Shown piece by piece: positions 1 to 32,680 of a stretch of DNA of 32,680 nucleotides (the first letter of the stretch is position 1; each line of letters opens with the position of its first letter). The stretch lies in the NCBI GenBank assembly GCA_029242545.1, contig JAQWTV010000145.1, positions 1 to 32,680 on the forward strand, read 5' to 3'. Made by a program: the position numbers and the translations under genes. Under the pieces are notes generated by a model. That model was not told the origin of the DNA. It saw only the letters and a list, made by a program, of their open reading frames with translations, and did not search any database. This stretch comes from Roseibacillus sp. Its GTDB lineage: Bacteria > Verrucomicrobiota > Verrucomicrobiia > Verrucomicrobiales > Akkermansiaceae.

Positions 1-4
1 CCTC

Positions 5-1567
5 ATGTCCCGCTCCTTTCTTCTCATCTTCCTCGGCCTATCCGGACTGGTAGCGGCCGCGCCCCCGCCCAATGTGCTGCTCATCATGGCCGACGATCTC
101 GGCTACTCTGATCTGGGATGCTACGGAGGAGAGATTCAGACCCCCCACCTCGATCGCCTTGCCCAACAAGGGCTTCGCTACACCCAGTTTTACAATACGG
201 CCCGATGCTGGCCCACGCGAGCCGCGCTGCTCACTGGCTACTACGCTCAACAGATCCGCCGAGATATTCTTCCGGGGAGCCAGACCAGAGGGGCCAGGGG
301 GAACCGACCTAAATGGGCCCCGCTGGTTTCTGTGCCTCTCAAACAAGCAGGCTACCGCTGTTATCATTCGGGTAAGTGGCACCTTGACGGAATGCCCCTC
401 AACAATGGCTTTGAGCATTCGTATTATCTCAAGGACCAGAGCCGCTTCTTCAGTCCTCAAACACACTGGAAGGACGATGGGAAACTGCCTCCCGTCCAGC
501 GGGACTCAAACTACTACGGAACGATCGCGGTCGCTGATGCCGCCATAGGCCATCTTAAAGAGCACGCAGCCAAGCACCCGGGCACGCCATTTTTCCAATA
601 TGTCGCATTCGCAGCCCCTCATTTTCCTCTGCATGCTCTGCCGGAGGACATCGCAAAGTGCGAAGCCCGCTACCGGGTAGGCTGGGACCGAATCCGGGCC
701 CAACGGTGGAGCCAAATCCAGAAACTCAAAATCGTGAGCGGAGCACTCCCGGAGGTGGAGAGAGAAGTCGGTCCTCCCTATCATTTTCCCAAGCATCTTC
801 AAATCCTCGGCCCGGGTGAGGTTAATCGCCCTCTTCCGTGGGACGAGCTCAGCAAAAAGCAGCAAGCCTTCCAGCAAACCAAGATGGCCATTCACGCCGC
901 AATGGTGGAACGGATGGACAAGGAGATTGGCCGCATCCTGCAACAGCTACATGCCATGAACGCATGGGAAAACACCCTCGTGATTTTCCTCTCCGATAAT
1001 GGGGCCAGTGCCGAAATCATGGTCCGGGGAGATGGCCACGACCCCAAAGCCCCCGCGGGCTCTGCCCCCACTTACCTTTGTCTTGGCCCGGGTTGGTCCA
1101 CTGCTTGCAACACCCCCTTCCGCCGTCACAAGACGTGGGTCCATGAGGGTGGAAGTGCAACCCCTTTCATCGCGCATTGGCCCGATGGCATCAAAGGGGG
1201 CAACGGCCTGCGTCGCACTCCGGCCCATGTCATTGACCTTGCCCCAACCCTCCTTGATCTCGCCGGCTTGAAGCCTGCCCGAAAAGAGCCCGCCCCTGGC
1301 CGGTCTCTGAAACCTACCTTCGCGGGCGACGGGGAGCCCCTCCATGAGCAACTCTGGTGGCTCCACGAGGGCCATCGCGCCCTGCGGAAGGGAGACTGGA
1401 AGCTGGTAGCCGCAAAGGGTGATCCATGGGAGCTCTACAATCTTGCCTCCGACCGAACCGAAACTGCGAACCTTGCCCAGAAGTATCCCAAACGGGTTGA
1501 GGACCTGAAAACTCGCTGGGAGGCTATGGCCTCTTCCTTCTTTGAGACCCTTAAGCACACGAAGTAA
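5..1567 (+). CDS. Secreted sulfatase (arylsulfatase A-like, S1 type)
   Basis: A 520-residue type I sulfatase that would hydrolyse sulfate esters, probably on polysaccharides, outside the cytoplasm. A signal peptide covers residues 1-19 (LLIFLGLSGLVAAA). The metal-binding Asp pair is in NVLLIMADDLGY (residues 23-34). The catalytic motif is CWPTR at residues 68-72, where Cys68 should be converted to formylglycine by a sulfatase-activating enzyme that is not in this window. Thr replaces the usual Ser of CxPSR, a tolerated variant. The C-terminal part has the expected SDNG and a GDWKL segment, and the length is normal for the family. It starts at the ATG at position 5, so its promoter lies outside the window. 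It converges on the DUF1501 gene, with the SRP RNA between them. The substrate cannot be told from sequence. Confidence 0.92.
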   Translation: MSRSFLLIFLGLSGLVAAAPPPNVLLIMADDLGYSDLGCYGGEIQTPHLDRLAQQGLRYTQFYNTARCWPTRAALLTGYYAQQIRRDILPGSQTRGARGNRPKWAPLVSVPLKQAGYRCYHSGKWHLDGMPLNNGFEHSYYLKDQSRFFSPQTHWKDDGKLPPVQRDSNYYGTIAVADAAIGHLKEHAAKHPGTPFFQYVAFAAPHFPLHALPEDIAKCEARYRVGWDRIRAQRWSQIQKLKIVSGALPEVEREVGPPYHFPKHLQILGPGEVNRPLPWDELSKKQQAFQQTKMAIHAAMVERMDKEIGRILQQLHAMNAWENTLVIFLSDNGASAEIMVRGDGHDPKAPAGSAPTYLCLGPGWSTACNTPFRRHKTWVHEGGSATPFIAHWPDGIKGGNGLRRTPAHVIDLAPTLLDLAGLKPARKEPAPGRSLKPTFAGDGEPLHEQLWWLHEGHRALRKGDWKLVAAKGDPWELYNLASDRTETANLAQKYPKRVEDLKTRWEAMASSFFETLKHTK

Positions 1568-1629
1568 GGCCTCGCTCCCACAGAGAACTCGTGTCTTGCA
1601 TCAGCACTCCTCACCCCTAAAGTGCCGGC

Positions 1630-1719
1630 GTCAGGGGCCGTGGAGGGGCGGCTGGTGAAATCCGCCAGGTCCGAAAGGAAGCAACGGTAGCCTGTCCGAC
1701 TTTGCCGCGGCTCCCTGAC
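1630..1719 (+). ncRNA. ffs: Signal recognition particle RNA, small bacterial type (4.5S)
   Basis: The stretch from 1667 to 1696 has the invariant domain IV core: CCAGGTCC, a GAAA tetraloop, then GGAAGCAACGG. This is the Ffh (SRP54) binding site. The outer ends pair: GTCAGGG plus GCCG at 1630-1640 pairs with CGGC plus CCCTGAC near 1708-1719, with one bulged T. The resulting hairpin of about 90 nt is the small SRP RNA without an Alu domain, as in Gram-negative bacteria. It guides membrane and secreted proteins to the Sec machinery with Ffh and FtsY. The exact transcript ends are uncertain by several bases. It sits between two convergent protein genes and has no coding overlap of its own. Confidence 0.93.
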
Positions 1720-1849
1720 ACTTTTCCTCTGGAAAACGGGCCACTCCTTTCGGGTTCAGGCACGGCCCTTCTGCAACCTTAAAGCAGGCCGCAATCTGCT
1801 TCACGAAAGATTCCGTCATTCTATCCAGCTGCAGAGGATCCGGCGCCTC

Positions 1850-3244
1850 TCAGGTCACAATGTCAGTCAGGACTCGTCCAAAGACATCGGTGAGCCGGAA
1901 ATCGCGACCGGAATGGAAATAGGTAAGCTCCTTATGATCCAGGCCCATGAGGTGAAGAATGGTCGCGTGCAGATCATGAACGTGTGCCTCGCCCTCCGTT
2001 ACCCGGAACCCGAATTCATCGGTGGCCCCCTGAATGGTTCCCCCCTTGACCCCGCCCCCGGCCATCCAGGTCGAAAATCCGGCGGCGTGGTGGTCGCGTC
2101 CCCCGGTTCCCACCGGGGTCCGCCCGAATTCTCCCGCCCACACAATCAAGGTTTCATCAAGCAGGCCGCGAGCCTTGAGGTCGGCAAGAAGACCCGCAAT
2201 GGGCTTGTCGGTCTGGCCACAGAGTTTCTGGTGCCGCTTGTCGTTGTCCCCATGAGTGTCCCAATTCGAGTGATAAAGCTGCACGAAGCGAGTTCCCCTC
2301 TCCACAAGTCGACGGGCCATCAGGCAGCTCTTGCCGAAACGGTCTGGCTCGCCCTCCCCGATTCCGTAGAGCTTCCGGGTGGACTCTGTTTCCTTGGAAA
2401 GGTCGACGGCCTCGGGGGCATGAGCCTGCATCCGGTAGGCAAGCTCGTAGGCCTCGATCCGGGCCGCTAGCTCTGAGTTCACCGGCAGATGGCTCTGGTG
2501 CTCCTGATTCCAGACCGCAAGAAGGTCGAGCTGGTCCCGCTGCGTATCCTGGGAGCGATTCATCGCAGGGTTCAGGTTGGGCACAGGAGTCCCTGACGTC
2601 TTGAACACCGTCCCCTGATGGCCAGACGGCATGAAGCCGGAGCTCCAGTTCTGAGCTCCGGAATAAGGAGCCCCATTCACAAGCACCACAAAGCCGGGCA
2701 TATTATTGTTCGGCGAACCAAGGCCGTAGTTGGCCCATGACCCCAGACAGGGGTGCCCCTGCCGGACGAAGCCCGTGTTCATCTGGAGCGAGGCCGCTCC
2801 ATGAGCAGCGCTATCGGCCTTCGTGGACCGGATCACCGCAAGGTCGTCAGCGTGCTCGCGGAGGTGCGGGAAAAGCTCGGAGATTTCGATCCCAGATTGC
2901 CCGCAGGACTTGAACTCAAAGGGAGAGCCCTTGAGCTTCCCCTTCCCCTTCTGGCTGACTCCTTTGGCCGGCTTGAAATCATACTCTTCTCCATGACGCT
3001 TCCCCAGCACCGGCTTGGGATCAAAGGTGTCCATGTGGCTGGGCCCTCCGACCATGAAGAGGAAGATGCAGTTCTTGGCCTTGGCCGGAAAATGGGTCGA
3101 GGGAGTCACTTCTCCAGCCTTCACCCCATTCCGCGCCAGCATCGAGGCCATCGCAGTTCCGAAGAACCCATTCCCCGCCTGCCAGAGGAATTCCCGGCGA
3201 GTCCTTCCGCAGGGGAAATGAAATGGGAGGGGAGAGGGCTTCAT
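1850..3244 (-). CDS. DUF1501 family secreted protein (copy 1)
   Basis: DUF1501 proteins have an alkaline-phosphatase/sulfatase-like fold and are very common in Planctomycetes and Verrucomicrobia; their biochemical role is not settled. The chosen ATG at 3244 gives 464 residues with a twin-arginine signal (TRREFLWQAG) near the start. Reading further upstream would only translate the end of the preceding gene in another frame. An AGGAA ribosome-binding site overlaps that gene's stop codon. Characteristic segments are FMVGGPSHMDTFDPKP, WDTHGDNDKRH and WAGEFGRTP, followed by the C-terminal GLDHKELTYFHSGRDFRLTDV. It lies 5 bp downstream of the PSCyt2/PSD1 gene, and the two clearly form one operon. 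This pairing is the usual one for the family and suggests joint work in the envelope. Confidence 0.93.
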   Translation of the reverse strand: MKPSPLPFHFPCGRTRREFLWQAGNGFFGTAMASMLARNGVKAGEVTPSTHFPAKAKNCIFLFMVGGPSHMDTFDPKPVLGKRHGEEYDFKPAKGVSQKGKGKLKGSPFEFKSCGQSGIEISELFPHLREHADDLAVIRSTKADSAAHGAASLQMNTGFVRQGHPCLGSWANYGLGSPNNNMPGFVVLVNGAPYSGAQNWSSGFMPSGHQGTVFKTSGTPVPNLNPAMNRSQDTQRDQLDLLAVWNQEHQSHLPVNSELAARIEAYELAYRMQAHAPEAVDLSKETESTRKLYGIGEGEPDRFGKSCLMARRLVERGTRFVQLYHSNWDTHGDNDKRHQKLCGQTDKPIAGLLADLKARGLLDETLIVWAGEFGRTPVGTGGRDHHAAGFSTWMAGGGVKGGTIQGATDEFGFRVTEGEAHVHDLHATILHLMGLDHKELTYFHSGRDFRLTDVFGRVLTDIVT

Positions 3245-3249
3245 TGTTC

Positions 3250-5409
3250 CTAGCGGTAACTGAACTCGTTGGTATTGAAGAGCACCAGCGCGAGCGAAGC
3301 GAGTGGATCGATCTTCTGCTCCCGGGCTGCCTTTCCGAGAAATTCCTTCGCTTGCTCCATTTCCCGGGTGCTTGGCGGACGGCACAGGATGAGATCAAAG
3401 GCCGCCTCGATCTGAACTTCCTCCCCCTTCAGTTCTCGCAGGCGATTCGCGAGATGGACCGTTTGCTCGTTGATGAAGCGCCCATTCATCATCAGGAGAG
3501 ACTGCACCGCAGTGGTCGAGACACCGCGCTTGGCGCAACTACAGGAAGAGTCCGGGTTGTCCAACACCGCCAGTTCCGGGAGCGGGATGGCGCGCTTGGC
3601 GAAAACATAAACGCTCCGCCGGGACGCCTCTTCCTCTGTCGAGTTTTTCCAATCTGCTCCCGATGAGGCTCCAACCACCTTGTCGGCAAAAGGCGGGTAG
3701 ATGGGAGGGCCCGTCATCTCAGGGTTGAGCTTCCCGCTTACAGCAAGAATGGAATCCCGGATCACCTCTGCTTCTAAACGATGGAGAGGCCATCGCGAAT
3801 AGAGCTCATTGTCCGGGTCCTTTCCCGGGGCCGGATGCGCGGCCGAGAGTCGATACGTGGAGGATAGGACAATCTGCCGGTGCAGGGGCTTGAGCTTCCA
3901 GCCTCCCTCGATCAATGAGCTAGCCAGCCACTCGAGCAGGCCCGGGTGAGTAGGCAAACCCCCTTCCACTCCAAAATTATTTCCATCCTCCATCAGGCCT
4001 TTCCCGAAATGATATTGCCATACCCGGTTGGCCATGACGCGCGCCGCCAGAGGGGCCTGCGCCCCAGTAATCCACCCCGCCAAGGCACGCCTGCGGCCCG
4101 GCGAATGGCCGGTAGGCTGTGGTTCTTGCAGCCCTCCCGCGGCCAATGCGACCGGCACCCCGAACGGGATGGCTTCGCCCTTCTGGTGAACGTCACCTCT
4201 GATACGAAGGTGCGTTGGCTTAGGTTTGGCGCTATCAGGATAGACCCAGGCCATCATGGGCTGGGGCTTTTCCTTCTCAAGACTCTTCAGCCGTTGCTCA
4301 AGCTCTGAGATCGTCTTGCGCTCCTCATCGGTAGCCACTTCCCGGACCGCACCACGGACCCGGTTGCGCTCCCGCTCCAGCATGTTCTGCTGCTCCTTGG
4401 AGCGTTGATCTCGGGCGAGCGGAATCGCTTCAATCGTAAGAGCTAGCTGCTTCTCATTCAACTTCGCCTTACGCCCCTCCGGCAAACCATCCGTCGCCCA
4501 GCGCTCGAGAATGGGAGCCCAGAAACGCTCCTCGATCTCGCGCTGCGGATCGAGGGTTCTACGCTGGAAAGCCTCCGCTGCCTCGCGATATCGGTTCCGA
4601 TCCTCTTCGGTGCCAACTTCTCTCTCCCTTCCGGTCACATTGAGGGATTCGAAGGATGCCAGCACCCGGTGGTAGTCCTTCTGGCTAAAAGGCTCGAACT
4701 TATGATCATGACACCTTGCGCATTGCAGGGTCTGGCCGAGGAAGGCCATTGAAGTTGTGGCCACGATATCATCAAGGGTGTCATAGACCGCAACCTCTCG
4801 ATCTGCGGCAATCGTATCAAAAGTTCCAAGGGCTAGAAAGGTAGTGGCAATCTGGGTTTCCGAAGTCGCTCCCTCAATCTCGTCTCCCGCGAGTTGCTCG
4901 AGAATGAAGCGGTCATAGGGCTTATCTTCGTTGAAGGACTTGATGACGTAATCGCGATACCGCCAGACGAACTTCTTATACTCATCCCGCTCATAGCCCT
5001 TCGTCTCTGCATACCGGACCACATCGAGCCAGTGGCGCCCCCATCTCTCACCATACTGGGGACGGCTCAGGAGACCGTCCACAACACGCGCATAGGCCTC
5101 GTCCCCGGGGTCACGCAAAAAGGCTTCCATCTCGGCAGGGGTGGGAGGTAAGCCGGTCAAGTCCAGATGGACGCGCCGCAGCAACTCCCGGGGGGCGGCT
5201 TCAGGAGCCGGTTGAACTCCGGAGTCAGAAAGCCTTGAGAAAATAAAGTGATCCAACGATGTCTTTGCCCGTGGTGCCCCAGAAGACGGCGGGGCGGCCT
5301 GCCCCAAGGGGCTCCAAGCCCAATGGCTCGAGGCAACCGCGGCCTCGCGGGCATGCCCGGGGGCGGAAAGCAATAGGACGGGCAGGAGACCTGCCACGAT
5401 TCCAGTCAC
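3250..5409 (-). CDS. DUF1549/DUF1553 (PSCyt2-PSD1) protein with one haem-type motif (copy 1)
   Basis: This 719-residue secreted protein has an N-terminal PSCyt2 (DUF1549) domain and a C-terminal PSD1 (DUF1553) domain. The signal peptide is near residues 4-20. PSCyt2 shows LDLTGLPPTP (83-92), ERWGRHWLDVVRYAET and a CARCH motif (Cys230, Cys233, His234), which is the CxxCH form used for covalent haem c. The PSD1 half has ARVMANRVWQYHFGKGL and the closing NTNEFSYR. A PSCyt1 domain, often fused in front, is missing. A charged helical segment around residues 330-375 separates the two domains. The start at 5409 is a GTG with a weak ribosome-binding site, so the exact start is uncertain. It is followed after 5 bp by DUF1501. 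The function is unproven; an envelope redox or hydrolase role is usually assumed. Confidence 0.92.
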   Translation of the reverse strand: MTGIVAGLLPVLLLSAPGHAREAAVASSHWAWSPLGQAAPPSSGAPRAKTSLDHFIFSRLSDSGVQPAPEAAPRELLRRVHLDLTGLPPTPAEMEAFLRDPGDEAYARVVDGLLSRPQYGERWGRHWLDVVRYAETKGYERDEYKKFVWRYRDYVIKSFNEDKPYDRFILEQLAGDEIEGATSETQIATTFLALGTFDTIAADREVAVYDTLDDIVATTSMAFLGQTLQCARCHDHKFEPFSQKDYHRVLASFESLNVTGREREVGTEEDRNRYREAAEAFQRRTLDPQREIEERFWAPILERWATDGLPEGRKAKLNEKQLALTIEAIPLARDQRSKEQQNMLERERNRVRGAVREVATDEERKTISELEQRLKSLEKEKPQPMMAWVYPDSAKPKPTHLRIRGDVHQKGEAIPFGVPVALAAGGLQEPQPTGHSPGRRRALAGWITGAQAPLAARVMANRVWQYHFGKGLMEDGNNFGVEGGLPTHPGLLEWLASSLIEGGWKLKPLHRQIVLSSTYRLSAAHPAPGKDPDNELYSRWPLHRLEAEVIRDSILAVSGKLNPEMTGPPIYPPFADKVVGASSGADWKNSTEEEASRRSVYVFAKRAIPLPELAVLDNPDSSCSCAKRGVSTTAVQSLLMMNGRFINEQTVHLANRLRELKGEEVQIEAAFDLILCRPPSTREMEQAKEFLGKAAREQKIDPLASLALVLFNTNEFSYR

Positions 5410-5492
5410 CTTGGAGAGAGGATTTCTGATGTCTGAGTATACCCTACTGGTAAAGCCCGGCTTTCAAGGGTTTTGCGGGAGGTTTCTCGTCA

Positions 5493-6476
5493 TCATGTGT
5501 CGTGCGACCCGGGCGTTGTCCAGACGCTCTTATTGAGATTCAGATCCTCCACAATCTTAAAACAGGCCTTTAATTGCTGAGAGAGAGCCGAGACTTGGGC
5601 GTGGGAGGAAGCAGGCCGCGATATCTTTGGCTCAAACCAGTCCTTGCTGCTCGGGATGGCGATGAAGAGCTGGGACGGCTTGAACGCCAATCGAAGATCA
5701 TTCCCAAATCGGGCCCGCAGCGTCAGAATCTGCTCCTGTAACTCAGGGGTCAGAACCGTTATGGCTTCCGCGGGATCCGTGGCCCGAACGATAAAGGCCT
5801 TTTCGAATTCCGGGTTATCGATCCGCAGGAGGTGTTGATTCAGGCCTGACCCCACCTTTTGGAATTTTGCTCCCAGCATTCCAAAATACTTCTCAGCAAA
5901 ATCCGGGACCACAAAAATACTCCCCCGGCATTCTCGAGGAAACCCCGCGACTGCGAACAGGCCGTCAAAGATCGTCTCAATTTCTCTCTGCTGCTTCCCA
6001 TTTTCGTACGAAGTGGTCTCACATTGAACTTTGATTTCGCCAATCTGGACCTCGGTCTCCCCGATAGAGCCCTTGAGAACATCCTCGCTCTCAAAGATGT
6101 TATAATACTGCTCATAGAGCCCACTTCTATAGAACCAGTCGTCATTGAAATGCCCTTCACTTTGGTAGTCCATGTCCGGCTGGAGGCTCCGGACCAGAGC
6201 GGGAATCACTTGGCTCTTATAGGCCTCGCAATAGCGCCCTCGAGCTCTGGACGCCCCGGAAAATCCCCAAAACGCGGGTATGAATAGAGCCGCAGAAAGG
6301 TAACCAGAGAGACCCTCAGCGGCCACAATCATCACCCAGATCGCAAGCAATACAAAAAGCACTCCCACGATTAACAGCATGGTGACGTGTATCCTCTCAC
6401 GCTGTCGGATGTCCTCGAGTCGCCGGAACTCCTTGGAAAGGTCTGTCACAGAATATTGCCTTTGCGAGTCGGACAT
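5493..6476 (-). CDS. DUF3137 family membrane protein
   Basis: This 327-residue protein has an N-terminal cytoplasmic helix (LSKEFRRLEDIRQRERIHV), two adjacent membrane segments at roughly residues 32-52 and 57-75, and a soluble C-terminal region. That layout, with the FESEDVLKGSIGETEVQIGEIKV region and the IFDGLFAV segment, matches DUF3137. The family has no established activity but is commonly found beside lemA. It starts 12 bp after the end of the LemA gene on the same strand, so the two are almost certainly co-transcribed. The family assignment is by pattern and context, and the function is unknown. Confidence 0.8.
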   Translation of the reverse strand: MSDSQRQYSVTDLSKEFRRLEDIRQRERIHVTMLLIVGVLFVLLAIWVMIVAAEGLSGYLSAALFIPAFWGFSGASRARGRYCEAYKSQVIPALVRSLQPDMDYQSEGHFNDDWFYRSGLYEQYYNIFESEDVLKGSIGETEVQIGEIKVQCETTSYENGKQQREIETIFDGLFAVAGFPRECRGSIFVVPDFAEKYFGMLGAKFQKVGSGLNQHLLRIDNPEFEKAFIVRATDPAEAITVLTPELQEQILTLRARFGNDLRLAFKPSQLFIAIPSSKDWFEPKISRPASSHAQVSALSQQLKACFKIVEDLNLNKSVWTTPGSHDT

Positions 6477-6488
6477 TTTCCAAACTCT

Positions 6489-7046
6489 CTAAAGCTGCAC
6501 GCTAGTCACCTTTCTCTGAGACTCTGGAGTCTCGAACCAGTCGTGAGCCCGGAAGCCAAAGATCCTCGCCAACAAATTACCAGGAAACTTCTCCACGCCG
6601 TCATTCCAGTCCGTGACGGCCGCGTTAAAGGCTCTACGCGCAGCCGCGATCTGGGCCTCCACCTCACTCAGGTTCCGTTGCAGGTTGAGGAACTGCTCGC
6701 CCGCCTTGAGCTCGGGATAACCTTCTGCCAGCAGCATGACCTTGGCGACCCCGGCCCCCAGATCCTGCTCATGACTGAAGCGCTCCGGGCCGGCAGACTC
6801 CGCCAGCTCGATGCCACGCCGAGCCTTGGTCACCCGTTCAAACAACTCCCGTTCGTGCGAGGCGTAACCCCTGACCGTTTCAACGAGCTGGGGCACCACG
6901 TCCCACCTCTTCTTCAGCTGCACGTCCATGGCCGCAAAGCAATTGCGCAATCGATTCCGTCGGCTGATGAAGCGGTTGTAAAGGACCGCCACAAGGAGAA
7001 GAAAAACTCCTAGGACGACACCCAGCGTGACACAAAGCGCTACCAT
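6489..7046 (-). CDS. lemA: LemA family protein
   Basis: A 185-residue protein with one N-terminal membrane helix (residues 2-23, VALCVTLGVVLGVFLLLVAVL) followed by YNRFISRRNRLRNCFAAMD. It then has the LemA helical core with KRWDVVPQLVETVRGY and the YPELKAGEQFLNLQRNL segment. LemA proteins are membrane-anchored four-helix proteins of unclear function, named from a Listeria antigen. The ATG at 7046 is preceded by AAAGGCG at a suitable distance. It is the first gene of a two-gene operon with the DUF3137 protein. Confidence 0.93.
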   Translation of the reverse strand: MVALCVTLGVVLGVFLLLVAVLYNRFISRRNRLRNCFAAMDVQLKKRWDVVPQLVETVRGYASHERELFERVTKARRGIELAESAGPERFSHEQDLGAGVAKVMLLAEGYPELKAGEQFLNLQRNLSEVEAQIAAARRAFNAAVTDWNDGVEKFPGNLLARIFGFRAHDWFETPESQRKVTSVQL

Positions 7047-7113
7047 TCGCCTTTAATACGCTTCCCCGAAACAATTCTCCACCAATTATTTGAAGGGCCC
7101 TGAACCCCTAGGG

Positions 7114-8001
7114 CTAATCCGCCCAACGAATCACCGCGGCCACCGGCCAATGGTCCGAGGGAACCATCTTGCCCCGCATGTGATACTCGATCCACGCCTT
7201 CTGAATCTTCCACCCGGGGGATACCATTACATGGTCAATCATCCGCGCACCGGGAATCACTCCTTTCCAACGATTAAAGGTGTTGCGGTCCTTGACCTCG
7301 GGATGAAGCTCAAAAAACGGTGCCTTGAGAGGGTTGCCCCACTGCTCCGGGCCCTTCCCCCCTGCCAGCGCCACCTTTTTCCCCAGCAGGTAGGACACTC
7401 CCGGGTTTGTCTCGGTAGCGTTAAAATCACCGGTGACCACGACGGGCTCGCCCATCCGCTTCCGCGCATCAATCCTCTTGGCCATCAGGCGGCCCGCTTG
7501 TTCCCGGGAAGGCTGGCTCTGATGGTCCCAGTGGGTGTTGTAGAAATAAAACCCCTTTCCGGTCTTCCGGTCCACCAATCGCGCCCAGGTGCAGATCCTC
7601 GTGATCCCGTTCCCCCAGCTTTTCGATCCGGCGGCCTCCGGCGTCCCGCTCAACCAGAAAGTCCCCCCCTCTTCAGCGTCCCGCGTGAGACGCTCGGCGC
7701 GAATAAAGACAGCCGAGTATTCCCCGCGATTCTTGCCATCATCACGACCCACCCCGAATTTCTGGTAATCCGGAAGCTCCCGGGTGAGATAGTCCATTTG
7801 CTGGGGCAGAGCTTCCTGAACCCCGAACAGATCCGGATCCATCTTTCGGATCGTTTCCACCACGAGGTCCCGACGAGCCTTCCAGCTGCGGGTGCCCAGA
7901 TCCCCCCTGGCAGCAAGACGGATATTAAAGGACGCCACCGTGAGCTCAGCTGCCGGTAGCGAGGTCAGAAGAGCTAGAGAAATTAGAGCGAGACGAAACA
8001 C
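7114..8001 (-). CDS. Secreted endonuclease/exonuclease/phosphatase-fold protein
   Basis: This 295-residue protein has a signal peptide (residues 1-18) and the full set of EEP superfamily motifs: SFNIRLA near the N-terminus, GVQEAL with the metal-binding Glu, NTHWDHQ, TGDFNA, MIDHVMVS and the final PSDHWPV with the catalytic His. These are Mg-dependent phosphodiesterases; secreted members act on nucleic acids, phospholipids or sugar phosphates, and the substrate cannot be told here. The start is a GTG at 8001 because no ATG exists before the signal peptide. It is divergent from the alpha/beta hydrolase with very little space between them, so each promoter probably lies inside the neighbour. 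Confidence 0.9.
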   Translation of the reverse strand: MFRLALISLALLTSLPAAELTVASFNIRLAARGDLGTRSWKARRDLVVETIRKMDPDLFGVQEALPQQMDYLTRELPDYQKFGVGRDDGKNRGEYSAVFIRAERLTRDAEEGGTFWLSGTPEAAGSKSWGNGITRICTWARLVDRKTGKGFYFYNTHWDHQSQPSREQAGRLMAKRIDARKRMGEPVVVTGDFNATETNPGVSYLLGKKVALAGGKGPEQWGNPLKAPFFELHPEVKDRNTFNRWKGVIPGARMIDHVMVSPGWKIQKAWIEYHMRGKMVPSDHWPVAAVIRWAD

Positions 8002-8020
8002 GTTGGAAATGCTACCCGAG

Positions 8021-8839
8021 ATGAGACCTGTTGTCCAAGCTATGCCTTTACTTGCTGCCGTCCTCTTTTTTTCGCTCTCGCTTCTCGCTCCCGCGGCCTG
8101 GCCGAAGGCAAAGGCCTCGAAATGGAACGGATATCAGCGTCTGGACTTCGCCCTCCCGGATGATGGAGCCCGCTGTATCGTCGTCCGCCCAAAGCAGCCC
8201 GTAGCAGGAAATCCATGGATATGGCGAGCTCGCTTCTGGGGACACCAGCCTGCTCTTGACCTTCAGCTTCTGGAAAAGGGGTTCCACCTTGCCTACTGCG
8301 AGGTAGGCAACCTCTTCGGAGCAAGTGCAGCGGTCAAACGATGGGACAAGTTTCATGCATTGGCCGTCCGGGAGGGCCTCTCCCCCCGCCCTGTTTTGGA
8401 GGGCATGTCGAGAGGAGGCCTGATCATCTTCAACTGGGCGTCCGCCAACCCGGAAAAGGTGGCTGCACTGTATGGCGACAACCCGGTCTGTGATTTCAAC
8501 TCCTGGCCCGGAGGGAAAAATGGCAAGTTCTCAGAGCGTGACTGGCAGCGTTGCCTGAAAGCTTACGCCGTGACCGCCAAGGCCGCACCACAACACCTCC
8601 AGCCTCTCAGCAAAGAGACTCTCAAGCCTCTGGCCGAGAACAGAGTTCCCGTCGCGCTCGTGCTGGGGCTGGCCGATAAAGTTGTCCCGGCCGAGGAAAA
8701 CGGAGCGCTCCTTGCCCGCAACTACGAAGCACTAGGCGGAACGGTTAAGGTCTGGCGTAAGCCCGACAAGGGCCATCACCCCCACGGGCTTCACCCTCCC
8801 GACGAGCTGGCCACCTGGTTGATCGGCGCCGTGAAATGA
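8021..8839 (+). CDS. Secreted alpha/beta hydrolase
   Basis: The chosen ATG at 8021 gives 272 residues. A hydrophobic signal (LLAAVLFFSLSLLAPAAW) begins a few residues in; ATGs at 8009 and 8042 are also possible. The nucleophile elbow is GMSRGG (G-x-S-x-G), and the C-terminus has KPDKGHHPHGL, which supplies the catalytic His. The VLGLADKVVPAEEN segment supplies the acid. The protein therefore has a complete Ser-Asp-His triad and is probably an esterase or acyl hydrolase working outside the cytoplasm. The substrate is unknown. It is divergent from the EEP gene, and its end is about 40 bp before the VKOR fusion. Confidence 0.85.
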   Translation: MRPVVQAMPLLAAVLFFSLSLLAPAAWPKAKASKWNGYQRLDFALPDDGARCIVVRPKQPVAGNPWIWRARFWGHQPALDLQLLEKGFHLAYCEVGNLFGASAAVKRWDKFHALAVREGLSPRPVLEGMSRGGLIIFNWASANPEKVAALYGDNPVCDFNSWPGGKNGKFSERDWQRCLKAYAVTAKAAPQHLQPLSKETLKPLAENRVPVALVLGLADKVVPAEENGALLARNYEALGGTVKVWRKPDKGHHPHGLHPPDELATWLIGAVK

Positions 8840-8879
8840 CCATTTTAACATTGAGGCCTCGCCTTCCCTTCCTGCTGCC

Positions 8880-10022
8880 GTGAAAGCCCCTTTGGTCCTT
8901 CGCTTCCTTTCCCTTGCCGGTCTCCTCATCTGCGGCTACCTCGGAGGACTTAAGCTTGCCGGGAAAACCTCCTCCCTTGCTGGCTGCGGCCAAGGCTCAG
9001 GCTGCGGCAGTGTCCTCGGCTCGGAGTGGTCACAGTTCTTCGGAATTCCGGTCAGCCTTCTTGCTTTCGTCATCTACCTCACCTTGCTAGTTGCCTCTTT
9101 CCGCCCTTCGAGGTCGCTCTACGGAGCTCTCGCAATTTGTCTTACCGGCGCCGCTCTCTGGTTTGTCGGGATCCTCTACCTCACCATAAGGGCGGTGTGC
9201 CCCTGGTGCCTTGCCATGCATACCATCGGAATCGTCACCTCCATTGTTCTGGTGAGATCTCTCCAAGACGTTTCCCCGTCAAAAGGCCCCCTGCGCTTTG
9301 CCCCTCTTGCGGCACTCGCAGCCCTGCTAACCCTCTCGCTGGGCCAGCTTCTCGGCCCGAAGCCTGACACCCATGCCAGCAGCGATGAAGTCCTCCTGGA
9401 CGAGGGAAGGCAGCAACAGGATGGCGGTCGCAAAATCTCCTTCACCCGTGGGGGCAAGCTCTACAATGCCGTCACCATGCCCCACCTCGGGCCTCCCGAT
9501 GCTAAGCATGTCATGGTCAAATATTTCGACTACACCTGCAGCTCATGCCGCAAAATGCATGAGCAACTTCACTTCGTTGAAGAAAAATACCCCGGGCTAT
9601 TTTGTGTGATCCTCCTTCCCGTGCCTCTGAACAAGGCCTGCAATCCATTCATCACGAACCAAAGCCCAAAGCACCAGCACGCCTGCGAGCTCGCTCGCCT
9701 GAGCCTGGCAGCCTGGAAAGCGAATCCTGGGAAATGGCCCGAGGTCCACGAGCAGCTAATTTCTATAACGGATCTATCTCCAGAGGTCGCCGAGGCCGCA
9801 GTCGGGCAGATCGTAGGCCACGACCAACTGAAGCTTGCCGAGCAAGACCCGTGGGTTAAAGAGATACTGCAATCCAGCATCAAGGACTTCGGCCAACTCA
9901 AAAAAGTTAACGCTCTTCTCCCCAAATTAATGTGTGCGGGAGGGAAGGTCCTCCATGGAGAACCCAGATCCGGGGAGGCGCTTGTCACCACTTTGGAACA
10001 GATCTACGGCATGAGCCAGTAG
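8880..10022 (+). CDS. Vitamin K epoxide reductase (VKOR) - DsbA-like thioredoxin fusion
   Basis: This 380-residue membrane protein has an N-terminal VKOR domain with four or five helices. It carries the loop cysteines Cys36 and Cys42 (CGQGSGCGS), the SQFFGIPVS segment and the quinone-linked CPWC motif (Cys107, Cys110). A C-terminal thioredoxin-fold domain follows from about residue 190 with YFDYTCSSC (Cys220, Cys223). Fused proteins of this type generate disulfides in secreted proteins and pass electrons to quinone, replacing DsbA/DsbB. The active site CSSC differs from the CPHC of DsbA. The start is a GTG at 8880 with no strong ribosome-binding site and no alternative ATG ahead of the first helix. 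Several exported Cys-containing proteins in this window are possible clients. Confidence 0.9.
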   Translation: MKAPLVLRFLSLAGLLICGYLGGLKLAGKTSSLAGCGQGSGCGSVLGSEWSQFFGIPVSLLAFVIYLTLLVASFRPSRSLYGALAICLTGAALWFVGILYLTIRAVCPWCLAMHTIGIVTSIVLVRSLQDVSPSKGPLRFAPLAALAALLTLSLGQLLGPKPDTHASSDEVLLDEGRQQQDGGRKISFTRGGKLYNAVTMPHLGPPDAKHVMVKYFDYTCSSCRKMHEQLHFVEEKYPGLFCVILLPVPLNKACNPFITNQSPKHQHACELARLSLAAWKANPGKWPEVHEQLISITDLSPEVAEAAVGQIVGHDQLKLAEQDPWVKEILQSSIKDFGQLKKVNALLPKLMCAGGKVLHGEPRSGEALVTTLEQIYGMSQ

Positions 10023-10131
10023 TCGACTCTCCCAGAGTGCGCCTCTAACTGACATACTGCGGCAAGTTTTCTTGAATAAACTCTGCGCTGTGGAGGTCCA
10101 AAGAAGCGTAACCCCAGAAAAGTTCCCTATA

Positions 10132-10506
10132 ATGAAGATCCTTTATGCCGTCACGGCTATCGCGCTTACCGGAATATTCTCCTCCCCTCGTGCCGAGGCA
10201 GGACCATGCCGAAGTTATAATACCACTTTCCGAACTGCGAGCCCCTCCTACGGACCAGCCGTCTACGCCAAGCGTTACCTCCGAGGTTATGACTACCACG
10301 GACGCCCAATTTTCGCCTATGCCCGGGCCCCTCTTTCCCACGGTCATGCCTGCCAAACCCGCTCCCGCTACTACAGCCCAAGACCAAGGGCGGTTATTCC
10401 ACGTGCCATTCCATGCGCTCCTCCACGCGTAATCGTTAGGAGCCCCCGCCCGCTAAGCCGTTCCTCCGGAGTGTCCTTCAGATTCTCATTCGGCGGGCGA
10501 AGGTAG
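10132..10506 (+). CDS. Small secreted Arg/Tyr/Pro-rich protein, unknown function
   Basis: The ATG at 10132 starts a clear signal peptide (KILYAVTAIALTGIFSS) ending near AEA, giving a protein of 124 residues. The mature part is very basic and rich in Arg, Tyr, Pro and Ser, with little hydrophobic core (for example CQTRSRYYSPRPRAVIP and SPRPLSRSSG), and it ends in FRFSFGGRR. I do not recognise a family. Such low-complexity basic exported proteins in this group may bind acidic polymers or be structural, but that is a guess. A GC-rich hairpin just after it is a candidate terminator, so it is probably a single-gene unit. Confidence 0.65.
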   Translation: MKILYAVTAIALTGIFSSPRAEAGPCRSYNTTFRTASPSYGPAVYAKRYLRGYDYHGRPIFAYARAPLSHGHACQTRSRYYSPRPRAVIPRAIPCAPPRVIVRSPRPLSRSSGVSFRFSFGGRR

Positions 10507-10534
10507 GCCCACAACGCCAACCCTCCTTACTAGG

Positions 10535-10554
10535 GGCCCCTGTTTGCAGGGGCC
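10535..10554 (+). terminator. GC-rich hairpin, candidate terminator
   Basis: A perfect 8-bp stem, GGCCCCTG and CAGGGGCC, encloses a TTTG loop 28 bp after the preceding stop codon. There is no T-tract behind it, so it may stabilise the 3' end or act with Rho rather than as a classical intrinsic terminator. A second 6-bp hairpin (GGCAGA / TCTGCC) follows at 10573-10591. Confidence 0.45.
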
Positions 10555-10641
10555 TCGCCCACTGAGGGCCGAGGCAGAGAGGCCTTCTGCCAAGAAATTT
10601 AGCTGTTCGCTATTCTGCGGTCCGCGTTTACCGTCACTGGT

Positions 10642-11661
10642 ATGCGCCGCCTCATTCTCCTCCTGCTGACCCTGTTCCCAGGCGCATCTGGCGTAACGGC
10701 GGCTCCCCGCGCGACCGACGAAATTCTCTCCGCGCTCCAGACCCGGCTGGAGCGTAATGTTGGCTTCGAGGACCTGATTGAACAACTCAGCGATCTCGAA
10801 CCAAAGGAGCTCAAACGCCTCCAGTCGGAGTATGACAAGGTATGGCCAGGCCTTCGGGATGCCTATTTGGAGGCTTTCCGCAAAGAAGCCGAGGATCAGC
10901 ATTCTGGCGCGGAGAGGCAATCAAACCAGCGGGCAATCAAAGAAGCTCGAGAGAGGTTTCATTCCGTCCGGATGATGGCGGAGGGGCCGATGAAGGGCGC
11001 TCTCATCGCCCAGAGTGAACCGGCGGTTGCACTGCTTAAGGAGCTCCTCCTGCCCTCCGGTGAAAAAATTCTGAAGGTTGCCGGAGCAAAGCTTGATAAC
11101 CAGCGATCCCAGATTCTTAAACTCGGACAATTTCGTGACGGGATACTGAAAGCCGCTATCGCGATTGAGGATGCAGAGTCCGTGGCCAACATCCTAGCTC
11201 AGGAGCAATCTGTCGCCGAGGGCCTTTCCGACCTCGACCGCAACGGCCTGCGAGTGATGAAAGCCAACCGTAAAATTGCCGAGGCCGAGATGGTTCCCGA
11301 GGCAGAACGCTTGGGCGTAGAGGAGCTCAACCAGATGCGGCTTCTTATTGGTCTCGGCGCCCTCGTGCTTGACCCGAAGCTCTGTGAGGCCTCCCGGGGT
11401 CACTCGGAGGATATGGCTAACATGAACTTCTTCAGCCACACCTCCCCTGTCAGGGGAAAGGAATCCTTTGGGCAGAGGGCTGCCCTGTGCGGCACGAGCT
11501 CCAGCGGGGAAAACATCTTTATGGGCTCTACCAAGCCGAGCTCTGCCAACCGGGGATGGTTCCGCTCTCCCGGGCACCACAAAAACATGTTCAGCCCCAG
11601 CCACCGGAGGGTCGGACTTGGAAACTACGGCTCCCACTGGACCCAGATGTTCGGTCGTTAG
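10642..11661 (+). CDS. Secreted CAP-domain (SCP-like) protein
   Basis: This 339-residue protein begins with a signal peptide (RRLILLLLTLFPGASG). A long charged helical middle part (about residues 30-220) leads to a C-terminal CAP domain from about residue 225. The CAP signatures are present in order: LNQMR, a GHSEDMANMNFFSH segment with the metal-binding His and Glu, GENIF, a WFRSPGHHKNM segment, and HRRVGLGNYGSHWTQMFG. CAP proteins are extracellular and bind lipids, sterols or peptidoglycan-associated targets in various lineages; their bacterial activity is mostly unknown. It ends 7 bp before the convergent thioesterase gene. Confidence 0.9.
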   Translation: MRRLILLLLTLFPGASGVTAAPRATDEILSALQTRLERNVGFEDLIEQLSDLEPKELKRLQSEYDKVWPGLRDAYLEAFRKEAEDQHSGAERQSNQRAIKEARERFHSVRMMAEGPMKGALIAQSEPAVALLKELLLPSGEKILKVAGAKLDNQRSQILKLGQFRDGILKAAIAIEDAESVANILAQEQSVAEGLSDLDRNGLRVMKANRKIAEAEMVPEAERLGVEELNQMRLLIGLGALVLDPKLCEASRGHSEDMANMNFFSHTSPVRGKESFGQRAALCGTSSSGENIFMGSTKPSSANRGWFRSPGHHKNMFSPSHRRVGLGNYGSHWTQMFGR

Positions 11662-11668
11662 GCCGCGC

Positions 11669-12085
11669 TCAGCCAGCTTCTTCCCCAAGCCCCCCGAGCC
11701 TGAGAGGCTTCCCCGCAGGCATTTGGACGAGGGCCAGCTGCTGGCGGCATGTCACCAGGAGGACGCCGTCTGAAGGGCGCCGCATCTTAAACTGACACCA
11801 GAAACGAACCCGACCCCACTCTTCCAGCCTGCCACAGGTCTCGATACAATCTCCGAGACGGCCTGGCTGGCGGTAATCTATCTCGGTCCTGACCACAACC
11901 GGATATACTTGGGTCTCGGCCATACGCCGTAAATCAAAGCCAAGTTTTCCCGCGAGCTTCGTCCTGCACCTCTCAATCATTCTCAGATAGGCAAGATTGT
12001 GCACGACCCCGCCGACGTCGGTGTCATAGAACATCACTTCATCCTGAGTAAGCTCATTGTAGGAATCTACTTCTGCCTCTGGCAT
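11669..12085 (-). CDS. YbgC-like acyl-CoA thioesterase (hot-dog fold)
   Basis: Starting at the ATG at 12085, this is a 138-residue 4-hydroxybenzoyl-CoA thioesterase-family protein. The family signature lies in FYDTDVGGVVHNLAYLRMIE, with the catalytic Asp in DTD and the usual VxxxxY region, here with His-Asn. TEIDYRQPGRLGD is the second conserved strand. YbgC enzymes hydrolyse short- or long-chain acyl-CoA and are often linked to the Tol-Pal envelope system, but no tol genes are in this window. It is divergent from the S16 pseudoprotease gene by 75 bp and convergent with the CAP gene. An upstream extension to 12373 would overlap the divergent gene and is rejected. Confidence 0.85.
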   Translation of the reverse strand: MPEAEVDSYNELTQDEVMFYDTDVGGVVHNLAYLRMIERCRTKLAGKLGFDLRRMAETQVYPVVVRTEIDYRQPGRLGDCIETCGRLEEWGRVRFWCQFKMRRPSDGVLLVTCRQQLALVQMPAGKPLRLGGLGEEAG

Positions 12086-12160
12086 GGAGCCAGTGTAGCG
12101 GATCAGGGCCTGGAGGCAAAAGGTTGCGCGAAGCAAAGTGGTAGGAGAGAATTCCCCTGC

Positions 12161-13918
12161 ATGCGGACGTGTTGCCTTGCCCTCCTCCTCTGCTTCATCC
12201 CCGCTCAAGTGCCGGGAGCAGTCTATATTGCCCCGGACCCTGCCCCCATCCTGTTCCCAAGGGATCGAATCCCAATCGATACCGATACAATGCGCGAGCT
12301 CTCCCGGCATCTGACTGATCTTGCCACCCGGGAGCCCGATGGCACCGCGGAGCAAAATCGTGCTACCGCCCAATTGCTAGCCCTTGCCATCCGCCTCAAC
12401 CCAGCCAACCGGTCCGCGTTGGAGACCGACAAAGCCCTGCGCGAAGGTCAGGCAGTTGACCGCTTCGAGGGCGACATCAATCAGCCTCTGCGCCAAGCAT
12501 GGGGCATTGCGAATTGGTTGCTGGACCCTGACTCAGGAGCGGCCGGGAAGACCCTCGGAACCCTCGTTATCGATGCTCTGGCCGTGATCAACCCCCGGAA
12601 CCCGCTCGTAAAGCTTCACGAGCCAGAGGGCGAACTGGAGCGATGGGAAAAGGTTGTTCCCTCCCTTGATGCCTACAAGGCAACCCCCGAGCCGAAGACT
12701 CCAGCTCCACCAGCGATTGCTCCAGCACCCGCAGTGGAGCGCCCACCAATTCTTCTTGGACAGGCCAGCACGAAGAGCCCTCTCTTCCTCTTGGATGGAG
12801 ATCGGCGGCGGTCTCTGCGCATCGTTGCTCTAGACATGAAAATCGTAGAGGCTCCTCAATCCGACGTTCTCTCCTTTTCCATGCAACCGGAACCCGAATT
12901 CCCGGACATCGCTTCCGCCCGGGAAAACGTCCAGAAGGTGCTCGAGCAACGTTGGCCCGACCTTCCGATTCGCAGGGTCGCGCATATCTCGACCGGCACC
13001 GATCGCTACGCGCCCAATAACGGCCAGGCAGTCTCGGGGCCAGCGGCCCTCTTGATTTACTCCGCGCTGACCGGAAAGCCCCTCCGCCCCGGGGTCACCC
13101 TGGTTGCAGAGGTTGCTTCAGATGGATCTCTAACCAGACCCCGGCAGAGCTGGAGCTACCTGCGCGCTCTTCGGATTTCCCCTGGGGGACGCCTTCTGGT
13201 CCCTCCGGATTTTGAGCCCGAATTACGAGCCATGATCGCCTTGGAGGATCCTGCGTTTTTTCTCCGATGGGAGGTATTGATTGTGAGCTCCATTGATACC
13301 GCCCTGAACCTCGCCAGCGAAAATAGCGATCCCGCAGGACTGGCTGCGACCTCTCAGCTTTACGGAGAGCTTCGCGAGGTCGGCCAAGACAAGGATGTTG
13401 GGCAGCTCTGCGTCAATGCGAAGGTCCGGGAGCGCCTCTCCAAGATCGCCATCAGGGCCCCCTTCCACTACTCCGCAAAAATGCTTCTAGTCCAGGGGGA
13501 TGCTACCCTTCGACCTACCAGAGTGGAGCGGGAGGTTGCAGGGCGAATCGTGCGCAGCGCTATCGAACCCATCGGCGGGTTCTCGCGACTGTCGCTTTCC
13601 CAGCTAAGCGCGAAGCGCCTGCTGGCTGCCAGTGAATCCACTAGTGCCGAAATCGAGCGCTTCGCCAGATTTATCTCGCCCGATGACAACGACCTGGTCA
13701 AGGAGGCCCGTGAAGTAGCCCAACTTACCCAGACCCTCGGGCAGGGGAAGCGCGATGGAGGCCTGCGGAATGGGGTGACCTACTACCGGGATACTCCTCT
13801 TGCGACCTATCATAGCCGCTTTCAGTCAAAATTTACGGCTCTCCGCCAGAAACTGGCCCCTTTTACGGGTGAAGCCATCGAGCCTGAGCCGCCCGCCGGC
13901 GCAAAGACCACCCCTTAA
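12161..13918 (+). CDS. Secreted S16 (Lon-like) pseudoprotease, paralogue of the next gene
   Basis: Starting at the ATG at 12161 (GGAG upstream), this protein of 585 residues has a signal peptide ending near PGA. It then has an alpha-helical N-domain, a Pro-rich linker (about 175-197) and a region that aligns with the S16 protease domain of the following gene. The alignment runs without gaps from NGQA (287-290) to the ALTG strand, and again through DGSLTRP to YLRAL. At the catalytic Ser position it has Ala290, and at the catalytic Lys position Tyr333. The 43-residue spacing matches the active copy. The C-terminal parts are also related (YSAKMLLVQGD against ISAKLLLDHIQGD). I infer an inactive partner, scaffold or regulator of the next protein. 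No Lon ATPase domain is present. The paralogy is clear, the partner role is inference. Confidence 0.75.
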   Translation: MRTCCLALLLCFIPAQVPGAVYIAPDPAPILFPRDRIPIDTDTMRELSRHLTDLATREPDGTAEQNRATAQLLALAIRLNPANRSALETDKALREGQAVDRFEGDINQPLRQAWGIANWLLDPDSGAAGKTLGTLVIDALAVINPRNPLVKLHEPEGELERWEKVVPSLDAYKATPEPKTPAPPAIAPAPAVERPPILLGQASTKSPLFLLDGDRRRSLRIVALDMKIVEAPQSDVLSFSMQPEPEFPDIASARENVQKVLEQRWPDLPIRRVAHISTGTDRYAPNNGQAVSGPAALLIYSALTGKPLRPGVTLVAEVASDGSLTRPRQSWSYLRALRISPGGRLLVPPDFEPELRAMIALEDPAFFLRWEVLIVSSIDTALNLASENSDPAGLAATSQLYGELREVGQDKDVGQLCVNAKVRERLSKIAIRAPFHYSAKMLLVQGDATLRPTRVEREVAGRIVRSAIEPIGGFSRLSLSQLSAKRLLAASESTSAEIERFARFISPDDNDLVKEAREVAQLTQTLGQGKRDGGLRNGVTYYRDTPLATYHSRFQSKFTALRQKLAPFTGEAIEPEPPAGAKTTP

Positions 13919-13932
13919 TTGCACAAATTAAG
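13914..13932 (+). repeat. AT-rich inverted repeat at the 3' end of the pseudoprotease gene
   Basis: CTTAATT and AATTAAG form a perfect 7-bp inverted repeat around a GCACA loop. It overlaps the TAA stop codon. It has no T-tract and is weak, so it may be a processing or stabilising hairpin between the two S16 genes rather than a terminator. Confidence 0.4.
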
Positions 13933-14037
13933 GCATCAGGGTCGCTTTCCTTAAGAAGGAGCGCTTCCCCGGCAGGCCTCCGACGCTTTTGCTTTAGCGC
14001 CCCCCCTTGATCGCCTAGCATTTCTCTCAGCAACCAG

Positions 14038-15804
14038 ATGAACTCAAAGCTTTTCCACGCTCTCACCCTCTGCGCTCTTCTCTTTGCGCCCTCCCTCCGG
14101 GCCCAGGAGGATACTCTCTTTTACCTCCCCGATATGGAGGCAGAACTTTTCGACACAGACGAGCTCGACTTCGGAAGGCGGGGGGCATTCGACAAATCGG
14201 GCCTCGTCGCCGCCCTCGCACGCATTGCCAGTGACTTTGATCCCGAGGAAAAGAACGGAAAGGTTCCCAACCTCCTCCGGTCAAACGCCCTCGGTATTGC
14301 GGGGCGCATTAACCCAGAAGCCAAATCCTTCAAGACTACCTATGAACAGCTTGAGCAGGACGCTGAGGCCTACGGCAGCAGCGGAACCAGCAAGGATCGC
14401 CTCCTAGGAAATATTTACCGAGGGATTCGCACCCTGCTTAAGGACAAAGGGAATGAAGACAACAAGATCTGCGCAGCGTATTGTGTGGACGTGGCCATCC
14501 GCTTTCTTCCTGGTCACAAATACTCTGACGATCTCGAAACAATCCAGCAGGAGCTGGAAGAGGGAGGAGTAGAGGTCGATTGGGACCAACTCCAAGGTAA
14601 GGCCGTAGTGAAGGAAACGCCATGGAATCCCTTCGGCCAAGGCGGCCGGATGGAGCCCAGGAAGGAAAGGATGCCTGGAGGCGAGGCCAAGGGGCTTGCT
14701 TCAAACCAAAGTTCCGTCGTGGGGCTGGTCGTTGTGACCCTTGGAAGTGGCAAGCATGCAGGAGCCGCTAGTGAGATTATCGCAACAGCTCTGAGGGAAG
14801 AAGGCGTCAAGGGCATAGAATTCAAAATCGACCAGGAGGTCGGGGACATGATGGGCAACAGCCTGAAGTCGATCCGGGATTATCTCCGCATTACCTACGA
14901 GCCAAAAGGAATGGTCCCGGACGGTTATCAGGTCAGCATCGTATTTCAGGATCGGGACCAGCGCGTCGATGGCCCATCTGCGGGAACGGCCATGGCTCTG
15001 ATGCTTGACTCGCTTTTTACAGGGGAAAAGCTCGATGAGGGATTCGCCTGCACCGGGGGAATCACCCCGAACGGAAAGGTAACCAGTATCGGGGGTGTTG
15101 CTGCCAAAATTCGTGGGGCTACGCGGCGGGAATGTAGAATTGTAGGGGTGCCTGAGGGTAACGCCAAGGGGGTGAACGACATCCTCGTTCTCGATGGAGT
15201 CCAGCAATTGCTGGACATTCAGGTTTTCACCATGAAGGACATGGATGAAGCCCGGGCTCTTTCCCGTGAAGAAAAGGATAAGGATGTTCAGTCCACCCTC
15301 GATGACTTCAAGGCCGTAGCAGAGGTTATCGCTGACCAGGGTGATGCCGCATTGAAAAATGCCCGGGTCAAGGAGCGGCTTGAGGCTGTACTCGAAGCGA
15401 TGCCCAATCACATCTCAGCCAAGCTGTTGCTCGACCACATTCAAGGGGATGCTCCTGAGAGGCTTTCGGTAGGCGGCAGCTTCCACGAGATTGACTCTCG
15501 GTCTTCCGCGATCTTCAGCCGCGTGCAGCGCACCATGATGCGGGGCAAATTCAGCGAGGCTGATGAAGCGGAATCCGCAGCTGCTGATGCCCGTAAGGAA
15601 CTCGAGGAGCTTGACGGCAAGATTCACGAGAAGTTTGAGGACTATCTGAAAGCCGCTATCGATATCTGTAAGACGGTTGAAGAAGATGCCTCAGGCGAAG
15701 GCAAGGACCTGGTCGAGAATCTCAAGAGCCGATGGTCTAGGATCAACAGCATCCGAAAGAAGCTGAGGGACGATCCGGAGATTTTCGAGGAACTCCGCGA
15801 CTAG
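14038..15804 (+). CDS. Secreted ATPase-less Lon-like (S16) serine protease
   Basis: This 588-residue protein has a signal peptide (residues 1-22, ending LRA), a helical N-domain, a central S16 proteolytic domain from about residue 220 to 400, and a charged helical C-terminal region. The active-site segment VDGPSAGTAMAL holds Ser314, and VTSIGGVAAKIRGA holds Lys357. The 43-residue spacing equals that of the Ser-Lys dyad of E. coli Lon (Ser679, Lys722). There is no AAA+ domain, so proteolysis would be ATP-independent, which suits an extracytoplasmic location. The upstream gene is a paralogue that lacks both catalytic residues. Co-transcription is likely (119 bp apart, same strand). Substrates are unknown. 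A periplasmic quality-control role is a guess. Confidence 0.85.
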   Translation: MNSKLFHALTLCALLFAPSLRAQEDTLFYLPDMEAELFDTDELDFGRRGAFDKSGLVAALARIASDFDPEEKNGKVPNLLRSNALGIAGRINPEAKSFKTTYEQLEQDAEAYGSSGTSKDRLLGNIYRGIRTLLKDKGNEDNKICAAYCVDVAIRFLPGHKYSDDLETIQQELEEGGVEVDWDQLQGKAVVKETPWNPFGQGGRMEPRKERMPGGEAKGLASNQSSVVGLVVVTLGSGKHAGAASEIIATALREEGVKGIEFKIDQEVGDMMGNSLKSIRDYLRITYEPKGMVPDGYQVSIVFQDRDQRVDGPSAGTAMALMLDSLFTGEKLDEGFACTGGITPNGKVTSIGGVAAKIRGATRRECRIVGVPEGNAKGVNDILVLDGVQQLLDIQVFTMKDMDEARALSREEKDKDVQSTLDDFKAVAEVIADQGDAALKNARVKERLEAVLEAMPNHISAKLLLDHIQGDAPERLSVGGSFHEIDSRSSAIFSRVQRTMMRGKFSEADEAESAAADARKELEELDGKIHEKFEDYLKAAIDICKTVEEDASGEGKDLVENLKSRWSRINSIRKKLRDDPEIFEELRD

Positions 15805-15821
15805 GCCGCTTTGAATACCGC

Positions 15822-15847
15822 GCGCATTTGCGACACGCATTTTGCGC
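15822..15847. terminator. Candidate bidirectional terminator hairpin
   Basis: GCGCA (15822-15826) pairs with TGCGC (15843-15847), and TGCG pairs with CGCA inside, around an ACA loop with a T-rich internal loop. It sits in the 49-bp gap between the convergent S16 protease and DUF1501 genes and could end transcription from both sides. Confidence 0.4.
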
Positions 15848-15853
15848 CGCTAT

Positions 15854-17299
15854 TTAGGCAAGGATATCCTGAACCACCTTGCCGTGGACATCCGTAAGCC
15901 GGAAATCCCGGCCGGAGTAGCGATAGGTCAGCTTCTCGTGATCAAAGCCCAGGAGGTGCAGGATCGTGGCTTGGAGGTCATGGACATGAACTGGCTTTTC
16001 TGCAGCCTGAAACCCAAACGGGTCGGTTGCGCCGTGTACGTAGCCCCCTTTTACTCCGCCGCCTGCAAGCCAGACCGAGAACCCGTAATGGTTATGGTCC
16101 CTGCCGTTGATCTTTCCCGCATTGGACCCTTTTTTCGGCATCTCGACCGTCGGCGTACGCCCGAACTCCCCTCCCCACATCACGAGGGTCTCATCGAGGA
16201 GTCCTCGCATCTTCAGGTCTTTCAGGAGAGCCGCGATCGGCTGATCGCACTCCCGAGCCAGTTTCTGGTGATTTTTTTCAAGGTCATCATGGTTGTCCCA
16301 GGGCTGCCCCGCACCGTGCCATACCTGGACGAACCGTACGCCACGCTCGATGAGTCGTCGGGTGATAAGCATTTGGCGCGCCTGGGTTCCTCGCCCATAC
16401 ATTTTCCGGATTTCTTCAGGCTCCTTGCTGATGTCAAAGGCATCACTTGCTTCCATCTGCATGCGGTAGGCCAGCTCAAAGGACTGCAAGCGGGCCTCCA
16501 ATCGGGCGTCGTGGCTTCGCTCCCTCTGGTGATTTTCATTCAATTCCCTCAGAAGGTCCAACTGACGTCTCTGCTCTCTTCCAGCAGTGTTTGCCTCGAT
16601 ATGCTCTACCAGCTTTTTGGGATCGGAGTGCTTGGTATCTACATACGTCCCTTGGAAGGTCCCCGGCAAAAAGGCTGACTGCCAGTTCTGGGTTTCCTGG
16701 ATCGGATATCCCCCGGGGCACATGGCCACAAAGCCCGGGAGGTTCTGGTTCTCCGACCCCAGGCCATAGGTGACCCATGATCCCATCGCCGGTCTTACGA
16801 GGCGACCGTCCCCACAGTTCATAAGAAGCAGAGAGGGTTCATGATTAGGAACATCCGCATACATAGACCGGATCACACAGAGATCATCAGCCATGCTGCC
16901 AACCTGGGGGAAAAGGCTGGAAACCTCTAATCCGGATTGCCCCATAGGCGAAAATTCAAACGGCGACTTGAAGGCCGCTCCGGTTGGCCTTTCGGTCTTG
17001 AGCATCTTGGGCAATTCCTGGCCGTGAAGCTTTGTCAGCTCCGGCTTGGGGTCGAAGGTATCGAGATGAGAGGGCCCCCCGTTCATGAAGAGGTGGATGA
17101 CAGCCTTGGCTTTCCCCGGGAACTGGGGGCGTCGTGGGGCGAGCGGGTTCAGGCCAATACTTGGCCCTGACTTCTCGGCTGCGGCGACCAGCCCGGGCAC
17201 TCCATTCAGAGCCACCCCAGCCATGCCCATGCCGCAACGCGACAAAAGCTGGCGCCTCGTTAAAAAGAGGTGCTCGGGGTTTGTTGCGTGGTGTGTCAT
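15854..17299 (-). CDS. DUF1501 family secreted protein (copy 2)
   Basis: This 481-residue protein has a twin-arginine signal (LTRRQLLSRCGMGMAG) and the family segments FMNGGPSHLDTFDPKP, WDNHDDLEKNHQKL and WGGEFGRTP. Its C-terminus, GFDHEKLTYRYSGRDFRLTDV, is close to that of copy 1, so the two are clear paralogues from the same family. It follows the second PSCyt2/PSD1 gene after 30 bp on the same strand and forms an operon with it. The role is unproven, as for copy 1. The Cys in the signal h-region (SRCG) is not in a lipobox. Confidence 0.93.
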   Translation of the reverse strand: MTHHATNPEHLFLTRRQLLSRCGMGMAGVALNGVPGLVAAAEKSGPSIGLNPLAPRRPQFPGKAKAVIHLFMNGGPSHLDTFDPKPELTKLHGQELPKMLKTERPTGAAFKSPFEFSPMGQSGLEVSSLFPQVGSMADDLCVIRSMYADVPNHEPSLLLMNCGDGRLVRPAMGSWVTYGLGSENQNLPGFVAMCPGGYPIQETQNWQSAFLPGTFQGTYVDTKHSDPKKLVEHIEANTAGREQRRQLDLLRELNENHQRERSHDARLEARLQSFELAYRMQMEASDAFDISKEPEEIRKMYGRGTQARQMLITRRLIERGVRFVQVWHGAGQPWDNHDDLEKNHQKLARECDQPIAALLKDLKMRGLLDETLVMWGGEFGRTPTVEMPKKGSNAGKINGRDHNHYGFSVWLAGGGVKGGYVHGATDPFGFQAAEKPVHVHDLQATILHLLGFDHEKLTYRYSGRDFRLTDVHGKVVQDILA

Positions 17300-17329
17300 C
17301 AGTCTGGTCAGGGCCTTGTGTCCAGGCCG

Positions 17330-19807
17330 TCAGTCGACATAAAGAAACTCGTTGGAGAGAAGCAAGACCTGGGCGAGCAAAGGCCAGCGATCCAGCGCGG
17401 GACCGGAAAAGCCTGGCTGTGCCTCCGCAAGAGGAACAGGCTCCCCCTGCTCATGAATGACAGGGCTCCAGGAAAAGCTGTCCCATGCCTCGCTTCCAGT
17501 TGACTCGACGAGGAAGTCAATTGCCTGCCCAGCAGTGACCTCCAAGATCACTGGCGTGAGGACCTTTTCCCCGGGGGAGACAGTCCATTGGCCAGCAATA
17601 GAGCCCCGTGCCACGACAAGGCCACGCAACGCATCGCCCTTGAGAGCGGGTCTGGAAAGCTCCCCAGCTATCTCAATAGTCGTGCTCCTCGGGGCCACCC
17701 ACCGAAGAATAGCGGCGTGATCATCATGTCCCGGGTGACCGCCGGCAGAGTGCCAATGCACCCATCCGGTCTCAGGGTCGGGTAGCTCCGCCCCGCCCTG
17801 CCACACCTTCCCAGTGTAGTGAGGCAAGGCTTTGAATTCCACTCGTCCGGAATCCCTGAACAAGCGACCGTGGCCATAACTCCAAGCCCCCGAAGTCTGG
17901 CCCTGCTTCCCCGAAGTATCCCCAAGGAAGCGTACCGCCCCTGCCAATTCCGACGGGGAGGGATTCCGTTTTAAAATTCGGTTGTAAAGCGCCCTGACCC
18001 GCACCCGTTCATTATCATTCCCGGAAGATGTGCCGGCTGTGGCCTTCGCCTGCTCATGCATGAAAGGACTGTTCATGAGATAGAGGGCTTGGTTGGGAGT
18101 CGTGGTAGACACGCGCTTAACGACTGGCTGACTTGAATCCGGAAAGTCGAAGATTCGAAAGAAGGACGGTGTATTCTGGCGCTCGATGAGACCGTAAACT
18201 GTCCGTCGGGGCGGAAACGGCGCTTCATGGATTTTCACAGGCCTGCCGCCTAATCGTAGATCGAGACGACCGCTCACCTGTAAGGTTGTGTCACGCCAGG
18301 ACTCGAGGTCCTTACGATGACGCGTGCTGCGAGCATAATACCGGTTTTCGGGATCAAGCTCCGCGTGCTCTGGGCCAGCCTTGCTGCTCCGCCGCCAAGC
18401 CTGAGAGGTCATGATATGGCGGATCAGGGCCTTGACCGACCAATCCTGCTCCTGAAGATAAAGTGCGAGGTGGTCGAGGAGGCCTGCATGAAGCGGGGAT
18501 GGGGCCTGTAATCCAAAGTCTCCCGGAGTGTTCACAAGCGGGCTTCCCATGACGTGCATCCAGACACGGTTCGCACAAACCCGGGCCGTTAGAGGATTCC
18601 CAGGGCGAGTCAGCTCACGTGCCAGCTCAAGGCGCCCACTCCCTTGCTTGAAAGTGCTGGTTGGCACTTCTCGAAAAAAGGCCGGAAAAGCTCGAGGAAC
18701 CTTTGGGCCACGGCTCGATTGGTGCCCCCGCTCAAAAATAACTGGTTCACGAGGCTTTGGGCGATCCCGGACCGCCATAGCCCTAACGGGTGCAAACTCT
18801 GATTTACCCTCCAGCTCATCGATCTTGGCCAAAAGCCCACGGTATTTGCCCCTTTCGGTCTGGTTGAGCTGTGAGAGAGCCTTCTTTCGGTCAAAATCGA
18901 GAGGGGCGGGAGGTCGCTGATACTCCTTTATCTTCCCCGCCGCATAATCATGCGCGGCATTTGCCCGCTTAAGAAGTTCCTGGCGAAAGGCGCGATAGCC
19001 TGGTGAGTCCTCAGGAGTGGCAATTACGGGCAACTCTCCTTCAGGAACTTCCTCAGTGCTGTCGAAGACACCATAGAGACCATAGTAGTCTTGCATGGTG
19101 AGCGGATCACTCTTGTGGTCGTGGCAGCGCACACACTGCATTGTGAGCCCCATCGTGCTCCGGAACGTGACATCAATCCGATCCGCAATGATAAGATCAT
19201 GCTTATTGAGATAGCGGCGCCCCAGAGTGAGGAACCCAAGAGCGGCCTGCTCCCGCACGGGCACATCCATCAGATCAGCGGCAATCTGCCTCCGTAGAAA
19301 CTCGTCATAAGGAAGATCCTTGTTTAGCGCCTCTATGACCCAGTCACGGTAGGTGAACGCAAACGGGAAGAGCCGGCCGGCGGTAAAGGCGTATCCCTTG
19401 GTATCCGCGTAGCGGGCAACATCCAACCAATGACGAGCCCAGCGCTCCCCATAGTGTGGAGAGGAAAGTGCCTCATCAATAATTCCGGCACTCCACTCTG
19501 CCAGAGGCTCCCCCCTTTCCCCCGAGGCCCGGGTAGCAAGAGCCTCCGGAGGCTGGAGCCCGGTCACAACATGCCACGCTCGACGAAGCAATACCTCACG
19601 GGCGGCATCAGGCGCCGGTTTGAGGTTTTTCTCTTTCTGGCGAATCGCCAGAAGCTCATCCACCGGATGGATCTTTCCTGCCAGAGCTGGGCGCTCGGGC
19701 GACTGAAAGGCCCAATGCTGTTGCGCGGAAGCCGCGCAGGCCCTAGTGGCGCCAACCGCCAGGGGGAGCGCCGCGATCCCGGGCAGAAAGAGGGGAAGAA
19801 CTCTCAT
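17330..19807 (-). CDS. DUF1549/DUF1553 (PSCyt2-PSD1) protein with extra C-terminal domain (copy 2)
   Basis: This 825-residue secreted protein has a signal peptide (residues 1-25), a PSCyt2 domain with ERWARHWLDVARYADTKGY and a CVRCH haem-type motif (Cys225, Cys228, His229), and a PSD1 domain with ARVCANRVWMHVMGS. It is about 100 residues longer than copy 1. The extra part is a beta-rich segment near residues 640-790 (SYGHGRLFRDSGRVEF through FLVESTG), placed before the terminal LLSNEFLYVD. The segment resembles a carbohydrate- or ligand-binding beta-sandwich insertion seen in other family members. The ATG at 19807 has only a weak ribosome-binding site. It is the first gene of the pair with DUF1501 copy 2 and lies 71 bp after FadL, so transcription from the signalling operon could run into it. 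Confidence 0.92.
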   Translation of the reverse strand: MRVLPLFLPGIAALPLAVGATRACAASAQQHWAFQSPERPALAGKIHPVDELLAIRQKEKNLKPAPDAAREVLLRRAWHVVTGLQPPEALATRASGERGEPLAEWSAGIIDEALSSPHYGERWARHWLDVARYADTKGYAFTAGRLFPFAFTYRDWVIEALNKDLPYDEFLRRQIAADLMDVPVREQAALGFLTLGRRYLNKHDLIIADRIDVTFRSTMGLTMQCVRCHDHKSDPLTMQDYYGLYGVFDSTEEVPEGELPVIATPEDSPGYRAFRQELLKRANAAHDYAAGKIKEYQRPPAPLDFDRKKALSQLNQTERGKYRGLLAKIDELEGKSEFAPVRAMAVRDRPKPREPVIFERGHQSSRGPKVPRAFPAFFREVPTSTFKQGSGRLELARELTRPGNPLTARVCANRVWMHVMGSPLVNTPGDFGLQAPSPLHAGLLDHLALYLQEQDWSVKALIRHIMTSQAWRRSSKAGPEHAELDPENRYYARSTRHRKDLESWRDTTLQVSGRLDLRLGGRPVKIHEAPFPPRRTVYGLIERQNTPSFFRIFDFPDSSQPVVKRVSTTTPNQALYLMNSPFMHEQAKATAGTSSGNDNERVRVRALYNRILKRNPSPSELAGAVRFLGDTSGKQGQTSGAWSYGHGRLFRDSGRVEFKALPHYTGKVWQGGAELPDPETGWVHWHSAGGHPGHDDHAAILRWVAPRSTTIEIAGELSRPALKGDALRGLVVARGSIAGQWTVSPGEKVLTPVILEVTAGQAIDFLVESTGSEAWDSFSWSPVIHEQGEPVPLAEAQPGFSGPALDRWPLLAQVLLLSNEFLYVD

Positions 19808-19878
19808 ACGAACTGGGTTTCCCTAAAATGTGCCTGCCGGGAGACATTTCCGCAAGAGCAAGTGGTCAAGCCTCGGCC

Positions 19879-21105
19879 TCAAAAGGACCGGTTGAACGAT
19901 AGCATTAATCCATGAAACCGGGAGCTGTAGTCCCCAGCCACCAGATCCCCGGCATCAATTGCGGGATTGGGATCCGAGACTGTCCGATCTGAAAAGGCAT
20001 ATTGATAGGCCAAGTCTACTGCCCAGTTTGCTGCCTTGTAACTTACCCCTGCACTGAGCCAGTGCCGATCAGCATCTGCAATCGCCGGGTTGAAATTAAG
20101 GTCCGGCTGGCTGTTTTCGATGAAAATATATCCTGCATTGAAAGCCCAGGTTTCGTTGGGGGCATAAGTTACCCCGAAGCCATACATGAAGTTGGACTCC
20201 CAGTTGAAGGGAATCGGATTGTCCGCGAGAGGCGCCTGTCGCAAGGTGGGAACTTTCAAGCGCTTCCAATTTACCCATTCAACGTTGGCTTCCAGTGTCC
20301 ATTGCCGGGTGGGCCGGAATGCGTATCCTGCAACCAGAGTGTCCGGAGTAACTAGATCCAAGGATGCCCCTGGGATGGCTAGGCCAATTTCAGGAACTGC
20401 TGCCGAGCCCGATAGGTCTAGTTCCGTTCTAGCGCGATAGGTGAGGCCGACGGAGTGCCTACCGCCTGGCTGCCACAACAACGAGGCAATCCAACTGGTA
20501 GAATAATCGTCTCCCTCAAACCCAAATTCCGCTGGTGGATTTGGGGGAGGCAAAAATTGCTTCAGGGTGCCATCCGCATAACTCAGAGCAATCCCACCTC
20601 CAATAGAAAGATCGTCACTCAACTCATACCCAAGGACTCCCCAAGCCGTGGCGTAGGTAAGGTCTGTCTCGGTTGCGACAGCCCGGAAAGGCGTGCTCGT
20701 TCCCCAATCGGTACGCAAGCCAAAGGGCGCGTTGAGGCCCACCCCTGCAGCCAAACGATCGTTGAGTGGCGTAGCAACATAAAGCTGGGGCAGGGGAATA
20801 AACTCCGCCTTGTTCTGATGGCTTCCTCCATCGATTTCTGTTTCTCCGTCTATCCCGAGTCGCACACCGTAGACCCCAAGGTGGACTGCCGCTGAATCAA
20901 GCTGCGTCAATCCGGCAGGGTTGTAGAAGACTGCAGATGGACGGTCCGCTGTTGCCACAAAAGCATTACCCCTCGAAGCAGCAAAGGGATCCTGGACGGG
21001 TATGTAGAAGCCATTGGCATGAAGACCCGTTACGGTAACCAGCAAAAGGCCGATGGCGCGCAAGCAGGGTGGGACAGAAAAGCGGATAGAAGAGAAAAGG
21101 GTCAT
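19879..21105 (-). CDS. FadL/OmpP1-family outer-membrane hydrophobic-compound channel
   Basis: Starting from the ATG at 21105, the protein has a signal peptide (ending near LHA) and a mature start NGFYIPVQDPFAASRGNAF. The conserved NPAGL follows (AVFYNPAGLTQLDS), a hallmark of the FadL N-terminal plug. The rest alternates as a beta-barrel and ends in a C-terminal Phe (NRSF), as outer-membrane proteins do. FadL channels carry long-chain fatty acids and other hydrophobic molecules across the outer membrane. It is the last gene of the signalling cluster. A GTG at 21135 overlaps the TGA of the EthD gene (GTGA) and is an alternative start. Its position suggests uptake or release of a hydrophobic signal, which is inference. 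Confidence 0.9.
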   Translation of the reverse strand: MTLFSSIRFSVPPCLRAIGLLLVTVTGLHANGFYIPVQDPFAASRGNAFVATADRPSAVFYNPAGLTQLDSAAVHLGVYGVRLGIDGETEIDGGSHQNKAEFIPLPQLYVATPLNDRLAAGVGLNAPFGLRTDWGTSTPFRAVATETDLTYATAWGVLGYELSDDLSIGGGIALSYADGTLKQFLPPPNPPAEFGFEGDDYSTSWIASLLWQPGGRHSVGLTYRARTELDLSGSAAVPEIGLAIPGASLDLVTPDTLVAGYAFRPTRQWTLEANVEWVNWKRLKVPTLRQAPLADNPIPFNWESNFMYGFGVTYAPNETWAFNAGYIFIENSQPDLNFNPAIADADRHWLSAGVSYKAANWAVDLAYQYAFSDRTVSDPNPAIDAGDLVAGDYSSRFHGLMLSFNRSF

Positions 21106-21131
21106 CTCGTGGGTGTCGGTTTTGTACGCTT

Positions 21132-21506
21132 TCACGGGGATTCAAAAATGGAGTGCTCCTCGGTGAGGAAAATAGACGATCTTGAAAGGTCGCAGAATCT
21201 GGCCTCATCCTCAATAAGCTTCTCGTGAGCCGCCATCCCTTCGGGCGTTTGCATAGCCTCCAGCAGCTCCTCATGGGAATTCCACCAGATTTCCGTAATC
21301 CCGTCGTAGGGGCCAGCAGCTCCGCGGCCCTCTTGTGCCACCTGATTGAGCGGGGACTCCAGGAGGTGGCTCTGGACATACTTCCCGGCATTGAGTGCCT
21401 CCGCGAAGCTTTTGACCAAGGGCCCATGGTTCTCTTTCCAGTAGCGGAAGAATTCTTCCGGAGGCATCCCGGCTTTCCGGTGAACACAGTAGACGAGTTT
21501 AATCAT
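21132..21506 (-). CDS. EthD-domain protein (dimeric alpha/beta barrel)
   Basis: Starting at the ATG at 21506, this is a 124-residue single-domain protein. It begins with MIKLVYCVHRKAGMPPEEF and has the EthD hallmark YWKENHGPLV, followed by YDGITEIWWNS and a C-terminal EDEARFCDLSRSSIFLTEEH segment. EthD-type ferredoxin-like barrels are small dimers linked to oxidative degradation of aliphatic or polyketide-like compounds, and most have no known activity. It lies 37 bp after the PhcQ-like gene and overlaps or closely precedes FadL, so it belongs to the same operon. A role in modifying or degrading a lipid-type signal is conceivable but unproven. Confidence 0.85.
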   Translation of the reverse strand: MIKLVYCVHRKAGMPPEEFFRYWKENHGPLVKSFAEALNAGKYVQSHLLESPLNQVAQEGRGAAGPYDGITEIWWNSHEELLEAMQTPEGMAAHEKLIEDEARFCDLSRSSIFLTEEHSIFESP

Positions 21507-21543
21507 ATTGGTTGGGGTTTGGTGATCTTTCTGAGGGAGCGCG

Positions 21544-22737
21544 CTAGTCAACGAAGCGAGACCAGAACAGCTCGTTGCCCACCAGATCAGCAGCCAGCTC
21601 TTCGAATGGATCATGGGGGGCGCGTTCGATTCGGGAAACGTCAAACCCGATACGTAATCGAATCTCATTCTGGCTGGGGTCAGGGAGAAACTCAAAGGCT
21701 CCTCCATGATGCGCTATCCGCATGAAAGCCCCAATCAGGCTCAAGGTTTCTCGGGGAGGCTCTTCCGCACTGGAGCTCATGATAACGGCGAGGAGGGCGC
21801 GCAGAGGACGACCAGGAAAGACGAGCTCTACTCCGGAAAGGCATTCTTCCAGTCGGACATGGCCATCTCCCTCAACGATTCTCGCAAGGGACTCAACCAG
21901 GGGAATCACCACTTCCCGGAGGCTCTCCAGCGGCCCGGGCCAGTCAGGCGGGGCCCCCCGGGCCTCGCTCCATTGGATAACGGGATTTCCAGAGACTACG
22001 GCCTCCAAGGTATCCCTAACACTGCATCGATTATTATAGTCCAAACTGGTCGGACTCGTAAGGTCCGCGGGGAGGTAGGAATGCACCGCGCCCAGAAAGG
22101 AGAGATGCCTCCGGTATAGCTCGCGCCAGGAAAGCCCCTCGTGGCTAATGACCTCTGAAAGGGGCCTCTCCCGCGGATCCTCCGCTAGCCGGACCACAAT
22201 CCTCAGGGCCTCTCCGACATGACGGATCCCGGAATCCCGGAAAACCGCCAGAGCCGCAAGGGACATGATCCGGTCCGATGCCGCGAGAATATCGACACTC
22301 ATCATTTTCTGTCGCACTAGCTCTTCCCGCTCCAGCCGAACGATATAGAGCTCCATTGCTCTCTTAAGGGTGACTTCAAGCTCTGGGACTTCCCACGGCT
22401 TGGTTACGTAGCGATAAATACCGCCCTTATTTACTGAGGAAACTGCCGCATCAATATCCGCATAGGCGGTAGAAAGTATCCGAACAACTCCGGGCTTAAG
22501 GAGGGCTACTTTTTCGAGAAAATCGCTGCCGGATTCTTTAGGCATTCGCTGATCTGTAACCACCACGCCTATCTCATCCTGGTATTCACGAAACCGTTCC
22601 AAGCCCTCTACCCCGTCCTCCGCGAGGACGATCCGGAACGTTTTGCCGAAGAGCTTGGCAAAGTATTTTCGTGTCTTCTGTTCGTCGTCGACGAACAGAA
22701 TGAGATGTTGCCGGTAATCGAGAGTTGATTGGCTCAT
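21544..22737 (-). CDS. PhcQ-like response regulator with degenerate kinase-like C-terminus
   Basis: The ATG at 22737 overlaps the stop codon of the kinase gene as ATGA, so translation is coupled; the GTG at 22746 is less likely. The protein has 397 residues. The N-terminal receiver domain (about 8-125) has acidic Asp17-Asp18, phospho-acceptor Asp62 in VVTDQRMP, and Lys113 in VTKPW, the form found in RpfG/PhcQ-type receivers. The remaining 270 residues resemble a histidine kinase that has lost its motifs. The SLAALAVFRDSGIRHVGEAL region sits where a dimerisation helix would be, but there is no H-box and no clear N or G box. Position and architecture fit PhcQ, the last protein of the Ralstonia phcBSRQ operon. 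The output mechanism is unknown. Confidence 0.75.
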   Translation of the reverse strand: MSQSTLDYRQHLILFVDDEQKTRKYFAKLFGKTFRIVLAEDGVEGLERFREYQDEIGVVVTDQRMPKESGSDFLEKVALLKPGVVRILSTAYADIDAAVSSVNKGGIYRYVTKPWEVPELEVTLKRAMELYIVRLEREELVRQKMMSVDILAASDRIMSLAALAVFRDSGIRHVGEALRIVVRLAEDPRERPLSEVISHEGLSWRELYRRHLSFLGAVHSYLPADLTSPTSLDYNNRCSVRDTLEAVVSGNPVIQWSEARGAPPDWPGPLESLREVVIPLVESLARIVEGDGHVRLEECLSGVELVFPGRPLRALLAVIMSSSAEEPPRETLSLIGAFMRIAHHGGAFEFLPDPSQNEIRLRIGFDVSRIERAPHDPFEELAADLVGNELFWSRFVD

Positions 22738-25550
22738 TTTTCCCACGCTTGCTGGAGATCCGCAGTGTCGGCTTCCGTCTCATGGAGGGAGCTCGTTTCG
22801 TCAGGCCTGCCCGCGGACAGGGCGGGCTCCTCATTATCCATATCGTCCTGCCATGGCTGGGGAATGATCACGCGGAACACTGTCGGGCGGCCCGGGTCAC
22901 TCTCGACCTCGATCCGGCCATGATGTGACTCAATAATCCTGTGACAGATGCTTAGCCCAAGACCCATCCCGGCGCCCACTTCCTTTTTCGTAAAGAAGGG
23001 GTCGAAGACGCGGTCCAAATCTTCAGCGGCTATCCCGGGCCCATTATCCTGAACCTTTATCTCCATATGGTCATCTCCCCTCTGGGTCGAGGAAACCGTG
23101 ATCTGCGGCTCGATGCCCCGTTCGCGGGCGCCTTCCAAGGCCTGTGCCGAGTTCTGGATCAAGTTCACCATGACCTGGCAGAGCTGGTTCCCGTTCCCGC
23201 CTACCTGGTGGCTCTCCGGCACCTTTGCGTTGAAGGTGATTCCCTTGAGCTCCCCGGCCAATAGTCTCCGCGCATTCTCTACGGTATCCGCAAGGCTTAT
23301 TTCCTCCTTCAGGACAGCCTCTCCCTTGGTAAAGGATCTCAAATCACTCACAATCCGGATCACCCTGTTCACTCCCTCCTCGGCATCCGCTACGGTCTCT
23401 TCGAAATCTGCGCGCTCCTGCTCCTCCACATCGTCGGCATACATTCTGAGAGCATGCAGCGCGGTTTTGACGTAGTTCATCGGGTTGTTGACCTCATGAA
23501 CGATGCCCGCGCTCATGCGGCCTAGGGAGGAAAGCGTTTCTGCCTGCAGAAGCCGCGCCTCGTTCTCCTTAATTTCTTCTAGAGCAACATCTCGTTCATC
23601 CACTGCAACCCGAAGCTCCTGGTTGATCACTCCGAGCTCTCTCTGGTAGCTCTGCCGGTCCAGAAGGTTCCGAACCCTGAGACGGAGCTCCGCAGTGGTA
23701 AACGGCTTGGTCAAAAAATCACTAACACCCGCCTCGAGAGCCTGAATACGAGGCGTTTCATCGGCCGCCGCTGTGACGAGGAGGATCGGAACCTGCGCGG
23801 TGGAATCATGCTGCCGAAGCCTTTGTGTGAGGGTAATGCCGTCCATTTCCGGCATCATGTAATCAAGGATGATCAGCTGGGGCTCAAACTGCCGGGCAAG
23901 CTCCCACCCTTCCTTTCCATTACAGGCCTCAATAACCCCGCATCCCATTTCCTCAATCTCCCCCTTCAGGAAACGCCTCAAGCCATTTTCGTCCTCCGCA
24001 ATAAGAACAAGCTCCTTATTGGCGGACCCGTCCACACTGGAGCCCACGGCCACGAAAGGCTCGGTAGAACCGCGCCGAGGGTCCGCAGTTCCCAGCGCGC
24101 CTCGAATGCGGGCTTCATTGTGAATGTGAGTCAAGGGGTCGTCCGCCCCGGACGCCGTAATCTGGGAATCATCCGGCAGAGAAAGTAGCGGCACGGAGAT
24201 CGTAAACTTTGTGCCTTTGCCATACTCACTTTCTATAGCAATGGTCCCCTCCATCGACTCGGTCAGGCTCTTTACGAGGGCGAGCCCAATCCCAACCCCA
24301 TTGTGTTTCTTGGCGGCAGACGTGTCAGCCTGCCAGAAGCGCTCGAACGCGGAGTCGAGCTGGTCCTCTTTCATTCCGGCGCCATTGTCCTCCACCTCAA
24401 GAATCAGACGGCTACTCTCGATCGCCGCCGAGAGCGAGACCTCGCCCCCTGCCGGAGTAAACTTCAGGCCGTTCACCGCCAGATTGAGAACTACTTTCTC
24501 CAGCCGGTCCCGATCAAGAAATACCTCCTCGTCCTCCTCGCATAATGCCTCCCATCGAAGCGCGATTCTCTTTCGGTCCGCCATGGGCTGAAGGTTTCGC
24601 CCCAGTCCGTCAATGAAGGTAAGGGGTCGGAACCTCTCCGGCCGCATCGGCATTTCTCCACTATCCATCCGCACCAGATCGAGGATGTCATTGATGAGGC
24701 GAAGCAGCCGCATCCCGTTGTCCTCCATTCCGTTCACAAGCTCGGAAACCTTGGCGTCGTTTCGCACCAGATTGAGATTTTGCATCTTCTCGATGGGCGC
24801 AAGCATGAGCGTGAGTGGCGTGCGCAACTCGTGGCTGATATTTGCAAAGAATCGTGTCTTCGCCTCATCAAGGTTTTGGAGTTTGCGGTGGTTCTCCGCC
24901 AGCGCTTCCTGCTGGGATACCACTTCCTCCCGGAGGCAAAACTCCGCGAAGCGGAGCTTGTTGTAGAAGTAAAGGCCAATGCAAACGAACGCCGCGGTCA
25001 CAAAGAGGAAAAACAAGGCGATCGTAATATCCTGGACGCTGGTCGACGTGTTGAGAGCTACCGCAAGGTAGCCAACAATGCAGAGCGTCGAGCTGATCAC
25101 CCCATCCATACATCGCCATCGCAAAAGCAGAACAGTTCCGACCATCACGAGATTGAGCCCCGCATAGTAAGGCGAGCCCCCCCCTCCGGTCTCAGAAAGC
25201 ATTCCTTGAATGGTCACCATTGGGATTAGGGCAACGAGATGCCCTAGTAGATGGAGCGTCCGACGCGATCTGCTCCGGACCCGATAAAGCAGAAAAAGCA
25301 CGAAGAGAAGCCCACAAGAGCAGGCCATCCGGAGCAGGAAGAGCGTGCCCACGACTCCCTCGGGGCTCTGGGAAGTAGGGTTCCCAAAGGCCACCCAGTC
25401 CATTCCTGCTCCCAAGGCGATAAAGATAGCAGCCAGAAGCGCACCTCGCCGGTAGTTCAGGAGACGGTGCTCGTCCTCCTGGGCTTCGAACCGCTGCTGC
25501 AGCAGCGCCGGGGCTCCCCCGTGCTCTGGATCAGCTTTCCCCATGGTCAT
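22734..25550 (-). CDS. Fused PhcS-PhcR-like sensor: membrane histidine kinase + receiver + second histidine kinase
   Basis: This 938-residue protein has about six membrane helices (residues 35-196) and a short coiled coil. A first kinase core follows: H-box FANISHELRTPL with His240, then N-box LAVNGLKFTP, DNGAGM and GVGIGLAL. Next comes a receiver domain with Asp563 in IILDYMMPEMDG and Lys615, then a coiled coil. A second complete kinase core ends the protein: AGIVHEVNNP with His685, NLIQNSAQAL, DNGPGI and GMGLGLSI. In Ralstonia, PhcS is a membrane sensor kinase and PhcR is an unusual receiver-kinase protein encoded next to it. This protein has exactly those two joined end to end. Its start overlaps the methyltransferase stop by 20 bp (an ATG at 25544 is also possible). 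It probably senses the product of that enzyme. Confidence 0.85.
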   Translation of the reverse strand: MTMGKADPEHGGAPALLQQRFEAQEDEHRLLNYRRGALLAAIFIALGAGMDWVAFGNPTSQSPEGVVGTLFLLRMACSCGLLFVLFLLYRVRSRSRRTLHLLGHLVALIPMVTIQGMLSETGGGGSPYYAGLNLVMVGTVLLLRWRCMDGVISSTLCIVGYLAVALNTSTSVQDITIALFFLFVTAAFVCIGLYFYNKLRFAEFCLREEVVSQQEALAENHRKLQNLDEAKTRFFANISHELRTPLTLMLAPIEKMQNLNLVRNDAKVSELVNGMEDNGMRLLRLINDILDLVRMDSGEMPMRPERFRPLTFIDGLGRNLQPMADRKRIALRWEALCEEDEEVFLDRDRLEKVVLNLAVNGLKFTPAGGEVSLSAAIESSRLILEVEDNGAGMKEDQLDSAFERFWQADTSAAKKHNGVGIGLALVKSLTESMEGTIAIESEYGKGTKFTISVPLLSLPDDSQITASGADDPLTHIHNEARIRGALGTADPRRGSTEPFVAVGSSVDGSANKELVLIAEDENGLRRFLKGEIEEMGCGVIEACNGKEGWELARQFEPQLIILDYMMPEMDGITLTQRLRQHDSTAQVPILLVTAAADETPRIQALEAGVSDFLTKPFTTAELRLRVRNLLDRQSYQRELGVINQELRVAVDERDVALEEIKENEARLLQAETLSSLGRMSAGIVHEVNNPMNYVKTALHALRMYADDVEEQERADFEETVADAEEGVNRVIRIVSDLRSFTKGEAVLKEEISLADTVENARRLLAGELKGITFNAKVPESHQVGGNGNQLCQVMVNLIQNSAQALEGARERGIEPQITVSSTQRGDDHMEIKVQDNGPGIAAEDLDRVFDPFFTKKEVGAGMGLGLSICHRIIESHHGRIEVESDPGRPTVFRVIIPQPWQDDMDNEEPALSAGRPDETSSLHETEADTADLQQAWEK

Positions 25551-26964
25551 CTTTTTTTCGGACCTCTAGAAAGAGGTTCACTCCGGTCTCATCCCTGTCG
25601 AGGGTCGTTTCAAACTGGCCTCCGTTAAGAGGTGCTATTTCCATCATGGCCTCGTCGTCCCGGTAGATCAGGTTCCATTCCAGAACGTATTCCATCCACG
25701 CGCGACTGGGATTCGTGTCGCTAACATTGGTAACCAACATGAGGCCCCCGGGGGCGAGGAGTCGGGCAAAAAGGTCGTTGAGGCGACGGCAGACCCGCTG
25801 GGAGAGATAATCAAAGAGGCCCGAGCAATAGACCATGTCGAAGGACTCCCACTTCAGGTCCACGTCCCCCGTGGAGGCCTGCCGCAACAGCTTGTGGACC
25901 GAGCGCTGGAGAAGAGAAATCGGCGCTACCCGGCCAGCTTGAGCGCGTACTCTGGTGAGCTCCTTGCGGGTGTGCTCGATGGTCTCGGAATTGAAGTCAA
26001 GGAGCGTAATATCGCACAAGTCGCTGAGCTCTTCGTTTTCTAGGAACTGCTTCACTTCATGGGCTGGACCACAGCCGAGGTTGAGAATGCGAGTCCTTCT
26101 TCCTTTCATGGCGTTGCGTTCAGCCTCCGCCTTGAGCTTCCTGGTTAGATAGGAAATGCGATTGCGATGCGCTACGACAGGTGGCGTCTGCAGGAAAGCA
26201 TGGTTAATGAGCTTGGCGAAAAGAGAGCCGCCCTCATAGGAATCTCTCACCATCATGTTAACCATTTCATAATCCCCGGCATACCCGAGTGGTTTGTGGA
26301 AGGTGCGGTAGGTAAATGGAGAACATAGGACCAGTGGGTGAATCTGCCGGCGGACATAAAACTTATGAGTCGCCTCACGACCCTCCGGAATCTTTGCGAC
26401 CGAATCCTCGAAACTCCCCATCGCGCCCTGCATTTCCTCGAGCACACTATCCTGAAGCTGGTCAATGATTTCACGCTCAAGAGTAGGACGATCCACAGAG
26501 GCCGTGGAACGTATGCCAAGGTCTATTTGCTCCATCCACCGTTGCATCCCGACAAGAAGGTTCTGCATGTCCGCCACCGTCAGCTTGAAAGATAGGTCAA
26601 CCTCATGCGCCCGTTTCCAGTCCTGAACAAAAGCATCAAACTGATTGGCGAGAGGATCCCGGCCCTCTCGATCGGAGAGGAAATCAACGTCTAACCAGGC
26701 ATTGCCGAGGGTCGCTTCGCAAACCAGAAGGATCCCTGTGTTTACCAGACCGGTAACAACTGCTTCCCCCTGATAGACCACCCTGTCTCCCACCCGGATC
26801 CTGAAATCTCGGAGGACCTCCGAGAGCTGGAGGATGCTGTAGGGGTTATAGATCTCAAAAGCTACCGAGTAGCGGCGAAGCCTCAGGATATTAGCCGTGA
26901 TCTCAGAGCCCTGGCTGTTGCGGCAGACAACAACACTGGTTAGAAGCGAGGATCCTTTCTGCAT
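25531..26964 (-). CDS. PhcB-like SAM-dependent methyltransferase (putative hydroxy-fatty-acid methyl ester signal synthase)
   Basis: This 477-residue protein has an N-terminal beta-rich PilZ-like domain (about 8-95, with EIYNPYSILQLSEVL and the GDRVVYQGEAVVTGLVNTG segment). A helical linker follows, then KPLGYAGDYEMVNMM (224-238) and a class I methyltransferase domain with motif I in LNLGCGPAHEV (294-304) and the acidic LLDFNSE (321-327). This domain order is that of PhcB of Ralstonia, which makes the 3-hydroxy fatty-acid methyl ester autoinducer. It is the first gene of the signalling operon and overlaps the kinase gene. Identification rests on remembered family architecture plus gene order. 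The product here could differ in chain length or chemistry. Confidence 0.78.
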   Translation of the reverse strand: MQKGSSLLTSVVVCRNSQGSEITANILRLRRYSVAFEIYNPYSILQLSEVLRDFRIRVGDRVVYQGEAVVTGLVNTGILLVCEATLGNAWLDVDFLSDREGRDPLANQFDAFVQDWKRAHEVDLSFKLTVADMQNLLVGMQRWMEQIDLGIRSTASVDRPTLEREIIDQLQDSVLEEMQGAMGSFEDSVAKIPEGREATHKFYVRRQIHPLVLCSPFTYRTFHKPLGYAGDYEMVNMMVRDSYEGGSLFAKLINHAFLQTPPVVAHRNRISYLTRKLKAEAERNAMKGRRTRILNLGCGPAHEVKQFLENEELSDLCDITLLDFNSETIEHTRKELTRVRAQAGRVAPISLLQRSVHKLLRQASTGDVDLKWESFDMVYCSGLFDYLSQRVCRRLNDLFARLLAPGGLMLVTNVSDTNPSRAWMEYVLEWNLIYRDDEAMMEIAPLNGGQFETTLDRDETGVNLFLEVRKKDDHGES

Positions 26965-27068
26965 TGACTAGGTAGCTGAGATCAAAAATGGTGGCGAGGT
27001 AAACATTGCTTGGCTTCCCGAAAGACTTAGAAGTTTAGGGCGGCGTATAACCCTTTGCCTTTGCTCCC

Positions 27069-27446
27069 ATGTCCCAAGAACCTCCAAAATTCACGATTAC
27101 GCGCGAAGGACAGCATTTCAGGTGTCCGGACGGCCAAGACCTGCTCGAACTTGCGGAGGAAGAGGAATTTTCGGTCTCGGGAGTCGCGGAGCATCTGAAG
27201 CTCACAAACCGGCAACTGGAGTATGCTGTTGAAAGGGCCTCTGGCCTCCGCCCAAAGGAGCTGTTCCGACGGCACCGGATGCTTCTTGCCCGCCGCCTTG
27301 TTGCCGAGGGCTTTTCCCTTCAGGTCATCTCGCACCGTCTTGGGTTCAAGCACTACACCCATTTTGCTTCCGAAATTAAGTCCTACTTTGACCTGCCGCC
27401 TCGGCAGTTTCAAAAATCGGTTCGTGCACTGTGCCCGGAAACCTGA
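27069..27446 (+). CDS. Stand-alone AraC-type DNA-binding protein
   Basis: A 125-residue protein that consists almost only of the two-helix-turn-helix AraC module. The first helix-turn-helix is near residues 37-60 (SVSGVAEHLKLTNRQLEYAVE), and the second is near 81-105 (VAEGFSLQVISHRLGFKH). The latter is followed by THFASEIKSYFDLPPRQFQKS, the classic AraC ending. There is no effector-binding domain beyond a short N-terminal strand region. It is divergent from the phc-like operon with 104 bp between the starts, so it is a natural candidate to control that operon or itself. Direct evidence is lacking. An imperfect CCCC/GGGG hairpin follows its stop. Confidence 0.85.
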   Translation: MSQEPPKFTITREGQHFRCPDGQDLLELAEEEEFSVSGVAEHLKLTNRQLEYAVERASGLRPKELFRRHRMLLARRLVAEGFSLQVISHRLGFKHYTHFASEIKSYFDLPPRQFQKSVRALCPET

Positions 27447-27538
27447 GGGCGAGGATAGCCCCTTTAGGTGGGGATCAACGGGATCTTGTTTCGCTGCTAG
27501 TCGTCTTTCGGAAGCCATGGGCTTAAAAATTATTGCGG

Positions 27539-27946
27539 TTAGCACGTTGGGGAGAGGCTAGAGCCGTCGAACGCCGAAGGCAGCAGCTGCTTGAGGCTTA
27601 CCCTCCCGACGGCGCCCTTTTGTGGATCTACCAAAAACACAACGAGGTCAGGGCTGAACTCATAGAGAACTTGCCGGCAAGCTCCACAGGGGGCCGGAGC
27701 CCCGGGCGCACAGACTACAATAACGTCAAACTCACTCTCCCCCTCCGAAACGGCCTTGGAGAGAGCCACTCGCTCGGAACAGATTGTGAGTCCATAGGAA
27801 GAATTTTCTACGTTACAGCCCGTGAAAATACGCCCAGAACGAGTGCGAAGCGCAGAGCCGACTCGAAACCCAGAATAAGGCGCATAGGCGTGCTCGCGGG
27901 CATCCCTGGCAGCCTGAACCAAATCCTTGTCCGCTCCCTCACTCAT
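27539..27946 (-). CDS. cdd: Cytidine deaminase
   Basis: This 135-residue protein is the short tetrameric form of cytidine deaminase, which converts cytidine and deoxycytidine to the uridine forms in pyrimidine salvage. The N-terminal YAPYSGFRVGSAL is typical. The zinc site is CNVENSSYGLTICSERVAL, with Cys as first ligand and the catalytic Glu, together with PCGACRQVL, which gives the two other Cys ligands. The ATG at 27946 has only a GAG element ahead. It stands alone between the AraC gene and the intergenic structured region. Confidence 0.95.
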   Translation of the reverse strand: MSEGADKDLVQAARDAREHAYAPYSGFRVGSALRTRSGRIFTGCNVENSSYGLTICSERVALSKAVSEGESEFDVIVVCAPGAPAPCGACRQVLYEFSPDLVVFLVDPQKGAVGRVSLKQLLPSAFDGSSLSPTC

Positions 27947-28361
27947 GGCTCTGTGACTAGCGCGGGTGATTCTCGCCTCTGAGTGATCCGCCCAAGGCTC
28001 GTCGGAACCATAGAGGAGGTCATAAGCTTCATGGTCATAAAGATGGATTAAATACTAGGCGATGTGTAGCTAAATCGCCCTGTAGAGACTAAAATCCCCG
28101 CTTTTATCCTGAGCGTTTTTTCCGCTTGAACAGTAATTTTACTGAGGATTTTAGTCATCTATCCTCCAATTTCCCACACTCCCCATGAAGTTTGGCCGCT
28201 TCCTCGAGGTCACTTTTCTCGAAGCTTCCGGAGGCTTCTGGGCGACCCCTTTGGTCTGTGCCAACGCGCCGCCACTCTCGGGGCCTTCTCGCCCCCCGCT
28301 GACCATCAACTCAGTTTTGCAGACTAGATTTGCAGCCTTGCGGCGGCCTCAACTCCGAGTA
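27947..28361. other. Long intergenic region with hairpins and inverted repeats
   Basis: About 415 bp with no gene of normal size. It holds several structures. A perfect 6-bp hairpin GGCGAT/ATCGCC lies at 28058-28079. A long inverted repeat spans 28083-28160 and is listed separately. An imperfect palindrome around GAAGCTTCCGGAGGCTTC lies near 28219-28236, and a GGGGC/GCCCC hairpin near 28279-28294. A strong AGGAGGT at 28014-28020 precedes a six-codon ORF (M-V-I-K-M-D) at 28031-28051. An upstream extension of the hydrolase-fold ORF runs through the last part, but its reading there looks unlike a protein. Confidence 0.5.
28083..28160. repeat. 78-bp element with near-perfect terminal inverted repeats
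   Basis: The ends read TAGAGACTAAAATCC and, on the other strand, TAGATGACTAAAATCC. They share a perfect 11-bp core, GACTAAAATCC at 28087-28097 and GGATTTTAGTC at 28146-28156. The inside holds a CAGTAA/TTACTG hairpin (28131-28144) and a short GC hairpin. It could be a MITE-like element, or an RNA that folds into one long stem. Only one copy lies in this window. Confidence 0.5.
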
Positions 28362-29276
28362 ATGTTATATTGCATGCCCCCTGCCTCTCTCCTGAAAACT
28401 CTCACCACGGCCACGGCAATTGTCGCCCTCGCCGGGCAAGGGGTAACCCGGGAAGAGGATGCGGTCGCTCCTCCCACAAAGAGCGAGGTTACACCGCGCG
28501 AAGCTACCGAAAATGCCGAAGCCGGCTTTACCTCGGAGGAGGTCACCTTCAAGGCCGGGGAAATTGTTTCCAAGGCCTACCTCGCCCTTCCGGCAAAAAA
28601 AGAGTCAGGGACTTACCCTGGCATTTTGGTATGTCCAGAATGGTGGGGGCATAACGACTACGTCCGCATGAGGGCGGAAATGCTCGCCAAGCTCGGCTAC
28701 GCTGCACTGGCCATGGACGTTTACGGGGACGGGAAGAAAGCACACGACCCAAAGGCCGCAGTGTCCCTGGATGGCGCCCTTAAGGCAAACCAACGCGAAA
28801 TGAACGCCAGAGTGCTTGCACACCTGAAGTTTCTTCAGGGAAGGCCAGAAGTAGATCAGGCACGGGTTGCTGCTATCGGATATGGAAGCGGCGGAGACGT
28901 CTGCCTCCAAATGGCAAGGAACGGAATGCGCGGACTCGGAGGAGTGGTCGCCTTTCATCCCCTATTCAATGTCGTTCCCTCTCAACCCCCCATCCGAAAA
29001 GCAACAGCAAAGGTGATGGTCTGCGATGCCCAGGAGGACCCTTACGTCCACCTTCGAAAGGGAAAAGTGGCGGCCTTCCGTAAGGAAATGGCGAGCGTCC
29101 GAACAGATCTTGTGATCATTCCATTCCCTGACGCGATGCAGAGCTTTACCGTTCCGAACGCCGACATCGTTGGCGAAAAGTTCCGAATTCCACAGGCCTA
29201 CAGTCCTGAGGCTGACAAGAAAGCCTGGGGCCTTCTCCGGGGATTCCTTAAGGACCTGTGGGACTCACCCCAATAG
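28362..29276 (+). CDS. Secreted dienelactone-hydrolase-fold protein, predicted catalytically altered
   Basis: Starting at the ATG at 28362 (GAG upstream; an ATG at 28374 is also possible), it has a signal peptide (KTLTTATAIVALAGQG). The dienelactone hydrolase fold follows: VCPEWWGHNDYVR, LAMDVYGDGK, VDQARVAAIGYGSGG and the closing PNAD...AYSPEADKKAWGLLRGFLKD. The family nucleophile is the Cys of G-x-C-x-G-G. Here the elbow reads GYGSGG, so Gly175 stands at that place. The His expected before the SFT or AFT strand is Gln260 (DAMQSFT). The Asp is retained (Asp226 in QEDPYV). Two of three triad residues are thus replaced, although Ser176 lies one residue off. It is probably a binding protein or has different chemistry. 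It lies 51 bp before the first selenoprotein gene. Confidence 0.8.
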   Translation: MLYCMPPASLLKTLTTATAIVALAGQGVTREEDAVAPPTKSEVTPREATENAEAGFTSEEVTFKAGEIVSKAYLALPAKKESGTYPGILVCPEWWGHNDYVRMRAEMLAKLGYAALAMDVYGDGKKAHDPKAAVSLDGALKANQREMNARVLAHLKFLQGRPEVDQARVAAIGYGSGGDVCLQMARNGMRGLGGVVAFHPLFNVVPSQPPIRKATAKVMVCDAQEDPYVHLRKGKVAAFRKEMASVRTDLVIIPFPDAMQSFTVPNADIVGEKFRIPQAYSPEADKKAWGLLRGFLKDLWDSPQ

Positions 29277-29325
29277 TTCTGGAAAAGCCCAGAACATGAT
29301 TCCGCATCTCCCCGCTTTTCCAGAA
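29277..29325 (+). promoter_or_regulatory. 12-bp inverted repeat with two competing hairpins ahead of the first selenoprotein gene
   Basis: TTCTGGAAAAGC (29277-29288) and GCTTTTCCAGAA (29314-29325) are a perfect 12-bp inverted repeat directly after the hydrolase-fold stop codon and two bases before the GTG start. The first half can also pair locally: TTCTGG (29277-29282) with CCAGAA (29289-29294) around AAAAGC. The two folds exclude each other. No T-tract follows, so this is not a normal terminator and might be an operator, attenuator or translation switch. Confidence 0.5.
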
Positions 29326-29327
29326 CC

Positions 29328-29921
29328 GTGAATAACCAACCCTTTCATTTCGTAGGCCGGTGGTCCCTCCTGCTCGTGGGCATTTCCAGCCTCGTGATGC
29401 TTGTCTCCTGCAAAGAGACAGGGCCCCCCATCAACACGAGGCCTCCCGAGGGACTACAGGAGCGCCCTCCGGTTCCTGAGCCTGCAGTCGTCACTGCTCT
29501 CAAAGCGCAGGCGTTCGGCAGCAAGCTTCTTGGCCTGACATATTATCTCGTCCGGGGTGATTATGTGCGGGCCGATCTGCCAAAAGCACCCAGATATTAT
29601 CTCCTCAATTTCAGTGGAAGTACCTGAGGTCCCTGCCGAGAGCATGCTCCAGAGTTGCTGGAGAAATACCAAAGGCAGATCGCGGCAAACCCCGAAGTGG
29701 AACTGGTCCACGTTAGCTGCGATGAGGTTGAGTCGGACGCTCTTAAATGGGCCCAAGAAGTAGGGTTTACATGGCCAACGGTTCTCTTTCCTGACCTCGA
29801 GCGTGCTGGACTCACCAAGTATGACGCCTGGCCCGGCGAGGTGCGGCTCGTAGACAGTGAGGGCAGCGTTCTCACCAAGAATGAGAGTGAGGCCTTTGCG
29901 ACAATTTCCATAAAAAATTGA
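29328..29921 (+). CDS. Selenocysteine-containing thioredoxin-fold lipoprotein (Sec100, U-G-P-C)
   Basis: Read through the in-frame UGA at 29625-29627, this is a single 197-residue protein. It begins at a GTG with a lipoprotein signal ending in LVSC (lipobox). A Pro-rich linker leads to a thioredoxin-like domain: YYLLNFSGST, then U-G-P-C-R at residues 100-104, then APELLEKYQ, a VELVHVS strand, FTWPTVLFPD and the WPGEVRLVDSEG region. The UGA stands where the first Cys of CGPC should be, and the resolving Cys103 is present. Downstream frame and fold continue to a second UGA that ends the protein. A hairpin 25 nt after the first UGA fits a bacterial SECIS. A conventional caller would report a 99-residue ORF and an orphan 88-residue ORF. 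It is a paralogue of the next gene and would act as an envelope-anchored thiol reductase or oxidase. Confidence 0.85.
29645..29665 (+). promoter_or_regulatory. Candidate bacterial SECIS hairpin of the first selenoprotein
   Basis: CTCCAG (29647-29652) pairs with CTGGAG (29658-29663) around an AGTTG loop, with an outer T-A pair beyond a G-A mismatch. The loop begins 25 nt after UGA and has G in its second position. Both fit the published bacterial SECIS pattern (apical loop 16-37 nt from UGA, G among the first two loop bases), which SelB would bind. The same loop and spacing occur in the second gene. Confidence 0.75.
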
Positions 29922-29944
29922 CATATTTTCTTCCCCCGTAACGT
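29918..29944 (+). promoter_or_regulatory. Weak candidate promoter for the second selenoprotein gene
   Basis: A perfect TTGACA -35 element (29918-29923) overlaps the stop of the first selenoprotein gene. TAACGT lies 15 bp downstream, a poor -10 at short spacing. It could give the second gene some independent expression. There is no other strong promoter in the 58-bp gap. Confidence 0.25.
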
Positions 29945-29979
29945 TTCTTTCTAACATAAGCCCCGTTATCCTGACCCTG

Positions 29980-30702
29980 ATGAATCTAAAAATATTACTC
30001 TTTGCCGCCTCTCTGGCTCTTGTCGGTCAAGGCCCTCTCGCTGCCCGGACATGGACCAGTGCCGATGGCTCCCAAACCTTTGAAGGAGAATTGCGCGCCC
30101 TGAGTGAGAGAACTAAAACGGTCACCGTTCTCATGGAGGGCGGTAAGCTAAGGACCTTCGCAATCCGCCTCCTCTCGGAAACAGACCGAAATTTTCTTAA
30201 GACAGAAGGCCACAAAATCCTTCTCGCTGCGAGTGCCGGAGAAGGAGCCGACGACGACTTGCAGGACCATAAAATTAGCAAGAATCTGGCGAAGGAAGGA
30301 GTCCTTTCCAAGATTGAGGGAGAGAGCTTTGCCGGGCATAAGCTCACCAAGACCCCTGACTATTACATCGTGTATTTTTCGGCGAGTTGGTGACCCCCCT
30401 GTCGCACTTCTGCTCCACAGTTGGTGAAGCAATACCAAGCCGAGATCGCAAATAATCCTGCCGTCGAGATGATCCATGTCAGCCTCGACCGTGACAAGAA
30501 GGCCGCCGAGACCTGGGCAGCCAAAGAAGCGTTTCCCTGGCCTACGGTCATGATGGATAAAATAAAGGCTAGTGGGTTCGAGGATTACATGCCCCGCGCG
30601 GTCCCCAATTACAAACTTCTCAGCAAGGACGGCAAGATCGTAGCAGAGGGAAAGGCCGAAGTATTCGCCAAGGCCACGGAGCTTACGAAGGAAGAAACAT
30701 AA
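29980..30702 (+). CDS. Selenocysteine-containing secreted thioredoxin-fold protein with SHD1-like N-domain (Sec138, U-P-P-C)
   Basis: Read through the in-frame UGA at 30391-30393, this is one 240-residue protein. It has a signal peptide (residues 1-22, ending LAA). An SHD1-like domain follows (RTWTSADGSQTFEGEL, with TFAIRLLSETDRNFL), a module common in Planctomycetes and Verrucomicrobia envelope proteins. The thioredoxin-like domain then starts: YYIVYFSASW, U-P-P-C-R at residues 138-142, APQLVKQYQ, VEMIHVSLDRD, FPWPTVMMD and the cis-Pro region AVPNYKLLSKDG. This matches the tryparedoxin/nucleoredoxin type with WCPPC, where UGA takes the place of the first Cys. Cys141 is retained. It ends at TAA. 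The C-terminal domain is a clear paralogue of the previous gene. A covarying hairpin follows the UGA. Split calling would give 137- and about 93-residue pieces. Confidence 0.87.
30411..30431 (+). promoter_or_regulatory. Candidate bacterial SECIS hairpin of the second selenoprotein
   Basis: TGCTCCAC (30411-30418) pairs with GTGAAGCA (30424-30431) around the loop AGTTG, with one C-A mismatch. The loop starts 25 nt after UGA, exactly as in the first gene. The pair next to the loop is C-G here and G-C in the first gene, a compensatory change. Confidence 0.77.
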
Positions 30703-30783
30703 GCCCTCCGGAAGATTGTGCTCGCATTAGCGACTCATCTGAAGCGCCCTCTTCCGACTCCGATGCCACATACATTCTAGCTC

Positions 30784-31104
30784 ATGAAAAATCTCATCCT
30801 ATTAGCACTTCTGCTCACCGTTCCCTGTCTGTGCTCCTGCACGCTTGCGGGAAGGCTCATTCAGGCTCCCGTCAGGCTGATACAGGCAGGCGTGCGGACG
30901 GTCACTGATGTGGGGGAGAAGGAGGTCCCCGCGACTGCAGACTCGTTGCGGCTGCATGGCATCGCTCTGAATCACTCCGCGACCACTCCACCTCACGACC
31001 AATTCACCGTAGCGCCCTCGCAATCAGGAATCCTGCCGGAGAATCCGGCGTCCTCCCTCAGGGGTCAGCTTCAGCCTGAGTCTCAAGGTCCCAGCAGGAA
31101 GTAA
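30784..31104 (+). CDS. Small lipoprotein, unknown function
   Basis: A 106-residue protein with a lipoprotein signal: MKNLILLALLLTVPC then lipobox LCSC, so the mature protein would start at Cys19. The mature part has a short amphipathic segment (LAGRLIQAPVRLIQAGVRTV) and then a low-complexity, Pro/Ser-rich tail. I do not recognise a family. It follows the selenoproteins by 81 bp on the same strand and could be co-transcribed. Its last 81 bp overlap the 3' end of tsaE on the opposite strand, so the tail may be less constrained or the true end uncertain. Confidence 0.65.
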   Translation: MKNLILLALLLTVPCLCSCTLAGRLIQAPVRLIQAGVRTVTDVGEKEVPATADSLRLHGIALNHSATTPPHDQFTVAPSQSGILPENPASSLRGQLQPESQGPSRK

Positions 31105-31449
31105 GCCGGCAAACTTGCTGGCCCACTCTACCACAACCACTCCGGCTGGGTCCTCCAGAAGGTCATCCCACCCGAGAGCCAGGATCTCCTGCTCGCCTTC
31201 TACCCGATAGAAATCGAGGTGATACAGGACCCGTTTCCCTGCAGCGTATTCGTGGAGCAGGGTAAAGGTAGGGCTGGTAACCAGCCCATCATGACCCATG
31301 CCAGCAGCGAGCCCCTTGACGAATTCCGTCTTTCCGGCCCCCAGATCGCCATCTAGGCCAATTACCGCGCCAGACTCCACTTCTTGCGCCAGTTCATGAC
31401 CAAGAGCGCGCATTTCGCCGGTATTCTCGCATATCCGGGGGAAATCCAT
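31024..31449 (-). CDS. tsaE: tRNA N6-threonylcarbamoyladenosine biosynthesis ATPase TsaE
   Basis: From the ATG at 31449 this is a 141-residue TsaE (YjeE) protein, the small ATPase that works with TsaB and TsaD to make the t6A37 modification of ANN-decoding tRNAs. Walker A is GDLGAGKT (residues 34-41). The SPTFTLLHEY switch, the LYHLDFYRV segment and VVVVEWASKF follow as expected. The length is normal for the family. An upstream extension to 31575 would run into the rplU start region and is not supported. It is divergent from rplU and overlaps the small lipoprotein gene at its 3' end. Confidence 0.95.
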   Translation of the reverse strand: MDFPRICENTGEMRALGHELAQEVESGAVIGLDGDLGAGKTEFVKGLAAGMGHDGLVTSPTFTLLHEYAAGKRVLYHLDFYRVEGEQEILALGWDDLLEDPAGVVVVEWASKFAGLLPAGTLRLRLKLTPEGGRRILRQDS

Positions 31450-31574
31450 ACCTTCGGACTCTGCCTCGCTCCTGCGCCTTTGGCAAAAATTTCTTGCTCC
31501 CCCGGTGAGCCTGTGGTGAATTCCCCGCCCGCTTCGCCTCTGGCGCGGCAACTCCATCCCGTCCCCTAAAAACA

Positions 31575-31889
31575 ATGGCCTACGCAGTATTCAAGACCGG
31601 CGGCAAACAGTATCGCGTCCAAGAGGGCGACAAACTCGATATTGAAAAGCTCGAGGGCGAAGTCGATGGCGAGGTCCAGTTCGGCGAGGTTCTTCTCGTA
31701 AACGACGGCTCCGCCACCACAGTCGGAACTCCTCTCGTTGAGGGCGCGGCAGTGACCGCAAAGGTTCTCGATCAATTCCGTGGGCCCAAGGGTGTCGCTT
31801 TCAAGTTCAAGCGCCGCAAGGGTCATCACAAAACCAAGGGATACCGGAGAGCTCTCACCAAGGTTGAAATTACCAGTATTGCTGGATAA
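31575..31889 (+). CDS. rplU: 50S ribosomal protein L21
   Basis: A 104-residue protein with the L21 start [19 protein letters not shown], the central [19 protein letters not shown] and the basic C-terminal [23 protein letters not shown]21 binds 23S rRNA in the large subunit. It is the first gene of the usual rplU-rpmA operon and is divergent from tsaE. The 125-bp gap before it should hold its promoter, but I see no clear consensus. Confidence 0.98.
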
Positions 31890-31920
31890 AGATTTTTCAG
31901 AATTACAAACTCAGGATCTC

Positions 31921-32175
31921 ATGGCTCATAAGAAAGGACAAGGATCGGTCAAGAATGGACGCGACTCACGCAGCAAGCGGCTCGGAGTTAAAAAGTTCGG
32001 AGGAGAGGCTGTCATTGCCGGCAACATCATCATCCGGCAGCGGGGAACCAAATGGCAACCAGGAGAGAACGTAGGGCTAGGTCGCGATCATACCATTTTC
32101 GCACTGGTTGATGGGAGTGTCTATTTCGACCGCCAGGGACGCCGCGTCAATGTCGCGGAACCTGCGGCGAGCTAG
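31921..32175 (+). CDS. rpmA: 50S ribosomal protein L27
   Basis: An 84-residue L27 with the N-terminal [19 protein letters not shown] that reaches towards the peptidyl transferase centre, followed by [21 protein letters not shown] and [14 protein letters not shown]. It starts 31 bp after rplU. The start at 31921 is fixed by the family's MAHKK. There is no N-terminal extension of the Firmicutes cleaved type. A terminator follows. Confidence 0.98.
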
Positions 32176-32239
32176 ACGACAATTCCAGAATCGTCCTAGC
32201 TATCATCACGGCGACTCCCTAGGGGGTCGCTTTTCTTTT
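32171..32239 (+). terminator. Rho-independent terminator after rpmA
   Basis: GCGACTCCC (32211-32219) pairs with GGGGGTCGC (32222-32230), with one G-T pair and a tight TA-centred loop, and TTTTCTTTT follows at 32231-32239. An additional hairpin (GCTAGACGA with TCGTCCTAGC, one bulge) overlaps the stop codon at 32171-32200. Together they should end the rplU-rpmA transcript. Confidence 0.8.
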
Positions 32240-32284
32240 GCTGCTTTCTCTGAAGCGCATGCGAGCCTCCAGTTTCCCTCTAAA

Positions 32285-32680
32285 ATGTTCAATCTCGTCC
32301 TCGTTGCACCTGAGATCCCGCACAATGCCGGTGCGGCGGGTCGACTATGCCTTGCTACGGGATCTACTCTCCACCTCGTCAAGCCGCTTGGGTTTTCGCT
32401 AGAAGACAAACAAATCCGCAGAGCGGGCCTAGACTACTGGAAGGACGTTAAGGTGAAGGTCTGGAACTCTCTCGAGGAGCTTCTCGGGGAGGCCGCTCCA
32501 GAGCAGGTTTGGTTCCTCACAACCAAGGGAGCGACTGCCCTTTGGGATATTAACTTCCATCGAGGAGACTACCTGGTATGCGGATGTGAAACCCGTGGAC
32601 TGCCTGAATCCCTTCTTTCCGATTTTCCAAATCGCCTTGTGCGGATTCCAATGGCGAAAGACGGAACCAGATCGCTGAAC
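32285..32680 (+). CDS. trmL: tRNA (cytidine/uridine-2'-O-)-methyltransferase TrmL, 5' part
   Basis: The reading frame from the ATG at 32285 is open to the end of the window (132 codons) and is cut there. It begins MFNLVLVAPEIPHNAGAAGR, the SPOUT-family start, and continues with TGSTLHLVKPLGFSLEDK, the RRAGLDYW motif, CGCETRGLP and RIPMAKDGTRSLN, which is the SAM-binding knot ending. TrmL methylates the wobble nucleotide 34 of certain leucine tRNAs at the 2'-OH. Only the last two or three dozen residues should be missing. Cys replaces the usual Ser in the G-[ST]-E-T-R-G-L segment, a minor variation. Confidence 0.93.
   Translation, partial: MFNLVLVAPEIPHNAGAAGRLCLATGSTLHLVKPLGFSLEDKQIRRAGLDYWKDVKVKVWNSLEELLGEAAPEQVWFLTTKGATALWDINFHRGDYLVCGCETRGLPESLLSDFPNRLVRIPMAKDGTRSLN

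What the first reader, a model, noticed from the sequence alone, without database searches (positions are those of the whole stretch)
29980..30702. Second tandem selenoprotein: SHD1-thioredoxin fusion with U-P-P-C
The next gene shows the same pattern independently: UGA at 30391 follows FSASW and precedes PPCRT, replacing the first Cys of WCPPC. Two neighbouring genes with in-frame UGA at the same functional residue cannot reasonably be two independent inactivating mutations. The N-terminal SHD1-like module joined to a Sec-containing redox domain is an unusual architecture.
Basis: partly seen in the sequence, partly recalled or inferred. Interest (0 to 1): 0.93.

Follow-up and report, generated by a model that had tools for sequence, protein, structure and literature searches.

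The report
Secreted selenocysteine thioredoxin of Verrucomicrobiota
A UGA stop codon stands exactly where a thioredoxin-like gene should have its active-site cysteine, and because relatives share this codon together with a matching RNA hairpin just after it, it is very likely read as the rare amino acid selenocysteine, so that this gene and its neighbour would make full-length selenium-containing redox proteins that ordinary gene annotation cuts short.

Summary
ORF 29980-30702 has one in-frame UGA (30391-30393) at the first cysteine of a thioredoxin W-C-P-P-C motif; the upstream gene (29328-29921) has one at 29625-29627. In 80 related domains the column is UGA in 67, Cys in 13. A hairpin 25 nt after the UGA has an invariant A-G loop start and a covarying stem, far exceeds synonymous-codon shuffles, and fits the published bacterial SECIS model in loop, stem and spacing; its energy is marginal. 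Codons after the UGA are under purifying selection. The genome has selA, selB and selD; tRNA-Sec is whole in 12 of 15 UGA-bearing genomes, but only a 33-nt contig-end fragment in the own genome. UGA-hairpin model hits sit in genomes with selA (54 of 56). So this is almost certainly a selenoprotein: a TlpA/ResA-like thioredoxin with an SHD1-like N-terminus, widespread in Verrucomicrobiales. Sec thioredoxin-like proteins are known; this architecture was not in the 2026 inventory passages read. Selenium incorporation and function are untested.

The parts
29980..30702 (+). Selenoprotein gene: hydrophobic N-terminus (by eye), SHD1-like beta module (about residues 21-66), linker, TlpA/ResA-like thioredoxin domain (about residues 97-239); TAA stop at 30700-30702
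30391..30393 (+). In-frame UGA (predicted Sec138) in W-U-P-P-C, at the column that is UGA in 67 and Cys in 13 of 80 related domains
30411..30431 (+). Predicted SECIS hairpin UGCU-C-CAC[AGUUG]GUG-A-AGCA; loop 30419-30423, 25 nt after the UGA
   Evidence: model constraints from PMC13188914
29328..29921 (+). Upstream paralogous selenoprotein gene, 197 codons plus stop; lipobox-like LVSC by eye; terminates at UGA 29919-29921
29625..29627 (+). In-frame UGA (predicted Sec) of the upstream gene, GST-U-GPC
29647..29663 (+). Predicted SECIS hairpin of the upstream gene, CUCCAG[AGUUG]CUGGAG; the loop-closing pair is G-C where gene 2 has C-G
29919..29921 (+). UGA used as terminator of the upstream gene; no hairpin follows (45 nt fold at 0 kcal/mol); UGA terminator in 8 of 8 copies examined, the window's included

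Best explanation
The gene at 29980-30702 is predicted to be a selenoprotein: its in-frame UGA stands at the first cysteine of a thioredoxin W-C-P-P-C motif and is likely decoded as selenocysteine by SelB and tRNA-Sec, directed by a hairpin 25 nt downstream whose stem covaries across relatives. Steps shown by sequence: UGA conservation, the Sec/Cys exchange column, the hairpin, purifying selection after the UGA, and the selA/selB/selD genes. Steps inferred: selenium is incorporated; the hydrophobic N-terminus exports the protein; in the periplasm the Sec138 selenolate attacks substrate disulfides (or oxidised selenium or sulfur species), Cys141 resolves the selenenylsulfide, and a membrane thiol donor (DsbD/CcdA type, not searched for) re-reduces it. 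The SHD1-like module would bind a partner or the envelope. The upstream paralogue, probably a lipoprotein, would work alongside it.
For: Column UGA 67, Cys 13, other 0 of 80 domains; resolving Cys in 79 of 80. Of 50 database relatives of P0001, 22 end exactly at SASW, one residue before the UGA. Hairpin: 90.9% of cells paired, 5 of 6 pairs with a change on both sides, covariation score 0.186 against 0.072 in shuffles, 0 of 500 as high. At least 5 of 6 pairs in 64 of 67 UGA genes against 4 of 13 Cys genes; observed mean 5.45 pairs (Cys genes 3.92) against 3.08 (sd 0.11, maximum 3.39) in 1000 synonymous-codon shuffles of the UGA genes. Leu in the loop codon is TTG/TTA in 59 of 59, against 82 of 681 Leu codons elsewhere in the same domains. 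dN/dS after the UGA 0.065, 0.031, 0.074 and 0.171 in four comparisons, each lower than before the UGA. selA, selB and selD over cut-off, with SelB winged-helix domains present. UGA-hairpin model hits in 56 of 288 genomes, 54 of which have selA, against 39 of 232 without a hit. tRNA-Sec over cut-off in 12 of 15 UGA genomes. Fold: StoA/ResA and tryparedoxin-like.
Against: No whole tRNA-Sec gene was found in the window's own assembly, only 33 nt at a contig end; none was found in G278 and G068 either, which carry the UGA gene. The gene-2 hairpin has a C-A mismatch and folds at -6.7 kcal/mol (22 nt) or -5.9 (21 nt), weaker than the published -7.5 cut-off; only the 45-nt stretch reaches -8.4. Fold-energy z-scores of the two 45-nt stretches are unremarkable (-0.57 and -0.45), RNAalifold kept only 3 of the 6 pairs, and in L033 and L026 the minimum-energy fold is another one. 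No Rfam SECIS match. No protein or selenium data.
Confidence: 0.96

Rival explanations
1. Two nonsense mutations or sequencing errors: both genes are pseudogenes or miscalled TGC/TGT.
For: A single base change separates TGA from TGC or TGT; the assembly is a draft in 175 contigs.
Against: UGA in 67 of 80 related domains from many separate genomes; dN/dS after the UGA lower than before it in all four comparisons of the window gene; conserved hairpin.
Confidence: 0.01
2. Genome-wide reassignment of UGA to another amino acid (code 4 or 25), not Sec.
For: A catalogued relative, P0003, shows Gly at this column, as a code-25 translation would; its DNA was not seen.
Against: The upstream gene itself ends at UGA in 8 of 8 copies examined; the genome has Sec machinery; in the 80 aligned domains only one further UGA occurs outside the Cys column.
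Confidence: 0.01
3. The UGA is recoded but inserts cysteine (Cys-tRNA with a UCA anticodon or mischarged tRNA-Sec) rather than Sec, always or in low selenium.
For: Cys is the alternative residue at the column; such Cys recoding is known in some bacteria (recalled, no call).
Against: SelA and SelD are present, and presence of selA tracks the UGA-hairpin across 288 genomes.
Confidence: 0.03
4. Selenium-controlled switch: UGA termination yields a stable N-terminal SHD1-like protein in low selenium and the full redox enzyme in high selenium, with both products functional.
For: The N-terminal module ends well before the UGA and is conserved among relatives.
Against: No evidence that the 137-aa product is stable; it would end just after a core strand of the thioredoxin fold (strand 128-134). 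The upstream paralogue shows no N-terminal domain match in Pfam at E up to 0.01.
Confidence: 0.08

Closest known systems
Thiol-disulfide isomerase-like selenoprotein, UxxC (Sargasso Sea; given as Thioredoxin_8 in PMC9312934 and cd02966 in PMC13188914; PMC1088965; passages read)
   Same: Sec in the first position of a UxxC motif in a thioredoxin fold; same Pfam family (Thioredoxin_8)
   Different: Listed without an SHD1-like N-terminus or a tandem arrangement in the passages read; whether its representative comes from Verrucomicrobiota was not checked
Redoxin family selenoprotein, UxxC (PF08534; PMC13188914 table, passage read)
   Same: UxxC; PF08534 also matches our protein (36.0 bits, cut-off 26.6)
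   Different: No N-terminal module named in the table
ResA / StoA / TlpA thiol-disulfide oxidoreductases
   Same: Fold; Foldseek best hits are StoA and ResA
   Different: They use CxxC; NCBIfam StoA 34.3 against cut-off 210, ResA 30.4 against 170, so not members
Tryparedoxin
   Different: Eukaryotic Cys enzymes; 21-24% identity
Cys-containing SHD1-thioredoxin proteins (P0027, P0031)
   Same: SHD1 plus thioredoxin architecture
   Different: Cys at the column; 24-26% identity to the window protein

Membership tests
Bacterial selenoprotein gene (UGA plus bSECIS) | In-frame UGA at a position where homologues have Cys | tested here: met
   67 UGA, 13 Cys of 80 domains; 29 UGA, 65 Cys of 94 in named genomes
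Bacterial selenoprotein gene (UGA plus bSECIS) | Hairpin with 3-9 nt loop, 4-16 bp upper stem, G in the first two loop positions, 16-37 nt from the UGA (PMC13188914) | tested here: met
   Loop AGUUG (5 nt), stem of 7 pairs with one internal mismatch (gene 2) or 6 pairs (gene 1), 25 nt spacing
Bacterial selenoprotein gene (UGA plus bSECIS) | Minimum free energy at most -7.5 kcal/mol (same model) | tested here: inconclusive
   Gene 1 hairpin -8.9; gene 2 hairpin -6.7 (22 nt) or -5.9 (21 nt), -8.4 over 45 nt
Bacterial selenoprotein gene (UGA plus bSECIS) | SelA, SelB and SelD encoded in the genome | tested here: met
   495, 279 and 368 bits, all over cut-off
Bacterial selenoprotein gene (UGA plus bSECIS) | tRNA-Sec gene in the genome | tested here: inconclusive
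   Own genome: 33 nt identical to the G223 tRNA-Sec, cut by a contig end; gene over cut-off in 12 of 15 UGA genomes
Bacterial selenoprotein gene (UGA plus bSECIS) | Selenium incorporated in the protein | not testable with these tools
   Needs 75Se labelling or mass spectrometry
Thioredoxin_8 family / thioredoxin fold | Pfam match over the curated cut-off and thioredoxin fold | tested here: met
   44.2 bits against 27; StoA/ResA as best Foldseek hits; model residues about 97-235 align to thioredoxin-fold chains
SHD1 (PF03983) | Match over the gathering score of 23.7 bits | tested here: not met
   Window protein and its N-terminus alone: no hit at E up to 1. Relatives: 14 of 30 match at E up to 1; of 9 UGA relatives scanned one by one, 5 match, all below the cut-off, 13.0-20.0 bits. 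Hence 'SHD1-like' only
Curated NCBIfam selenoprotein-related families (TsoB, SelL-related, TUGYCR redoxin) | Match over the curated cut-off | tested here: not met
   13.2 against 805, 12.5 against 120, 11.7 against 100 bits for the window protein

The most novel reading that the evidence does not exclude
A lineage-wide, uncatalogued family of exported selenocysteine thioredoxins in Verrucomicrobiales, kept in tandem pairs (a lipid-anchored U-G-P-C partner and a soluble SHD1-like U-P-P-C partner) that form an extracytoplasmic selenium redox relay, both driven by one ancestral covarying SECIS hairpin that decays when Sec reverts to Cys.
Probability: 0.4. Interest if true: 0.65.

Novelty: new variant of a known kind. 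Interest (0 to 1): 0.56.

Why it matters
It adds a selenoprotein architecture in a phylum for which the open-access title and abstract listings I searched showed no dedicated selenoprotein paper (two searches listed only 15 of 53 and 10 of 14). In the protein database 22 of 50 relatives are recorded cut off at the UGA. It offers a natural system for bacterial UGA recoding: dozens of homologues with one hairpin, compensatory stem changes, Sec/Cys exchanges, and a neighbouring gene that uses UGA both as likely Sec and as stop. A cultured strain, Rubritalea marina DSM 17716, carries the UGA form, so the prediction can be tested directly.

Tried and rejected
Rfam scan of the two genes found no SECIS family (two hits to other families, below their gathering scores). 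Rfam tRNA-Sec search in the own genome gave 8 sub-threshold hits; ARAGORN called each of the 8 as another tRNA (Ser, Leu, Gly, Met, Asp). ARAGORN found no tRNA genes in the fetched stretches around selA, selB and selD. RNAalifold on the alignment reported only 3 of the 6 pairs, and single-sequence fold z-scores were mostly weak, so the hairpin claim rests on covariation and the codon-level null model. A sigma-70 scan found 2 promoter-like sites (0.6 expected) and 1 terminator-like site (1.8 expected); none was used. Genes flanking three other loci, and one gene beside a fourth, are unrelated to each other (among them a TIM-barrel isomerase-like protein, a sulfate permease, PheT and pyruvate kinase), so context gives no function. 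Pseudogene, global code change and Cys recoding were considered and are given as rivals. The PDB second look covers residues 96-239 only, so the fold of the N-terminal module was not tested there. Papers: PMC13188914, PMC2398784, PMC4807772, PMC9312934 and PMC1088965 were seen as passages by term search, none in full; no supplements were looked at. All other papers were seen as search listings only.

Full report
What is in the sequence. ORF 29980-30702 starts at ATG, has a single in-frame UGA at 30391-30393 and stops at TAA 30700-30702; read with UGA as U it gives 240 residues with SASW-U-PPC. With C for U, Pfam finds Thioredoxin_8 (44.2 bits, cut-off 27), Redoxin, AhpC-TSA and Thioredoxin over their cut-offs. 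The upstream gene runs from GTG 29328 to a UGA stop at 29919-29921, has a UGA at 29625-29627 in GST-U-GPC, and matches Thioredoxin_8 at 34.8 bits. By eye gene 2 begins with a signal-peptide-like stretch and gene 1 has a lipobox-like LVSC; no predictor was run.

The column. P0001 was searched in 288 genomes of the order; 271 have a match at E up to 0.001. From the listed matches I took 70 loci: the 30 returned by that search and 40 chosen by me. They hold all but three of the UGA-marked matches listed (not fetched: G197, G006 at 3392655, G098) and only a sample of the listed matches without a stop. The 70 loci gave 80 thioredoxin domains: UGA 67, Cys 13, other 0 at this column; the resolving Cys is present in 79 of 80, the exception being L046, whose match has a TAG as well as the UGA. 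Because of my selection 67:13 is not a population frequency; the point is that only UGA or Cys occurs. A scan of named genomes returned 80 loci; 79 gave 94 domains at this column, 29 UGA (in 23 loci) and 65 Cys; some are the same genomes under other handles. The UGA loci include Roseibacillus sp., Akkermansiaceae and Verrucomicrobiales MAGs and the cultured Rubritalea marina DSM 17716. In a protein database search 22 of 50 relatives end exactly at SASW, just before the UGA. Of the other 28, a motif pattern finds Cys in 23 and Gly in one (P0003), and does not match in four.

Selection after the UGA. Against C127, G223, G278 and G250, dN/dS is 0.212, 0.167, 0.271 and 0.363 before the UGA and 0.065, 0.031, 0.074 and 0.171 after it. 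dS is saturated for the last two and high (1.0) after the UGA for G223, so those values are rough. The downstream part evolves as coding sequence and is more constrained than the upstream part.

The SECIS. The 60 nt from the UGA align without gaps in 67 genes. The six-pair stem (columns 23-28 with 34-39) forms standard pairs in 90.9% of cells; 5 of 6 pairs show changes on both sides; of the five measures four are reached by 0 of 500 shuffles and one (pairs with a change on both sides) by 3 of 500; sliding the partner by 1-3 columns drops pairing to 32-61%. The gene-1 group swaps the loop-closing C-G to G-C (4 sequences). Loops are AGUUG 38, AGUUA 21, AGGUU 5, AGUUU 2 and AGGUG 1; none of the 13 Cys genes has one of these loops. 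Against synonymous-codon shuffles the observed mean of 5.45 pairs compares with 3.08 (sd 0.11, maximum 3.39 of 1000); at least 5 of 6 pairs occur in 64 of 67 UGA genes and 4 of 13 Cys genes. Leu in the loop codon is TTG/TTA in 59 of 59 against 82 of 681 elsewhere in the same domains. This meets the published loop, G, stem and spacing constraints (PMC13188914, passage). Gene 2's hairpin is energetically marginal (-6.7 or -5.9 kcal/mol against the model's -7.5) and has a C-A mismatch, offset by two extra lower pairs. Single-sequence z-scores of the two window stretches are weak, RNAalifold reported only 3 pairs, and two relatives have other minimum-energy folds. The UGA terminator of gene 1 is followed by no hairpin (0 kcal/mol).

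Machinery. selA, selB and selD are over curated cut-offs in the own genome; the SelB ORF has SelB winged-helix and beta-barrel domains; SelD itself has an in-frame UGA. Whole tRNA-Sec was not found in the own genome. The G223 tRNA-Sec finds an identical 33-nt stretch that ends at contig edge C68:1, inside a 74-nt stretch at 90.5% identity, so the gene is probably cut by the assembly. Of 15 UGA genomes searched, 12 have tRNA-Sec over the cut-off; G000, G278 and G068 do not. ARAGORN called tRNA-SeC at the best locus of each of the 12 (7, 5), and in G201 and G249; further weaker matches in those genomes (L066-L072) were not run through ARAGORN.

Co-distribution. The UGA-hairpin covariance model hits 56 of 288 genomes at E up to 1e-4; selA is found in 93 of 288 (92 over cut-off). 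The overlap is 54 of 56, against 39 of 232 without a hit (Fisher p 2e-30). The exceptions are G249, which has a tRNA-Sec, and G199 (weak hit, not inspected). One hit, G135, is a Cys gene (L098), and the G269 hit begins after the UGA. The model was built from these genes, so only its absence from selA-less genomes is informative, and shared ancestry inflates the p value. In a phylum-wide draw of 288 genomes, 21 have a match at E up to 1e-18; the UGA forms listed there were in three genomes, all of the window's own family.

Evolution. A tree of 79 of the 80 domains (one under 90 residues dropped), with the Sec/Cys residue masked, needs 6 label changes, at least 4 forced by well-supported branches. 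The Cys gene L098 pairs with the Sec gene L101 at 100/100, and L032 (Cys) lies in a mostly Sec group of weaker support. In L032 loop and stem codons have changed, which suits hairpin decay after a Sec-to-Cys exchange; L098 still forms a five-pair stem at the same columns but with another loop. The direction of change is inferred.

Known or new. The 2026 inventory passages list UxxC thioredoxin, thiol-disulfide isomerase-like and redoxin selenoproteins but, in the passages read, no SHD1-type fusion; the terms Verrucomicrobi* and Planctomyc* do not occur in its main text. 'selenoprotein' with 'SHD1' returned one paper, on T cells; with 'Rubritalea' none; with 'Akkermansiaceae' 14, of which the 10 listed are health papers by title. 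I therefore file it as a new variant of a known kind: a bacterial UxxC selenoprotein with an SHD1-like N-terminus, spread and duplicated in Verrucomicrobiales.

Noticed in passing
29328-29921: The upstream gene uses UGA twice: as likely Sec codon (29625) and as its terminator (29919). The same holds in 8 of 8 copies examined (the window's included), always 98 codons apart: a natural contrast of UGA with and without hairpin.
   Followed up: partly
27864-32680 against contig G000:C127 (L073): Contig C127 looks like a second haplotype of the same locus: 97.2% identical over 27864-28292, 81.9% over 28283-30911 (both selenoprotein genes), 93.2% over 31032-32680, as if the middle had been exchanged by recombination.
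   Followed up: partly
L018 (G000:C5): selD of the same genome has an in-frame UGA (CAG-U-ASK), so SelD is probably itself a selenoprotein.
   Followed up: no
P0003: The only full-length database relative above 50% identity has Gly at the Sec column (SASWGGPC), possibly a UGA gene translated with code 25; its DNA was not seen.
   Followed up: no
L089/L061 (G091:C16:155891-156887): In G091 the tRNA-Sec gene lies about 270 bp from a UGA thioredoxin gene, on the opposite strand.
   Followed up: no
L024 (G250:C58), L031 (G283), L034 (G006), L080 (G193): Tandem arrays of two or three UGA thioredoxin genes in other genomes.
   Followed up: partly
L046 (G249): A UGA copy with an extra TAG and a disturbed frame around the motif, in a genome where selA was not found but tRNA-Sec was: perhaps a decaying copy or an assembly error.
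   Followed up: no
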